Shown piece by piece: positions 1 through 64,000 of a stretch of DNA of 64,000 nucleotides. The first letter of the stretch is position 1. Each line of letters begins with the position of its first letter. A program made the position numbers and the translations under genes. The notes beneath the pieces are model-generated. The model saw nothing but the letters and a program-made list of their open reading frames with translations. It did not search any database and was not told the DNA's origin. Source of the stretch: Clostridiales bacterium (GTDB lineage: Bacteria; Bacillota; Clostridia; Christensenellales; Aristaeellaceae); the NCBI GenBank assembly GCA_015056125.1, contig SVGW01000002.1:1-64000 (forward strand), in the 5' to 3' direction.

Positions 1-2343
1 GATGGCATCAATTTCCGCTCCGGCCCCACCACGGAAGAAAACAATATCATTTCCACCGTGAGCCGCAGCAATCTGGCCCACATTATAGGCCGGGTGATCA
101 ACAGCAAAAATGAAATCTGGTATCTGGTGGATATTGGCGGCCAGCAGGGCTTCCTGAAGGAAACGGTGGTCAGGGTGCTGTCCGATGCGGAAATCGCCGC
201 ACTGTTTAACTATACTCCCGCTCCCACCCTGGTGCCCACCCCCGTGCCCACCGAAATTCCGGACGGCGCCGTGATTGACCTGTGGGCCACCACCAATAAC
301 AGCGTGAACTTCCGCAAAACCCCTGAAATTACCAATAGCAACAAGATTCGCTCCCTGACGAAAAATACCCGGCTCTGGGTATATTCCTCCCAGACGGTGG
401 ACGGGGATAAATGGTATTCCGTGATGGTGAATGGCACCACCGGTTACCTGATGGCTGAATATGTGAATTTGCTCAGCGCCGGTGAAAGCGCCCTGATTCA
501 GAGCCAGCTGCCCTCTCCCATGCCCACCCAAATTCCCCTTCCCACTGCGCCGCCCACCCTGCCTCCTACGGCAGTGCCCACGGCCTCTCCCATTCCCACC
601 GCTTCTCCCATCCCCACCCCCAGCGCCACGCCCGTGCCGGAAAGCTACCGGGGCTATGCCCTCACGCTTTGGCAAACGGCCCTTCGCACCGGGGTGAGCC
701 AAACGGATGAAAGCATTCTGGAAATGCTCCGGGCGGATTCTCTGGTATATGTATCCGGGCAAACCTATGTGGATGGCATTGCCTGGTCCTCCGTGCAGTG
801 CATTGCCAGCGGCAATCTGGGCTTCATCCCCCACGAAGCGCTGCGTACCGTCACCAACGAAGAAGCGCGTCCCTTCCTGGAAAGCCTGCAGCCCGTACAG
901 CCTGCTACGGCCACCCCCGTGCCCCAGCAGACCCGGGGCTACGCCATGACCGTGGGCGATGGCGTGCCCATGCGCGCCTTCCCTGATACCAACGGCGAAA
1001 TCATCCAGCTTCTGCCCTATTCTGCCGTTGCCAGCGTGCAGGGCCAGAGCTATTCTTCCGGCACCACCTGGCATATGGTGCAGTATAACGGCGTGTGGGG
1101 CTTCATCCGCCAGGATCAGATGCGCCTGCTCAGCGAAGAAGAAAGCAGGGCCTATGAAGAATCCCTGCAAAGCGGCACGCCTACCCCTTCTCCTGCCCCC
1201 ACCCCCGAACCCGTCACCCAGGATAGCCCCTCCAGCTATGGCCATGTGCAAAGCAGCAGCGGCAAGGTAAACCTGCGCTCCAAGCCTTCTTTGGATTCCA
1301 ATCGCATCCGGCTGCTGGATAATTACGCCTTTGCTCTGGTCATGGGCACAGAAGTCAATGGCGAAGGCACCTGGTATCACGTAAGCCAGGCGGGCACCGA
1401 GGGCTATATCCATGGCGATTACTTTAAGGTGCTCTCTCTGGGCGAACTGACCCAGTTCCTCCAGAGCCCGGAATACTTAAACGGCAATCAATCCTCCTCC
1501 ACCGGCAGCAGCACCCAAATTCAGCCCGTGGAGGACTATAACCAAACCATCTGGCAAAATCCTGCTCTCAACGCTTCCTACGAGCCCTTTAACCCCTACG
1601 CCACCCCCTCCCCCGATCCCGAGCGCCTGCCCACCGCCACCCCCGTGCCCACCCTGGCGCCTACCCTGGCGCCCACGGCACATATCGCGCAGGTAGGTCC
1701 CCAGGGATCCTGGGCCACCCCCGCGCCCACCACCCAAACCACCGGCTCCGCATGGCCCTGGCTGTTGCTGGCGCTGGCGGTGATTGGTCTGGGCGGCGCA
1801 TATTACGCCTACACCATTCACCGTAAAAATGAACGGCGGCGTCAGGCCGTGCGTGCCCAGCAGGCGCGCCAGGCCCGGGCTCAGGCCGCTCAGCAGCCGC
1901 AGATGAGGGCGGCGCAGAATAATCCCCAGGCCACCCGCAGCTATCAGCCCCAGCCCGCCGCGCCCTACATGCCCCCCCAAGGCGGCGCACCCCGGCCTGC
2001 TCCTAAGCCCCATGCTGCCCCTGCCGTAACTCCGGCGCCCACTGCCTCCAAGGTGGCCCAAACCACCAATCCTTACCGGCCCATTACCAAGCGTCCGGGG
2101 GACGCCTACCAGGTGCCCCAGGAAACCCGGGCCTATCCGCCGCAGCAGACCCCTGCCCGGCAGGAAACCGTAAAGTATGCCCCTGCGCCGCAGGCCACCC
2201 AGGCCTTTAAGCCTTTGGATACCGCGCCGCCCCAGGAAACCCGGGCATACCCATCCATCACCGCTGCGCCCGGCAGCGCCGTGCATCAGCGCCAGCGCCG
2301 CGCCGATCGCCACCGCGATCAGGAAAATTTGGGCGATGAATGA
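1..2343 (+). CDS. SH3b-repeat protein with Pro/Thr-rich linkers, C-terminal TM helix and cytoplasmic tail (5' truncated by window edge)
   Basis: Frame is open from base 1 (DGINFRSGPTTEENN...), so the listed start at 58 is artificial. Repeated bacterial SH3 signatures (VNFRKTP, VPMRAFPD, VNLRSKPSLDSNRIRLL), PTPVPT linkers, TM segment WPWLLLALAVIGLGGAYYAY. Confidence 0.8.
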   Translation, partial: DGINFRSGPTTEENNIISTVSRSNLAHIIGRVINSKNEIWYLVDIGGQQGFLKETVVRVLSDAEIAALFNYTPAPTLVPTPVPTEIPDGAVIDLWATTNNSVNFRKTPEITNSNKIRSLTKNTRLWVYSSQTVDGDKWYSVMVNGTTGYLMAEYVNLLSAGESALIQSQLPSPMPTQIPLPTAPPTLPPTAVPTASPIPTASPIPTPSATPVPESYRGYALTLWQTALRTGVSQTDESILEMLRADSLVYVSGQTYVDGIAWSSVQCIASGNLGFIPHEALRTVTNEEARPFLESLQPVQPATATPVPQQTRGYAMTVGDGVPMRAFPDTNGEIIQLLPYSAVASVQGQSYSSGTTWHMVQYNGVWGFIRQDQMRLLSEEESRAYEESLQSGTPTPSPAPTPEPVTQDSPSSYGHVQSSSGKVNLRSKPSLDSNRIRLLDNYAFALVMGTEVNGEGTWYHVSQAGTEGYIHGDYFKVLSLGELTQFLQSPEYLNGNQSSSTGSSTQIQPVEDYNQTIWQNPALNASYEPFNPYATPSPDPERLPTATPVPTLAPTLAPTAHIAQVGPQGSWATPAPTTQTTGSAWPWLLLALAVIGLGGAYYAYTIHRKNERRRQAVRAQQARQARAQAAQQPQMRAAQNNPQATRSYQPQPAAPYMPPQGGAPRPAPKPHAAPAVTPAPTASKVAQTTNPYRPITKRPGDAYQVPQETRAYPPQQTPARQETVKYAPAPQATQAFKPLDTAPPQETRAYPSITAAPGSAVHQRQRRADRHRDQENLGDE

Positions 2344-2385
2344 TCCTTCGGGCTGGAGGCGCGCCCTCCAGCCCTTCTTTCCGCT

Positions 2386-3309
2386 ATGAAAGGAGCGCTT
2401 GCTTTGCCTACCCGTTTGCTATCTTTGGTTCTTTGCGCCCTGCTGCTGTGCGCCTGCGCCCAGGCGGAAGCCCTGCCTCAGGAGGAAATGCGCATTGTCC
2501 CTGCTCATCAGGTGCCTGAATATGTGGAATGGCTACTGGAGGCGGCCCGGAATGAACTGGGCTACAAAGAAGAAAAATCCGGCGTGACCAAGTATGGCAC
2601 CTGGAGCGGCGATCCCGTGGCCGAATGGTGCGCCGAATTTCTTTGCTGGTGCGTAAACCAGGTGGATCAGCAGCATGGCACCTCCCTTTTAAATAACACT
2701 TACCCCAACTATACCGGCACCAATGTGGGCCGGGATTGGTTCATCAGGCAGGGCCGCTATATTGCCCGTACCGGCACCGTGCCCGGCTGGGGTTCTCAGT
2801 GGATGAAGGGGGAAGAAAAAGGCATTGCTAAAAATAGCTACATCCCCATGCCCGGGGATTGGATGTTTTTTTCCACCAATTCCACCGGCGATACCACCCA
2901 TGTGGCCATGGTGGAATACTGCGCATATGATGAAAAAGGCAAGGTGCAGGTGCACGTGATTGAGGGCAACAATCCCGAAGCTGTTGCCCGCAACGTATAC
3001 GATATCGATCACTGGGCCATTTTGGGATACGGCACGGTGTATGATCTGGCTGACGTGGTGCTGCGCTTTGGAAATGATGGGGCCAAGGTATCCGCCCTGC
3101 AAAGCAAGCTGGTCACCCTGGGCCTGATGGAAGCGCAATACGTCACCGGCCGCTACGGCGCCATCACCACCCAGGCGATCAAGGATTTTCAGAAGATGGC
3201 AGGCCTGAATCAAAGCGGCATCGCCAATCATGAAACCCAGCTTTTGCTCCATGACTATGCGGTGGAGCTGAACCGGCAAAACCCTGAAAACTGGGTGGTA
3301 GAGGAGTGA
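2386..3309 (+). CDS. Secreted CHAP-type amidase with C-terminal peptidoglycan-binding domain
   Basis: Signal/lipobox-like N-terminus (LCALLLCACA), EWCAEFLCWC ... PGDWMFF ... THVAMVEY CHAP-like motifs, then a PG_binding_1-like LQSKLVTLGLM...TGRYGAITTQAIKDFQ. Confidence 0.75.
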   Translation: MKGALALPTRLLSLVLCALLLCACAQAEALPQEEMRIVPAHQVPEYVEWLLEAARNELGYKEEKSGVTKYGTWSGDPVAEWCAEFLCWCVNQVDQQHGTSLLNNTYPNYTGTNVGRDWFIRQGRYIARTGTVPGWGSQWMKGEEKGIAKNSYIPMPGDWMFFSTNSTGDTTHVAMVEYCAYDEKGKVQVHVIEGNNPEAVARNVYDIDHWAILGYGTVYDLADVVLRFGNDGAKVSALQSKLVTLGLMEAQYVTGRYGAITTQAIKDFQKMAGLNQSGIANHETQLLLHDYAVELNRQNPENWVVEE

Positions 3310-3419
3310 AATGGCCTTCTTCCGCCTTTCTAAAGATACGCGGCAGGATTTTTTCCATTGTCGTCGAATAATAAAAGGTTCCATTTTTCTGATTTTGCCT
3401 CAAAAGGGGATGTAAACCA

Positions 3420-4871
3420 ATGCGCGATATGGTGCTTGTGCTGAATTTTGATGATGCCGCCAGCAGAGCGGTAGCCCGAAAGCTTCGCTCCGAGCGGGTA
3501 TTTTGCAAAATTGTGCCGGGGGATATCTCTCTGGAAGAAATCCGGGACCAATCGCCGCTGGGCCTTTTGCTGGCAGGCGGCGTCAGCGGAGAAGCGCCCA
3601 TTGGCATGGATGGCCGCATTCTGCAATCTGGCTTGCCGCTGCTGGCGCTGGGGGATACATCCGTTCTTTTGCTTACGGCCCTTGGGGGCACTGTCGGGGA
3701 AATTGCAGTGGAAAATACTGTGCTCACCTTGAGCAACGGCAAATCCCCCCTCTTGGAAGACGTGGAAGAAGGCGAGCGGCTGCTCCCCTGTGCCCGGGTA
3801 ATGACCCTGCCCCAGACTGTGCAGCCCATTTGCTGGGCCGATGATCTTCTCATCGGCTTTGCCCATGAAATTCTGCCCCTCTACGGCTTGCAGATCGAAG
3901 TGGAGGCCAATGACCCGGAGGGCACCCTTCTTTTGAGAAACTTTGCGCTCACTATTTGCGGCTGCACCACCTGGTGGGATGAAGATTCCTTTGTGGCCCG
4001 AGCCGTGGAAGAGATCAACCGGGTGGTGGGCGACGGCACCGCTGTATGCGCCATGACTGGCGGGCTGGACAGCGGGGTGAGCGCCCTGCTGGCCTTTAAA
4101 GCCCTGGGCCACAGGCTCAAGTGCATTTTTGTGGATACCGGCCTGCTCAGGGATCGGGAGGGCGATGATTTCATCTCCTTCTATCGGGACGCCATCGGCC
4201 TGGATATTATCCGGGTACACGCCCAGGGCCGCTTCCTGGAAGCGCTGCGAGGCATTACGGATCCCGATGAAAAGCGCCGGGCCATTGGATTAACCATGCA
4301 GGAAATTCTCAGCGAAGAAAAAGAAAAGCTGGGGCATTTTGACGCTTTAATCCGCGGCACCAGCTACAACGATATTATGTTTGGAAAGGGCGATCGCCGC
4401 CCTGCGCTCAGCGATGCCGTGCCGGTGATTGAGCCGGTGAGGGAACTGTTTAAGGATGAAATCCGGCGGGTGGGGGATTATCTGGGCCTGCCCCAGGATA
4501 TTCTTTCCCGCCAGCCCTTCCCGGGCAGCGGCTTGGCCCTGAGAATCCTGGGGGAAGTAACCCAGGAACGCCTTGCCACGCTGCGGGCGGTGGACTCCAT
4601 TTTCCGCAATGAATTGGTCTCATCCGGCATGGCCAAGCGCCTGTGGCAGTATTTTGCGGTGCTCTCGCCCATGCCCGGGGATGAAAAGGGCGTGGTGGTG
4701 AGCCTCAGGGCCGTGCATGCCAGCGAAAATTCTCTGGCCTATGCTGCCCGCTTGCCCTTTGACGTATTGGAAACCGTGGTGGATCAAGTGCGTCAGTCCC
4801 GGCCCGAAGTGCGCCGGGTGGTCTATGATTTAACGCCCAGCAGCAACTATGCGGGTATTGAATGGCAATAA
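3420..4871 (+). CDS. GMP synthase-like protein (GuaA paralogue) with degenerate glutamine amidotransferase domain
   Basis: GuaA-like ATP-PPase (MTGGLDSGVSALL, QPFPGSGLALRILGE, C-terminal IEWQ). The class-I GATase Cys nucleophile motif is replaced by LALGDTS. Confidence 0.8.
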   Translation: MRDMVLVLNFDDAASRAVARKLRSERVFCKIVPGDISLEEIRDQSPLGLLLAGGVSGEAPIGMDGRILQSGLPLLALGDTSVLLLTALGGTVGEIAVENTVLTLSNGKSPLLEDVEEGERLLPCARVMTLPQTVQPICWADDLLIGFAHEILPLYGLQIEVEANDPEGTLLLRNFALTICGCTTWWDEDSFVARAVEEINRVVGDGTAVCAMTGGLDSGVSALLAFKALGHRLKCIFVDTGLLRDREGDDFISFYRDAIGLDIIRVHAQGRFLEALRGITDPDEKRRAIGLTMQEILSEEKEKLGHFDALIRGTSYNDIMFGKGDRRPALSDAVPVIEPVRELFKDEIRRVGDYLGLPQDILSRQPFPGSGLALRILGEVTQERLATLRAVDSIFRNELVSSGMAKRLWQYFAVLSPMPGDEKGVVVSLRAVHASENSLAYAARLPFDVLETVVDQVRQSRPEVRRVVYDLTPSSNYAGIEWQ

Positions 4872-4892
4872 TACAAAAGCAAGGGGAATAGT

Positions 4893-5693
4893 ATGCGAAT
4901 CACCCATCCGCAGGCGCCTTTTCAGGGAATCGCGCCTGAAAACGTTTTTTTCGTAGCCAACGACCAGCAGATTCAGCTGGGCACGGGCTATGTGATGCTG
5001 TTTTATCAGGGAGAAATGTATCCCGAGCGGCCTGCCCATCTTTTTATGCAGATGGATGCCCAGCCCTCCGCCCGGGCGCTGATGTATGGCGCGCTGTTGG
5101 CCAGGGCAGAGCAGCTCCGGGCCCAAACCCCCAATCTGCCCGCCCGGCTTTATGCCCAGGTGGCTCCGGAAAATGCTGATATGCTGCGCTTTTATGAAAG
5201 CTGTGGCATGATGAATGACGATGGCGAAGATCTCTATCGCTTCCTCACCCCGGATGGCGTGGCCCGGGCGCCCATGGGCATGCAATTTGCCTCCGTGCCC
5301 CTGGCCGATGAACTATCTCAGACGGCCTTCCTCAATCGCATCAATGCCCACCGCATTCAGCCCATCACCCGGGATTATCTGCAATTGTGGCAGCAGCAGC
5401 AGCACTTTATGGCCCTGGGCTTTTACCGGGGCGGTCAGCCCATATGTGAAACCATCATCACCGGTACCGGCAGCAATGCCACCCTGCTCATGATCTACAC
5501 TCGCTCCGATTGCCGGCGTCAGGGCATGGCCAAGCAGCTGCTGGGCGCAGCTGCGGCACTTTTGAAAGAGCGCGGCGTTACCACCATTTACACCCATGTT
5601 TTCCGGCGCAATGCGCCCCAGATGGCCCTGATGAAGCGCTTGAACGCCACCTTCATTCGCACCGTTACCGCCCTGCCGGGGATCGACCTATAA
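4893..5693 (+). CDS. GNAT family N-acetyltransferase
   Basis: C-terminal GNAT pattern ATLLMIYTRSDCRRQGMAKQLLGAAAALLKERGVTTIYTHVFRRN. Confidence 0.7.
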   Translation: MRITHPQAPFQGIAPENVFFVANDQQIQLGTGYVMLFYQGEMYPERPAHLFMQMDAQPSARALMYGALLARAEQLRAQTPNLPARLYAQVAPENADMLRFYESCGMMNDDGEDLYRFLTPDGVARAPMGMQFASVPLADELSQTAFLNRINAHRIQPITRDYLQLWQQQQHFMALGFYRGGQPICETIITGTGSNATLLMIYTRSDCRRQGMAKQLLGAAAALLKERGVTTIYTHVFRRNAPQMALMKRLNATFIRTVTALPGIDL

Positions 5694-5704
5694 AAAGAAA
5701 TATT

Positions 5705-5766
5705 GCGAGAGGGGTACTTTTGCGTCAAAAGTACCCCTCTCGCGCGCTCCCCGAAAACCAATCGGG
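5705..5766. repeat. Intergenic hairpin family E, copy 1
   Basis: gcgagaggggtacttttgcgtcaaaagtacccctctcgc palindrome followed by gctccCCGAAAACCaatcgg. Confidence 0.85.
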
Positions 5767-5832
5767 AAAATATCCAATAGTCATCTGCCATCTATCTTTC
5801 CCAGAAACTATTACAGCAGAAAGGATATATCT

Positions 5833-6195
5833 ATGAGTCTTACCATTCAGGACCTGATGGACATCCAGCAGGCGCTTCAGGAAAAATACAAGGGTATCTG
5901 GGAGGGCGATACCCCCGACACCGCAAAAAACCACTTGCTTTACGCAGTGGAAGAAATCGGCGAAGTATCCGCCATTTTAAAAAAGCGCACGGCCCATGCC
6001 GTGGTCAGCGATCCCCAGGTGAGGGCGCGTTTTTGCGAAGAAATGGCGGATGTGTTTATGTATCTCACCGATGTGATGCTCTGCTGCCATGTGTCCGCCC
6101 AGGAATTTGAGCAGGCCTACCGGGCCAAGGCGGAGCACAATTTAAAGCGCGATTTTGTAAATGAACACAAGCATTATCTGGAGGAAAAAAAATGA
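5833..6195 (+). CDS. MazG-like nucleotide pyrophosphohydrolase
   Basis: EEIGEVSAILKK ... EEMADVFMYLTDV: EExxE and ExxD motifs of MazG-like proteins. Confidence 0.7.
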   Translation: MSLTIQDLMDIQQALQEKYKGIWEGDTPDTAKNHLLYAVEEIGEVSAILKKRTAHAVVSDPQVRARFCEEMADVFMYLTDVMLCCHVSAQEFEQAYRAKAEHNLKRDFVNEHKHYLEEKK

Positions 6196-6944
6196 AGCTG
6201 ATTTCCTGGAATGTGAATGGCCTGAGAGCCGTGATGGGCAAGAATTTTATGGAAGCCTTTGCCGCCCTGGATGCGGATATTTTCTGCCTCCAGGAAACCA
6301 AGCTGCAGGAGGGCCAAATCGCCCTGGATTTGCCCGGTTATCATCAGTATTGGCACTATGCAGAAAAGAAGGGCTATTCCGGCACGGCCATCTTTTCCCG
6401 TTTTCCGGCGCTGAATGTGGCATACGGCATCGGCGTGGAAGAGCACGATCACGAAGGCCGGGTGATCACCCTGGAATTTGAGGATTTTTACTTGATCACC
6501 GTATACACCCCCAACAGCCAGCGGGAATTGACCCGTCTTTCTTATCGGATGCAGTGGGAGGACGCTTTCCTTTCCCATCTCAAAAAGCTGGAAGAGCACA
6601 AGCCTGTGATTTTCTGCGGTGATCTTAACGTGGCCCACAGAGAAATCGACCTGAAAAACCCCAAATCCAACCTGCGCAATGCGGGCTTTACCCAGGAGGA
6701 GCGAGATAAATTGACCGCGCTTCTGGAAAGTGGTTTCATCGATACCTTCCGTCATTTCCATCCCGATGAAAAGGATGCCTACACCTGGTGGAGCTACATG
6801 TTTCACGCCAGGGAAAAGAACGTGGGATGGCGCATCGACTATTTCATCGCCTCTCAATCCCTGGAGCCCCGTCTTTGCAGTGCTGCCATTCATCCCGAAA
6901 TTCTCGGCTCCGATCATTGCCCCGTAGAGCTGGTGTTAAAATAA
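6192..6944 (+). CDS. xth: Exodeoxyribonuclease III
   Basis: MKLISWNVNGLRAV, DIFCLQETKL, GDLNVAHREIDLKNP, GWRIDYFIAS, GSDHCPVEL: EEP/ExoIII signatures. Confidence 0.93.
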   Translation: MKLISWNVNGLRAVMGKNFMEAFAALDADIFCLQETKLQEGQIALDLPGYHQYWHYAEKKGYSGTAIFSRFPALNVAYGIGVEEHDHEGRVITLEFEDFYLITVYTPNSQRELTRLSYRMQWEDAFLSHLKKLEEHKPVIFCGDLNVAHREIDLKNPKSNLRNAGFTQEERDKLTALLESGFIDTFRHFHPDEKDAYTWWSYMFHAREKNVGWRIDYFIASQSLEPRLCSAAIHPEILGSDHCPVELVLK

Positions 6945-6950
6945 AATACT

Positions 6951-7013
6951 GCTGGGGAACCGCTTTTGAGTCAAAAGCGGTTCCCCAGCACCCCTCCGAA
7001 AACCGAATAGGAT
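6951..7013. repeat. Intergenic hairpin family E, copy 2
   Basis: gctggggaaccgcttttgagtcaaaagcggttccccagc + acCCCTCCGAAAACCGAATAGGAT. Confidence 0.9.
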
Positions 7014-7083
7014 TATTTCTTTTGTTTTCTTCCACACAATCTCCCCCCAACTCGGAAAAATTGTTGATTTCCGCCTTCAACAT

Positions 7084-7158
7084 CCTATCCGAACAGCCTT
7101 TCTTGGAGGGGGTACAGGGGGGAACCGTTCTTTGGGCAGCAAAGAATGGTTCCCCCTG
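7084..7158. repeat. Intergenic hairpin family E, copy 3 (divergent apex)
   Basis: Box in reverse orientation (ctatccgaacagcctttcttggagggggt), then cagggggGAACCGTTCTTTGGGCAGCAAAGAATGGTTCcccctg. Confidence 0.7.
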
Positions 7159-7165
7159 ATATTTC

Positions 7166-7969
7166 TCACCGTTTCTGCCTGTACTCCCGGGGCGAAAGGG
7201 AAAAGCGCTCCCGGAACGCGGCGCTGAGCTGGGTGCCGGAAGGAAAGCCGGTGGAAAACGCCACCTGTTCCACAGAAAGGTCGCTGTTTTTCAGCAGCAG
7301 CCTTGCATGCTCCAATCGCATTTCCTGCAGCGCCTGCTTGGGGGATTGGCCGCAATTTTTTTCAAACACCCGAAAAAGCTGGCTCCGGCTCAGGCCCACA
7401 AAATCCGCGATTTCCTGCACCGTCACATGCCGCCCATAGGCCCCCTGCATATACCACAACGCCTTTTCATAATGCCGTTCATGCTCGGGCAATGCATGCT
7501 CATCTCTCTCTGGGGCCAGCAGCGATACGAACCGATAAAAATCCCCCAGCGCCGCCACATGCCCAAGCCGCAAATTAGCCGCATCCTGACGCAACTGGGA
7601 AAGGGCGTCCCATACGGCGATGGGCGCAGGCGCTGTCACCACCCGCCTGTCCCTTCCAAACCCGCACAGGCGGCTCATGGCCTCGGCCTCCGTGCCCGTA
7701 TACCCCACCCAGGCATAGTGCCAGGGTTCCTCTGCATCCGCCCGATAGGTGGTAAGCTCCCCGGGATAAATCAAAAATCCCTGCCCTGCGCCTACGGCGT
7801 GGATTTTTCCTCCCGCCGAGAGCATGCCGCGCCCCGATGCAACATAATGCACCAGATAATATCCACGGGCCGCCGGGCCGTAAGAATGGGACGGATCGCA
7901 CTTTTCCACCCCAAAATCCACAACGGAAAGGGTGCTTTGATGGGTGGAAGATAGAAACTTCTGCAGCAT
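7166..7969 (-). CDS. AraC family transcriptional regulator (cupin/AraC-binding N-terminal domain)
   Basis: C-terminal double HTH: VQEIADFVGLSRSQLFRVFEKNCGQSPKQAL...LSVEQVAFSTGFPSGTQLSAAFRERFSLSPREYR. Confidence 0.88.
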   Translation of the reverse strand: MLQKFLSSTHQSTLSVVDFGVEKCDPSHSYGPAARGYYLVHYVASGRGMLSAGGKIHAVGAGQGFLIYPGELTTYRADAEEPWHYAWVGYTGTEAEAMSRLCGFGRDRRVVTAPAPIAVWDALSQLRQDAANLRLGHVAALGDFYRFVSLLAPERDEHALPEHERHYEKALWYMQGAYGRHVTVQEIADFVGLSRSQLFRVFEKNCGQSPKQALQEMRLEHARLLLKNSDLSVEQVAFSTGFPSGTQLSAAFRERFSLSPREYRQKR

Positions 7970-7980
7970 TTTCCTTCTCC

Positions 7981-8012
7981 TTATGCAACAATCTGACTAT
8001 ATTATGCAACAA
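7981..8012. promoter_or_regulatory. Putative AraC-type operator: direct repeat TTATGCAACAA x2, 21-bp period
   Basis: ttatgcaacaa at 7981-7991 and again at 8002-8012, in the divergent araC/GH4 intergenic region. Confidence 0.65.
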
Positions 8013-8090
8013 AACCGGGCTGTTTTCAAGCCTCTATCCCTGTTATAATAAAAGAAAGCTTTTCCCATTTGCGGAAGGAGGATTTTCATT

Positions 8091-9398
8091 ATGCCGAAAA
8101 TTACCTTTATGGGCGCCGGCTCCACCGTGTTTGCCAAGAACGTGCTGGGCGACAGCATGCTCACTCCCTGCCTGGAAGACAGCGTAATCGCCCTCTACGA
8201 CATCGATCCCAAGCGCCTTGCCGAATCCGAACTGATGCTCAAGGCCCTGAACAACAACTTTGGCAACAAGGCCACCATCGAAGCCTACTGCGGCGTGGAA
8301 AACCGCAAGGACGCCCTGCGAGGCGCTAACTATGTGGTAAACGCCATTCAGGTGGGTCTCTATGAGCCCTGCACCGTAACCGACTTTGAAGTGCCGAAAA
8401 AGTATGGCCTGCGCCAGACCATCGCCGACACCCTGGGCATCGGCGGCATTTTCCGCGCCCTGCGCACTATCCCCGTGATGTTTGACTTTGCCAAGGATAT
8501 GGAAGAAGTGTGCCCCGACGCTTGGTTCTTAAATTACACCAATCCCATGGCCATGCTGGCCGGCGCCATGCAGCGCTTCACCGGGATCAAAACCGTGGGC
8601 CTGTGCCACAGTGTGCAGGTGTGCGCCAAGCACCTGATGGAGCATCTGGAAATGGAATATGACGACACCATCCAGTGGAAGATCGCCGGCATCAACCATC
8701 AGGCCTGGCTGCTGGAAATCACCAAGGATGGCAAGGATCTCTATCCCGAAATCAAGCGCCGTGCCGCCGCCATCACTGAAAAGCACAACGATATGGTGCG
8801 CTTTGAAATGATGAAGCGCTTTGGCTACTATGTCACCGAATCCAGCGAGCACAACGCTGAATACATGCCCTTCTTCATCAAGGACAAGTATCCCGAGCTC
8901 ATCGATCGCTTCAACATCCCCCTGGATGAATATCCCCGCCGCTGCATCAACCAAATCGCCCGTTGGGAAAAGCAGCGGGATGAACTGATCAAGAACCCCA
9001 GCCTCTCCCATGAGCGCTCCCGTGAATACGCCAGCCATATCATGGAAGCCATGGAAACCAACGTGCCCTACAAGATTGGCGGCAATGTGATTAACAACGG
9101 CGTGATCACCAACCTGCCCCGGAATGCCTGCGTGGAAGTGCCCTGCCTGGTGGATGCCAGCGGCATCGTGCCCACCTATGTAGGCGATCTGCCCGAGCAG
9201 TGCGCCGCGCTGAACCGCACCAATATCAATGTGCAGCTGCTCACCATCGAAGCTGCCACCACCCTCAAGAAGGATTATATCTATCAGGCTGCCATGATGG
9301 ATCCCCATTGCCAGAGCGAGCTCTCCATCGATGATATCGTGGCCCTGTGCGACGACCTCATCGAAGCCCACGAAGGCTGGCTGCCCAAGTATCATTAA
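8091..9398 (+). CDS. melA: GH4 family alpha-galactosidase / 6-phospho-alpha-glucosidase-like (NAD-dependent)
   Basis: MPKITFMGAGSTVFAKNVLGD Rossmann start, DIDPKRL, LNYTNPMAMLAGAM, GLCHSVQ, GINHQAW: GH4 signatures closest to MelA. Confidence 0.85.
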   Translation: MPKITFMGAGSTVFAKNVLGDSMLTPCLEDSVIALYDIDPKRLAESELMLKALNNNFGNKATIEAYCGVENRKDALRGANYVVNAIQVGLYEPCTVTDFEVPKKYGLRQTIADTLGIGGIFRALRTIPVMFDFAKDMEEVCPDAWFLNYTNPMAMLAGAMQRFTGIKTVGLCHSVQVCAKHLMEHLEMEYDDTIQWKIAGINHQAWLLEITKDGKDLYPEIKRRAAAITEKHNDMVRFEMMKRFGYYVTESSEHNAEYMPFFIKDKYPELIDRFNIPLDEYPRRCINQIARWEKQRDELIKNPSLSHERSREYASHIMEAMETNVPYKIGGNVINNGVITNLPRNACVEVPCLVDASGIVPTYVGDLPEQCAALNRTNINVQLLTIEAATTLKKDYIYQAAMMDPHCQSELSIDDIVALCDDLIEAHEGWLPKYH

Positions 9399-9414
9399 TC
9401 GCCCTCAGATTTCA

Positions 9415-9438
9415 CCCGGCTGCAAAAAAGCAGCCGGT
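9415..9438 (+). repeat. Left copy of duplicated terminator hairpin flanking element A1 (24-bp direct repeat)
   Basis: cccggctgcaaaaaagcagccggt; identical sequence at 9810-9833. Confidence 0.85.
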
Positions 9439-9809
9439 CAGTTTGTCGAAAAAGTATTTTCGACAAACTGCGAATGGAAGTCAGCTAAAGCAGTCTTCCA
9501 TTCGATCCATCACATTTACTGCAAAAATGGCTTTCCAGCCCTGTGAAAAAGGGATGGAAAGCCTATTTTTGCGGCCGTAAATTGATATAGGAAGCGGAAT
9601 ACTTCCGAACCTCACAATTCGGCATTGTCGCCTGTAAGCGGGGTAAAGTCCCGCTTACAGGCTCTGTGCCTCATTGAGCCTTCTCCTGCCTGCATCCGCC
9701 ACAGGCGGCGGCAGGCTACGGCCCTCGCCGCCGCACATGTCGCCGGCTGCGGATTTCAGTCGAAGGGCAGCGGCCCTTCGACGCATCTCAAGGGTTTTTT
9801 GACAGTCTG
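9439..9809 (+). mobile_element. Putative non-autonomous mobile element, family A copy 1 (A1, 371 bp)
   Basis: Bounded by 24-bp identical direct repeats. Imperfect terminal inverted repeats CAGTTTGTCGAAAAA / CAGACTGTCAAAAAA (12 of 15). Second copy at 51702-51958. Confidence 0.75.
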
Positions 9810-9838
9810 CCCGGCTGCAAAAAAGCAGCCGGTTTTTT
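9810..9838 (+). terminator. Right copy of duplicated hairpin with T-tract (intact intrinsic terminator of the GH4 gene)
   Basis: cccggctgcaaaaaagcagccggttttttt. Confidence 0.85.
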
Positions 9839-9840
9839 TA

Positions 9841-9869
9841 TTTACACGTGCATTAAAGTATGCTATATT
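9841..9869 (+). promoter_or_regulatory. Sigma-A-type promoter for GH38 gene
   Basis: TTTACA - 17 bp - TATATT. Confidence 0.6.
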
Positions 9870-9907
9870 AAGGGCACAAAAAACATCATGCTAAAGGAGA
9901 AATATTC

Positions 9908-12343
9908 ATGCATCCCATGATGATGATCGGCAATGCCCATCTGGATCCCGTATGGCTGTGGCAATGGCAGGAAGGGTATCAGGAAGTGAAGGCCACCTTC
10001 CAATCTGCTTTGGACCGGCTGGATGAAACATCCGATTTTGTATTTACCTGTGCTTGCGCGGGCTATTATGAATGGATCGAAGAAAACGACCCCGCCATGT
10101 TTGAGCAGATCAAAGCACGGGTGAAGGAAGGGCGCTGGGCCGTGGTTGGAGGGATGTGGATCCAGCCGGATATGAATGTGCCCTCCGGAGAATCCCTGGC
10201 CCGGCAGCTGCTTTACAGCCAGCGCTATTTTAAAGAAAAGCTGGGGATCACCGTAAATACCGGCTACAACGTGGACACCTTCGGCCACAACGCCATGACG
10301 CCTCAGCTTTTGCAGAAAGCGGGCATTGAAAATTATGTGTGGATGCGGCCCTCCATCCAGGAAAACCCGGATATTCCTCAGGGACCCATGATTTGGGAGG
10401 CCCCGGACGGAAGCCACGTGACCGCCTTTCGCATTGCCGGGGGCTATGGGTGCATAAAAAATATTCAAAACCGGATCGATGAACATCTGGATTTTGCCCA
10501 TCAGATCGGCTATCCCATCATGCTCTTTTATGGGGTGGGCAATCACGGCGGCGGCCCCACCATCCAGGTGCTGAAGGAAATCGCCGCATATCAAAAGGAT
10601 TCCGCCCGAGGAGAACAGGTGAAATTGGCTTCTCCCATGGATTATTTTGATCTGCTGAAAAAGGGCGATTTCCAATTGCCCATCTGGAAAAAGGAGCTGC
10701 AGCACCATGCCAGCGGCTGCTATTCCACCCACTCCGCCTCCAAGCAGCTTCACAGAAAGGCGGAAAACGCCCTGCTCCGGGCTGAAACCTTGGGTTCCCT
10801 GGCCCAGAAGCTCACCGGCCATCAGCTGAAAAAGCCTTTTATGGCCCAGGCCTGGAAAAACCTCATGTTCAATGAATTTCACGATATCATGGGCGGCTGC
10901 TCCCTGCCGGAAGCCTTGGACGACGCCCTGATGCAATTGCAGGAAAGCCGCTCCATCGCCGCCCGGGAAGAAAACGCCGCCCTCCAGCGCATTTCCTGGC
11001 AGGTGAATACCTGGAAGGGCCTGCCCCGCTCCAAGGAGGAGGATTGGAGCCTGTGGGGGCTGAAGGGCCAGGGCACGCCAGTGGTGGTATTCAATCCCCA
11101 TAGCTTTGAAGCAGAAGGGGATGTGGTGCTGCGCAGGCCCATTCGCATGGTAAGGGATGATGAAGGCAACGCGGTAGCCGCTCAGGTGATCCGCGCCAGC
11201 CGCACCAATCATAACGATACACAGGACAGTATCTTTAGGGCTAAAGTGCCTGCCCTTGGCTATCGGCTGTATTGGGTGTATCTGGAAGAAGAAAAGGAAG
11301 CCATTGCTTCTTCCCTTTCCTGCTCCACTACGCATCTGGAAAATGATTTTATTCGGGCCGAATTTGATCCTGAAACGGGTGCTCTTTGCCATCTGATCCA
11401 TAAACCCGCCGGCATGGATGCCCTTTTAGGCCCTGCCAGCGCAAAGGCCATGGACATTTCCCATTGCGATACCTGGGCCCACAGTATTTTCAAATTCGAT
11501 CAGGAAACCGCTTCTTTTGGCCAGGCGGAAATTTCCCTGCTGGAAGAGGGCCCGGTGCGCGTTGGGCTAAAGGTGGTTACGCATCTTGGCGCATCCACCC
11601 TGGAACAAAAATATTTCCTCTATGCAAGCAGCGATCAGCTGGACGTGGAAGTTCGGCTGGATTCCCACGAAAAGCATAAGATGATCAAGCTTTGCTTCCC
11701 CACCGCCGGGGAACAGGAAATTTCCGAAATTCCCTACGGCGCCATCCCCCGGGATGGCAATGGCAATGAGGAATGCTGCCAGCGCTGGTTCCTGCGGGAA
11801 GGAGAAAGGGGCGGCCTTGCCATCCTCAACGACGGCAAATACAGCTACAGCGCCCCGGAAGGAGAGCTTCGCCTCACCATCGCCAACACCTCCATTTTCG
11901 CCGATCACTATGGCCAGGAGCAGCGGGATGATTCTTGCCGCTTTATGGATCAGGGAGAAATGTGCTTTGCCTATGCATTGGTTCCCTATGCAGGGAAATG
12001 GCAAAATGCCCGCTTGTATCAGCGGGCCGCTCTCCTTAATATGCCCCTGCCCCATGTGACCGAAACCTACCACAAAGGGCCCCTGCCCGCCTGCTACTGC
12101 GGCATCCGCGGCACCGATTTTGTGGAAATGGGCGCGCTGAAACGGGCAGAAAATGATGATGGCTATATCCTTAGGGTACACGATGCCCTGGGCCAGGGCG
12201 GCAGCGCTCAGATCGAATTGCCTTTGCTTGGCCGCTCCCTGCCGCTTACCTTCACTCCCTTTGAAATCAAAACCATTTTCCTCCCCGACAATGCAGCTCT
12301 GCCTTATCAGGAAATGCTACTGACGGAAGAAGGGGAACGTTGA
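9908..12343 (+). CDS. GH38 alpha-mannosidase
   Basis: MMIGNAHLDPVWLWQWQEGYQEVKATFQSALDR, VGGMWIQPDMNVPSGESLARQLLYSQRYF, GYNVDTFGHNAMTPQLLQKAG, NEFHDIMGG: GH38 signatures. Confidence 0.93.
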   Translation: MHPMMMIGNAHLDPVWLWQWQEGYQEVKATFQSALDRLDETSDFVFTCACAGYYEWIEENDPAMFEQIKARVKEGRWAVVGGMWIQPDMNVPSGESLARQLLYSQRYFKEKLGITVNTGYNVDTFGHNAMTPQLLQKAGIENYVWMRPSIQENPDIPQGPMIWEAPDGSHVTAFRIAGGYGCIKNIQNRIDEHLDFAHQIGYPIMLFYGVGNHGGGPTIQVLKEIAAYQKDSARGEQVKLASPMDYFDLLKKGDFQLPIWKKELQHHASGCYSTHSASKQLHRKAENALLRAETLGSLAQKLTGHQLKKPFMAQAWKNLMFNEFHDIMGGCSLPEALDDALMQLQESRSIAAREENAALQRISWQVNTWKGLPRSKEEDWSLWGLKGQGTPVVVFNPHSFEAEGDVVLRRPIRMVRDDEGNAVAAQVIRASRTNHNDTQDSIFRAKVPALGYRLYWVYLEEEKEAIASSLSCSTTHLENDFIRAEFDPETGALCHLIHKPAGMDALLGPASAKAMDISHCDTWAHSIFKFDQETASFGQAEISLLEEGPVRVGLKVVTHLGASTLEQKYFLYASSDQLDVEVRLDSHEKHKMIKLCFPTAGEQEISEIPYGAIPRDGNGNEECCQRWFLREGERGGLAILNDGKYSYSAPEGELRLTIANTSIFADHYGQEQRDDSCRFMDQGEMCFAYALVPYAGKWQNARLYQRAALLNMPLPHVTETYHKGPLPACYCGIRGTDFVEMGALKRAENDDGYILRVHDALGQGGSAQIELPLLGRSLPLTFTPFEIKTIFLPDNAALPYQEMLLTEEGER

Positions 12344-12375
12344 GGGGCTCCCTTGACCCTCCCTCCGGATAGAGC

Positions 12376-12504
12376 AAAGGCTTCCTCTGGAGGGGAAGCT
12401 GTCGCGAAGCGACTGATGAGGTGGAAAGATAGAAAAGAAGAAAGGATTATTTCCACCTCATCCACCGCAAGCGGTCCCCCTTCCCCTCAAAGGGGAAGGC
12501 TTTT
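12376..12504. repeat. Inverted pair of family D repeats (CCTTCCCC...GATGAGGTGGAA type)
   Basis: aaaggcttcctctggaggggaagctgtcgcgaagcgactgatgaggtggaa ... ttccacctcatccaccgcaagcggtcccccttcccctcaaaggggaaggctttt. Confidence 0.8.
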
Positions 12505-12690
12505 GAAAACGAGAGAAAATGCCGGTTGGAGAAAGCTTGCTTTCTCTCCCGGCATTTTCTCGTTTTCATTGTGCCCGTGAAATTGCATTTCCGTTTTCTC
12601 AAGTTTCTTGCGGAAACCCCAAGGTTTCATAAAATCTGTGTGTCGCATACCGGAGTCCAGAGGAGGCTCTCCTCTGGCGAGGGGTACAGG
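12505..12690 (+). repeat. Dispersed repeat family C, copy 1 (long hairpin plus about 120-bp conserved tail)
   Basis: GAAAACGAGAGAAAATGCCGG..GAGAAAGCTTGCTTTCTC..CCGGCATTTTCTCGTTTTC then gtgcccgtgaaattgcatttccgttttctcaagtttcttgcggaaaccccaaggtttcataaaat...; inverted copy at 51300-51492. Confidence 0.8.
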
Positions 12691-12712
12691 TGGCGAACCC
12701 CCCTGCCCTCGA

Positions 12713-13753
12713 TCAATCGATCTCGATCACGCCGGGATAATAGGTCATAATCTCGGTATCCTGATTGATAAAGGTGGATTGCGCTTCGGCCGGGGGCTGA
12801 TATTCCTTGCCCTCCACGGCGATTTTCACTTCCTTCACCCCGGGGAACTGAGCAGCCGTAAAAAGAATAGCCCGCAGGGATTGGATGCCGTTTTCCCCTT
12901 CCACTGCCTCCATAAATTCTTTGGTGAAATTGATGGTGACCACGCCATTTTTCATATTGACCCCCAGCAGCCCGCAATTCTTGGGCAGCGGAGCTTCCAA
13001 TCCGCTATCGGCTTTGGGGCCCTTGGCCAATTCCAGGATAGCGGTGGTCACATCGGCGGTGGAAAATACCGTGCGGGTTATTGGCACCAGCATGCGCCCG
13101 CTGGCAGAAGGGAAATAAAGCTGCACGGTGGAAGCGCCGGCCCCTGCCATGGTTTCCACGCTTTCCAAATTCAGGTTCGCCCCGGTAAATATGCCGCTTA
13201 CATCGGTGCCATAGGTGAGCTTGGAGCGCTTTTGCCCATCAAACAGGAAGGATACTTCCTCCACCGAATCAAATTCGCACAGCGTTTGGGCCACGGATTG
13301 CACCATCAGGATCTCCTGCTCAGCGCTTAAACAGCTCAGGGCTTCCTTGGATAAATCCACCCGCGCCTTGCCCTCGGCAATATCCAGTTCCATTTGAGTG
13401 CCCTCGGGCACGGTGGTTTTTAATCCCAACCGCGCCGCCGCCAAATCATTGGGGCTGGAGGCCACCATCAAGGAAAGAGTGGCCTTGGCGATGCCGTCCG
13501 TCTTTTCCACCTGCCGCGTCACCGGCACCAGATATCCATCCCCATCCTGATAATATACGACTACGGACTGGGTTTCGCCCCCGGCTTTTGTGGTATCGGA
13601 TAGAACGGGGATTTGGGATAAATCCTCTTCATACATGGTGGTGGCCGCCTGATCCTGCTGCAGCGCCAGGGCCACCACCAGGGCGGATGCGCATAAAATC
13701 AGCATCCTCTCCACGTCCACCCGCCGGATATTGAGCTTCCATTTCCATTTCAT
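12713..13753 (-). CDS. GerMN-domain lipoprotein/sporulation protein (GerM-like, two GerMN domains)
   Basis: Two repeats of VVVYYQDGDGYLVPVTRQVEKTDGIAKATLSLMV / VQLYFPSASGRMLVPITRTVFSTADVTTAILELAKGP. Start taken at MKWKWKLN. Confidence 0.8.
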   Translation of the reverse strand: MKWKWKLNIRRVDVERMLILCASALVVALALQQDQAATTMYEEDLSQIPVLSDTTKAGGETQSVVVYYQDGDGYLVPVTRQVEKTDGIAKATLSLMVASSPNDLAAARLGLKTTVPEGTQMELDIAEGKARVDLSKEALSCLSAEQEILMVQSVAQTLCEFDSVEEVSFLFDGQKRSKLTYGTDVSGIFTGANLNLESVETMAGAGASTVQLYFPSASGRMLVPITRTVFSTADVTTAILELAKGPKADSGLEAPLPKNCGLLGVNMKNGVVTINFTKEFMEAVEGENGIQSLRAILFTAAQFPGVKEVKIAVEGKEYQPPAEAQSTFINQDTEIMTYYPGVIEID

Positions 13754-13856
13754 CGCTTTGCACCCCTCATCCATATTAGGCAAGCTGCCCTGATTTCTCC
13801 TTGCGCCTATATGTATGGGGAAATGCCTGAAAAGATGCACACTTTATTGAAAAGCT

Positions 13857-13906
13857 TTCCACCTCATCAGTCACCTCCGGTGACAGCTTCCCCTCCAGGG
13901 GAAGCC
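13857..13906 (-). repeat. Family D repeat, left flank of RHH cassette
   Basis: ttccacctcatcagtcacctccggtgacagcttcccctccaggggaagcc. Confidence 0.75.
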
Positions 13907-14009
13907 TAATGAGCATCTTGTCACCACTGCCGTATAGTCAATTTATTGAGCAGATTTTTATCTTTTCCTCTGTTATACTGTTATCAAGCAATACAGCAGG
14001 AGGAAATTG

Positions 14010-14171
14010 ATGAAAACAAAAAGCTATTCTCTTCGCATTGACCCAACATTGCTAACTATGCTTCGCAAAATCGCTGTTTATGAAAATCGTTCTATCAACA
14101 GGCAAATTGTTTTTATTCTGCAGCAATATGTGGTATCTTTTCAAAAAATGCACAGCGAAACAGAAGGGTGA
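14010..14171 (+). CDS. Small Arc/RHH-type DNA-binding protein, 53 aa (not in supplied ORF track)
   Basis: ATG preceded by AGGAGG at 6-bp spacing. Translation MKTKSYSLRIDPTLLTMLRKIAVYENRSINRQIVFILQQYVVSFQKMHSETEG: beta-strand plus two helices typical of ribbon-helix-helix. Confidence 0.75.
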   Translation: MKTKSYSLRIDPTLLTMLRKIAVYENRSINRQIVFILQQYVVSFQKMHSETEG

Positions 14172-14209
14172 AAAGTCCGCCCCTTGAGGGCCACATCCTG
14201 CCGCCAAAG

Positions 14210-14256
14210 CCTTCCCCTTGAGGGGAAGGTGGCCCGAAGGGCCGGATGAGGTGGAA
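14210..14256 (+). repeat. Family D repeat, right flank of RHH cassette
   Basis: ccttccccttgaggggaaggtggcccgaagggccggatgaggtggaa, inverted relative to 13857-13906. Confidence 0.75.
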
Positions 14257-14298
14257 ATGATTCCGCTTACTCAACAGCTTACCACCGCATCATAAAAA

Positions 14299-14330
14299 AA
14301 AAACCGGACGCAAAACTGCGTCCGGACATA
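14299..14330 (-). terminator. Intrinsic terminator of the FAD oxidoreductase gene
   Basis: aaaaaaaaaccggacgcaaaactgcgtccggac; T-tract on the minus strand. Confidence 0.8.
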
Positions 14331-14346
14331 AGCATAACTTGAAAGA

Positions 14347-15612
14347 TTAGATCATCGCGCCATTGTTCACCAGGATCTCCTGGAGCTTCTTCACGTCGAT
14401 TTCCTTCACATTGCAGCCGCTCTTCTTGGCCAGCGCCGCAGCGGTGCCGGCAGCCTGGCCCAGGGTGACGCAGGTGGGCATAATGCGGTAGGAAGCCTGG
14501 GCTTCGTGGGTGGAGGAAATGCAGCGGCCCGCGGTGAGCAGGTTGGTGGTTACCTTGGGGGTCAGGCAGCGATAGGGCACGGTGTAGTATTCGCCATGGG
14601 GGAAGTAATAATGGCTGGTGCCGCTGCCGGCGGGATTGTGGATATCGATATCGTAGTTGCAGGCGGTAATGGAATCTTCAAATTTCACGCAGCCCACCAA
14701 GTCTTCCTGGGTGAGCACGTATTCGCCCTCGATCATGCGGCTTTCGCGCACGCCGATTTCAGCAGCGGTCATCAGCAGCTGGGCATTCTTGCAGGAAGAG
14801 AAATTATCCCTGAGAAAATTGAACATCTCAAACACCTGCTCGCGCACTTCGATCTCCGCCTGGGTCACATCCAAAGCATCCGTGGGATTCTTCTTGATGA
14901 TGCGGGTGGTGTTGAAATGGAGCACGTGATCCTGGGGCATATTGAATACCAGGATATTCTCCCGGGGGTTCTTGATTTTGCCCTCCGCCTGATACTGCTT
15001 ATACAGTTCCTGCATGGCAGGGCGCTCTTCAAAGAACTTATCCTTATCAATGCCGTCCAGACGGAAGCACAGGGTCATGGGCTGGCAAAGGTTATCTTCG
15101 GGGCGGCCCAGATGATAGGGGCAGCCGCAGAGCACAGCCAGATCGCCGTCGCCGGTGGCGTCGATGAAATAATCCGCTTCATACACCTGCAGGCCGGACT
15201 TATTGGCCACGGTGACGGAATTCACCTTGCCGTCATCCTCCACATCGGCGCCGATGAGGTAGGAGTGGAACAGCAGGGTTACGCCCGCTTCCAGCAGCTT
15301 ACGGTTCAAAAGGATCTTCACATATTCCTCGTTGAACATCATCTTTCTTTCATCGATCATGCCGCCCATTTTGCAAAGGTCTTCCACGATCTCGGTGAAG
15401 ATGCCCTTGGAAAGAAGGATCTTTTCCTTGGTTTCGGGGTTCAAGGTCCAATAGGGCATGAAGGGGTTCACCAGGCAGCCCACAGCCGCGCCGCCCAGGC
15501 AATTATTCTTATCAAAAAGCAGCACCTTGGCGCCTTCACGGGCAGCCGCCAGGGCAGCAGAAGCGCCGGCAAAACCGCCACCGGCCACAATCACATCATA
15601 TTTTACACTCAT
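14347..15612 (-). CDS. FAD-dependent oxidoreductase
   Basis: MSVKYDVIVAGGGFAGASAALAAAREGAKVLLFDKNNCLGG dinucleotide-binding motif; YFIDATGDGDLAVLCG; GRCISSTHEAQASYRIMPTCVTLGQAAG. Confidence 0.88.
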   Translation of the reverse strand: MSVKYDVIVAGGGFAGASAALAAAREGAKVLLFDKNNCLGGAAVGCLVNPFMPYWTLNPETKEKILLSKGIFTEIVEDLCKMGGMIDERKMMFNEEYVKILLNRKLLEAGVTLLFHSYLIGADVEDDGKVNSVTVANKSGLQVYEADYFIDATGDGDLAVLCGCPYHLGRPEDNLCQPMTLCFRLDGIDKDKFFEERPAMQELYKQYQAEGKIKNPRENILVFNMPQDHVLHFNTTRIIKKNPTDALDVTQAEIEVREQVFEMFNFLRDNFSSCKNAQLLMTAAEIGVRESRMIEGEYVLTQEDLVGCVKFEDSITACNYDIDIHNPAGSGTSHYYFPHGEYYTVPYRCLTPKVTTNLLTAGRCISSTHEAQASYRIMPTCVTLGQAAGTAAALAKKSGCNVKEIDVKKLQEILVNNGAMI

Positions 15613-15690
15613 GATCCAATTCCACCTTTCATTTTTTCTTCATTATAAGATGCTAAAGAGCGGATGTCTTATAAAAAGGAAAGAATAACA

Positions 15691-15719
15691 TTGCACAAAA
15701 GAAGGATTATTGCTATAAT
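15691..15719 (+). promoter_or_regulatory. Sigma-A-type promoter
   Basis: TTGCAC - 17 bp - TATAAT upstream of the PocR/AraC regulator. Confidence 0.7.
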
Positions 15720-15752
15720 AAAGAAAAATATCTTTCTTTTGTGGAGGAATTC

Positions 15753-16670
15753 ATGGAGAATGACGTCTTTTCTCTGCAGGAAATGATCCGGCTTTTGTGC
15801 CAGGGCACGCAAATTCACGTATGCATCCATGATATTGCCGGGGCCCTGGGGGCCAAAGAGCTGCAATTGCCCTCCGCATTCCGGGTGCACGCCACCCGCT
15901 TTTGCGATTTGGCCAAATCATCCACCTTGGGCAACAGCCTATGCATGCGCTGCAAGGCCCGGGCCAATAAGGCCGCCATCCTGAAAAAATGCCTTTTTTC
16001 AGGCTACTGCCCCTATGGGCTGTATGAAATTGCCAAGCCGGTGGTGATGGACGGGGAAGTGGTGTGCATCATCTATCTGGGCAATCTCATGCCCGATCGG
16101 GAGGAGGCCGTATGCCGGGTGCAGAATACCTGCTGCATCACCGGCGCCGACGCCCATGCCCTGCTTAAGGAGCTTGACCACGCCCAAACCGTATGGGATC
16201 TTGCGGCCTGCGAGCGCATCGCCCTGGCCCTGGACAGCTACATCCGCCTGCTCCTGAACCGCACCGATTGGCCCAAACAAAAAAAGGCCGATCCCGGGTG
16301 CCGGAGAAAGGCCCGGGAGGTGGCCGAATATATTACCGCCAATTTCAGCCAGGATCTATCGCTGAAACAGCTGGCTGATTTATATTTTGTGAATGAAAAA
16401 TATCTGGGCAAGGTGTTCCAATCCGAAATGGGGGAAACCATGCGCCAGTATCTCAACCGCATCCGCCTCACCAATGCCGCAAGGCTTCTGCGCAACAGCG
16501 ATCTGTCGGTATTGAATATCGCCATGGACTGCGGCTTTCAGAATATTCCCTATTTCAACCGCATGTTCATGGGCCGCTATCAGATGACGCCCCTGCAGTA
16601 TCGCCGGAAATACAGCAATATGAGCAAGGAGAGCGCCCTGGCAGCAGAGGGCAGCCAGAATAAGGCTTAA
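15753..16670 (+). CDS. AraC family regulator with N-terminal PocR sensory domain
   Basis: CDLAKSSTLGNSLCMRCKARANKAAILKK...YCPYGLYEIAKPVVMDGEVVCIIYLGNL (PocR) plus C-terminal AraC HTH. Start at second Met after GGAGG. Confidence 0.85.
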   Translation: MENDVFSLQEMIRLLCQGTQIHVCIHDIAGALGAKELQLPSAFRVHATRFCDLAKSSTLGNSLCMRCKARANKAAILKKCLFSGYCPYGLYEIAKPVVMDGEVVCIIYLGNLMPDREEAVCRVQNTCCITGADAHALLKELDHAQTVWDLAACERIALALDSYIRLLLNRTDWPKQKKADPGCRRKAREVAEYITANFSQDLSLKQLADLYFVNEKYLGKVFQSEMGETMRQYLNRIRLTNAARLLRNSDLSVLNIAMDCGFQNIPYFNRMFMGRYQMTPLQYRRKYSNMSKESALAAEGSQNKA

Positions 16671-16678
16671 AAAAACGC

Positions 16679-17242
16679 TTACAGGATGCCCAGGTGTTCC
16701 AGCAGGATCTTCAGGCCCATCAGGATCAAAATTCCGCCCCCCAGCAGCTCCGCCTTTTTTTCATATCTGCTGCCAAAGAGGCTGCCCATCTTCACGCCGC
16801 CCATGGAAAGCACGCAGGTGATCACGCCGATAAAAGAAATGGCCCACCAGATATTCACGCTCAAAAATGCAAAGGTAACGCCTACCGCCAAAGCATCAAT
16901 GCTGGTGGCAATGGCCAGGGGCAGCATAGCCTTCACGGAAAGGGCGCAATCGGGGCATTCCTCTTCCTTTTTGCTCAAAGCTTCCCGGATCATATTGCCG
17001 CCGATCACCGCCAGCAGCACAAAGGCAATCCAATGGTCATAGGCCATGATGCTGTCCTTAAACTGAGCGCCGATCAGATAGCCGATCAGGGGCATCAGCG
17101 CCTGAAAGCCGCCAAACCAAAGGCCCACCGTGCCGGCATTTTTCAGCGTCACCTTTTTCAGCGCCAGCCCCTTGCAGATGGATACCGCAAAGGCGTCCAT
17201 GGAAAGGCCCAGGGCGGTGAGAAACAAAGTAAGCATATCCAT
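16679..17242 (-). CDS. mntP: Manganese efflux pump MntP
   Basis: [56 protein letters not shown]: tandem half repeats of MntP. AAGGAGG SD before ATG at 17242. Confidence 0.92.
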
Positions 17243-17265
17243 GGTGCATTTCCTCCTTGACATTG

Positions 17266-17400
17266 AAAAAGACCCATCGGGACAGCAAAAAAGTTGCTGT
17301 CCCCTGGGTCTTGCTGTTTCAGGTAATACCAGATATCAATCAGTGTGTTGATATTACCACGGCGCTTTCCCGCCGCCAACTACTCCCCCACAGGGTATGA
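17266..17400 (-). ncRNA. yybP-ykoY (Mn2+) riboswitch with expression-platform terminator
   Basis: Minus strand: GGGGAGTAGTTGGCGGCGGGAAAGCGCCG...GGTATTACCTGAAACAGCAAGACCCAGGGGACAGCAACTTTTTTGCTGTCCCGATGGGTCTTTTT, directly upstream of mntP. Confidence 0.85.
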
Positions 17401-17424
17401 AATCCGCCCAGCGGATATGATGGC

Positions 17425-17808
17425 TTACGCCAGCACCTCGCCGTCGTTTTCCACGGAGATGGTTTCCACATTGCGGATGGCCCAACGGGCAACCGTCATT
17501 TCGGTGGGCTGAGCATTCTTCTGGCCGATAGCCAGGGTGATGGTATCTTCCTTGATGCCAACGATGGTGCCATAGATGCCGCCGATGGTGGTCACACGAT
17601 CGCCATGCTTGAGGCTATCCAGCATTTCCTTCACTTTCTTATCCTTCTTTTTCTGGGGACGGATCAGCATGAAGTAAAACACCACGCCCATCAGCACCAG
17701 AGGCAGCACCATCTGCAGAATCGCAGCAGCAGGGCTCATTTCTTCGGGATTCACAGCAGCAGTGGCTTCAGCGAACGCAGTAGAAATACCAAGCAATTTT
17801 TCCAGCAT
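17425..17808 (-). CDS. yajC: Preprotein translocase subunit YajC
   Basis: VLMGVVFYFMLIRPQKKKDKKVKEMLDSLKHGDRVTTIGGIYGTIVGI. Confidence 0.92.
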   Translation of the reverse strand: MLEKLLGISTAFAEATAAVNPEEMSPAAAILQMVLPLVLMGVVFYFMLIRPQKKKDKKVKEMLDSLKHGDRVTTIGGIYGTIVGIKEDTITLAIGQKNAQPTEMTVARWAIRNVETISVENDGEVLA

Positions 17809-17922
17809 GAGAAGTAAACCGCCTTTCAAACATAGATGAACGAGTATATTATATAATGAAACGCGCCGAAAGTAAACCCCAAATTGCAGATAAAATGAAT
17901 GGTTTCTTTTTGTTTCATCCCG

Positions 17923-17951
17923 TTGCAGGGCTTTTCGGATTATGCTATAAT
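17923..17951 (+). promoter_or_regulatory. Sigma-A-type promoter of ecf operon
   Basis: TTGCAG - 17 bp - TATAAT. Confidence 0.65.
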
Positions 17952-18015
17952 GCAAATTGGTGCAGTATGCATCCAAGCACCATCAAGCAATCACAATCAA
18001 AGGGGATTTTTACCT

Positions 18016-18852
18016 ATGGCAGACGCCATTATTTCGCTGGATCATGTATCCTACGCCTATGAGGAAAACGGCCCGGAAGCCGTGCGGGACGTTTCCTTTT
18101 CCGTGCCCCGGGGGGCCTTTTATGCCATCCTGGGCCAGAATGGCTCGGGCAAATCCACCCTGGCCAAATTGATCAACGGCTTATATATGCCCACCAAAGG
18201 CGTCGTTACCGTGTGCGGCATGAATACCCAGGATGAAAAAAACACCTGGGAAATCCGCAGAAAAGCCGGCATGGTATTCCAGAACCCGGATAACCAATTG
18301 GTGGCCACCATTGTGCGGGACGACGTGGCCTTTGGCCTGGAAAATATCGGCGTGCCCACCGAGGAAATGCCCGCCCGCATCGATCAGGCCCTCACCGACG
18401 TAGGGATGCTTTCCTATGCCCAGCGCGCTCCCCACAATCTTTCCGGCGGGCAAAAGCAGCGGGTGGCCATTGCCGGGGTGTTGGCCATGCGCCCGGAAGC
18501 GATTATTTTTGATGAATCCACCGCCATGCTGGATCCACAAGGCCGAAAAGAAGTGCTCCAGGCCGTGCAGCGGCTGAATCGGGAGCAGGGCATCACGGTG
18601 CTGTGGATCACCCATTTTATGGAGGAAGCCGCTCTGTGCGAGCAGGTATATGTGATGCATCAGGGCCGGTTTGTGCTCTCCGGCTCGCCCAGGGAAGTAT
18701 TTGCCGATGCGGAAGCCCTCCGGGAATATCGGCTGGATGCCCCCCCCATGGCCCGGCTTTCCCAGCAGCTGAAAAAGGCGGGCATGCCCCTGAGAGACGG
18801 CATTTTAACCACAGAAGAAATGGCAGAGGAGGTGCTGCGGCTATGCAAGTAA
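18016..18852 (+). CDS. ecfA1: ECF transporter ATPase EcfA1
   Basis: ISLDHVSYAYEENGPEAV..., LGQNGSGKSTLAKLINGL, LSGGQKQRVAIAGVLAM; start at MADAIIS. Confidence 0.92.
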   Translation: MADAIISLDHVSYAYEENGPEAVRDVSFSVPRGAFYAILGQNGSGKSTLAKLINGLYMPTKGVVTVCGMNTQDEKNTWEIRRKAGMVFQNPDNQLVATIVRDDVAFGLENIGVPTEEMPARIDQALTDVGMLSYAQRAPHNLSGGQKQRVAIAGVLAMRPEAIIFDESTAMLDPQGRKEVLQAVQRLNREQGITVLWITHFMEEAALCEQVYVMHQGRFVLSGSPREVFADAEALREYRLDAPPMARLSQQLKKAGMPLRDGILTTEEMAEEVLRLCK

Positions 18853-19706
18853 CCTTGGAAAACGTCACCCACACCTATCAGCCCGGCAGCCCCTTTCAGG
18901 CTACCGCCATTGAAAATGTGAGCCTCACCATCAATCCCGGGGAATTTCTGGCCCTGATCGGGCACACGGGCTCGGGAAAATCCACCCTGGCCCAGCATAT
19001 CAACGGCCTGCTTCGCCCCACTACCGGCCGGGTGCTCATTGACGGAAAGGATATCCATGAAAAAGGCTTTGACAAGCGGGAAATCCGCAAAAATGTGGGG
19101 CTGGTATTTCAGTATCCCGAGCATCAGCTCTTTGAAGAAACGGTGGCTAAGGACGTGGCCTTTGGCCCCAAGAATCTGGGCCTCTCCGGCGAGGAAATTG
19201 ACGAGCGGGTGAAGGAGGCCCTGGAACGAGTGGGCCTCCCCTATGATCAGGTGGCCGAAAAATCCCCCTTTGAATTATCTGGCGGCCAGATGCGAAGGGT
19301 GGCCATTGCGGGCGTATTGGCCATGCGTCCCAAGCTGCTGGTATTGGATGAGCCCGCCGCCGGGCTGGATCCCCAGAGCCGGGAGGATATGCTCTCCCTG
19401 ATTCTGGGGCTGCACCGGCAAGGCACGGCAGTGGTGATGGTGTCCCATTCCATGGATGATGTAGCCCGTTTTTCCACCCGTGCGGTGGTGATGGAAAAGG
19501 GAAAAGTGGCTATGGATGGCACGCCGGTGGAAATTTTCAGCCATGCCGAAAAGCTTGAAAAAATGGGGCTGGATGTGCCCGGCATTTGCCGCCTGGGCAT
19601 TTTGCTAAGGGATCATCAGCTTCCCTTCCCCGAAAATATTTTTAGGGAGCAGGACGCCCTTGCGGCCATCCTTTCCCTTTGGAAGGGGGATCGCCATGCT
19701 CAATAA
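18843..19706 (+). CDS. ecfA2: ECF transporter ATPase EcfA2
   Basis: MQVTLENVTHTYQPGSPFQATAIENVS..., GHTGSGKSTLAQHINGLLRPTTG, FQYPEHQLFEETV, LSGGQMRRVAIAGVLAM; overlaps ecfA1 stop. Confidence 0.92.
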   Translation: MQVTLENVTHTYQPGSPFQATAIENVSLTINPGEFLALIGHTGSGKSTLAQHINGLLRPTTGRVLIDGKDIHEKGFDKREIRKNVGLVFQYPEHQLFEETVAKDVAFGPKNLGLSGEEIDERVKEALERVGLPYDQVAEKSPFELSGGQMRRVAIAGVLAMRPKLLVLDEPAAGLDPQSREDMLSLILGLHRQGTAVVMVSHSMDDVARFSTRAVVMEKGKVAMDGTPVEIFSHAEKLEKMGLDVPGICRLGILLRDHQLPFPENIFREQDALAAILSLWKGDRHAQ

Positions 19707-20499
19707 TATTACGCTGGGCCAGTTTTATCCTAGCAACAGCCTGGTGCATCAATTGGACCCCCGGATGAAAATTTTGCTGCTGGTGGCGCTGATCGTGGGC
19801 ATTTTCCTGGCCCAGAATTTACTGGCCTTTCTGCCCATTATCCTCTTCCTGATTCTGGCCGCCAAATTATCCACCATTCCCTTTGCCATGCTGATCAAGG
19901 GAATTAAGCCCCTTCGCTTTATCCTGATTTTCACTTTTGTGCTCAATCTCTTTTTTCTGCAGGGGGAAACGGTGCTGCTGAATCTGGGCTTTGCCCAGAT
20001 CAAAACGGAAGCGGTGGTTTCCGCCATCCACTATTGCCTCCGGCTGGTGCTGCTGGTATTGGCTTCCAGCCTGCTCACCCTCACCACCGCCCCCATCGTA
20101 TTAACCGATGGCCTGGAGCGGCTGCTCTCCCCTTTGCGGGTGATTCATTTTCCTGCTCATGAAATGGCCATGATGATGAGCATTGCCCTGCGCTTTATTC
20201 CCACCCTTCTGGAAGAAGCGGATAAAATCATGAAAGCGCAAACTGCCCGAGGCGCGGATTTTGAATCGGGCAATCTCCTCAATCGGGCCAAAGCCATGGT
20301 GCCCCTGCTGGTGCCCCTGTTTGTGAGCGCATTCCGCCGGGCGGGGGATCTGGCCATGGCCATGGAAGCCCGCTGCTATCATGGCGGCGAAGGGCGCACC
20401 CGGCTGCGGGTACTGAAAATGGGCAAAAACGATGGCCTTTCCGCCCTTGTGATGGCCGTGCTCATTGTGCTCACCGTGCTTTGCTCCCGCATTTACTGA
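19696..20499 (+). CDS. ecfT: ECF transporter transmembrane protein EcfT
   Basis: GQFYPSNSLVHQLDPRMKI, TARGADFESG, SAFRRAGDLAMAMEARCYHGGEGRTRL. Confidence 0.92.
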   Translation: MLNNITLGQFYPSNSLVHQLDPRMKILLLVALIVGIFLAQNLLAFLPIILFLILAAKLSTIPFAMLIKGIKPLRFILIFTFVLNLFFLQGETVLLNLGFAQIKTEAVVSAIHYCLRLVLLVLASSLLTLTTAPIVLTDGLERLLSPLRVIHFPAHEMAMMMSIALRFIPTLLEEADKIMKAQTARGADFESGNLLNRAKAMVPLLVPLFVSAFRRAGDLAMAMEARCYHGGEGRTRLRVLKMGKNDGLSALVMAVLIVLTVLCSRIY

Positions 20500-20524
20500 T
20501 GAATCCATCCAAAGGAGAACACCC

Positions 20525-21901
20525 ATGGAAAAAACAAAAAAAGCTCCCATTGCCAATGGCATTACGGAGGGGATCATTTGGCAGCAGATTCTCACTTTCT
20601 TTTTCCCCATCCTGCTGGGCTCCCTTTTCCAGCAGCTTTATAACACGGCCGATGCTATGATCGTGGGCAAATTCGTGGGCAAGGAGGCCCTGGCCTCCGT
20701 AACCGGCTCCCCCTCCACCCTGATTAACCTGATCATTGGCTTTTTTGTGGGCCTGGCCTCCGGTGCTACCGTAATCATTTCCCAATTTTTCGGTGCAAAA
20801 AACGAAAAAGACGTAAACCGCACGGTGCACACCGCCCTGGCCCTTGCCATTACTGGCGGCCTGGTGCTGACCATCGCAGGCTATCTGCTCACCCCCGCCA
20901 TGCTTCGCTGGATGAGCACCCCTGCCGATACGATTCAGGGCTCCACTACCTATCTGCGCATCTATTTCTTGGGCACGGTGCCCTCCATGATCTATAACAT
21001 CGGCGCGGGCATTCTTCGTGCCGTGGGAGATTCCAAGCGCCCGCTGTATTTCCTGATCGTGGCATGCCTCACCAATATTATTTTGGATCTGCTGTTTGTA
21101 ATAGGGTTTGAAATGGGGGTGGCAGGAGCAGCGATGGCCACCATCCTCTCCCAGCTGGTCAGCGCAGTGCTGGTCATCATTGTGCTCATGCGCAGCCATC
21201 AGGCCTATCAATTGTTCCCCCAGCGCATCCGCTTCCATGGGGATCTGATGAAAAAAGTGATCCACATCGGCCTGCCCGCCGGGCTGCAATCGGTGATGTA
21301 CGGGCTGTCTGTGGTAATTATTCAAGTAAATTTGAACTCCTTTGGCACGGATGTGGTGGCCGGTAACGGCGCCTGGGGCCGCATGGACGGCATTATGTGG
21401 ATGGTGATCGACGCCTTTGCCATTTCCGTCACCACCTTTGTTGGGCAGAACTTTGGCGCCCGGAAATTTGACCGGATGAAAAAAGGCGTGCTCCAATGCC
21501 TGGGCATGGCAGCCATCGGTGTAATCACCCTCAGCGCCATTTTCCTGATTTTCGGCGAAACACTCTTCCATCTCTTTGCCAGTGAAGAAGCGGTAATCCA
21601 GGAGGGCATGCGTATTCTGCGTATGATCGCTCCCTGCTTCATTCTCTATCTCTGCGCAGGTATCTTCTCCGGGGCCGTGCGGGGAGCCGGCGATTCCATC
21701 AATCCCACCATCATGACGGTATTTGGCGTAGGCGTGCTGCGATTGGTCTGGCTCTTTGCCGTAGTGCCCATGAACAACACCGTGGAAATGACCCTGTTCA
21801 GCTATCCCCTTACCTGGACGGTTACCTCCCTTATGTTTATCATCTATTATTTCAGAGGCGGCTGGCTGAAGCGCTGCAAGAAGAAAGCAGGCTTTATCTA
21901 A
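20525..21901 (+). CDS. MATE family efflux transporter
   Basis: Multi-TM protein; FQQLYNTADAMIVGKFVGKEALASVTG and RAVGDSKRPLYFLI are NorM/DinF-type signatures. Confidence 0.9.
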   Translation: MEKTKKAPIANGITEGIIWQQILTFFFPILLGSLFQQLYNTADAMIVGKFVGKEALASVTGSPSTLINLIIGFFVGLASGATVIISQFFGAKNEKDVNRTVHTALALAITGGLVLTIAGYLLTPAMLRWMSTPADTIQGSTTYLRIYFLGTVPSMIYNIGAGILRAVGDSKRPLYFLIVACLTNIILDLLFVIGFEMGVAGAAMATILSQLVSAVLVIIVLMRSHQAYQLFPQRIRFHGDLMKKVIHIGLPAGLQSVMYGLSVVIIQVNLNSFGTDVVAGNGAWGRMDGIMWMVIDAFAISVTTFVGQNFGARKFDRMKKGVLQCLGMAAIGVITLSAIFLIFGETLFHLFASEEAVIQEGMRILRMIAPCFILYLCAGIFSGAVRGAGDSINPTIMTVFGVGVLRLVWLFAVVPMNNTVEMTLFSYPLTWTVTSLMFIIYYFRGGWLKRCKKKAGFI

Positions 21902-21904
21902 ACA

Positions 21905-21941
21905 AGAAAGGCTCTCAAGCAAAACTTGAGAGCCTTTCTTC
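21905..21941 (+). terminator. Intrinsic terminator of the MATE gene
   Basis: agaaaggctctcaagcaaaacttgagagcctttctt. Confidence 0.8.
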
Positions 21942-21987
21942 AAAAAATAAACTGGGAGACAAACGCTGATAAAGACCTCGCCAGATA

Positions 21988-22056
21988 ATATCCCTATTGC
22001 TTTTCGGAAGGGGTGCAGGGGAAACTGCTTTTGGCTTCAAAAGCGGTTTCCCCTGC
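21988..22056. repeat. Intergenic hairpin family E, copy 4
   Basis: ctattgcttttcggaaggggt + gcaggggaaactgcttttggcttcaaaagcggtttcccctgc. Confidence 0.88.
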
Positions 22057-22066
22057 TATTTTTCAT

Positions 22067-23227
22067 TTACTTCCGCAGCTTCGCACGCATATGGGCAAGG
22101 CGGTTGAGAGCCTCCTGAAGGGTGGCCTCCTGCTTGGCAAAATGCAAGCGGATCAGGTGATTCACGGGCTCATTGAAGAAGCTGGAGCCGGGCACCGCGC
22201 CCACGCCCACCTTCTTTGCCAGATCCTCGCAGAAAAGAAGATCGCTTTCATAGCCGTATTCCGAAATATCCAGCAGCACATAATACGCGCCCTGGGGATC
22301 GGTGTGGACGATCTTCAGATCATCCAGGCCTTTGAGGAAAAGATTGCGCTTTTTCGTGTACACATCCTGAAGCGCTTTGTAATAATCATCCCCGAAATTG
22401 AGCCCGGTTACGGCTGCTTCCTGGAGGGGCGCAGCGGCGCCCACGGTGAGAAAATCATGCACCTTCCGGGCCACGTCAATAATCTCAGGGGAAGCGATGA
22501 TATAGCCCAGCCGCCAGCCGGTGATGGAATAGGTTTTGGAAAGGGAGGAGCAGGAAATGGTGCGCTCAAACATGCCGGGCAGCGTAGCAAAATACACGTG
22601 CTCATGGGGCGCATACACGATATGCTCGTACACTTCATCTGTGATCACATAGGTATCATATTTTTCCGCCAGATGGGCAATAAATTCCAGTTCTTTGCGG
22701 GTAAATACCTTACCGCAGGGATTGGAGGGATTGCACAGAATCAGGGCCTTGGGATTCTGGCGAAAGGCGGCCTCCAATTCATCAGGGTTGAAATTAAATT
22801 CCGGAGGATACAGGGGCACATAGATGGGCTGTGCCCCGGAAAGAATGGCATCCGCCCCATAGTTTTCATAGAAAGGAGAAAACACCACCACTTTGTCCCC
22901 GGGATCGGTGACAGTCATCATGGCGGCCATCATGGCTTCGGTGCTGCCGCAGGTAACCACGATCTGGGAAGCAGGATCGATGGAAATACCCATAAAGCGG
23001 CTCTGCTTTTGGGCCAGGGCCTCGCGGAAGTTCTGCGCGCCCCAGGTGATGGCATACTGATGGGGCAATTGGACGGTGTTGCTCAGGGCATCCAATATCT
23101 CCTTGGGCGGATCAAAATCCGGAAAGCCCTGGGAAAGATTAACCGCATGATACTGGAGGGATACCCGGGTCATGCGGCGGATCACGGAATCGGTAAAGGT
23201 AGCCGTGCGGCTGGAAAGCTTTTTCAT
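22067..23227 (-). CDS. PLP-dependent aminotransferase class I/II
   Basis: VNLSQGFPDFDPP, CGSTEAMMAAMM, NPSNPCGKVFT, SSLSKTYSITGWRLGY (PLP lysine). Confidence 0.9.
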   Translation of the reverse strand: MKKLSSRTATFTDSVIRRMTRVSLQYHAVNLSQGFPDFDPPKEILDALSNTVQLPHQYAITWGAQNFREALAQKQSRFMGISIDPASQIVVTCGSTEAMMAAMMTVTDPGDKVVVFSPFYENYGADAILSGAQPIYVPLYPPEFNFNPDELEAAFRQNPKALILCNPSNPCGKVFTRKELEFIAHLAEKYDTYVITDEVYEHIVYAPHEHVYFATLPGMFERTISCSSLSKTYSITGWRLGYIIASPEIIDVARKVHDFLTVGAAAPLQEAAVTGLNFGDDYYKALQDVYTKKRNLFLKGLDDLKIVHTDPQGAYYVLLDISEYGYESDLLFCEDLAKKVGVGAVPGSSFFNEPVNHLIRLHFAKQEATLQEALNRLAHMRAKLRK

Positions 23228-23236
23228 GGCGGAGCC

Positions 23237-24604
23237 TCACTTCAAATAAGAAATATGATCGTTGAGAATGTGCTTGGGATCCAGGGCCGCCTTCACGGCG
23301 CGCATGGCAAAGAGATTGTCTTCCGCAGTGTTTTTTAGGAAATAGGGGCGCTTGGCAATGCCCACTCCGTGCTCCCCGGAAGTGAGCCCGCCCAAGGCAT
23401 AGGCCTTGTCGTAAAGGGTGTTCATCACCGCGTGAAGATCCTTTTCCCAGGTTTCGTCATCTCGATCTTCCCGCATCACGCAAAGGTGCACGTTGCCATC
23501 CCCTGCGTGGCCGAAGGAGATCATCTTCACGCCGCTTTTTTCTTCCGTTTCATGCACGAAAGCGATAAATTCCGCCGTCTTGTCAATGGGCACCACCAGG
23601 TCCACAGGCTCCTGCTGGGAAACGGCCTCCACTGCTTTCACAAAGCAGCCCCGCACCCGCCAGATATCCTGAGCCAGGGCAGGATCGGAAAGGGGAATGA
23701 AATCAATGGCGCCGGAGGCTTCCGCCACAGCCTTCACCCGCTTCACACTGGCATCCACCTGATCCTGGAAGCCGTCAAAGGTGAGGAGGATATAGGCCTT
23801 GGCCTCTTTGCAGGGGAAGGAAATGCCGGTAAACTTTTCCCCCAATTCTACCACGCTGCGCTCAATAAATTCAATGGCCGTGGGGCCCACATTGGCCTTG
23901 ATAATGGCGTGAACGCTGCGGATGCCGGTTTTGAGATCGCCATAGGGCAACAGCACGGAAAGGGAGGTTTCAGGCTTGGGGATCAGCTTCAAAATGCACT
24001 TGGTAATCACGCCCAGGGTGCCCTCGGAGCCAATGAAGAGATGCTTCATGGAAAGGCCGCTGGCATCCTTCACGTTTTTCGTGCCCGCCTGAATCACGCG
24101 CCCATCCGCCAGCACCACTTCCAGGCCGCGCACATAATCCCGGGTGACGCCGTATTTCACTGCCCGCATGCCCCCGGCATTGGTGGCGATATTGCCCGCA
24201 ATGGTGGCCAGCTTTTCACCGGGATCGGGGGGATAGAAAAGGCCCAGAGCTTCCACCTGCTGCTGGAAATCCTGGAGCACCACCCCAGGCTCCACCGTGG
24301 CGGTGAAGGTTTCTTCATCGATGGAAAGCACATGATTCATCAAAGAAAAATCCAGCACGATGCCCTTTTCCCTTGGCACGGTGGAACCCACCAGATTGGT
24401 GCCGGCACCCCGGGGAGTGACGGACAACTGATGGGCATAGGCAAAACGCATCAAGGCAGACACTTCTTCCGTGGATACGGGAAACACCAGCGCCCCGGCC
24501 TCGCCCTTTAAGCGGCCCAGGGAATCGGAAAGATATTTTTCATCGATATTTTGAAGAACTACCCGATTTTCATCGGGGATCAATTCGTACAGTTTGTTCA
24601 GCAT
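23237..24604 (-). CDS. FAD-binding oxidoreductase, glycolate/lactate dehydrogenase (GlcD type)
   Basis: VTPRGAGTNLVGSTVPREKGIVLDFSLMN, PPDPGEKLATIAGNIATNAGGMRAVKYGVTRDYV, SFGHAGDGNVHL, GEHGVGIAKRPYF. Confidence 0.9.
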   Translation of the reverse strand: MLNKLYELIPDENRVVLQNIDEKYLSDSLGRLKGEAGALVFPVSTEEVSALMRFAYAHQLSVTPRGAGTNLVGSTVPREKGIVLDFSLMNHVLSIDEETFTATVEPGVVLQDFQQQVEALGLFYPPDPGEKLATIAGNIATNAGGMRAVKYGVTRDYVRGLEVVLADGRVIQAGTKNVKDASGLSMKHLFIGSEGTLGVITKCILKLIPKPETSLSVLLPYGDLKTGIRSVHAIIKANVGPTAIEFIERSVVELGEKFTGISFPCKEAKAYILLTFDGFQDQVDASVKRVKAVAEASGAIDFIPLSDPALAQDIWRVRGCFVKAVEAVSQQEPVDLVVPIDKTAEFIAFVHETEEKSGVKMISFGHAGDGNVHLCVMREDRDDETWEKDLHAVMNTLYDKAYALGGLTSGEHGVGIAKRPYFLKNTAEDNLFAMRAVKAALDPKHILNDHISYLK

Positions 24605-24653
24605 AAAACCTCCACGCTTCACGGGGACATTGCTATCTCGATGATTCACCATA

Positions 24654-24719
24654 CATCCCGAATCGGTTTTGGGAAGGGGCATGGGGAAACCGCTTTTGAC
24701 TCAAAAGCGGTTTCCCCAT
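24654..24719. repeat. Intergenic hairpin family E, copy 5
   Basis: catcccgaatcggttttgggaagggg + atggggaaaccgcttttgactcaaaagcggtttccccat. Confidence 0.9.
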
Positions 24720-24726
24720 ATATTGC

Positions 24727-25566
24727 TTATTCGGCCTTCACTTCTTCGGCAGCTTCAGCTTCCCATACCAGATGGAAGAAGCCCTTGAAGGTGGTGTTGG
24801 CCACTTCGCTGGTCACATCGGAGCAGAATACTTCGGCCACCCGCTTGTAAACGGGATTTTCGATATCCTGGGTGCGCACTGCAATCACGCAGATGAAGGA
24901 TTCATTGGAAAGATCAATGGTTTCATAGAAGATGGCGCTTTCGGGATCCACCCCATAGCTGGCGGCATAGTTACCGTTGATCACGGCGGCATCCACTTCG
25001 GTGAGGAACTGATAGGTCATGGCAGCGTTCACGGGCTCCAATTCCACCTTGGCGTCCACGATATGTTCAATATTGGGGGTGCCCTCGTATTCGGAAAGGG
25101 TGAGCAGGCCGGCATTGGCCAGCAGGATCAGAGCGCGGCCATAATTGGTAGCATCATTGGGCACCACCACGGTGAGCTTCTTGCCCGCATCGGCAGCTGC
25201 AACCAGGTCTTCAATGGTATCATAGGCAGCGGAATAAATATTCATGGTGATCACAAAGGTATCCGCCAGCACGGTGAGATCGTAATTATTGGTGGTGGTA
25301 TCGTTGTTGAAGTAGGCATGATGCTGGAACGCATTCATGCTGATGGAGCCATCGTTCAGGGCATTGTTGGGCAGAGCGAAATCGGAGAACTGCTCCAATT
25401 CCACAATGATATTTTCCTTGGCCAATTCTTCAATGGCGGGCTCCCAGAGGTCTTCATAGAAAGCACCGGTAACGCCGATGGTCACAGTGATCTTTTCTTC
25501 CGCCAGGGACAGGGTGGGAACCAAAGCCAGGGTTAGAGCCAGAATAAACGCAAATACCTTTTTCAT
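24727..25566 (-). CDS. metQ: Methionine ABC transporter substrate-binding protein (NlpA/MetQ family)
   Basis: MKKVFAFILALTLALVPTLSLAEEKITVTIGVTGAFYEDLWEPAIEEL...NNALNDGSISMNAFQHHAYF; linked to metI and metN. Confidence 0.88.
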   Translation of the reverse strand: MKKVFAFILALTLALVPTLSLAEEKITVTIGVTGAFYEDLWEPAIEELAKENIIVELEQFSDFALPNNALNDGSISMNAFQHHAYFNNDTTTNNYDLTVLADTFVITMNIYSAAYDTIEDLVAAADAGKKLTVVVPNDATNYGRALILLANAGLLTLSEYEGTPNIEHIVDAKVELEPVNAAMTYQFLTEVDAAVINGNYAASYGVDPESAIFYETIDLSNESFICVIAVRTQDIENPVYKRVAEVFCSDVTSEVANTTFKGFFHLVWEAEAAEEVKAE

Positions 25567-25588
25567 GATGATTTCCTCCAATATTATT

Positions 25589-26266
25589 TTAATGCGTGGT
25601 TTTTTTAGCAATCAGGGTGCCAATCGCCTGGATAATCGTAACGATCACTACGATCACAATCACCGAAGCCCATACGATATCCATGCGGTTGTAGTTGTAG
25701 CCGTAGGTAATGGCGTAATCCCCCAGGCCGCCGGCCCCCACATAGCCCGCCATGGCGGTGAGGCCGATGAGGCTGATGAGGGTAATGGTGGCGCCCCGGG
25801 CGATGGCGGCGGCGCCTTCTTTCAGGTATACCCTGAAGATGATCCCCAAGGGGCTGACCCCCATGGACTTGGCCGCCTCGATGAGCCCGCCGTTTACCCC
25901 TGCCAAAGCGCTTTCCACCTGGCGGGAAAAGAAGGGAACGGAACCCACCACCAAAGGAACGATCACGCCCTTGATGCCGATCCGGGTGCCCATGATGAAT
26001 TTGGTAATATTCATCAGGAATGCAATCAGGATCACAAAGGGAATGGAGCGGAAAAGATTAATCAGCTTATCCAAGATCTGAAAAGCAATGGGACAATCCA
26101 TGATGCCGCCCTTTTTGGTAACGGTCAGCATCACCCCCAATACCAGGCCAAACACCAGCATCAGCGCGCCGGACCAGCCCGTCATGATCAATGTTTCCTC
26201 AATGCTTTCCAAGAATTTATCCGGCTTATCCATCACATGAGGAAACCAGCTTTCAAGAATTGCCAT
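25589..26266 (-). CDS. metI: Methionine ABC transporter permease MetI
   Basis: MAILESWFPHVMDKPDKFLESIEETLIMTGWSGALMLVFGL...LINLFRSIPFVILIAFL...AMAGYVGAGGLGDYAI. Confidence 0.92.
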   Translation of the reverse strand: MAILESWFPHVMDKPDKFLESIEETLIMTGWSGALMLVFGLVLGVMLTVTKKGGIMDCPIAFQILDKLINLFRSIPFVILIAFLMNITKFIMGTRIGIKGVIVPLVVGSVPFFSRQVESALAGVNGGLIEAAKSMGVSPLGIIFRVYLKEGAAAIARGATITLISLIGLTAMAGYVGAGGLGDYAITYGYNYNRMDIVWASVIVIVVIVTIIQAIGTLIAKKTTH

Positions 26267-27290
26267 GAGAAAGCACCTCCACATCCACGTTTCTATTCTT
26301 GAGATATTCGATGGCATCGGGAATTTTCTCCGTTTGCCCGGTAGCGATCACAATGAGCTCGCCCAGCAAATGATTGCCGATCCATTCGATATTGCCGAAG
26401 ATAATATTCATATCCACCCCGTATTCCCGGGATACGGTGGAAACCAGGGCCTCCGCCGCGCTGGTATCCAGATACTTGAGGCGGATGATCTGCTCCCCAG
26501 GGTTGAGCTTATTGAAAGAATCGTTTTCCGCCAGAAATTCCTGCACCCGGGAAAGATTGGAAGCGGTGTTAATAAAGGATTGGGTGATGGGCTTCTGAGG
26601 ATTGGCGAATACGGAGTATACCTCGCCTTCCTCCACCACTCTTCCCGCCTCCATCACGGCTACCCGCTGGCAAAGCTCCTTCACCACCTGCATCTGATGG
26701 GTAATCACCACGATGGTGATGCCCGTTTCGGCATTGAGCTTTTTCAAAAGCTTCAAAATGGAAGTGGTGGTCTGGGGGTCCAGAGCGCTGGTAGCTTCAT
26801 CGCAAAGGAGCACTTTGGGATCACTGGCCAGGGCCCGGGCGATGGCCACCCGCTGCTTTTGGCCCCCGGAAAGCTGGGAGGGATAGGTATCGGCCTTATC
26901 TTCCAATTCCACGAATTTGAGCAGCCCCCTGGCTTTTTCTAGGATAGCCTTGCGGCTCATGCCGGAATAGCGAAGAGGAAAGGCCACATTATCCAATACC
27001 GTGCGGGTAGCAAAAAGATTAAACTGCTGAAAGATCATGCCGATCTTTTTCCGCTCCTGATTGAGCCGGCGGCCTTTCAGGCGGGTCAGTTCCTGGCCGT
27101 CCACCGTAACTTTCCCGCCGGTGGGCTTTTCCAAGAGATTCATGCAGCGCACCAGGGTAGATTTGCCGGCCCCGGAGAAGCCCACGATGCCGTAAATTTC
27201 TCCTTTGTTGATATGCAGGCTCACATCATTTACTGCATGCACCTTGCTGGCCCCTTCAAAGGTTTTGCTCACATGGGATAGATCGATCAT
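26253..27290 (-). CDS. metN: Methionine ABC transporter ATP-binding protein MetN (with NIL domain)
   Basis: MIDLSHVSKTFEG...VNDVSLHINKGEIYGIVGFSGAGKSTLVRCMNLLEKPTGG; LSGGQKQRVAIARAL; C-terminal NIL-type domain. Confidence 0.93.
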   Translation of the reverse strand: MIDLSHVSKTFEGASKVHAVNDVSLHINKGEIYGIVGFSGAGKSTLVRCMNLLEKPTGGKVTVDGQELTRLKGRRLNQERKKIGMIFQQFNLFATRTVLDNVAFPLRYSGMSRKAILEKARGLLKFVELEDKADTYPSQLSGGQKQRVAIARALASDPKVLLCDEATSALDPQTTTSILKLLKKLNAETGITIVVITHQMQVVKELCQRVAVMEAGRVVEEGEVYSVFANPQKPITQSFINTASNLSRVQEFLAENDSFNKLNPGEQIIRLKYLDTSAAEALVSTVSREYGVDMNIIFGNIEWIGNHLLGELIVIATGQTEKIPDAIEYLKNRNVDVEVLSHGNS

Positions 27291-27315
27291 TTTATTGCTT
27301 CATCCTCTCATAAAG

Positions 27316-27349
27316 AAAAAGCAGGAAGCCCTTCTGCTTCCTGCTTTTT
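27316..27349 (-). terminator. Attenuator-type intrinsic terminator between Met-rich leader ORF and metN
   Basis: Minus strand AAAAAGCAGGAAGC-agaag-GGCTTCCTGCTTTTT, 14-bp stem ending in a U-tract, 22 nt after the leader stop and 26 nt before metN ATG. Confidence 0.88.
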
Positions 27350-27370
27350 GCCCCGATTTGCCTATGGCTA

Positions 27371-27478
27371 TTAAAACCGGGCGGAAGAGAAACGGCCATG
27401 AAAATACGCGCCAAAACGCATGCACATGCTGCACATGCACATCATCATAGCCATCATCATCGCTACGGAAAACGTCAT
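27371..27478 (-). CDS. Met/Cys-codon-rich leader peptide (35 aa), putative metNIQ attenuation leader
   Basis: Minus strand ggagg-N9-ATG; MTFSVAMMMAMMMCMCSMCMRFGAYFHGRFSSARF*. 10 Met and 3 Cys in the first 20 codons. Confidence 0.8.
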   Translation of the reverse strand: MTFSVAMMMAMMMCMCSMCMRFGAYFHGRFSSARF

Positions 27479-27523
27479 CACGGTGTTCCTCCCTTCCTCC
27501 AGTATACCTCTTAGGATGAAGTG

Positions 27524-27552
27524 ATTATAAACGGAGCAAGCGTATTTGTCAA
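27524..27552 (-). promoter_or_regulatory. Perfect consensus sigma-A promoter for leader-metNIQ
   Basis: Minus strand TTGACA (27552-27547) - 17 bp - TATAAT (27529-27524). Confidence 0.9.
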
Positions 27553-27608
27553 GGGGCTTGAAGAGGGATTTACAATTTGCCTTGCCCTTTTTGTGTGAAA
27601 TACGGAAA

Positions 27609-27633
27609 TTCCCCGGCCAGATCAGCCGGGGAA
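27609..27633 (-). terminator. Hairpin terminator downstream of the 27652-28395 gene
   Basis: ttccccggccagatcagccggggaa. Confidence 0.6.
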
Positions 27634-27651
27634 TACAATAGAAATGCAATT

Positions 27652-28395
27652 TTACAGGGGACGAATGAGAATGAGGGGGGTGAGCTCATCGCCCTGGCCG
27701 GAGGGATTATCCTGCATAGCATCCTGAATTTCCTCATCGGTGAGAGGGAAATTCTTGGATTTACCAAGCTGATCCCGCTGGATATCGTTGGCGTCCATGA
27801 GCACTACGGGAATACCGGTGGCCTTGGTAAGCTCATCACAAAGTTCATCCGGATTTTCGGGATTGATCAGGGCCATCTGCTTGTATACGTCAAAGCTGGA
27901 GCGGAAATAGAAGCCGTCAATGCCGCCCACGCCCTTGCCGCACACCTTGTAGAACACGCCCTTGATGCCAAAGGGCTTGGTGAGAGCAGAGCAGACCACG
28001 GCCAGCAGCACCCGGGGCAGGCCGCAGATATCGATCACCAGCTGCAGCTTGTAGGGCTCATGCATGCCAACGCCGGTATGATTGATGGCGGCAAAGCGCC
28101 ACAGGAAATTGGCCCAGAAACCGGGCTTCACTTCATCCCGGGTCTTCACCGATTCCACGCACATGCACATCACCTTGGCGCCGAAGGAAAGCAGATCCCC
28201 TTCTTTGTACAGGGGCCGCACGTATTTTTCCACCAGTTCCACCTGGCTTTCGCCACGCTGCACAAAGTGGGTCTGGATCGCCAGGCGGGAATACTTCTTC
28301 CCATTCTTGCCTTCCACCACGCCGCGGTCAAAGTATACCACGCCGTTTTCTTCTCGGCGCTGCTCTTCCAAATTCCGGGAAGGAATGATACCCAT
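27652..28395 (-). CDS. F420-0:gamma-glutamyl ligase-like protein (tentative)
   Basis: Sequence style (EKYVRPLYKEGDLLSFGAKVM...QLVIDICGLPRVLLAVVCSALTKPFGIKGVFYKVCGKGVGGIDG) resembles CofE-like proteins of Clostridia. Homology recalled, not searched. Confidence 0.5.
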   Translation of the reverse strand: MGIIPSRNLEEQRREENGVVYFDRGVVEGKNGKKYSRLAIQTHFVQRGESQVELVEKYVRPLYKEGDLLSFGAKVMCMCVESVKTRDEVKPGFWANFLWRFAAINHTGVGMHEPYKLQLVIDICGLPRVLLAVVCSALTKPFGIKGVFYKVCGKGVGGIDGFYFRSSFDVYKQMALINPENPDELCDELTKATGIPVVLMDANDIQRDQLGKSKNFPLTDEEIQDAMQDNPSGQGDELTPLILIRPL

Positions 28396-28487
28396 AAAAA
28401 CTACCTCCAAACAAAAGGAAAGGATGCCCTATTCTACAACGGAATATGCATATTTGTCAAATTTCTGGCATAAAAAACATGGGAGGG

Positions 28488-28742
28488 ATGCTTGTGACCC
28501 AGGAACATTGGCTTTTTTTGCTGGGAATCGCCCTGATGCTGGGGCTTTTGCTGGCTTTTACCCTGAATCACCGGCCTCAGAGCAAAGCTTATCGGTGGAC
28601 GCAGAGAATCTTTTGGAGCCTGGTATTTTTGCAAGGATGCAGTATGGCGGGATGGCTGGGCGTGAACGCCGTGAACCTTGCGATCACCGCAGCGCTGGGG
28701 ATCCCCGGAGGATGTACACTTTTGGTGCTATCCTTGATATAA
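28488..28742 (+). CDS. BofA-like pro-sigma-K processing inhibitor family protein
   Basis: Two TM helices and C-terminal GWLGVNAVNLAITAALGIPGGCTLLVLSLI matching the BofA terminal pattern (GxNxxNxxxxxxLGxPGxxxL). Confidence 0.7.
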   Translation: MLVTQEHWLFLLGIALMLGLLLAFTLNHRPQSKAYRWTQRIFWSLVFLQGCSMAGWLGVNAVNLAITAALGIPGGCTLLVLSLI

Positions 28743-28782
28743 CAAACTGGGGGAAGCAAGCTAAATATACCGGCAAACTTTT

Positions 28783-28850
28783 TATCCCAGCCGCTTTTCG
28801 GAGGGGGTAAAAGGGGGAACCGCTTTTGGCTCAAAAGCGGTTCCCCCTTT
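28783..28850. repeat. Intergenic hairpin family E, copy 6
   Basis: atcccagccgcttttcggagggggt + aaagggggaaccgcttttggctcaaaagcggttcccccttt. Confidence 0.9.
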
Positions 28851-28859
28851 ATAATTCCA

Positions 28860-29621
28860 TCACCCGAAGCGTTTCTCAAGCTCTTCGTATTTTTCGTGGG
28901 TGATGAGCGCATCGTGATCGGTGCCTTCCAATTGCACCACATAGGTCCATCGCCCATAGGGGGTGATGTTTTTGATACGGCGAAGATTGATGATATAGCT
29001 TTTGTGGCAGCGGAAGAATAATTCCGGATCCAGCCGGGCCTCCGTTTCCGCCAGGGTTTCAGAAAGCACATAGCGCCCGCCATTTTGGCTGTAGATCACG
29101 GTGGATCTTTCTTCCCTTTGCACCAAGAGAATATCGGCTATATCAATAAAGGTGACCCCGTCCCGATGGCGCAGCATCAGCCGCCCGGCGGCATTTTTCG
29201 CCTGGGAAGGCTTGGGCGCGGGCAGGGGCGCTTCCGCCGCCCTGTGCAGCCGCTTTTCAATGCGCAGAAGGGTTTTATTGAGCCGATCCAGCTTAAAAGG
29301 CTTCACCAAATAATCAAAGGCATACACTTCAAAGGCCTCGCCCATATACTCCTCATGGGCCGTGGCGAAAATCAGAATGCAGGCCGGATTCTGATCCTGA
29401 ATCTGCCGGGCGCATTCAATGCCCGTCTTTCCCGGCATATCCACATCCAGAAACACCACCTGGGGACGGCACTTTTCATACAGCGCCATGGTTTCCTCTC
29501 CATCCGCCGCTTCCCCCGCCACAAAAAATCCGTCCATGGCCTGAATTTTCTTGCGCAGGATCAGCCGCATGCCGGGATCATCATCGGCAAGCAGGCAGGA
29601 AATGAGGTTTTTTTCACTCAT
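28860..29621 (-). CDS. LytTR-family response regulator
   Basis: CheY-like receiver (LLADDDPGMR, VFLDVDMPGKTGIE, ATAHEEY, YLVKPF) plus LytTR domain (LFFRCHKSYIINLRRIKNI). Confidence 0.9.
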   Translation of the reverse strand: MSEKNLISCLLADDDPGMRLILRKKIQAMDGFFVAGEAADGEETMALYEKCRPQVVFLDVDMPGKTGIECARQIQDQNPACILIFATAHEEYMGEAFEVYAFDYLVKPFKLDRLNKTLLRIEKRLHRAAEAPLPAPKPSQAKNAAGRLMLRHRDGVTFIDIADILLVQREERSTVIYSQNGGRYVLSETLAETEARLDPELFFRCHKSYIINLRRIKNITPYGRWTYVVQLEGTDHDALITHEKYEELEKRFG

Positions 29622-30001
29622 GCCCTTCTCCTTCCATAGCCCCGGGGACGGCTGAGAATTTCACCAATGATTACGCCCTTTACCAGATCCTGGGCCCAGA
29701 CAGGCCTGCTTTCTGCTTCCAAAGCAGGAGTCGCTTCCTCCTGCTCATCCTCCAGCATATATTCATGGCAGGCGTCCTCCCCTTCCGGGCCGATGACGGC
29801 CGGGGCAGGCGTCCTCTGGAACATAGGAACGGGATTTTGCACGGCAACGGTAGATGTGGGCGGCGGCACAGCTTCCGCAGGCGCAGGAGCCGATGAAACC
29901 GTTTTCCGCTTTGTAAACGGCTTTGCTTTTTTCTGCATCTTGGCAAAGGCGGATAAGATGCTGATGATCACCACGATAATCGGAAGAATACCATCCATCA
30001 T
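29618..30001 (-). CDS. Small membrane-anchored protein of unknown function
   Basis: MMDGILPIIVVIISILSAFAKMQKKAK N-terminal TM; stop overlaps the start of the LytTR gene. Confidence 0.55.
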   Translation of the reverse strand: MMDGILPIIVVIISILSAFAKMQKKAKPFTKRKTVSSAPAPAEAVPPPTSTVAVQNPVPMFQRTPAPAVIGPEGEDACHEYMLEDEQEEATPALEAESRPVWAQDLVKGVIIGEILSRPRGYGRRRA

Positions 30002-30080
30002 CCCAGCCTCCTTTCATTCATGATCGCTCAGAACCGGGCATGCAGGCCTCTCCCGCATGCCCGATTCCTCCTATTTTTCT

Positions 30081-31106
30081 TTATTTCTTGGGGCTCTTGC
30101 GGATGGCTTCATCCAGGGGCTGATTACTTTCCATGGCAGGAGTGGTCGCCTTGGCGATGCCGGTGCGCATTTCGGTATCGGCAATGGTATTTTGCATCTG
30201 ATAATAATCCATCACGCCCAGCTTTCCTTCCCGCAAAGCTTCCGCCATGGCCAGAGGCACCTGCGCCTCGGCCTCCACCACCTTGGCCCGCATTTCCTGT
30301 ACAGCGGCCTTCATTTCCTGCTCGTGGGCCACGGCCATGGCCCGGCGCTCTTCCGCCTTGGCCTGGGCGATGCGGCGGTCGGCCTCCGCCTGATCCATTT
30401 GGAGCTGTGCGCCAATATTGCGGCCCACATCCACATCGGCAATATCAATGGAAAGGATTTCATAGGCAGTGCCCTTATCCAGGCCCTTGTTCAATACGGT
30501 CTGGCTGATGAGATCGGGGTTTTCCAGCACAGCCTTATGGGTATTGGATGAGCCAATGGTGGTTACAATGCCTTCGCCCACCCGGGCGATAATGGTTTCT
30601 TCCCCGGCGCCGCCTACCAGACGCTCAATATTGGTGCGCACAGTGATGCGGGCCTTGGCGCGCAATTCGATACCATCCTGGGCAATAGCAGCCACAGGGG
30701 GCGTTTCAATCACCTTGGGCAATACGCTCATCTGCACGGCCTGGAGCACATCCCGGCCCGCCAGATCGATGGCGCAGGCGGTGGTGAAGGAAAGATTGAT
30801 GCTGGCCTGCTTGGCAGAAATCAGGGCGTTGATCACCCGTTCCACATTACCGCCCGCCAGGAAGTGGGTTTCCAGCATATCGGTGGATACATCCAGGCCA
30901 GCCTTTCGGGCCTTGATATAAGCGTTCACGATCTTCTGGGGAGAAATGCGGCGGAAGCGCATACCAATCAGAGAAATAATGCGCACAGCCGCGCCGGACG
31001 CCCGGGCGTTAATCCACAGCCCCAGGGGCACATAGCGGAAAAATACGGCGGCCAGTACCACCACAACGGCAACGATGATGAACCAGAGAATCAAAAAGTC
31101 TTCCAT
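30081..31106 (-). CDS. floA: Flotillin-like protein FloA
   Basis: [63 protein letters not shown]...[43 protein letters not shown]. Confidence 0.95.
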
Positions 31107-31143
31107 AATTTTCCCCTCCTGAATTTTTCTTCAAAGGCCCTTA

Positions 31144-31644
31144 TCAGCCCTTTGTTTCCCGAACCACAATGCGATTGCCCTCTACCTGGATTACCTTTAC
31201 TTTGGTGCCCTTGGTCATATAGCTGGCCTCGGATACTACATTCAGGCGTACCCCATCAAATTCTGCAATCCCGGCAGGGTTCAACACCGTCATAGTTTCC
31301 CCTTCCCGGCCCATGAGCGCTTCCCTTTCTTCGTTTTCCGCAGCCCGGGATACGTCATTTAAAATCAGCGCAGATTTGGCCAATTTTCCGTGGGACGCCG
31401 ATTTTACCGAAACCGATATGCATATGCCCGCCAGGGCCAGAGCGATCAATGTAACCCCCAGCCCGGCCGCCACGCCATAGCTTATCCAGGTCATCACAAT
31501 GCCGGCGGAAAGCAAAATCAGCCCGGCGATGCCCGGCAGCCCAAAACCCGGTAAAAATACCTCCAGCACCAGCAGCGCCACGCCTACCAGCAGGCATAAA
31601 ATCAAGGGCAGGTTGGTGAGAATAAAATCCATCACAGCCTCCAT
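31144..31644 (-). CDS. NfeD-like membrane protein (floA partner)
   Basis: VGVALLVLEVFLPGFGLPGIAGLILLSAGI TM pattern and C-terminal OB-fold (GREGETMTVLNPAGIAEFDGVRLNVVSEASYMTKGTKVKVIQVEGNRIVV). Confidence 0.88.
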   Translation of the reverse strand: MEAVMDFILTNLPLILCLLVGVALLVLEVFLPGFGLPGIAGLILLSAGIVMTWISYGVAAGLGVTLIALALAGICISVSVKSASHGKLAKSALILNDVSRAAENEEREALMGREGETMTVLNPAGIAEFDGVRLNVVSEASYMTKGTKVKVIQVEGNRIVVRETKG

Positions 31645-31727
31645 AAAATAAACCCCTTTCTCCTTTCTTTGATGGCTTTATCATAGCACGAAAAAGAATG
31701 GGAGAAAAGGGGTTTTGATTCAAAACA

Positions 31728-32318
31728 TCATTTTCCCGTTCCAATTGTCAGGGATGCAGCCAACTGCATCACATCCTGCTCATATACCGGCGCCAGGGCC
31801 CGGCGATAGATGATGGAGGCAGGATGATACAGGGCAAAAAGGGGAATGCCCGATCGGCTTTCATGCCATACCCCATGGTAATCCCCAATGGTGGCTTTAT
31901 CTTCTGTGAGGGCTTTTAAAGGCACATTGCCAAGGGTCACCAGGGCCTTTGGCTGCACCGCTTCAATTTCCCTAAGCAGCCAAGGGGTAAAGAGGGAAAG
32001 CTCCTCCTTATTGGGGGCGCGATTGCGCAGCCGCCCGGTGGCTCCCCGCTCCGCAGGCCTGATCTTTACCACATTGGAAACAAAAATTTCCTCCCGGGAA
32101 AGATGGGCCAATTGCAGAAATTCATCCAGATTTTTTCCTGCCTTGCCCACAAAGGGCCGCCGCTTGATCACTTCCGTTTCCCCGGGAGCCTCTCCGATGA
32201 GCATCAGCAAAGGATGATCGCGCTTTCCATCCCCCAGCACCAGGGGCTTATCCTCCCCAGGCCAGAGGGGCTTGAAAAAATCCTGCATTTCCTGATAGAC
32301 CATTGATAAATTGGGCAT
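31728..32318 (-). CDS. Family-4-like uracil-DNA glycosylase lacking cluster cysteines
   Basis: LLMLIGEAPGETEVIKRRPFVGKAGKNLDEFL, SNVVKIRPAERGATGRLRNRAP, YHPASIIYRR; no cysteine anywhere in the protein. Confidence 0.8.
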   Translation of the reverse strand: MPNLSMVYQEMQDFFKPLWPGEDKPLVLGDGKRDHPLLMLIGEAPGETEVIKRRPFVGKAGKNLDEFLQLAHLSREEIFVSNVVKIRPAERGATGRLRNRAPNKEELSLFTPWLLREIEAVQPKALVTLGNVPLKALTEDKATIGDYHGVWHESRSGIPLFALYHPASIIYRRALAPVYEQDVMQLAASLTIGTGK

Positions 32319-32380
32319 TGGGACCTCCGTTCATTCCCATCAAGCATGGGGCGAGAATACGGGATAACTAATGATGAAAT

Positions 32381-32441
32381 AATCCAATTGGTTTTCGGGT
32401 GGGCGCGGGAGGGGGCTTTTGACTCAAAAGCCTCCTCCCGC
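32381..32441. repeat. Intergenic hairpin family E, copy 7
   Basis: aatccaattggttttcgggtgg + gcgggagggggcttttgactcaaaagcctcctcccgc. Confidence 0.9.
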
Positions 32442-32996
32442 CTTTATTTCTTCCATCTTGTCCCGCACGGCCTTCAGATCCTGCCAAGCATCCCTCTTTT
32501 TGGATTCGTCCCGAAGCAGTGCGGCGGGATGATAGGTGGGCATAAAATACACGCCCTTCTTTTCCACCCACTTGCCCCGATCCCGGGTGATGCGGACCTG
32601 ATCCCCCAGAACGGCCCTTGCGGCAGTGGCGCCCAAAAGCACGATCACCTTGGGCCTCACCAGCAAAAATTGCTTGCGCAAAAAGGGCATGCAGGCAGCG
32701 GCTTCCTCCGGGGACGGAACCCGGTTTTGAGGCGGGCGGCACTTGACGATATTGCAGATATACACCTGCTCCCGGGTGTAGCCCATGGCCAAAATCATTT
32801 TGGTGAGCAATTGCCCGGCAGCCCCCACAAAGGCCAGCCCCTGCAAATCTTCCTCCGCTCCGGGACCCTCGCCGATAAACATCAATTCGGCATTCCCGTT
32901 TCCCTGGCCCGGCACCTTGTGATGAATTTGGCGGCATAAGCCGCACTGGGCGCAGGCCTCAATCTGCTGATGCAATGAATCCCAGGAGAGCTCCAT
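32424..32996 (-). CDS. Family 4 (Fe-S) uracil-DNA glycosylase
   Basis: CAQCGLC, LMFIGEGPGAEEDLQGLAFVGAAGQLLTKM, ICNIVKCRPPQNRVPSPEEAAAC, PTYHPAALLR. Confidence 0.92.
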   Translation of the reverse strand: MELSWDSLHQQIEACAQCGLCRQIHHKVPGQGNGNAELMFIGEGPGAEEDLQGLAFVGAAGQLLTKMILAMGYTREQVYICNIVKCRPPQNRVPSPEEAAACMPFLRKQFLLVRPKVIVLLGATAARAVLGDQVRITRDRGKWVEKKGVYFMPTYHPAALLRDESKKRDAWQDLKAVRDKMEEIKAGGGF

Positions 32997-33049
32997 GGCC
33001 TCGCCTCCTTTTCAGTATGCCCAGAGAAAATATGCTTAAAAATCTTTCG

Positions 33050-33268
33050 TTATAAAAATCGGGTGCGCAGGATGGAAAATGTGCTGGAAATATCCTGGAT
33101 CAGCCAGGAGACCAGGCTGAACAAAAGCGCCAGCAGCACAAAAATCGCCACCACGCCCAGCACTACCCCCAGGAAATTCATCACCCCCGCTGCCACGCGG
33201 TAATGATCCTGCTTTTCCTGGGCCTCCCATTCCTTGCGCAGAAAATAATCCTGATCGTCACGATACAT
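33050..33268 (-). CDS. Small membrane protein, unknown
   Basis: 72 aa with a long hydrophobic helix (VAAGVMNFLGVVLGVVAIFVLLALLFSLVSWLI). Confidence 0.5.
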   Translation of the reverse strand: MYRDDQDYFLRKEWEAQEKQDHYRVAAGVMNFLGVVLGVVAIFVLLALLFSLVSWLIQDISSTFSILRTRFL

Positions 33269-33288
33269 TCAAATCACCACCAAAGAAT

Positions 33289-33804
33289 TTACACATAGTC
33301 CATCCACGGGGCCGCCTCATCCGCCCGGCCGGTCAATTCCCCTTGGGCAGAAAGCCCGGGAAAGCCCTGCTGGCGCAGCGCTTCATACACCATAATGGCC
33401 ACAGAATTGGCCAGATTCAATGAGCGCGCATCCGGCCGCATGGGAATGCGCACGCACCGATCATATACCCGGGATAAAAGAGATTCTGGCAGGCCCTTGG
33501 TTTCGCAGCCAAAAACCAGAAAATCATCCGGGCCATAGCTGGCTTCCGTATAGGCTCTGGGGGCCTTGGTGCTGGCAAAATGAAAGGTGGCCTGCGGATA
33601 CTTTTCCATCAGCGCTTCAAAATTGGGCAGCACCTGCATATCCACCATAGAAAAATAATCCAGCCCCGCCCTTTTCATATATTTATCGGAAAGGGAAAAG
33701 CCCAGGGGTTCAATAAGGATCAGGTGGGTGCGGGTGGCGGCGCAGGTACGGGCGATATTGCCGGTATTTTGAGGAATCTCCGGCGCATATAAAACGACGT
33801 GCAT
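33289..33804 (-). CDS. trmL: tRNA (cytidine(34)-2'-O)-methyltransferase TrmL
   Basis: MHVVLYAPEIPQNTGNIARTCAATRTHLILIEPLGF, FGCETKGLPESLL, IPMRPDARSLNLANSVAIMVYEALRQQGF. Confidence 0.94.
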   Translation of the reverse strand: MHVVLYAPEIPQNTGNIARTCAATRTHLILIEPLGFSLSDKYMKRAGLDYFSMVDMQVLPNFEALMEKYPQATFHFASTKAPRAYTEASYGPDDFLVFGCETKGLPESLLSRVYDRCVRIPMRPDARSLNLANSVAIMVYEALRQQGFPGLSAQGELTGRADEAAPWMDYV

Positions 33805-33820
33805 GGCGTTATCCTTCCAT

Positions 33821-34486
33821 TTATGTATCAGATTTCCAGGCCTTCTCCATGGCGGCCCGCAGGCCGATGAGCTGAAGATCCTGCAATTGCCCGGCTACCA
33901 GGGTTTCCAATCCTTCAATCTGCCTTAAATCCTTTTCCCAGATATCCTGATCGGAAAGCACCGCATAGGCCAGCATTTCCGGGGGCATATCGCAGCTGAG
34001 CCGGGAGAAAGCCAGCAGCGTTTCCTCCGCTTCCTCCACGGGATACATTTTTCCCTCGCTCACGCCTTCATAGGCGCCCGCGCTATTTTTTCTGGCTCCG
34101 GCATAAAACATAATCAGCACCGACAGCCCAAAGCACAAACAGGGGGGCAGGGCAAAATTCTTTTTTTCATAGCTTTCCAAAATGGGCAGCACCTGCTTCG
34201 CCCAGGCGCGCACCCCATTTTGTGTAAAGGATAAAAGGGGCTGGCGAGACAGGGGTCCCTCCATTTCCCGGCAAAGGGCCATGGCCAGATTTTCCAGCTC
34301 GCCCTTGGGCAGATCCACGCAGGGCATGATTTCATGCAAAAGGGCATGACCGAAAAAGGTGCGCACCTGCTTATCCTTCATGGCCTCTCCCAGGGTTTCC
34401 AGCCCCAGAAGATAGCCCGCAGGCACGATGGTGGATTGCAAAGCGCCCTGCATCATGGGGCGGGCAGAGAAAATATCCAATGGCAT
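33821..34486 (-). CDS. Stand-alone C-terminal-domain-like protein of the mannitol/tagaturonate dehydrogenase family
   Basis: HALLHEIMPCVDLPKGELENLAMALCREMEGPLSRQPLLSFTQNGVRAWAKQVLPILESYEKK...LPPCLCFGLSVLIMFY resembles the UxaB/mannitol dehydrogenase C-domain. No N-terminal Rossmann domain. Confidence 0.6.
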   Translation of the reverse strand: MPLDIFSARPMMQGALQSTIVPAGYLLGLETLGEAMKDKQVRTFFGHALLHEIMPCVDLPKGELENLAMALCREMEGPLSRQPLLSFTQNGVRAWAKQVLPILESYEKKNFALPPCLCFGLSVLIMFYAGARKNSAGAYEGVSEGKMYPVEEAEETLLAFSRLSCDMPPEMLAYAVLSDQDIWEKDLRQIEGLETLVAGQLQDLQLIGLRAAMEKAWKSDT

Positions 34487-34530
34487 ACTAAGCCTCCTCC
34501 AAAGGAAGATTCATCCTATTTTACCAAACA

Positions 34531-34561
34531 AAAACGCCCCTGTAAAGTCAATGCAGGGGCG
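34531..34561 (-). terminator. Intrinsic terminator downstream-facing stem (cgcccctgtaaagtcaatgcaggggcg)
   Basis: Palindromic stem between two minus-strand genes. Confidence 0.5.
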
Positions 34562-34566
34562 GCCGG

Positions 34567-35730
34567 TCATTTCATCTGCTTTAACAGTTCTTCTGCGCCT
34601 TCCACCTGGGCTTCCACGGCCTTTTCCAGCCATTTTTTCGCCTCTGCGTCATCCGGCTTTCCCAGAACGCCGGAATAGTAGATTTCCGCCAGGCCGATAT
34701 AGGCGGGCCCGTAGCCCAAATCCGCCGCTTGCTGCATCCAATACAGCGCCTGCTCCGGCAGCCTGGGCGTGCCGACGCGCTGATAATAGCACAACGCCAG
34801 ATTATACATGCCCTCCGCTACGCCTGCTTCCGCCGCCTTTTTATACCAGGCAAAGGCAGACGATTCATTTTTCTTGGTGCCCACGCCTTGCCTATAGCAA
34901 TTGCCCAGGTTCAGCATTCCCTCCCCATTGCCGGCTTCAGCAGCTTTCTTATACCAATGAACCGCCATGGCCATATTCTTTTTGACGCCTTCGCCGTTTT
35001 GATAGCAATAGCCCAGATCATTCATGGAACCGCCATGGCCTGCGGCGGCGGCTTTCCGATACCAGTTCACCGCCTGCTCTCCATCCTTTTCCACTCCATG
35101 GCCGTCCAGGTAGCACATTCCCAGATAATGCATGGCGTCCGGATATTCTGCTTCCGCAGCCGCCTCAAAGGCGGCCACCGCCAGCTTTTCATCCTTTGGG
35201 GTGCCATAGCCATAGAGAGAGCATATCCCCACCCAATGCAGCGCAATCGCATTGCCTTTTTCACTGCTCCGGAGAAACAGGGAATAGGCGCGCTCCGGGT
35301 TCTGCTCCGTTCCTTTTTCCCAAAAATAAAGCAGGCCCAGATTCAGCATGGCGGTATCATTGCCCGCTTCCGCGCTTTTTTCATACCAGGAAAACGCTTC
35401 CTGCAAATTTGCTTCCATCCCATAGCCATGCTCACAGCATACCCCCAGGTTATTCATGGCAATATCGTCCCCGGCAAGAGCAGCCTGCAGATAATACGCC
35501 GCCGCCTTTTCTTCGTCTTCTTCCACGCCCAGCCCCTGCATATATAAATTGCCCATCAGCCGCTGAGCCTGGGCGTCTCCCGCTTCTGCCAGCGGCAGAG
35601 CCGCCTGATACGCTTCTTCATACCGCATCAGATCATATAAGGAAAAGGCCTCGTCCGCCCCTTCCCCCAAGCCTACGCAAGGCAGCATAATCCCAAATAT
35701 CAGCAAGCCCGCCAGAATGCGTTTGTACAT
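34567..35730 (-). CDS. Secreted Sel1-repeat (SLR/TPR-like) protein
   Basis: Signal peptide plus repeated AxxWYxKAAEAGxxxAMxxLGxCYxxGxGVxKD units. Confidence 0.9.
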   Translation of the reverse strand: MYKRILAGLLIFGIMLPCVGLGEGADEAFSLYDLMRYEEAYQAALPLAEAGDAQAQRLMGNLYMQGLGVEEDEEKAAAYYLQAALAGDDIAMNNLGVCCEHGYGMEANLQEAFSWYEKSAEAGNDTAMLNLGLLYFWEKGTEQNPERAYSLFLRSSEKGNAIALHWVGICSLYGYGTPKDEKLAVAAFEAAAEAEYPDAMHYLGMCYLDGHGVEKDGEQAVNWYRKAAAAGHGGSMNDLGYCYQNGEGVKKNMAMAVHWYKKAAEAGNGEGMLNLGNCYRQGVGTKKNESSAFAWYKKAAEAGVAEGMYNLALCYYQRVGTPRLPEQALYWMQQAADLGYGPAYIGLAEIYYSGVLGKPDDAEAKKWLEKAVEAQVEGAEELLKQMK

Positions 35731-35820
35731 TTTTTGATCCTCATCATTCTAAAAATTGGAATCCATGTATACATTATAGCAAAGAAAAAGGCCCCTGTAA
35801 ACGGAGCCTGAAAAAACATA

Positions 35821-36483
35821 TTATTCTTTGATCAGCCGGTATTCCCCGCTGCGCAGCACCCGAATCAACTCTTCATTGCAGGTAATGGGCGCTTCCGTTT
35901 CGATGCCGCCGCCAATATATCCTTCCGGATCGTGGAAATCGGAGCCGGAGGTTTGGCGCAGGCCCTTGGTATCCGCCCAAAGCTGGGCCAGGTAATTGTG
36001 GGAATCGTGATTCTTATGGGAATTGTATACCTCGATACCGTCCAAAAGCTCCTCTTTCATCAAATGGGAGCCGTAGCGGAAGGGATGGGCCTGGATGAGC
36101 AAAAGCCCGCTCTCCCGCACGTGCTGGCTCAATTCCTGCAGGGAAAAGCCACGGGGATCGCCCATTTCCAGCAGCCATTCCTTGGTAACGCCATACACCA
36201 AATAATCATTGGGGCAGCCCCGCAGATTGATTTCGCACCCAAGCAGCACATGGATATCCTTCCCTGCAGCTTTTTTCAGGCCCTCATAGCCCGTCATAAA
36301 ATGGGCAATCTTTTCTTCCCAGGAAAGCTCTTCCTTATCTTTATACGTTCCCCCGTTAATATGATTGGTGGATACCAGGGTATGATATCCTGCGGCTTTA
36401 AAGCGATTGATCACCACTTCGGGCACGGCGTGGGCGCAGATGCTTACACCCATAGAATGAGAATGCAATTCTGTTCGGTACAT
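35821..36483 (-). CDS. PHP-domain metal-dependent phosphoesterase
   Basis: YRTELHSHSMG...LVSTNHINGG...LLIQAHPFRYG...TSGSDFHDPE. Confidence 0.85.
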   Translation of the reverse strand: MYRTELHSHSMGVSICAHAVPEVVINRFKAAGYHTLVSTNHINGGTYKDKEELSWEEKIAHFMTGYEGLKKAAGKDIHVLLGCEINLRGCPNDYLVYGVTKEWLLEMGDPRGFSLQELSQHVRESGLLLIQAHPFRYGSHLMKEELLDGIEVYNSHKNHDSHNYLAQLWADTKGLRQTSGSDFHDPEGYIGGGIETEAPITCNEELIRVLRSGEYRLIKE

Positions 36484-36660
36484 TTTTCTTCCCTCCGAAA
36501 GGCTAAATAATGAGCAAATTCTCTTTCATCATAGCACCCTTTCCCCAAATGTCAATTCACGAACCGGGAAATTATTAAATAATTGATACATTCTTGTCAA
36601 TCCCCTTGCAATGGGGGGAAACTCATGATAAAATACACCATATATTGTAGGAAGGGGTTC

Positions 36661-37140
36661 ATGCGGATGAGCGGATGGACGCTGTTTTTTTGCGTTTGCG
36701 GGCTGCTTTTGTCCTTTGCGCTGCTGATCATCGATGAAAAACGCCGCCAGCATGAGCTGCTTTTGATGGAGCGTATGCGCAACAGCATGCTCTATTATGA
36801 TCTGTATCCCATGGTGCTCTACGCCCGGAAGCATGAAATCGACCGGGTGCGGGTGGAAAGAAACAGAATCGTCTTTTATGGGGTATGCCCGCCGGTGAGC
36901 ATGGGCGAATTCATCCTCTCCCAGCGGGGCTACCGGCCCCTGAATGCCAGGCGCACCAAGGCGCTGGTGATGGTGCTGGCTGAGGATATCCCCCTGCTTC
37001 GCTCCAACACTCACTATCGCCTCCAGCGCTATCCGGTGATCCGGCCCAATGGGCAAAAGGATCATGGATATCAGTATGTGATTCGCAGCTATTACAAAAC
37101 GGCGCTGATGTATGAGCGCCGCCGGGTTCCTCTGGATTAA
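36661..37140 (+). CDS. Membrane-anchored protein of unknown function
   Basis: N-terminal TM (WTLFFCVCGLLLSFALLIID), SD AGGAAGGGG before ATG at 36661. Confidence 0.55.
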   Translation: MRMSGWTLFFCVCGLLLSFALLIIDEKRRQHELLLMERMRNSMLYYDLYPMVLYARKHEIDRVRVERNRIVFYGVCPPVSMGEFILSQRGYRPLNARRTKALVMVLAEDIPLLRSNTHYRLQRYPVIRPNGQKDHGYQYVIRSYYKTALMYERRRVPLD

Positions 37141-37207
37141 AACGCCGCCTTGCAAAAATGGGCTGCGTTTTTTTCTTAGGGACGTGTATAAGAAGGAGGA
37201 ATGGGGC

Positions 37208-37975
37208 ATGGATTTAACCCGGCTCACCCTGCATCGGGCCATAAACGCACTGAAAATTCACACCATCCATCAGAACCATTTTCCGCCCCGAAAATCGGAT
37301 GCCTTTGTATTTTATCTCTCCGGGGAATGCACCTATGCCTATGAAGGGCTGAAATTCAGGGCCCGAGCCGGGGATTTTGTCTACCTGCCCAAGGGGCAGC
37401 CCTACACCGCCCATTTTATCGCCTCCTCCGCCTCCTGCCTGCTGGTAAACTTTGATGCCGATTACGAAGGAATGCGTGCGCCCCTGTGCCGCCGTCCGGA
37501 AAACCCGGGGCAGGTGCAGGGATTATTTGACGCCATCATCCGCCTGGATCAAAAGCAGGAGCGCAATTGCCAGCCCTGGATGCTCGCCTCGCTGTATCAG
37601 ATCATTGCGCTGATGGAGGCGCCTCCTCCCTATCTGCCGGGCAGCAAAAAGGAAAAGCTAAAAAGGGCCGTTGAGCAAATCGAAAAGGAATACTGCCATC
37701 CTGCTCTTCGATGCGCTCAATTGGCCCAAAGCTGCCAGATGAGCGAAAAATACTTTCAGCAGCTGTTTAAATCCGTATATGGCGTTGCTCCCTGCGAATA
37801 TATCGCCCAGAAGCGGCTGCAAAAGGCCCGGCGGCTGCTGGTGGAATCGGATGCACCCATTGGCTCCATCGCTCAAAGCTGCGGCTACAGCAGCCTCTAT
37901 TATTTTTCCCGGGTGTTTAAATCCGCTGTTGGCGAATCTCCCTCTGAATACAGAAAAAACGCCAGTATTACGTGA
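37208..37975 (+). CDS. AraC family transcriptional regulator
   Basis: Cupin-like N-domain and double HTH (CAQLAQSCQMSEKYFQQLFKSVYGVAPCEYIAQKRLQKARRLL...IGSIAQSCGYSSLYYFSRVFKSAVGESPSEYRK). Confidence 0.9.
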   Translation: MDLTRLTLHRAINALKIHTIHQNHFPPRKSDAFVFYLSGECTYAYEGLKFRARAGDFVYLPKGQPYTAHFIASSASCLLVNFDADYEGMRAPLCRRPENPGQVQGLFDAIIRLDQKQERNCQPWMLASLYQIIALMEAPPPYLPGSKKEKLKRAVEQIEKEYCHPALRCAQLAQSCQMSEKYFQQLFKSVYGVAPCEYIAQKRLQKARRLLVESDAPIGSIAQSCGYSSLYYFSRVFKSAVGESPSEYRKNASIT

Positions 37976-37994
37976 CGAACGCAATACTGGCGTT
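37959..37994 (+). terminator. Intrinsic terminator (AACGCCAGTATT...AATACTGGCGTT)
   Basis: 12-bp stem overlapping the 3' end of the AraC gene. Confidence 0.7.
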
Positions 37995-38005
37995 TATATT
38001 ATGTT

Positions 38006-39523
38006 TTACATGACTTCTACGCCGTCAATGCCGGTGTTGTAGTCCACCACATTGCAGATATAAATCAGCGCGGTGGCGTCATCGCCCGCCACAGCCTGGA
38101 TATCAATAGCTTCGCCAAAGGCATAGGCAGTGAAGGCTTCCTGATCCACGGTGGTCACATCTTCCAGGGCAGGAATAATGGTCATGAATTCAGAGGACAC
38201 CTTGATTTCCTTGGAAACCAGCCGATAATCAACGGTCACTTTGCCTTCCGCCACCGTCACAGAAACCGTGCCGATCTTATACACATTGGAAGCGATAAGA
38301 TCAAAGGTCTGGGTGCCATCCTTGGAAAGATCCACAGGAGTATACATGAACCACTTATCCGTCACAGCATTTTCCTGATCCCGGAACCGGGGGCCAAAGG
38401 AGCAGGCAGTATTATCATAGTAGTAGGTCACGTCGGTAGCGCCGCACCAGCAGGTGCCATCGGCACGGAAATAATGATCATAGGCAACGGTTTCGCCGCA
38501 CTCAAGGCAGGTGCTCCAGTGCTTCTTCGCGTCATACTCCATTTCGGAATCATCAATGAAGTGGTAGACGTAAAGGCCGGTGGCCTGATAGCCGCACCAG
38601 TAGCACACCGTGGTATCCTCTTCGGTGCAGAAGGTGTAGTGTTCTTCTTCGTTGACTACCTCATCACATACCGTGCAAATTTCCTTATGCGTGCTTTCAT
38701 TGGCTTCGTACACGAGATTTTCCATGCGATGGAATTTGTCAAAATCACCGGCAACGCCGCATTCAACGCACTCGGTAGTACCGCAAGTACTGTAATGGGT
38801 ATCCTTGTATACTTGTTCACCGCAATCTTCGCATTCATACCAATGCATGCTTTCATCGTAGGAAGGATTGTTCCAATCGACATTATGCCCCCAATCGCCT
38901 ACAATACCGGTAGCGCCGCACGCTAAGCAGGTATCGGTTGCGGTGCAGGAGGTGTAATGCTCAAATTCGTCCTGCTTCTCGCCGCAATCTGCGCACACAC
39001 GCCAGTGCTTTTTTTCATTGTAGGAATAAGTATCCCAATCAATATTGTGGAACACATCCAATCCGGAGCCGGTATAGCCGCAATATTCGCAGGTATCGGG
39101 GGCCGTGCAGTTGGCATAATGGTAATATTTTTCTTCTTCTTCACCGCATTCGCTGCATACGCTCCAATGGCCTTCCGCATCGCTTTTCACTTCAGACCAG
39201 TAATGGCCCACCTCACACACTACGCCGGAAGCACCGCAACCCCAGCAGTAGTTCTGATCGGGCGCCGTGCAATCGGTATAATGGCTTTCCGCTTCAGTCT
39301 GAAAGCCGCAATCATCACAGGTATAGAAATGAGTGGTTTCATCGTGGGTATAGGTACGGTTAATATGAACAATCCAGCATTCCACATCCGTGGCACCGCA
39401 ATCCAAGCAGGTAGTGGGCGTGCCGCAATAAGCAACATGCTCTTCGCATTCTGCCTGAGCAAAGGAAACCAGGCTCAGCATCATCACAAACGCCAAGCAG
39501 AGAACCAGGAAAGTGCGTTTCAT
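38006..39523 (-). CDS. Secreted Cys-rich repeat protein (about six H-W/F/K-x-x-C-x-x-C-G/D and seven CxxCG(A/Y)-type zinc-knuckle-like units)
   Basis: Signal peptide MKRTFLVLCLAFVMMLSLVSFAQA; tandem HFYTCDDCG / HWSVCSECG / HWRVCADCG / HWYECEDCG / HKEICTVCD / HWSTCLECG alternating with CLDCGATD / CWGCGASG / CEYCGYTG / CLACGATG / CVECGVAG / CYWCGYQA. Confidence 0.75.
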   Translation of the reverse strand: MKRTFLVLCLAFVMMLSLVSFAQAECEEHVAYCGTPTTCLDCGATDVECWIVHINRTYTHDETTHFYTCDDCGFQTEAESHYTDCTAPDQNYCWGCGASGVVCEVGHYWSEVKSDAEGHWSVCSECGEEEEKYYHYANCTAPDTCEYCGYTGSGLDVFHNIDWDTYSYNEKKHWRVCADCGEKQDEFEHYTSCTATDTCLACGATGIVGDWGHNVDWNNPSYDESMHWYECEDCGEQVYKDTHYSTCGTTECVECGVAGDFDKFHRMENLVYEANESTHKEICTVCDEVVNEEEHYTFCTEEDTTVCYWCGYQATGLYVYHFIDDSEMEYDAKKHWSTCLECGETVAYDHYFRADGTCWCGATDVTYYYDNTACSFGPRFRDQENAVTDKWFMYTPVDLSKDGTQTFDLIASNVYKIGTVSVTVAEGKVTVDYRLVSKEIKVSSEFMTIIPALEDVTTVDQEAFTAYAFGEAIDIQAVAGDDATALIYICNVVDYNTGIDGVEVM

Positions 39524-39674
39524 TTTCAGGTCATCTCCGTTTATTTATTTGGCAGGTTTTTACAGCCAAAAAGTATTATAACTACTTGAAAGAAACAAGT
39601 CAATATATATTTATATTTAAATGTGTTTTTTACCCAAAAACTCTATTTTCCAATGAGGTTTCATCTTTTTTTCC

Positions 39675-40481
39675 TTATTTATTTTTCTTGTGCAGCACCA
39701 TCTGGCTCAGCCCCACCAGCACAAATACCACAACCAGCATCAGCGTACACAGGGCATTGATCTGGGGGGAAACGCCATAGCGCACGGAGGAATATACTTT
39801 CAAAGGCAGGGTGGTGGTATCCGCCCCCGCTACAAAAAAGCTGATCACAAAATCATCCAGGCTCATGGCCAGGGCCAGCAGCGCCCCGGAAAAAACGGAG
39901 GGGAGCACCAAAGGCAGCGTCACCGTGGAAAGGGCACGCATGGGCGAAGCGCCCAAATCCCGGGCCGCCAGCACATATTCATCCCCAATAGTAGCCAAAC
40001 GGCTCTTTACCAAGAGATACACATAGGGCACGCAGAAGGTGGTGTGGGCCAGCACCAAAGTGAGCATCCCGGAGGGCAGGCCCAGGGCAGAAAACAGCAA
40101 AAGAAACGCCACGCCCAATATAATTTCCGGCACCATAATGGGCAAAATCGCAATATTTTCAATAAAAGCAGAAGCCCGGGCCGCCAATCCATTTTTCTTT
40201 GCAAAGGCCCGCACCTGGCCCACGGCCCCCAAGGTGCCAAGCAGGGTGGACAGGCACACGCTGAAAAGACCTACCAACAGCGTATTTTGCAGCGCATCCC
40301 CAAATCCCCGTTTATCGGAAAATAATTCTCCGTACCAGCGAAACGTGAAGCCGGTAAACACGGTGGGCGTGCGGGCTGTGCTGGCATTAAAGGAAAAGAG
40401 CACCACAGTAACGATGGGCAGATACATCAGCACCAGCAAAAACACCAGATAGATTTTTGCCCATATGCCGTTTTTCTTCAT
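39675..40481 (-). CDS. potC: Spermidine/putrescine ABC transporter permease PotC
   Basis: YLVFLLVLMYLPIVTVVLFSFNAS...TFRWYGELFSDK...EIILGVAFLLLFS...LAARDLGASPMRALSTVTLPLVLPSVFSGALLALAMSLDDFVISFFVAG. Confidence 0.93.
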   Translation of the reverse strand: MKKNGIWAKIYLVFLLVLMYLPIVTVVLFSFNASTARTPTVFTGFTFRWYGELFSDKRGFGDALQNTLLVGLFSVCLSTLLGTLGAVGQVRAFAKKNGLAARASAFIENIAILPIMVPEIILGVAFLLLFSALGLPSGMLTLVLAHTTFCVPYVYLLVKSRLATIGDEYVLAARDLGASPMRALSTVTLPLVLPSVFSGALLALAMSLDDFVISFFVAGADTTTLPLKVYSSVRYGVSPQINALCTLMLVVVFVLVGLSQMVLHKKNK

Positions 40482-40521
40482 ACCAGTCACCCCTTTCTGC
40501 TTTTGAAAGATTGCTGCCTTG

Positions 40522-41379
40522 TTAAAATACCATATCCTCGTTGCTCCCCCCGGCCTTGCGATACAGGAAAATCACCAGCGCAGTCAGCAGGAGAAGCACC
40601 GTGCTCAGCGCCGCGGCAAAGGGCAGATCCCGGCTTTTAAGCAATTCATCGTGCACCAGATTGCCCCAGAGCACCGTGTTGGCCCCGCCCAGAATATCGG
40701 AAAGGAAAATCAATCCCACCGAGGGAAGGAAGGTGAGCACGCAGGCGGCCAATAAGGAGGGCAGGGCCATGGGAAGGGTAACGGTAAAAAATGCTTTGGC
40801 CGGGGAGGCCCCCAGATCCCGGGCGGCTTCCACCTTGGTCCAGTCCATGCGCTCCATGCCCGTGTAAATGGGCAATATCACAAAGGGAATCATGGCATAC
40901 ACCATGCCCAGCAATACCGCCCCTTCAGTATAGAGCAGCTTCAAGGGCTTTTTGATTAATCCCAGCATCTGCAAAAACTGATTGATGGGACCGTTAGCAT
41001 ATAAAAGAATCTTCCATCCGTAAATCCGAATCAACGCATTGGTCCAAAACGGGGCGATGATCAGAAGCATCAGCCACAGCCGTGCCTTGGGGCTGGCCTT
41101 GGCCATAAAATAAGCAAAGGGATAGCCCAGCAAAAGAGAAATCAAGGTGGTCAGCCCCGCCAAACGCACCGACAGCCACAGCACCTTCACATACTTGGGA
41201 TCAAAGAGCCGGGCGTAGCTTTCCCCGGTCACTTCCCCGGTGACGGTGAGGGCGTCGCCCCTGCCAAGAAGGGACAGGCCCACAATATATAGCAGCGCAA
41301 TGCCCACAAATACCGCCGCCCACAGTTGCATGGGCAGGGCCAGCAGCGCCTGAGATTTTACGCGGCGATTATTTTTCAT
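40522..41379 (-). CDS. potB: Spermidine/putrescine ABC transporter permease PotB
   Basis: PFWTNALIRIYGWKILL, VLLGMVYAMIPFVILPIYTGMERMDWTKVEAARDLGASPAKAFFTVTLPMALPSLLAACVLTFLPSVG. Confidence 0.92.
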   Translation of the reverse strand: MKNNRRVKSQALLALPMQLWAAVFVGIALLYIVGLSLLGRGDALTVTGEVTGESYARLFDPKYVKVLWLSVRLAGLTTLISLLLGYPFAYFMAKASPKARLWLMLLIIAPFWTNALIRIYGWKILLYANGPINQFLQMLGLIKKPLKLLYTEGAVLLGMVYAMIPFVILPIYTGMERMDWTKVEAARDLGASPAKAFFTVTLPMALPSLLAACVLTFLPSVGLIFLSDILGGANTVLWGNLVHDELLKSRDLPFAAALSTVLLLLTALVIFLYRKAGGSNEDMVF

Positions 41380-42463
41380 CCTGCGCCTCCCATGGCACCA
41401 AAGCGGCAGAAGCCGTATCCCACCAGGCATGCACAGGGCTTCCCACCGGGCAATCCTGTTTATTTTCTGCCTGGCGCTGGGCCGTGAGCCGCTGGCCTCC
41501 GGCAAGCTCAATCACCGCCCGCTGTACGCCGCCGGCATATTCATGCTCCACCACCATCCCGGGAACGGAAAAGCCATCCGGTGCTTCCAAGGCATAATAC
41601 AGCCGTTCTACCCGCACGCAAAGGGCGGCCTCGCTTCCTTCCTTTAAGCCATTTTTATTGGCGCAGGGCAGCTTCATACCATTGGCAGCCAGCACGGCCC
41701 TTTCCCCATCCGCGCTTTCCACCACGCCCCGGATCAGATTGCTCTGGCCGATAAAAGTGGCGGCAAACCGGGATTGGGGAGCATCGTAAAGTTCTTTCGG
41801 GGTGCCAAGCTGCACAAAACGGCCGCTTTCCATCAGGGCAATGCGATCGGAAAGATTCAGGGCTTCCTCCTGATCGTGGGTGATATAGAGGAAGGTGATC
41901 CCCAATTCCCGCTGCATGCGCTTGAGTTCCTTATGCATATGGCGGCGAAGATGCATATCCAATGCGCTCAATGGCTCATCCAATAGCAGCACCCGGGGCC
42001 TGAGCACCAGAGACCTTGCCAGGGCCACCCGCTGCTTCTGCCCGCCGGAAAGCTGATCGGGCATGCGCTTTTCCACGCCCTCCAGCTTCACCAACGCAAG
42101 GGCTTCCTTTACCCGGGTAGCAATTTCTTTCTTTTCCGCGCCCCGTATCCTGAGCCCATAGCCCACGTTTTTTTCCACATTCATGTGGGGAAACAGCGCC
42201 AGATTCTGAAACACCGTATTCACCGGGCGCTTTTCCGGAGGCAGATCATTGATGACCTGCCCATCCAGGATCACCTGGCCCTCATCCGGATTTTCCAGCC
42301 CGGCGATCACCCGCAGCGCCGTGGTTTTTCCGCAGCCGGAAGGGCCCAGCAGGGTGAGAAATTCTCCGGGCATCACCTCAAGGTCAATGCCCCCCAGGGC
42401 TTCCACATTCCCAAAGCGCTTTTGAATCCCGCGCAGGGTCAAAATCGGCGTTTTATCGTCCAT
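41369..42463 (-). CDS. potA: Spermidine/putrescine ABC transporter ATPase PotA
   Basis: LLGPSGCGKTTALRVIAGLENPDEGQVILDG...FQNLALFPHMNVEKNVGYGLR...LSGGQKQRVALARSLV, TOBE-type C-domain. Confidence 0.93.
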   Translation of the reverse strand: MDDKTPILTLRGIQKRFGNVEALGGIDLEVMPGEFLTLLGPSGCGKTTALRVIAGLENPDEGQVILDGQVINDLPPEKRPVNTVFQNLALFPHMNVEKNVGYGLRIRGAEKKEIATRVKEALALVKLEGVEKRMPDQLSGGQKQRVALARSLVLRPRVLLLDEPLSALDMHLRRHMHKELKRMQRELGITFLYITHDQEEALNLSDRIALMESGRFVQLGTPKELYDAPQSRFAATFIGQSNLIRGVVESADGERAVLAANGMKLPCANKNGLKEGSEAALCVRVERLYYALEAPDGFSVPGMVVEHEYAGGVQRAVIELAGGQRLTAQRQAENKQDCPVGSPVHAWWDTASAALVPWEAQDEK

Positions 42464-42532
42464 GGCTGCATCTCCCTCGTTTCGTCAAGTATGTACAGGA
42501 GAGAAAAAATGAAAGGCTTTCTTTGGAAGAGC

Positions 42533-42572
42533 GCGAGAAACCTTTCTTTCTCCTGAAAGAAAGGTTTCTCGC
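42533..42572 (-). terminator. Perfect 18-bp hairpin downstream of dnaB
   Basis: GCGAGAAACCTTTCTTTC-tcct-GAAAGAAAGGTTTCTCGC. Confidence 0.7.
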
Positions 42573-42581
42573 AGTCCCCCG

Positions 42582-43934
42582 TCACATAGCCTCGCTGGCC
42601 AGATTGTCAAAGAGGGTGTATTCACCAATAAAGGCCAATTTAATGGTGCCGATGGGGCCGTTTCTCTGCTTGGCCACAATTACCTCTGCGGTATTATCCG
42701 GATTCTCCGCATCGCGGTTGTAGTAAGCTTCCCTGTGGAGAAACATAACCACGTCCGCGTCCTGCTCGATAGAGCCGGAATCGCGAAGGTCCGAAAGCAT
42801 GGGCCTTAAGCCCCCCGCGCCGCGCTTTTCATTGGCACGGGAAAGCTGGGCCAGGGCCACCAGGGGCACATTCAATTCCTTGGCGATGGCTTTTAGGCTT
42901 CTGGAAATTTCGCTCACTTCCACCTGTCGGCTCTCCGCCTTTTTATCCGAGCCCATGAGCTGCAGATAGTCCACCATGATCATATCCAGGCCATGATCCA
43001 TCATCAGCCTGCGGCAGCGGGAGCGCATCTGGCCGGGGGTTAAGCCGGAGGTGTCGTCGATATAGATGCCGCTGGCAGCCAGGGGCGCCAGGGTGCGGGC
43101 CAATTTCAGCCAATCCTCATCCCGAAGGGTGCCTTTGCGCACAGACTGGAGATTCACCCGGGCATCGCCGCACAAAAGGCGCATGGCAATCTGCTCCCGG
43201 GGCATTTCGCAGCTGAAAAAGGCCACCTTCTTGCCCTTGCGGGCAGCATTAGCCAGCATATTGATGGCAAAGGAGGTTTTACCCATGGAGGGACGGGCGC
43301 CTACCAGCACCAGTTCGCCCCCGTGCAGGCCGGTGAGCAGATTATCCAGGGCATAAAAGCCCGTGGGCACGCCGGATACCCCACCTTTGAGCCGGGCGAA
43401 TTCTTCCATCTGCTCATAGGTAGAGGCCAGCACCTCTTTGATGTGCTTGAGATCCTCTCCCCCGGAGCGCTGCATCACGATATCAAAGATCAGCTTTTCC
43501 GCCATGGAAAGCACTTCGGGCAATTCCTGCTCCTGGGAATAGCTGGCCTGGGAAATTTCCCCGGCGGCGGCAATGAGCCGGCGCAGGGTGGATTTTTCAG
43601 TAACGATGCGGATGTAATAGCGCACGTTGGCGGTGGTGGGTACAAACTGGGTGAGCTCGATTAAATATTCAATTCCTCCCACCCCGGGCAGGGTGCCCCG
43701 GCGGGAAAGCTCGGCGTCCATGGTGACCAGGTCCACCGCCATATTATCCTGGGCCAGGTTCTTGGCCGCATCAAAAATTTCCCGGTGGGCGGGCACATAA
43801 AAATCATCCGCGGTGAGATTTTCCACCGCAGCGCTGACGGCGGCGCCGTCCTGGAGCATGGCGCCCAGCACCGAGCGCTCGGCTTCGGTGCTGTGGGGAG
43901 GCACGGCGGACTGATAAGCAGGCGCGGCTTCCAT
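42582..43934 (-). CDS. dnaB: Replicative DNA helicase DnaB
   Basis: PHSTEAERSVLGAMLQDG, LVGARPSMGKTSFAINML, MIMVDYLQLMG, LSDLRDSGSIEQDADVVMFLHR. Confidence 0.96.
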   Translation of the reverse strand: MEAAPAYQSAVPPHSTEAERSVLGAMLQDGAAVSAAVENLTADDFYVPAHREIFDAAKNLAQDNMAVDLVTMDAELSRRGTLPGVGGIEYLIELTQFVPTTANVRYYIRIVTEKSTLRRLIAAAGEISQASYSQEQELPEVLSMAEKLIFDIVMQRSGGEDLKHIKEVLASTYEQMEEFARLKGGVSGVPTGFYALDNLLTGLHGGELVLVGARPSMGKTSFAINMLANAARKGKKVAFFSCEMPREQIAMRLLCGDARVNLQSVRKGTLRDEDWLKLARTLAPLAASGIYIDDTSGLTPGQMRSRCRRLMMDHGLDMIMVDYLQLMGSDKKAESRQVEVSEISRSLKAIAKELNVPLVALAQLSRANEKRGAGGLRPMLSDLRDSGSIEQDADVVMFLHREAYYNRDAENPDNTAEVIVAKQRNGPIGTIKLAFIGEYTLFDNLASEAM

Positions 43935-44387
43935 TTATGCCTCGCCGCCCGTTACGCGCAGGGTCATCTTAGCGCTGATTTCGGGATAGAGCTTCACCAC
44001 TACTTCGCTTTCGCCCACCGTGCGGACGGTTTCAGAAAGCTCGATCTTGCGCTTATCCACTTCCACGCCATGCTGATTCTTCAGGGCCTCGGCCACTTCC
44101 TGGCCGGTGATGGAGCCGTAGAGGCGGCCCTGGGCGCCGCACTTGGCCACCACAGTGATCACCTTGCCCCGCAGGGACGCGGCCTTCTTTTCAGCCTCAT
44201 TGCGGCGCTCCATTTCCCGCTGGCGCTCAGCCGCCTGCTTGCGCTCGATTTCCTTGGCGGCGCCGGGGGTGGCTTCCATAGCCAGCTTCTTGGGGAAAAG
44301 GAAATTCCGGGCGTACCCGTCGCTTACGTTCACGATGTCCTGTTTTTTACCGGTGCCCTTCACATCGGCCAGCAGAATGACTTTCAT
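43935..44387 (-). CDS. rplI: 50S ribosomal protein L9
   Basis: [36 protein letters not shown]; start at 44387. Confidence 0.96.
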
Positions 44388-44391
44388 AATA

Positions 44392-45522
44392 TTATTCCTC
44401 CTTTGGTTCTCTGGGCTTGCGCAGCCCGCGGATATTGGTAATCTGGTCAAAGATGCCCACAAAAGGCAATACGGAAAGCCCCAGCAGCAGCCCAGGGATG
44501 ATCACCCGCCAAATGCGCTTTGTGCCCTTTGCCTTTTGCATAAAATTGATCAGGGCCAGGCCCTGGATCACGTAAACGGTGGAGGCGGCCGTGTAGAGAA
44601 TCACGCCGCCCACAGCCAGCGCAGCAGACATGCTGGACTGCATCAGATACCCCGCCACCATAGCAATGCCCACCTGAAGGCCCACGCCCCGGGGGATAAA
44701 CCACAGGCTGAGAGGAGGCATCCCCAGGGTGGGGAAATTCAGCACTTTTTTGCCATCCTCCCGCACGATATAGCTATCCGGTTTTTCATGGCGGAAGGCC
44801 TGCTTTTCGGCGGCAATATACCCAAACCGGATGGGAAGATACAGGCAGCCCATGCCCCCCAGCAGCCCCTGGCCCGCAATCAGGGAGGGAATGAACCCCG
44901 CCAGCATGGCGTTAACCAGCGTGCGAACCGATAAGAGCATATCCGCCCTGGCTGCATCGGAGAGCACCAATATTTCCTCCGTGGATACCAGCATGGTTTC
45001 CTGCATTTCCTGGGGCAGGGTGATCATCCCCATGGCATAGAGCTGATAGAGCATGGTATCGCCCAATTCCCAATGGCCCAGCAGGGAAGCGGCGGCATCT
45101 CCCGCCGCGGTATACAGATCGCCCCCCGCCATGCGCTGCAGCAGCAGATACACAGCAGCCAAAGCCGCGATATGCACCCCGATCATCAGAGGAGCGGCCT
45201 TTTTAAAGGGAATTTTCTGAGAAAACACCAGCGCAAAGGCCACGATAACGGGCAGCACATAAACCGCCGACAAAGTGAGCCCATGATTTCCCAGCAGCAA
45301 ATACATGGAAAACAGCCCGGCAGCGGCGGATACCAGCATCGGCAGCGCGCCGCATACCGTTCCCACCGTGCAAAGGGCCACGGGCAAAAGATAAAGCGCA
45401 AAAAGCACCGCATAAACGCCCGTCAGCGGGGAAAGGGATAACAACAGCATGGGCAAGGATACCGCCAGCGCGCCCACCAGCGCCGCCCGGGGAGATCGGA
45501 TCATGGGAAATTCTTTCATCAT
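44392..45522 (-). CDS. YybS-family (DUF2232) membrane protein
   Basis: Multi-TM protein immediately upstream of rplI-dnaB, the usual yybS position; [16 protein letters not shown]...[16 protein letters not shown]. Confidence 0.75.
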
Positions 45523-45679
45523 TACTCCTTTAAGGTGATCCAAAAATCAGCCTAAATCACCACATTGTATTTTACGGTCTCCGGCAGTATTTGTCAACCG
45601 GGGAGCGCCGGAAAATAAAAGCGCAGGGATTTTGCGCCCTTTCTCATCATATTATAATGAAATGCCCCGCGCAATTTTA

Positions 45680-45801
45680 TTGATGGGCGCATGAAATTGT
45701 GCTATAATGATTAGCGAATTGCGCGATAGGCCCGTAAAGCGCAAAAATGCAGCTTTCAGCGGCGCTTGCGTATGAATGAAGCAAAATCCCTTGCTTTTTT
45801 T
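45680..45801 (+). ncRNA. Putative small RNA or 5' leader (promoter to terminator-like hairpin) upstream of xpaC
   Basis: TTGATG - 17 bp - TATAAT (45680-45708), then AGCAAaatcccTTGCTTTTTTT (45780-45801). Confidence 0.4.
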
Positions 45802-45853
45802 CTCCATTCTGCTATGCTGAATCTGCATTCATATGATAAGGAGTGAACCCCAC

Positions 45854-46528
45854 ATGCAGCAAAAAAAGAAGCAGGCCCGATCCAAAGCATATACCGCTGC
45901 CTTTATTGCCGCGGGCATCGCTGTGGTGCTCTTTTCCCTGATTTTCAAGCTCTACCGCTGGCAGCATTATATTATCGCCACAGGCGTTGCCATTTTGGTA
46001 GGGCGCATTATATTCATCATGGCTCAGGGGGTGGACACCGGCAAAAAAGCCCCCGCCCAGCAGCCCATTCCCAAAACCGGAGATGCGGCAGTGGATTCTC
46101 TGGTGCAAAAAGGCCAGGAAATGCTTTTGCAGATTCGGGAAGAAAATGATCTGATCCCCGATCCCGAGCTTTCTAGGCAGATGGAGCAGCTGGATGACGT
46201 GGCCAACCGCATCTTCCGCACCGTAGCCGAACAGCCCCAGAAGGCTCCTCAAATCCGCCGCTTTATGGATTATTATCTGCCCACCACCCTGAAAATGCTC
46301 CAGGGCTTCCGCAAAATGGACGAGCGCAAAGTGGAAGGAGAAAACGCCGAATCCACCCGCTGGCAGATTCGCCAGGCCATGGACGTGGTGCTCAAGGCCT
46401 TTAATAAGCAATTGGATACCCTGTATCAGGATGATCTATTGGATATTTCCACCGATATCGATGTGCTGGAAACCATGCTGCGCCAGGATGGGCTCATTGA
46501 TTCCGGCATCAAAAATAAAACCAACTAA
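45854..46528 (+). CDS. XpaC-like protein (5-bromo-4-chloroindolyl phosphate hydrolysis family)
   Basis: Two TM helices then coiled-coil FRTVAEQPQKAPQIRRFMDYYLPTTLKMLQGF...LETMLRQDG; adjacent to telA. Confidence 0.85.
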   Translation: MQQKKKQARSKAYTAAFIAAGIAVVLFSLIFKLYRWQHYIIATGVAILVGRIIFIMAQGVDTGKKAPAQQPIPKTGDAAVDSLVQKGQEMLLQIREENDLIPDPELSRQMEQLDDVANRIFRTVAEQPQKAPQIRRFMDYYLPTTLKMLQGFRKMDERKVEGENAESTRWQIRQAMDVVLKAFNKQLDTLYQDDLLDISTDIDVLETMLRQDGLIDSGIKNKTN

Positions 46529-46553
46529 TTCTTTTTGAAAGGGGTTTTCTGCC

Positions 46554-47717
46554 ATGTCTGAAAATCATGCCGCCCATGCCGCCCCCGTTCTCACCCTTGC
46601 CCCCGAAGCCGGGGATAAGCTGATGCTGGAAAAAGCCGTAGATGCGCTGAATGAACTGAAAGCGCCCGCCGCCCCCGATGCCGCCGAAGCTTTGGATGCC
46701 GGCCTTACCGAAGAAGAAAAGGCTCAGGTGGAGGCCTTTGCCAAAACCATCGATCTGACCAACCCCGACCATGTGATGCTCTATGGCGCGGACGCCCAAA
46801 AGAAAATTTCCTCCTTTTCCGATACCGTGCTGGAAGGCGTGCAGACCAAGGATACCGGCGACGTGGGAGATATGCTTTCCGATCTCATCGCCAATCTCAA
46901 AGAATTCAATGTATCCGGCGAAAAGCCCAAGGGGCTTCGCGGCCTGTTTTTTAATGCCAAAAAACAATTGGCCGCCGTGCAGGCGAAATATGAAGACGTA
47001 TCCGCCAATGTAAGCGTCATCGCCGGCAACCTGGAAAAGCACCAGGTGCAATTGCTCAAGGACGTGGCCATGTTCAATCATCTCTATGATATGAACCTCA
47101 CCTACTTCCACGAGCTCACCCTCTATATCGTGGCCGGTGAAAAACGGCTGAAGGAAGTGCGCGATACCGATCTTAAGGCCCTCCAGGACGCCGCCCGGGA
47201 AAGCGGAGACGCCATGGACGCCCAGAAGGCCAACGACCTGGCAGCTCAATGCGATCGCTTTGAAAAGAAGCTCCACGATCTTAAACTCACCCGCCAGGTA
47301 TCCCTCCAGATGGCGCCCCAGATCCGCCTTTTGCAAAATAATAATTCCCTGCTGGTAGAGCGTATTCAGTCCACGCTGGTGAATACCCTGCCTCTGTGGA
47401 AGAATCAGATGGTGCTGGCCCTGGGGCTGCATCATTCCCAGCAGGCCATGCAGGCTCAGCGCGCCGTGACCAATATGACCAATGAACTGCTGAAAAAGAA
47501 CGCTGAAACCCTGAAAATGGGCACCATCGAAACAGCCAAAGAATCCGAGCGGGGCGTGATCGACCTGGAAACGCTGGTGGCCACCAACCAATCCCTGATC
47601 GACACCATCAATGAAGTGGCCCGCATCCAGCAGGAAGGCCGCCAGAAGCGCTTTGAAGCCGAAAAGACCCTGGCCACCATGGAAAAAGAACTGAAGCAAA
47701 AGCTGCTTACGATGTAA
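46554..47717 (+). CDS. telA: TelA-like toxic anion resistance protein
   Basis: LRGLFFNAKKQLAAVQAKYEDVSANVSVIAGNLEKHQVQLLKDVAMFNHLYDMN...VLALGLHHSQQAM...TNELLKKNAETLKMGTIETAKESERGVIDLETL. Confidence 0.93.
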   Translation: MSENHAAHAAPVLTLAPEAGDKLMLEKAVDALNELKAPAAPDAAEALDAGLTEEEKAQVEAFAKTIDLTNPDHVMLYGADAQKKISSFSDTVLEGVQTKDTGDVGDMLSDLIANLKEFNVSGEKPKGLRGLFFNAKKQLAAVQAKYEDVSANVSVIAGNLEKHQVQLLKDVAMFNHLYDMNLTYFHELTLYIVAGEKRLKEVRDTDLKALQDAARESGDAMDAQKANDLAAQCDRFEKKLHDLKLTRQVSLQMAPQIRLLQNNNSLLVERIQSTLVNTLPLWKNQMVLALGLHHSQQAMQAQRAVTNMTNELLKKNAETLKMGTIETAKESERGVIDLETLVATNQSLIDTINEVARIQQEGRQKRFEAEKTLATMEKELKQKLLTM

Positions 47718-47729
47718 AGGGAAAATTAT

Positions 47730-47771
47730 GCGGGAAGACCTTTCTTTCAGGAGACAGAAAGGCCCTCCCGC
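47730..47771 (+). terminator. Hairpin downstream of telA
   Basis: GCGGGAAGACCTTTCTTTCaggagacaGAAAGGCCCTCCCGC, similar in plan to the dnaB hairpin. Confidence 0.6.
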
Positions 47772-47790
47772 AAAATAAGGAGGTTGCCCC

Positions 47791-48327
47791 ATGAAATTGC
47801 GTTCCGGCGTGGCTTTTCTGCTGATGCTCTGCCTGGTAATCGCCGCCCTTGGCATCGGTGCATACCAGGGATGGAGCGATGAAAGAAAAGCGGTAGAGGA
47901 AACCTATGCAGGCTTGGAAAAAATGATTCAGGCCCGGGTGGAATCTGCCTATAATCTGATCACGGTGGCCAGCCGCCACCTGCCGGAAACGGATGCACCT
48001 ATGGCTCAACTGATCAGCGCACGGGATATATTGGAAAGCAACGCCGGCCTCCCTCAAAAAGCTGCGGCCAATGAATTGCTTTCCCAAAGCGCCCATCAGA
48101 TCCTCTCTTCCCTTTCGGCTCTTCCCTCTGTGCAAAGCGACAGCAGGGATAAGATGTATGTGGAAAGCTATCTGCCTCAAATGCTGGAGGAAAGCCAAGC
48201 GCGCACGGCAGGCGCCCTCTATAATACCGCTGCCGCCGCCTTTAACCGGGAACTGGAAGAAAGCCTCAGCGGCTTTCTGGCCCGGCTGCTGGGCGTAAAG
48301 CCTGCGGAAGAATTTGTGAGCCCTTAA
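47791..48327 (+). CDS. LemA-like membrane protein
   Basis: N-terminal TM then Y-AGLEKMIQARVESAYNLITVASRHLP...YNTAAAAFNRELEESLSGFLARLLGVKPAEEF. Confidence 0.75.
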   Translation: MKLRSGVAFLLMLCLVIAALGIGAYQGWSDERKAVEETYAGLEKMIQARVESAYNLITVASRHLPETDAPMAQLISARDILESNAGLPQKAAANELLSQSAHQILSSLSALPSVQSDSRDKMYVESYLPQMLEESQARTAGALYNTAAAAFNRELEESLSGFLARLLGVKPAEEFVSP

Positions 48328-48345
48328 CGAAAGGAGAAAGATACC

Positions 48346-49086
48346 GTGCGCAAATTAACGGCGTTATTTCTGGCATGCCTGCTGCTTGTGTGCTCTCTCT
48401 TTTCTGCCCAGGGCGAAATCCAGTATCCTGCGGCCCAAGGCACAGTGACGGACCTGGCAGGGGTGCTCAGCGATGAAACGGAAAAGGATTTAGCCGCCCT
48501 TTCCACATTGCTGGAAAAAGAAACCAAAGGCCATTTCTACGTAGTCACCCGCCACTTTCTGGGTGGGAAAGAAACCTCCCTCTATGCTCAGGGCCTGTTT
48601 GACCATTGGCAGCTGGGAGAAAACGACGGGCTGCTGCTGATGGTGGTAGGCGAAGAGCGCTTTGCCCTTTTCCTTGGCGAAAACGCGCAAAAAGCCCTGC
48701 CCGGTGAAAGCCGCACCGCTCTGCTTGGCGCTTTCCGCACAGCCTATCTGAATAGGGAATACGACCAGGCCACAGCAGCGCTGGCGTCCTCCCTGGCCAA
48801 TACCCTTTCCCATGCCCAGGGAAAAGCCATTTCCCTTGCCGGCCTCTTTGGCCAGGAAGAAATAAAAGCCACCCCCGCCCCCCAAACCTGGGAACAAATC
48901 CGCCAGGATATGAGCGGGCTGTGGCAGGATATGTTTGGCGAAGTAACCAAAGAAGCGGAAGAATGGAAAGAAGAGCAAAACCGGGAGGAAGTGAAATCCA
49001 ACTGGAAAACCGTCCTCATCTGGGGGCTGGTGATCTATTTCCTGTTCTTTAGAAAAAAGAAACGGAAGAAGAAAAGAAGGCGGTAA
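48346..49086 (+). CDS. TPM-domain (YgcG-like) membrane protein
   Basis: GTVTDLAGVLSDETEKDLAALSTLLEKETKGHFYVVTRHFLGG...GENDGLLLMVVGEERFALFLG; likely GTG start. Confidence 0.85.
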   Translation: MRKLTALFLACLLLVCSLFSAQGEIQYPAAQGTVTDLAGVLSDETEKDLAALSTLLEKETKGHFYVVTRHFLGGKETSLYAQGLFDHWQLGENDGLLLMVVGEERFALFLGENAQKALPGESRTALLGAFRTAYLNREYDQATAALASSLANTLSHAQGKAISLAGLFGQEEIKATPAPQTWEQIRQDMSGLWQDMFGEVTKEAEEWKEEQNREEVKSNWKTVLIWGLVIYFLFFRKKKRKKKRRR

Positions 49087-49089
49087 GCC

Positions 49090-50277
49090 ATGCGGCTTTG
49101 CATGATCTCTCTGGATGCAGTATCCCATACGGATGCGGACAGGCTTTTGCGCCTGCCCGTCCTTTCTGCGCTCCGGGAAAAAGGTGTATTCTGCGATCAG
49201 GTGCGCACGGTGTATCCCACCATCACTTATCCGATTCACGCCTCCCTGATCACCGGCTGCTATCCCGAAAGCCACGGCATTGGCCATAATCAGCCCTTTC
49301 AGCCCGATACCCCCAAGGCGCTGAGAAAATGGTACTGGGAGCACGGGCAGATTCAGAAGAAAACGCTGCATCAGGCCGCCCGAGAGCAGGGCATGAGCGC
49401 TGCTTCCATTCTTTGGCCGGTTACGGGAAAAAGCAAATATATCCAAAAGAATTTTCCCGAAGTGCTGCCCCTACCTGGGGAAAGCGCCGTGGTGAAAATG
49501 CTGCAATACGCTTCCCCTCTCTGGCTTTTGCACATGGAGCTTTTATACGGGAAGCAGCGAAAAAGTATTCGCCAGCCTGATTTGGATGAATATGCCGCTC
49601 TGCTTTCTGAAAAGCTCTATGCTTCCCGCCGCCCGCCGGATCTGTTTACCCTGCACCTGGTGGACTGCGATTCCATGCGCCACTGGCATGGGGTGGATAG
49701 CCCGGAAGCCCAAAGCGCTATGGAGCGGCTGGACCGGCACGTGGGCCAGGTGATCCGGGCTATTGAAAAAGCCGGGCTGATCAACGATACGATCATCTGC
49801 ATCGTCAGCGACCATGGGCAGAAGGACGCCCCCTGCGGCGTGCTGCTGGATACCCATTTAAAGGCAGCCTGCGGCGCCCGGGCGCAAACCCTGGGCATGG
49901 GCGCCTATATTTTCGGCGATGACCTGAAAAAGGCGGAAGAAACCCTCATCGCCCATCAGAAGGAATGGAAAATCGCCCGGATTTTAAAGGATCAAGATCT
50001 GCGCGCCCTCCGTGCCCCCAGGGATGTGAAGCTGGCGGTGGAAGCGGAAGATGGCTGCTGCTTTATTGATGAAGCCGAGGAAACCTTTGGAGAGCACGGT
50101 TTTTCCCTGAATGAGCCCCAGGCGAAAACGCTGCTTTGGCTCTGCGGCCCGGGGGTAAAAAAAGGGGTTCAGCTTAAGGGAGCCAACCTGGTGGATATCG
50201 CCCCCACGCTGGCCAAGCTGCTGGGGCTTTCCTTGCCCGATGCCGAGGGCAAAGTTTTAACCGATGCACTTCTATAA
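49090..50277 (+). CDS. Alkaline phosphatase superfamily / ectonucleotide pyrophosphatase-like phosphodiesterase
   Basis: MISLDAVSHTDADRL..VRTVYPTITYPIHASLITGCYPESHGI...LFTLHLVDCDSMRHWHG...IVSDHGQ. Confidence 0.88.
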   Translation: MRLCMISLDAVSHTDADRLLRLPVLSALREKGVFCDQVRTVYPTITYPIHASLITGCYPESHGIGHNQPFQPDTPKALRKWYWEHGQIQKKTLHQAAREQGMSAASILWPVTGKSKYIQKNFPEVLPLPGESAVVKMLQYASPLWLLHMELLYGKQRKSIRQPDLDEYAALLSEKLYASRRPPDLFTLHLVDCDSMRHWHGVDSPEAQSAMERLDRHVGQVIRAIEKAGLINDTIICIVSDHGQKDAPCGVLLDTHLKAACGARAQTLGMGAYIFGDDLKKAEETLIAHQKEWKIARILKDQDLRALRAPRDVKLAVEAEDGCCFIDEAEETFGEHGFSLNEPQAKTLLWLCGPGVKKGVQLKGANLVDIAPTLAKLLGLSLPDAEGKVLTDALL

Positions 50278-50320
50278 ACCAATCACAGGCACATTGCCCA
50301 TATGCCAAAGCCCCCTTCCC

Positions 50321-50384
50321 ATCCGGATCGGTTTTCGGAGGGAGCGCGAGGGAGGGGCTTTTGAGGCAAAAGCCTCTCCCTCGC
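50321..50384. repeat. Intergenic hairpin family E, copy 8
   Basis: catccggatcggttttcggaggga + gcgagggaggggcttttgaggcaaaagcctctccctcgc. Confidence 0.9.
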
Positions 50385-50412
50385 AAAATATTCCTCAGAA
50401 CGGAGTGATTCC

Positions 50413-51276
50413 ATGGCCGGAACGGCAACGGTAACCTTCTTCCACCATTCGGGTTTTTCGGTAGAAATTCAGGATACGCTGCTGGTGTTTGACTACTGGC
50501 GGGGCGAAAATAACGAGCTGCCCAAGGCGGCCCAACTGAAAAACCAGGAGCTGGAAAAATATAAGCAGATCCTGATTTTCGTAACCCATGATCATGAGGA
50601 CCACTTTGACGAAGCCATCTATGCCCTGGATCACGAAAAACTGCCCATCACCTATGTGGTAAGCGATGATCTGCCCATTGGTAAGCGGGGCAAGCGCATG
50701 AAGGCCGGGGAAACCTTAAAGATCGGGGAAACGGAAATCCGCGCCTTTGATTCCACAGATAAGGGCGTATCCTTCTATGTGACGGTGGGGAGCATGCATG
50801 TGTTTCACGCAGGGGACTTGAACCTGTGGCACTGGCGGGAGGAAAGCACCCTGCGGGAAATCGCCCAGGCGGAAAATGCCTATTACGAAGCGGTGCGCCC
50901 CATTGAACGGCTGCCCATCGATATCGCCATGTTCCCGGTGGATCCCCGGATGGGCGGGCTCTTTGACGCCGGGGCCAATCATTTTATCATGGCCGTAAAA
51001 CCCCGGCTCTTTATTCCTATGCACTGGCAGGGCCGTCCCGAGGTGGCGCTGGATTTTGCACGCCGGGGCCGCACCAAGTATACCGAAACCCTGGCCCTCA
51101 CCAAGCCCCGGGAGCGGGCAGAACTGGCCTTTACCGAGCACGAGCTGCGCATTCATGTATTCACCCTGGCCCCGGACGCTTTCAAGGAGCAAGAACCAGA
51201 ACCCGAAGTGCCCCTGGAAACGGCCTACGCCCCCGGCGATCCTTTCTCCGATACCGATCTGCCTGTGAAGCTGTGA
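50413..51276 (+). CDS. MBL-fold metallo-hydrolase
   Basis: FVTHDHEDHFDEAI, MHVFHAGDLNLWHW, FDAGANHFIMAVKPRLFIPMHW. Confidence 0.85.
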   Translation: MAGTATVTFFHHSGFSVEIQDTLLVFDYWRGENNELPKAAQLKNQELEKYKQILIFVTHDHEDHFDEAIYALDHEKLPITYVVSDDLPIGKRGKRMKAGETLKIGETEIRAFDSTDKGVSFYVTVGSMHVFHAGDLNLWHWREESTLREIAQAENAYYEAVRPIERLPIDIAMFPVDPRMGGLFDAGANHFIMAVKPRLFIPMHWQGRPEVALDFARRGRTKYTETLALTKPRERAELAFTEHELRIHVFTLAPDAFKEQEPEPEVPLETAYAPGDPFSDTDLPVKL

Positions 51277-51299
51277 TAGGCTACGAGAGCAGGGGCCTT

Positions 51300-51492
51300 C
51301 TCGGCCCCCGTACCCCCGCGCCAGAGGACATCGTCCTCTGGACTCCGGTATGCGACACGCAAATTTTATGAAACCTTGAGGTTTCCGCAAGAAGCTTGAG
51401 AAAACGGAAAAGCAATTTCACGGGCACATAAAAAACGCGAACCCGCCAAGAGAGAAAGCGAGCTTTCTCCTCTGGCGGGTTTTCGCGTTTTC
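51300..51492 (-). repeat. Dispersed repeat family C, copy 2
   Basis: Minus strand: AAAACGCGAAAACCCGCCAGAGGAGAAAGCTCGCTTTCTCTCTTGGCGGGTTCGCGTTTT then gtgcccgtgaaattgcttttccgttttctcaagcttcttgcggaaacctcaaggtttcataaaatttgcgtgtcgcataccggagtccagagga. Confidence 0.8.
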
Positions 51493-51675
51493 CCAGATGC
51501 AAGGCATCCGGCTGGCGGCATATATGCCGCCGTGCCCGTGGGCGACAACCGTTACTCGGCGCTGCACCGGCACGTTATTTTGATATGGCGATTGCAACAT
51601 CCGGAGAATGGGTCCAGGGGCAATGCCCCTTGCGGGGCGGAGGGGCGGAGCCCCCCATCATTCCCCCTACTCAAA

Positions 51676-51701
51676 AAGCGGCACTGCTCACAGCGCCGCT
51701 T
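51676..51701. repeat. Left copy of duplicated terminator hairpin flanking element A2 (26-bp direct repeat)
   Basis: aagcggcactgctcacagcgccgctt; identical at 51959-51984. Confidence 0.85.
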
Positions 51702-51958
51702 CAGTTTGTCGAAAAAGTATTTTCGACAAACTGCGAATGGAAGTCAGCTAAAGCAGTCTTCCATTCGATCCATCACATTTACTGCAAAAATGACTTTCCA
51801 GCCCTGTGAAAAGGGCTGGAAAGCCTATTTTTGCGGCCGTAAATTGATATAGGAAGCGGAATACTTCCGCTCCTCGCCGCCGCACATGTCGCCGGCTGCG
51901 GATTTCAGTCGAAGGGCAGCGACCCTTCGACGCATCCCAAGGGTTTTTTGACAGTCTG
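51702..51958 (+). mobile_element. Putative non-autonomous mobile element, family A copy 2 (A2, 257 bp)
   Basis: Same termini as 9439-9809 (cagtttgtcgaaaaagtattttcgacaaactg ... gggttttttgacagtctg). Lacks about 114 bp present in copy 1. Confidence 0.78.
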
Positions 51959-51984
51959 AAGCGGCACTGCTCACAGCGCCGCTT
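51959..51984. repeat. Right copy of duplicated hairpin flanking A2; overlaps nth 3' end
   Basis: aagcggcactgctcacagcgccgctt; nth stop codon lies inside it. Confidence 0.85.
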
Positions 51985-52642
51985 CTTTTTGTGTTGTTTC
52001 CTTCGGTTTTTTCAGCATATCCGGATGCCTGGCCGCCTTGCAAAGAGGCTTTAGGCTGCAATTTTCGCAATCGGGCCGCTGGGAATGGCACACCCGCCGC
52101 CCATGATAAATGAGCCAGTGATGCGCGTGATTCCAATCCTGCTTGGGGATGGCTTTCATCAACTGCTTTTCCGTTTCCTCCACCGTTTTGGCCTCCACCA
52201 GGCCCAGGCGGTTGCTCACCCGAAACACGTGGGTATCCACCGCCATGGCGGGCACACCAAAGGCATTGGCCAATACCACATTGGCAGTTTTCCGGCCCAC
52301 CCCGGGCAGGGCCGTCAATTCCTCCATGGTGGAAGGCACCTGTCCCCCATGCTTTTCCATGATGAGCCGGCAGGCTTCCACGATATTTTTTGCTTTGGTA
52401 GTAAAGCCGCAGCTTTTTACGTAGGGATAGAGGATTTCCGGGGTGGTTGCCGCCATGGACGCGGGATCGGGAAAATCCCGGAATACTGCCGGGGTAACCA
52501 TGTTTACCCGCTTATCCGTGCACTGGGCAGAGAGAATGGTAGCCACCAAGGTTTCATACGGATTGGAAAAATTCAGCTCCGGCCGGGCCTCCGGATACAG
52601 CCGTGAAAGCTCTTCCAGGATCGCTTTTTTGGATACGCGCAT
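51971..52642 (-). CDS. nth: Endonuclease III
   Basis: LVATILSAQCTDKRVN, LPGVGRKTANVVLANAFG, VDTHVFRVSNRLGL, C-x6-C-x2-C-x5-C Fe-S motif (CHSQRPDCENCSLKPLC). Confidence 0.96.
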   Translation of the reverse strand: MRVSKKAILEELSRLYPEARPELNFSNPYETLVATILSAQCTDKRVNMVTPAVFRDFPDPASMAATTPEILYPYVKSCGFTTKAKNIVEACRLIMEKHGGQVPSTMEELTALPGVGRKTANVVLANAFGVPAMAVDTHVFRVSNRLGLVEAKTVEETEKQLMKAIPKQDWNHAHHWLIYHGRRVCHSQRPDCENCSLKPLCKAARHPDMLKKPKETTQKEAAL

Positions 52643-52643
52643 C

Positions 52644-53162
52644 CTATTTCACTGCCCTTTCAAAGGTTTTCCGATATTTGAGCAAAAGATAGAGCACAAA
52701 GGTGTAAATGGGATAGGCCACCACATTCACCACCAGCCTTGTGATGATATAGCCAGTAGCCTTTCCGTAGCCCATCAGATAGGCCCACAGAGTATTAAGC
52801 CCCGCATAGCAGATGATGGATACCAATGCCTGGGCCAGCAAAATCCGCCACAGTTTCATGGGCTCCTTATGCAAAAGCAAGCCATAAAACAGCCCCGTGC
52901 AAAGGGCGGAGAGGGTGTAGCCCAAATAAAAGCTGCCCCCGGAAAAAATGGCCGCGCCAATCACATCGGCAATCACCGCCACAGTAATGGAGGCGATGGG
53001 CCCAAAGAGCATGCCGGTAATGGCAATGGGAATAAACCCGAAGGACAATTCCAGGGTGCCCGGAATGATACGGAATTTGAGAATCTCCGCCATCACCACA
53101 TTCAATGCCGTGAGCATGGCCAGCATGGTAAGTTCCTTGGCTTTCAGCGCCCGAAACTTCAT
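52644..53162 (-). CDS. ECF transporter S component, folate-type (FolT-like)
   Basis: Six-TM S-component pattern: MLAMLTALNVVMAEILKFRIIPGTLELSFGFIPIAITGMLFGPIASITVAVIADVIGA. Confidence 0.78.
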   Translation of the reverse strand: MKFRALKAKELTMLAMLTALNVVMAEILKFRIIPGTLELSFGFIPIAITGMLFGPIASITVAVIADVIGAAIFSGGSFYLGYTLSALCTGLFYGLLLHKEPMKLWRILLAQALVSIICYAGLNTLWAYLMGYGKATGYIITRLVVNVVAYPIYTFVLYLLLKYRKTFERAVK

Positions 53163-53258
53163 ATGTATCGCCCCCTTTTTTTCACCCGATCATTGTAACA
53201 ATATTCCCGAAAAAAAGCAAGATTGCCCCAAAGCAAATACAGGAAAGAAGCAATCAAC

Positions 53259-53912
53259 TCATGCTTCTTTGCGCCAATCCAGCAGCGCAATGCCTGGCTG
53301 CTGCGCAAGGTCCCCCAAGGTGATGCGGATCAGGGGCATCGATTCAAGCCCCTTTTCCCCCATCAGGGAAAGAAATTCTTCCACCCCTGCAATGGGCCAG
53401 TCGGCGTTCACTTCCGTTTTATAATGCATGGGGATCACCACCCGGGGATGAAGAAGTTCCACGGTTTTCTTCGCATCCTCGGGGCCCATGGTGTAATATC
53501 CGCCCACAGGGAGCATCAGCACATCCACTTTTCCAATCTTCCTGATCTGCTCTTCATCCGGCGGAACGCCAAGATCCCCCAAATGCACGATGGATAAATC
53601 CTCCGCTTCCATCTTCATGATCAGATTGCTTCCCCGCTTTTGCCCTTTCACTTCATCGTGAAAGGAAGGAAGCGCCGTGATGCGCACATCGGGGCTCACC
53701 TGCCACAAGCCTTCGCTGTCCACAATGGCAGGGGTACCCGCCACTTTTTCCACAAAATTATGATCTCCGTGGCCGTGGGACACCGTGACGGCATCCGCCC
53801 GTACACTTTTCATGGGATAGCCCACATGGCCATCGTAGGGATCGGTGAGAATTGAAAAGCCTCTCTGGCATTCCAGCAAAAACTGGGCATGACCGTGATA
53901 AGAAATCAGCAT
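53259..53912 (-). CDS. UPF0173-type metal-dependent hydrolase (MBL fold)
   Basis: ISYHGHAQFLLE...ILTDPY...VTVSHGHGDHNFV...IVHLGDLGVPP...VVIPMHYKT. Confidence 0.88.
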   Translation of the reverse strand: MLISYHGHAQFLLECQRGFSILTDPYDGHVGYPMKSVRADAVTVSHGHGDHNFVEKVAGTPAIVDSEGLWQVSPDVRITALPSFHDEVKGQKRGSNLIMKMEAEDLSIVHLGDLGVPPDEEQIRKIGKVDVLMLPVGGYYTMGPEDAKKTVELLHPRVVIPMHYKTEVNADWPIAGVEEFLSLMGEKGLESMPLIRITLGDLAQQPGIALLDWRKEA

Positions 53913-54403
53913 GCTTTTTCTCCTTTCTCTTCAAGGGCTGCCAGGATCATTTTGCCCGCCGCAGAGGGCAGGGGCATATGCTGCCGCTGCAAAAGGGCGA
54001 TCATAGGGGGAAGCTTCCGGGCAAGAGTATCCCATTCGCCCCCATCCAGGCATTTGAGGGTTAAGCGGATGGGCGCAAGGGGCTGATGGGGAATGGGCGT
54101 ATCCGCTTTGATCAGGCGCAAAGCCAGAAAATACAGATACGCATCCTCTTCCCGGGGCGAAAATGCCCTGGGCATGGGCAACCCTTCCATTAGCACGCGG
54201 TAGGTATCCTCGGTTGCGTCAATCCGGGCCATCCCCCCCGATATCGCCACCGTAAATCCGGCCCTACGGATTTTTTCTTCCGCATCCGCCAAATGCCTTG
54301 GAAAATCGCTGATCAAAAGGCCTTCTTCCCCCTGATCCCGCCTCAAAAAGCCCCGGGAAATCAGTGGACGCAAAAGGGCGCGCCAACCATTCAGCGCGCT
54401 CAT
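53906..54403 (-). CDS. Conserved-looking protein of unknown function
   Basis: ORF overlaps neighbours by a few bases within an operon; no recognised motif. Confidence 0.5.
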   Translation of the reverse strand: MSALNGWRALLRPLISRGFLRRDQGEEGLLISDFPRHLADAEEKIRRAGFTVAISGGMARIDATEDTYRVLMEGLPMPRAFSPREEDAYLYFLALRLIKADTPIPHQPLAPIRLTLKCLDGGEWDTLARKLPPMIALLQRQHMPLPSAAGKMILAALEEKGEKAC

Positions 54404-54837
54404 GATTTGCCTGCGGGGCAAAACTTGATATGTAATTCATGCATGGCGGCAAACTGACCCTGCAGATCCAACTGATATTTCAAATTTACTTCGCCCACCG
54501 ACTCATCATCCACCTGATATTTCACCTGGGTGGCATATACCCCCATATCCAATGCTCCAAAGGGGGTGACATAGCTGCCCTCAAAACGGCGGCCCTTTTC
54601 AAACACCATGCTGGTGGAAAAGGCCCCCGCCCGCTGCATGGTCACTACGCCCCCATCCATGGTAAGGGTTACATCATGGGCCTGGTTATCGGGTTGGGTT
54701 TCAGTATAATCAATGCGCCAGCCTTCTTTTTCCCCGGAAAGGGTGCCGGTGGTGAGCAGCCGCACGGTATCCGGCTTTTCCTCTTCCCCGGACTGGGACC
54801 AGCCGGTTACGGATACAAGCACTTGTTTCTTTGCCAT
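54400..54837 (-). CDS. DUF1934 (YwiB-like) beta-barrel protein
   Basis: QVLVSVTGWSQSGEEEKPDTVRLLTTGTLSGEKEGWRIDYTET...VTMQRAGAFSTSMVFEKGRRFEGSYVTPFGALDMGVYA. Confidence 0.78.
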   Translation of the reverse strand: MAKKQVLVSVTGWSQSGEEEKPDTVRLLTTGTLSGEKEGWRIDYTETQPDNQAHDVTLTMDGGVVTMQRAGAFSTSMVFEKGRRFEGSYVTPFGALDMGVYATQVKYQVDDESVGEVNLKYQLDLQGQFAAMHELHIKFCPAGKS

Positions 54838-54977
54838 TTTCTTTATCCTCCCGGTATTTCTAAAAATACCATTTTCAGTATAGCAGATTCCTTGCCGCCA
54901 TGCAAGAAAAGCAGGGCAACGGCCTTGTAAAACCTGTAAATTATTTCGATTGTTTTACGGTTCTGTGTCGATTTTTG

Positions 54978-55006
54978 TTGCATTTCATGGAAAGGATTGG
55001 TATACT
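54978..55006 (+). promoter_or_regulatory. Sigma-A-type promoter of moxR operon
   Basis: TTGCAT - 17 bp - TATACT. Confidence 0.65.
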
Positions 55007-55081
55007 ATAAGATAATCGGGGACAGGCTATATGCGAGCCCTTTCCCCTAAACCTTTTTGCTCCCCATGAAAGGAGAAGCCT

Positions 55082-56044
55082 ATGCAGCAAAATGCAATGC
55101 CGGCCCAGGCCCGCCCCATGGTATACGCCCTGCAGCAGAATATCCGCCGGGTGATCGTGGGCAAGGATGAAGCCATCGAATTATTGCTGATCGCCTTGAT
55201 CTGCCGGGGCCATGTGCTTATTGAGGACGTGCCCGGGGTGGGAAAAACCACCATGGCCGCCGCCCTGGCCAAATCCCTGCAGTGCTCCTTTAAGCGCATC
55301 CAGTTCACCCCGGATGTGACCCCCTCCGACGTAACCGGCTTCACCATGGTAAATATCCAAACCGGTGAAATGGAATTTAAGCCCGGCGCCGTGATGAGCC
55401 AGATTATATTGGCGGATGAAATCAACCGCACCTCTCCCAAAACTCAATCTTCTCTTCTGGAAGTAATGGAAGAGGGCCAGGTAACGGTGGATGGCGTTAC
55501 CCATCATTTGCCCCGTCCCTTTATGGTGATGGCCACTCAAAACCCTGTGGACTTTGTGGGCACCTATCCCTTGCCCGAAGCCCAGATGGATCGATTCTTC
55601 CTGCGAATCGCCATAGGTTATCCTTCCATCGAGGAGGAAATGGACGTGCTGGAAAGGTACTCCGCTCAGATCACCCCCATGCAAACCTTGGCTCCCGTAT
55701 GCGGCGCGGAGGAAATCATCGCCATGCAGGAGCAATTGGGCGCCGTATACGCCAGCCGGGAGGCCCGCAGTTACGTGGCCACCATCACCGCCGCCACAAG
55801 GAACCACCCTGCCCTGCAGCTGGGTGCATCCCCCCGGGGCTCCATTGCCCTGCTCAAGGCCGCCCAGGCCTGCGCCCTGCTTTCCGCCCGGGATTATGTA
55901 TTGCCCGATGATATCCGCCGCATGGCCCTGCCCGTGCTTTCCCACCGGCTGATTCTCACCCCGGAAGCCCGGATGAAGGGCATTTCCGCCCAGCAGGTGC
56001 TTTCCAATCTTCTGGACACCGTACCGGTGCCCACCGGCAGATGA
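55082..56044 (+). CDS. MoxR-family AAA+ ATPase
   Basis: HVLIEDVPGVGKTTMAAALAKSL, RIQFTPDVTPSDVTGF, ILADEINRTSPKTQSSLLEVMEEGQVTVDG, ATQNPVDFVGTYPLPEAQMDRFF. Confidence 0.94.
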   Translation: MQQNAMPAQARPMVYALQQNIRRVIVGKDEAIELLLIALICRGHVLIEDVPGVGKTTMAAALAKSLQCSFKRIQFTPDVTPSDVTGFTMVNIQTGEMEFKPGAVMSQIILADEINRTSPKTQSSLLEVMEEGQVTVDGVTHHLPRPFMVMATQNPVDFVGTYPLPEAQMDRFFLRIAIGYPSIEEEMDVLERYSAQITPMQTLAPVCGAEEIIAMQEQLGAVYASREARSYVATITAATRNHPALQLGASPRGSIALLKAAQACALLSARDYVLPDDIRRMALPVLSHRLILTPEARMKGISAQQVLSNLLDTVPVPTGR

Positions 56045-57192
56045 CCCGCCGCGGCTTATGGGCCATTGCCGCATTGCTTTCCAGCGGCCTGTGCGCCCTC
56101 TCCCTGGGCGGCGCGCTTTATTACTATGCCCTGATGCTGCTTGCCCTGGTGATTCTCTATAGCTTGATCAGCTGCTTCTGGGCCTGTAAAACCGCTTCCT
56201 GCACCCAATCCTTAAGCGCCTTCACCGTATACCGGGGAGAAAATGCCCAGTTGTATCTGCGAGCGCGGCATCAGTGCCCTTTGCCCATTGCCCCCATGCA
56301 GGGAGAATACGTTCATGGCGGCCAGGCAGGGGAAATCGAATTTCCCGCTGCGCCCTTTCGCCCCCACGACCGGCGGCTGCCCTTAAAATCCCGCCATGTG
56401 GGCCAGTATGACGTGCAGATGACCCGATTGATCATCAGCGATTTATTTGGCCTTTTTGCCTTTAAAAAGCAGATAGCATCCATGGAAAAGCCGCTGCTTG
56501 TGCTGCCCCGGCCCTTTGATATTGAAAAGCCCCGGATCACATTGGGGGATGAAGGCAGCGCAGCCCTGTCCCGCACCCAGGAGGATTACAACGCCCCGGA
56601 GGACGTGCGCGTCTATCGGCCCGGGGACGCCATGAAGCGTATTCATTGGAAGCTTTCTTCCCGGAAGCGGGAATTATGGGTACGCCGCTTTGAAATGCCC
56701 GCGCCCCCGGATACCCTGATCCTGCTGGATTGCTCTGCGCCCCAAGGGGGCGATCATCTGCCCGAAGGAAAGGATCATCTGCGGGACGCCCTTTGCGAAA
56801 CGGCGGTGGCCATCGCCAGCTTGCAAATGGAGGATGGAAGCCCTGTGCGCTTACCCATCTACGGCGAAAGGGCCAATGAATTTTCCTCCGATCTGGCTCA
56901 AAATCTCACTTTGCTCCAGGAGATGCTGGCCTGCCAGCCTTTTTGGGGCGGGGAGGATTTTTCCAGGGTATTGCAATTGGAGCTTCGGCGCATGCGCCGC
57001 ACCGGCGCCACCGTGATTATCACCACCCGGCTCAATGCAGCCATCGTGGACGCCGTATCCAGCATCCGCCGTATGGGCCCCAGCGCCCGGCTTTATCTGG
57101 TTACTTACACCCCGGAGGACCCGGATTTCCAGCCCTTTGTGAAAAGGCTGCAGCATCATCTGGTGGAGGTGTGCTATGTCACGCCTGCGTGA
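56041..57192 (+). CDS. DUF58-domain protein
   Basis: VRVYRPGDAMKRIHWKLSSRKRELWVRRFE, following moxR. Confidence 0.9.
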   Translation: MTRRGLWAIAALLSSGLCALSLGGALYYYALMLLALVILYSLISCFWACKTASCTQSLSAFTVYRGENAQLYLRARHQCPLPIAPMQGEYVHGGQAGEIEFPAAPFRPHDRRLPLKSRHVGQYDVQMTRLIISDLFGLFAFKKQIASMEKPLLVLPRPFDIEKPRITLGDEGSAALSRTQEDYNAPEDVRVYRPGDAMKRIHWKLSSRKRELWVRRFEMPAPPDTLILLDCSAPQGGDHLPEGKDHLRDALCETAVAIASLQMEDGSPVRLPIYGERANEFSSDLAQNLTLLQEMLACQPFWGGEDFSRVLQLELRRMRRTGATVIITTRLNAAIVDAVSSIRRMGPSARLYLVTYTPEDPDFQPFVKRLQHHLVEVCYVTPA

Positions 57193-59425
57193 TTTTCATT
57201 GGAAAGAGGCCCTGCTTTCCTATCTCACGGCACTGCTTCTTTCAAGCGGCATGGCCTTTTGCATGCACCGGGTATTCCTGCCCGATCAGGCTATTTTGCC
57301 TGCTCTTTGGCAATGCGCGCTTTTTGCCGCGCTGCTTCAAGGCTTTTTCCGCATTCCTTCCCGGTCCAAATGGCTGCTGGCAGGGGGAATCATTCTGAGC
57401 ATTGGAATATGGGCCGCGCTCGGCGGCGGCCCCGGGCACAGCCTGATTCAGTGGGGAAAAACCCTGATTTTATCCCTGCGCGGGCTCAAAGAAGCGCCGC
57501 TCCCCTACGCCGCTGTGGCAAGAGGGGCGATCTGCCTGCTCTTTTCCCTTCTGGGCGCTGCCCTTGCCAGGGATCGCTCCATGCCCCTTGCCGTTTTTTG
57601 CCTTATGGCGGTGGCCAGCCTGGGCTATATCTTTGGAGAAGAAAAGCAAGTGCTGCTGTATCTGCTTCCGGCGGCCGCAGGGTTGCTTTTGCTTCTACCC
57701 CAGGATGGAGATAAGCGCCTGTCAGCTCTCCCCCTGGCGCTGATTCTGGCCCTTGGGGCATTTTTTCTCATGCCCGCTGAAAAAACGACTGTGCCCGCGT
57801 TGCAGAAAACCGCGGAAAGCATTCGCCAGCTCATTGAGGATTATCTCTTTTTCAATGATTACCGATCTTCCTTTTCCCTGAAAGATCAAGGCTACCAGCC
57901 CCTGGATTCCCGGCTGGGCGGCCAGGCCACGCCCCATGAAAGCAGCGTGATGGAGGTGCGCACGGAAAAAACCGTATTGCTCCGGGGCCGCACCTACAAT
58001 CAGTATTCAGGGCTGAATTGGTATGATACCCTGTCCTCCCGGCGGTATCTCTTTGCCTCTCCCCGCTTTTCTTCCTTAAAGGAAAATCTTTTTGATTTAG
58101 GCCGTCCTCTGGTCAGCTATATGTTGCCGGAAGCTGAAACCGTTCGGATACATATGCTCTCCGGAAGCCCCACCACGCTTTTTATTCCCCAGCGCACCCG
58201 CTCTTTGCAGGTGGAAAGCGAAAGGATGGTGGTGTACTATAATTTGGCCAGCGAGCTTTTCATCACCCGTAATCTGGAAGCGGGAGACCAGTATACCCTT
58301 TCCTATCTCCCCTTTGCCCCCGGGGATGCCCTTACAGAGCAGCTGGTGGCCGCCTGCTCACAGGTGGCAGATCCTTACTATGAAGAAGTTGCCGCCAATT
58401 ATCTGGCTCTGCCCCAGCATATTCAGGATGAAATCCACATTCTGGCCGGGCAGATCACCTGGGGCGCCCAAACGCCTTATGAAAAAGCGCTGCGCATTCA
58501 GGAATATCTGCAAAAGAATTACACTTATTCTCTGAATGTGAAGGATCCTCCGGAGGGGGTGGATTTTGCCGCCTGGTTTTTGCTGGGGGAAAAGACGGGT
58601 TACTGCACCTATTTTGCCACCGCCATGACGGTGCTCTGCCGCAGCGTCGGGCTGCCTGCCCGGTATGTGACAGGCTTTATCGCTCAGCCGGATGAAAGCG
58701 GCGCAGCCCTGGTGACGGGCAAAAATGCCCACGCCTGGACGGAAGTATACTTAAATGGCTTTGGCTGGCTGGATTTTGACCCCACCCCCGGGGCCAGCGG
58801 CAACCGGGGCAACGAAGAGGACAATGAAAACGGAAACGGCGCTCAGCCCACCGTGCCCCCCGCTTCCCCTTCTCCTTCCCCCTCTGCCGAGCCCTCCCCG
58901 GAGCCCGAAGACGCCCAGGCGCCTACCCCCACTCCTCCGCCGGAGGAAAATCCGGATAGCGCCCCCTCGCCCACGCCGCCCCCAGCCAATCCCGATGGCA
59001 CGCCGCCTTCTCAGGATCCGCCTGCGCCCCCCTTCCCCTGGTGGATTTTGCTGGTGCTGGCAGGCATATTGCTGCTGATTTGGCGGTATATAGCTACCGA
59101 TCCCATCCGCTGCGCCAATAAGCGTCCCCAGCGGGCAGTGCAGATTTATTTTGACGCCCTGTGCCTGCTGCTTGGCTTTATACATTTGCAAAGGCAGCCC
59201 AGCGAAACCTATCACGACTTTGCTTACCGGGCCGATCAGGCATTGGCGGAAAAGGGGCTCTTTGCCCTATCCCCCCTGGCGGACCAGTATACCGCCCAGG
59301 TATACGGCCAGCATGCCGCCTCTCCTCTTCCCTTCCGGGACGCTTATCTGGCGCTGATGCATCGGGCGTCGCCCCTTCACCGCTTGCGCTTTACCCTGCG
59401 CCGGATGCTTCGCCCATTTAAATAA
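57176..59425 (+). CDS. Multi-TM transglutaminase-like protein with Pro-rich linker and C-terminal DUF4129-like region
   Basis: GYCTYFATAMTVLCRSVGLPARYVTGF...VTGKNAHAWTEVYLNGFGWLDFDPTPG transglutaminase core; third gene of moxR-DUF58 cluster. Confidence 0.9.
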   Translation: MSRLRDFHWKEALLSYLTALLLSSGMAFCMHRVFLPDQAILPALWQCALFAALLQGFFRIPSRSKWLLAGGIILSIGIWAALGGGPGHSLIQWGKTLILSLRGLKEAPLPYAAVARGAICLLFSLLGAALARDRSMPLAVFCLMAVASLGYIFGEEKQVLLYLLPAAAGLLLLLPQDGDKRLSALPLALILALGAFFLMPAEKTTVPALQKTAESIRQLIEDYLFFNDYRSSFSLKDQGYQPLDSRLGGQATPHESSVMEVRTEKTVLLRGRTYNQYSGLNWYDTLSSRRYLFASPRFSSLKENLFDLGRPLVSYMLPEAETVRIHMLSGSPTTLFIPQRTRSLQVESERMVVYYNLASELFITRNLEAGDQYTLSYLPFAPGDALTEQLVAACSQVADPYYEEVAANYLALPQHIQDEIHILAGQITWGAQTPYEKALRIQEYLQKNYTYSLNVKDPPEGVDFAAWFLLGEKTGYCTYFATAMTVLCRSVGLPARYVTGFIAQPDESGAALVTGKNAHAWTEVYLNGFGWLDFDPTPGASGNRGNEEDNENGNGAQPTVPPASPSPSPSAEPSPEPEDAQAPTPTPPPEENPDSAPSPTPPPANPDGTPPSQDPPAPPFPWWILLVLAGILLLIWRYIATDPIRCANKRPQRAVQIYFDALCLLLGFIHLQRQPSETYHDFAYRADQALAEKGLFALSPLADQYTAQVYGQHAASPLPFRDAYLALMHRASPLHRLRFTLRRMLRPFK

Positions 59426-59458
59426 GAAAGTATATCATCACCGAAAGGAGCATATGCT

Positions 59459-60136
59459 ATGTATTGGGATTCTACCATTTTCTTCCTCATTCCCGGCCTA
59501 CTCTTGGGGCTGTGGGCTCAGAGCCGGGTGCAAAACGCCTTCCAGAAATACAGCCGGGTGCCCACCCAGCGGGGAATGGCCGCTTTTCAGGCCATTGGCG
59601 CGCTATTGGCCCAGGAGGGGGCGGGGCACGTAAATATCACCCGCACCAGCGGCTCCCTTACCGATCACTTTGATCCCCGCACCGATACCCTGCGCCTTTC
59701 CGAAAGCGTATACGCTTCCTCCAGCGTGGCGGCCCTGGGCATTGCCGCCCACGAAGCAGGCCATGCCTTGCAAAAGCAGGAAAACTACCCCTTCCTCTCT
59801 CTGCGCACCCTGATGGTGCCGGTGGTGAATATTGGTTCTCACCTATCCTGGCCCATTTTCCTGCTGGGCATCATCGTATCCTGGGAACCCTTGCAGATCG
59901 CCGGCATCGTGCTCTTTTCCCTGGTGGTGCTCTTTTCCCTGATCACCCTGCCCGTGGAATTTGACGCCAGCCGCCGGGCCATGAGAATGCTCACTTCCAG
60001 CGGCTATCTCACCCAGTCGGAAGAAAAGGGCGCTCAGGCGGTATTGAACGCCGCCGCCATGACCTATGTGGCCTCCTTTGTATCGGCGCTGATGCAATTG
60101 CTCCGGCTGGTGGCCATCTCCCGGAGAAGGGACTAA
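59459..60136 (+). CDS. YugP-like neutral zinc metallopeptidase
   Basis: [39 protein letters not shown] (HExxH), PVEFDASRRAM. Confidence 0.92.
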   Translation: MYWDSTIFFLIPGLLLGLWAQSRVQNAFQKYSRVPTQRGMAAFQAIGALLAQEGAGHVNITRTSGSLTDHFDPRTDTLRLSESVYASSSVAALGIAAHEAGHALQKQENYPFLSLRTLMVPVVNIGSHLSWPIFLLGIIVSWEPLQIAGIVLFSLVVLFSLITLPVEFDASRRAMRMLTSSGYLTQSEEKGAQAVLNAAAMTYVASFVSALMQLLRLVAISRRRD

Positions 60137-60148
60137 CACAATTTTCCA

Positions 60149-60178
60149 TTGACAGCAACCATTGGAAACTGGTATACT
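60149..60178 (+). promoter_or_regulatory. Sigma-A-type promoter
   Basis: TTGACA - 18 bp - TATACT. Confidence 0.65.
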
Positions 60179-60217
60179 TTCCCTGCATCCCACAAAAAAG
60201 AAAGAAGGATCTGACTC

Positions 60218-60850
60218 ATGCGTAAATTGCTCTCTGTAATCCTGGCGCTGCTCCTGGCTCTTTCCTGCTGCCCCGCGCTGGCGGAAGAAACAGAATACGT
60301 CCAGTACACCCATCCCACCCTTGGCTACACCGCTGAAGTGCCCAACGGCTGGTTTGCCTTGGACACTGACACCATTGCTTCCTTTGTGAAAGTCGCTTTT
60401 GAAGGCGATCTGGAGGGCGTTGATCCTGCTTTTGCTGCCAACCTGGAAAGCGAGTTGGCCGGCACGGATATAGCCATGTTTCTGGCCGTGAACGGAAGCA
60501 ACATCAATATCGTAAAGCAGTATCTGGGGCTGCCGATCAGCGCCGAATTGTTTATGTCCATGATGATGCCCTCCCTGCTCACCCAATACGAGGCCACGTT
60601 TGATGAAATCTCCTTCCCCGATGACGGCTCCGTATATTACACCGAGGATGAGCGGGCCTTCTGCTCCCTCACCGTCACTTATATGTTGAATGGTCAGGAA
60701 GTCACCTGCACCCAGTATTATCACATGGTAGATGCAGATATGTATGTATTCACCCTCACCTATGCTCCTGACTTGGATGAAGACAGCATGCATGACTACC
60801 GCGCCCATATCCGTCATATGCTGGATACCTTCGTTCCCGCCGCCGAATAA
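60218..60850 (+). CDS. Secreted protein of unknown function
   Basis: Signal peptide MRKLLSVILALLLALSCCPALAEE; HPTLGYTAEVPNGWFALD lipoprotein-like (PsbP/DUF1795-type style). Confidence 0.6.
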   Translation: MRKLLSVILALLLALSCCPALAEETEYVQYTHPTLGYTAEVPNGWFALDTDTIASFVKVAFEGDLEGVDPAFAANLESELAGTDIAMFLAVNGSNINIVKQYLGLPISAELFMSMMMPSLLTQYEATFDEISFPDDGSVYYTEDERAFCSLTVTYMLNGQEVTCTQYYHMVDADMYVFTLTYAPDLDEDSMHDYRAHIRHMLDTFVPAAE

Positions 60851-60863
60851 TCCATAAACCAAA

Positions 60864-60896
60864 AATGGCCTGCAATCGCTTCTGATTGCAGGCATT
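60864..60896. repeat. Left copy of duplicated terminator hairpin flanking element B (33 bp)
   Basis: aatggcctgcaatcgcttctgattgcaggcatt; 32 of 33 identical to 61086-61118. Confidence 0.85.
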
Positions 60897-61085
60897 CAAA
60901 TCATTGATAAAGTCAATGATTTGGCGGACTGAGACAAACCCTGCAAGTCAAGGCGGCGAGGCTGCAAAAAAGGGAGCTTACACAGACGTAAGTGACCGCA
61001 TTTTGCAGCCGACGCCAACGCAGAAAGCAAAAATGGCCGCATGATTGCAGCCATTTTTGCGTTTGCGGGGTTTGTCAGCGGTCTG
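60897..61085. mobile_element. Putative non-autonomous mobile element, family B (189 bp)
   Basis: Flanked by 33-bp hairpin duplication. Left-terminal hairpin CAAATCATTGA-taaag-TCAATGATTTG; right end ...GGGTTTGTCAGCGGTCTG; internal stem GGCTGCAAAA...ATTTTGCAGCC with CTTACacagacGTAAG apex. Confidence 0.7.
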
Positions 61086-61118
61086 AATGGCCTGCAATTG
61101 CTTCTGATTGCAGGCATT
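61086..61118. repeat. Right copy of duplicated hairpin flanking element B, followed by T-tract
   Basis: aatggcctgcaattgcttctgattgcaggcattttt. Confidence 0.85.
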
Positions 61119-61126
61119 TTTCATAT

Positions 61127-61684
61127 TCAATCCACGTTGTTGCTATCTTTCATGGCCTGGAGGGTCTTTTCCAGCAAGGCGTCCAATTCCCAGCCCAGCA
61201 TCCCGGCCCCCTGCTCAATCACATCCCTTGAGCACCCGGCTGCAAAGCGCTTATCCTTATATTTCTTTTTCAGGGATTTTACTTCCATATCCTTTACGCT
61301 CTTGGAGGGCCGCATCATGGCCGCCGCACCGATCAGGCCGGTGAGCTCATCCGTAGCAAAGAGCACCTTCTCCATTTCATGTTCCGGCTTGATATCCACC
61401 GTGATCCCAAAGCCGTGGCTGGCGGTAGCATGGATGAGGCGCTCATCCATCCCCATTTCCCGCATCATTTCCTGGCTCTTTATGCAGTGCTGATCCGGAT
61501 ATTTTTCATAATCCAGATCATGCAAAATGCCAACGGCTTCCCAAAAATCCGCTTCTTCCCCGTAGCCCAATTCCTGAGCATACCATTTCATCACATCACC
61601 CACAATGCGGCCATGCTTTTGGTGGAATTCTCCTTCGTTATACTGAATCAGAATATTCCAGGCTTCCTGAGGCGTAGGAATCAT
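61127..61684 (-). CDS. HD-domain hydrolase
   Basis: WEAVGILHDLDYEKYPDQHCIKSQEMMREMGMDERLIHATASHG. Confidence 0.85.
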   Translation of the reverse strand: MIPTPQEAWNILIQYNEGEFHQKHGRIVGDVMKWYAQELGYGEEADFWEAVGILHDLDYEKYPDQHCIKSQEMMREMGMDERLIHATASHGFGITVDIKPEHEMEKVLFATDELTGLIGAAAMMRPSKSVKDMEVKSLKKKYKDKRFAAGCSRDVIEQGAGMLGWELDALLEKTLQAMKDSNNVD

Positions 61685-61699
61685 ATGTGCATCCTCCTT

Positions 61700-62635
61700 T
61701 TATTCTTCTGCAAACATGGGGGTGGAAAGATAGCGGTCCCCCGTATCGGGAAGCAGCACCACAATATTCTTTCCCTTATTTTCCGGGCGCTTGGCCAACT
61801 GAACCGCCGCATAAATCGCTGCCCCGGAGGAAATGCCCACCAGCACCCCCTCCAGCCTGCCCATCTGACGGCCCAAAGCAAAGGCGTCTTCATTGGCCAC
61901 CTGAATCACTTCATCATACACTTTCGTGTTGAGCACTTTGGGCACAAAGCCCGCGCCGATGCCCTGAATTTTGTGGGGCCCGGCCTTTCCTCCGCTGAGC
62001 ACTGGGGAAGATGCGGGCTCTACCGCTACGATCTTTACACGGGGATTTTTGCTTTTTAAGTATTCGCCCACGCCCGTGATCGTGCCGCCGGTGCCCACAC
62101 CCGCCACAAAAATATCCACGTTTCCTTCCGTATCTTCCCAGATTTCTGGGCCGGTGGAAGCAATATGCGCTGCGGGATTGGCGAAATTTTCAAATTGGCC
62201 GGGAATAAAGGCCCCGGGGATTTCCCGGGCCAATTCCTCCGCTTTGGCAATGGCCCCCGCCATCCCCCTGGCCCCATCGGTGAGCACAAGCTGGGCCCCA
62301 TAGGCTTTCATCAAAAGCCGCCGTTCCATGCTCATGGTTTCAGGCATCACGATGATCGTTTGATAGCCCCGGGCCGCCGCCACGGCGCATAAACCAATGC
62401 CGGTATTGCCGGAGGTGGGCTCGATAATCACTGAGCCTTTCTTTAAAAGCCCTTTTTCCTCCGCCGCATTGATCATGGAAAGGGCCACCCGGTCCTTTAC
62501 CGATCCTGCAGGATTCAGGTATTCCAATTTGGCCAGTAGCCTTGCCTCCAAATGATATTCCGCTTCAAAATGATGAAGTTCCATCAAAGGGGTATTCCCG
62601 ATCAATTGATCTACAGAAGCATAAATTCTGCTCAT
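61700..62635 (-). CDS. cysK: Cysteine synthase A
   Basis: [74 protein letters not shown]. Confidence 0.95.
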
Positions 62636-62888
62636 GATATGTTCCTCCATTCACTTGATTATCATATGCAAAAATCCACAGATTGTCAACAGGGAGCAGG
62701 GGCTATTCACCATATTGCTCTATAGAGGAAATAAAGATAAAATTTTGTCGCATGCGCAGCAGGAAAAAAGAGTTATACGTGGAATAGGTGAAGTTGGGTT
62801 AGGATAAGGTTCCTTTTATTCAAGAGGAACTTAGGTATATTTTCCCAAGCCTTTATCACCAAATAATCAGGAGAATGGAGGAAAAGGG

Positions 62889-64000
62889 AATGGACATGAC
62901 TGAACGGTTGCAGGCCCTGGCCACGGAAAAAACGGCCATCCTGCAGGGCGATGCCGAGCGCGTTGCCAAGCAGCACGCCGATGGCAAATGCACTGCGCGG
63001 GAGCGCATCGGCAAGCTGTATGATGCGGGCAGCTTCATGGAGATCGATGCCCTGCGCAAGGATAGCAATGTGGTGGCGGGCGTTGGTACGGTAAACGGCC
63101 AGGCCGTATACACCTTTGCTCAGGATTACGCTGCCATGGGTGGCGCTATGACCAAGGAACAGGCTGCCAAAATCATGAAGGTGCTGAACATGGCGAAGGT
63201 AACGGGTGCTCCCGTTGTGGCGTTGCTGGACAGCGCAGGCGCCAAGATCACCGAGGGCGCTGCTGCGCTTCCCATGTATGCTGAAATTATGGGCGCCATG
63301 GCCCGCCTCTCCGGCGTGTGCCCCATGATCGCCTGCGTGATGGGTCCTTGCAAGGGCCTGGCCACCCTGCTCACTCAGGTGGCCGATATCACCATCCAGG
63401 TGAAAAAGACCGGTGAAATCGCCCTGCACACCGCGCTGGTAATGAACAGCGAAAAGGGCAAGGAAAAGACTGCGCAGCAGCTCTTTGGCGCCGAAACCAT
63501 GGCCAAGCAGGGCGCTGTGGCCCTTACCGCCGAAAGCGAAGATGAAGCCACCGCGCTCATCGCCGCCCTGGTGGATATGCTGCCCGCCTGCAATATGGAA
63601 GATGCCCCCCTGGCGGAAGAAGATGACCTCAACCGCCTGCTGATCTGCGAAAATCCTGATGACGCTGCTTCCCTGATGGCGGATATCGCCGACGGCAACC
63701 GCGTGATCGAGCTGTACAAGGAATATGGCACCGCCGTGAAGGTGGCCCTGTGCCGCATCGGCGGCCGCACCGTGGGCGTGATCGCCACCGATCATGAAAA
63801 TGACGGCGGCCGGCTCACCGCCTGCGCCTGCAAGAAGGCTGCCCGCTTTGTGCGCCTGTGCGATTGCTACGGCCTGCCCGTGGTATCCCTGATCAACACC
63901 GATGGCCTTTCCGTTCCCTGTGAATGCCACCAGGCCAAATTGATCAAGGGCGCTGCCGAATTGCTTTACGCCTATGCCGAAACCACCGCTCCCAAGGTGG
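62889..64000 (+). CDS. Acyl-CoA carboxyltransferase subunit (propionyl/methylmalonyl-CoA carboxylase-decarboxylase alpha type), 3' truncated
   Basis: ATG at 62889 after ggaggaaaaggga. MDMTERLQALATEKTAILQGDAERVAKQHADGKCTARERIGKLYDAGSFMEIDAL...GTVNGQAVYTFAQDYAAMGGAMTKEQAAKIMKVLNMA...LLDSAGAKITEGA; open to window end, so absent from the ORF list. Confidence 0.9.

Follow-up and report, generated by a model that had tools for sequence, protein, structure and literature searches.

What controls a methionine importer operon whose transcript begins with a short open reading frame (ORF) crowded with methionine codons? The question is raised by metNIQ in a 64,000-nucleotide stretch of DNA from a gut-type Clostridiales genome; the whole stretch is called hereafter the window. 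A reading made from the sequence alone had proposed a methionine attenuator of the trp/his/leu architecture. The proposal is supported by its parts, by its recurrence in relatives, by an in-frame bias of AUG codons and by competing RNA folds, and regulation is predicted from these.

Parts of the metNIQ leader

All elements lie on the minus strand. The promoter (27524–27552) is of the sigma-70 type, with TTGACA at 27552–27547, a 17-nt spacer and TATAAT at 27529–27524; direct reading gives a 12/12 consensus match, as had been claimed. The leader ribosome-binding site (RBS), GGAAGGGAGG (27488–27497), is seen in the sequence and in the MFE fold, and its GGGAGG occupies 27493–27488. The leader ORF, MTFSVAMMMAMMMCMCSMCMRFGAYFHGRFSSARF (27371–27478), starts with ATG at 27478, or alternatively with GTG at 27481, and runs for 35 codons to the TAA at 27373–27371. 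Besides the start Met, nine internal Met and three Cys are encoded, all of them in leader codons 7–20 (27419–27460), the putative control codons. Ten Met in all and three Cys is also what the sequence-only reading had counted. The intrinsic terminator (27312–27349) begins 21 nt after the leader stop and has a 14-bp stem (27349–27316), a 6-nt loop and a U-tract, so that its presence between leader ORF and metN is confirmed at base level. The 228-nt leader as a whole folds with z = −4.27 relative to dinucleotide shuffles.

The operon downstream comprises metN (26253–27290, ATG at 27290), encoding the importer ATPase, metI (25589–26266), encoding the permease, and metQ (24727–25566), encoding the methionine-binding lipoprotein. 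Their best NCBIfam matches are TIGR02314 (E 1.2e-117; 392.8 bits, under the curated cut-off of 499.7), NF008049 (E 5.7e-52) and NF008285 (E 1e-32), the latter two also under their curated cut-offs; the gene names therefore rest on homology and operon order. Directly 3' of metNIQ are genes for a GlcD-like FAD oxidase and then a methionine-aminotransferase-like enzyme (22067–24607, minus strand), which together could allow the salvage of methionine hydroxy analogue or of the corresponding keto acid. Two near-identical long palindromes of the GGGGAAACCGCTTTTGA...TCAAAAGCGGTTTCCCC type are found at 22015–22056 and at 24681–24719, the latter separating metQ from the next gene. They are terminators or a dispersed repeat.

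Riboswitches and T-boxes in the genome

Rfam searches of the window at gathering threshold matched no family, and scores in the leader were at chance level only. The SAM riboswitch (RF00162), the other Rfam SAM classes and the T-box covariance model (RF00230) had no match in the window leader; one SAM-SAH match (12.2 bits, E 4.6) lay on the opposite strand and is attributed to chance. The initial statement that no S-box, T-box or other riboswitch is evident in the leader is upheld, and with it falls the objection that a SAM riboswitch might cover this region.

Elsewhere in the genome, there is one SAM riboswitch match, upstream of metK, and there are 17 T-box matches at E ≤ 0.001. Both metN operons have Met leaders, that of the second operon being MRHFAMRMFMRVSFLPRFLCCAA. 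On sequence evidence, one genome appears to sense SAM at metK and Met-tRNA charging at its importers. Sister families have a T-box in front of metN: the match in L123 exceeds the gathering score, and those in L120 and L121 fall short of it but are clear by E-value. Inspection by eye places an AUG at the specifier of all three (GAACAUGGUC). The Met leader appears to replace the riboswitch or T-box expected at methionine importers in this group.

The window genome has a methionine-synthase-type S-methyl_trans domain. No PF01053 enzyme was found in it at E ≤ 1e-60, which, at 82% completeness, only hints at a reliance on imported methionine. In three other genomes (G007:C184, G011:C53, G036:C1), PF01053 genes of Met/Cys biosynthesis have a T-box match at a distance of 54–68 bp on their upstream side; biosynthesis there hence appears to be T-box controlled, and the importers in this genus to be of the leader-peptide type.

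Met-rich leaders recur upstream of methionine importers

metN loci were gathered from relatives, from contigs of named genomes and by extraction, and were scanned with a fixed definition of a Met-rich leader (12–45 codons, at least three internal Met, density of at least 0.13, RBS score of at least 4). Such ORFs were detected in 40 of 179 metN upstream regions, versus 0.6 expected from shuffles. A larger set gave 51 of 215 regions in the sense orientation, the other 164 having none, and 0 of 215 in antisense. Control genes in the same loci gave 8 of 602. Five of these eight cases are followed by a terminator, all leading into methionine importer operons; four of the five are metQ-first (L004, L005, L007, L219). 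In the fifth (L067:1155–2504), a CapA-like gene, identified by eye, overlaps the metN start and sits behind the Met-rich leader MKTQTWNNSKMDYMMCSMCIMCCGMPKMKYGQILFTVRISPDV and a terminator.

A terminator follows 33 of the 40 Met-rich ORFs that precede importer operons. The sequence-only reading had named a Met-rich peptide kept without a terminator, or away from met genes, as evidence against attenuation; what was observed is the reverse, the ORFs being nearly confined to methionine importer operons. Its main prediction was borne out many times over: relatives retain the Met run, the place of the stop and a terminator, and the remaining codons vary.

For the analyses of architecture and structure, a somewhat looser catalogue of 62 leaders was compiled, itself selected on Met content; one member (L082) is doubtful, and 60 distinct leaders were used in the structure tests. 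The median distance from leader stop to terminator is 22 nt. A promoter-like site matching the consensus at no fewer than 9 of 12 positions is present within 150 nt upstream of 57 of 62 leaders, compared with 11 of 62 in the antisense control, and the median distance from the −10 to the leader start is 40 nt.

According to the kinship tables, the catalogue comes mostly from eight families (f1, f3, f10, f14, f17, f19, f24 and f27) that belong to the same order as the window. Further leaders lie on contigs labelled Synergistaceae, Brachyspira, Oscillospiraceae, Ruminococcaceae, Clostridium sp. N3C, Agathobaculum and Succinivibrio, many source contigs being metagenome bins, so that single taxon labels may be wrong. 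In the wider class Clostridia, most top metN relatives had no Met leader, with one clear positive (L187) among 29 new loci. The actinobacterial metN among the loci fetched had no convincing Met leader, and no Met leader was found before 12 PF01053 enzymes. The pattern ATGATGNNNATGNNNATG, tried as a search tool on 60 genomes, gave mostly scattered matches, not placed in genes, and is of no use alone. A ZMP/ZTP riboswitch was noted near one metN relative, on the opposite strand (L019:1085–1168, minus).

The AUG run is selected as codons

The closest relative is G021, whose metN is 85% identical. Eight of the nine internal Met positions of the window leader are kept there, and A/E, M/Q and C/Y changes are found beside the kept Met. 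A more general measurement was possible with the orthologous leaders of the genus's second metN operon, called hereafter group B. Membership was decided by orthology of metN and by a common CGAATG element, not by Met content. In group B, AUG triplets are distributed over frames 0, 1 and 2 as 63, 4 and 2. The Met-selected catalogue gives 330, 13 and 12. The AUG run is selected as codons, given the frame bias in group B and the eight Met kept in G021.

Catalogue peptides have little in common beyond Met, which makes up 20.6% of their residues; they vary in sequence, length and C-terminus from one leader to the next. Cys accounts for 9.6%, and its codons number 157 in frame, roughly threefold the 44 and 50 of the other two frames. 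In four group B leaders (L015, L021, L023, L114) there are just one or two internal Met. These leaders retain the CGAAUG element, the leader hairpin and the antiterminator; possibly they work with a single control codon, or are decaying.

Competing structures in the leader RNA

The sequence-only reading had paired 27391–27383 with 27332–27341 as the antiterminator. This pairing is present in the MFE fold of the truncated transcript; as a description it was incomplete. The 9-bp simple duplex in the window leader alone scores no better than shuffles (p 0.82). A composite hairpin was put in its place. Its 5' strand, UUUCUCUUCC (27383–27392), lies in the last third of the leader ORF, and its 3' strand, GGAAGcAGAAG (27331–27341), overlaps the 5' arm and loop of the terminator. 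The two strands enclose a nested hairpin (27352–27381) that carries the leader stop codon in its loop. This composite is the MFE fold of a transcript ending at the terminator loop, and the terminator is favoured once its 3' arm has been made. The same composite is predicted in G021, where UCUCUUCCGCCC of the 5' strand is identical and the nested-hairpin bases are changed yet still paired (arms CCCGGUUU/AAAUCGGG in the window, CCCCGGUAUA/UAUACGGGG in G021). In the ribosome-free MFE fold of the window leader, UUUCUCUUCC (27392–27383) pairs instead with the leader RBS GGAAGGGAGG.

Sequestration of the terminator 5' arm in the window leader alone was likewise no better than in shuffles (p 0.29). 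Over the 60 distinct leaders, the mean was 0.64 when ribosomes were placed at the Met codons, 0.52 in shuffles and 0.29 with a ribosome at the stop codon. Geometry and folding thus agree with a ribosome that would mask the antiterminator at the stop and would leave it free at the control codons, although the value at the stop is partly trivial because less RNA remains to pair. The difference between stalled and shuffled leaders gave p = 4e-7, and the family tests of the antiterminator gave Fisher p of about 3e-10 and 4e-10; the leaders are related and not independent, so that all these pooled values overstate the evidence. Simple duplex scoring is significant for the set, though not for the window leader.

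In most group B sequences, the antiterminator extends from the last leader codons, across the stop, as far as the terminator 5' arm and loop. Together with the preceding leader hairpin, it has 83.6% of its cells paired, versus 35–50% when slid. Double-sided changes number 16, against 7.4 in shuffles, and only 2 of 500 shuffles were as high. A covariance model (R1) matched group B metN leaders and otherwise gave only near-threshold hits. The predicted antiterminator is convincing as a composite hairpin common to the window and G021 and as a family-wide property.

Alternative explanations

The same parts could be read otherwise. The peptide itself might be the product, a Met/Cys-rich metal-binding or otherwise functional microprotein, the terminator merely tuning its ratio to the importer. 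Nine internal Met and three Cys in the window peptide, and the in-frame excess of Cys codons, would suit such a role. A functional protein is hard to reconcile, however, with a sequence, length and C-terminus that vary from leader to leader, with last codons that overlap a conserved RNA structure, and with a near-confinement to importer operons followed by terminators. We regard it as very improbable. It is just as hard to credit that the ORF is incidental to a leader RNA which itself recognises methionine, SAM or a protein, as a riboswitch or protein-binding attenuator. The conserved RNA structure of group B, some members of which have few Met codons, is what this explanation has to offer; yet no Rfam family matched the leaders tested, nothing is common beyond group B except the in-frame AUG run and the architecture, and within group B itself the frame bias is strong.

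Closer to the attenuator is a dual device that answers Cys-tRNA as much as Met-tRNA. Cys codons are abundant and enriched in frame in the catalogue, and a Streptomyces lividans leader reads CMCRRMC (PMC8079986). Met is nevertheless the constant feature, the control regions of L038, L220, L245 and L254 have one Cys or none, and some Cys codons arise from UGC/GCA self-complementarity. An equal role for Cys thus seems rather unlikely. With very high probability, the window leader would be a methionine-specific, ribosome-mediated transcription attenuator that reads the supply of charged elongator Met-tRNA. Its parts, its recurrence upstream of methionine importers, the in-frame selection of AUG and the competing folds are computed directly; from them we infer the stalling, its cause and the resulting change in metNIQ transcription.

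Proposed mechanism

Under the attenuator model, the metNIQ transcript would first encode the short peptide with its dense AUG run. When Met-tRNA is plentiful, the leading ribosome would reach the stop codon and cover the antiterminator segment and the nested hairpin; the terminator would then fold and RNA polymerase stop after about 200 nt. A shortage of Met-tRNA would instead stall the ribosome on the AUG run, and UUUCUCUUCC together with the nested hairpin would capture the terminator 5' arm, so that transcription proceeds into metNIQ. If no ribosome loads, UUUCUCUUCC would pair with the leader RBS, and termination is the predicted default for the window leader.

Methionine starvation should also cut initiation, and termination is predicted for the window leader when untranslated; the response could therefore be a narrow one, with induction expected over an intermediate range of methionine limitation. 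Group B leaders, for which read-through is predicted when untranslated, may need fewer AUGs. It is conceivable, though we hold it as a tentative idea only, that Clostridia have a widespread family of attenuators reading Met (perhaps also Cys) tRNA charging and built around this starvation-initiation problem, with default-terminating leaders that carry long AUG runs and default read-through leaders that carry one or two. Long runs would let depletion of elongator Met-tRNA be sensed before initiation fails; read-through leaders would manage with one or two AUGs as failed initiation also switches the importer on. The trend between AUG number and untranslated default fits this idea, but is weak (Spearman −0.27, p 0.036, uncorrected for relatedness).

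Significance and comparison with known systems

Methionine would thereby be added to the amino acids for which leader-peptide attenuators are well supported, and such attenuators would be placed in Firmicutes genomes that also have T-boxes and a SAM riboswitch. They make testable how a ribosome reports a shortage of methionine without losing its own initiation.

The classical amino-acid attenuators are the trpL, hisL, leuL, ilvL and thrL leaders of Proteobacteria. The window leader resembles them in having its own promoter, a short RBS-preceded ORF with repeated cognate codons, a cognate operon downstream and, as predicted, a mutually exclusive antiterminator and terminator. It differs in its codon, AUG, whose amino acid is also the first of every protein, in its host, a member of Clostridia, and in its target, an importer. 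Furthermore, the final part of its ORF includes the antiterminator 5' strand, and a nested hairpin holds the stop codon.

The sequence-only reading had called a methionine attenuator unusual and possibly undescribed. Undescribed is too strong, because metL (SLIV_29928), located before metNIQ of S. lividans TK24, is annotated as a methionine-dependent attenuator (PMC8079986). For Firmicutes, no report of Met leader-peptide attenuation was found in the literature searched, most subscription journals being outside the search. Compared by description alone, metL and the present leaders share a short ORF with Met and Cys codons directly before metNIQ. In contrast to the window leader, with its own RBS and strong terminator, metL is leaderless and known from a single genome; it ends in CMCRRMCAF, with two internal Met in CMCRRMC, and its authors recognised no Rho-independent terminator (PMC8079986). 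A study of leaders in Actinobacteria found Cys, Trp and Leu elements and no Met element (PMC1262725). Close to their stop, its Cys-codon leaders likewise carry a stretch of codons for a sulfur amino acid, but they precede Cys operons and no terminator was found (PMC1262725).

Within Firmicutes, attenuation by histidine leader peptides has been predicted before hisZ/hisS* (PMC2965389). There too a leader peptide is predicted to act in place of a T-box, although the amino acid is histidine and the genes are related to tRNA synthetases. The T-box leaders at metN in the sister families precede the same gene, and their expected input is also tRNA charging; they differ in that the tRNA binds the RNA directly, without a leader ORF. 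Sister families with a T-box at metN constitute a natural experiment in the replacement of one tRNA-charging device by another.
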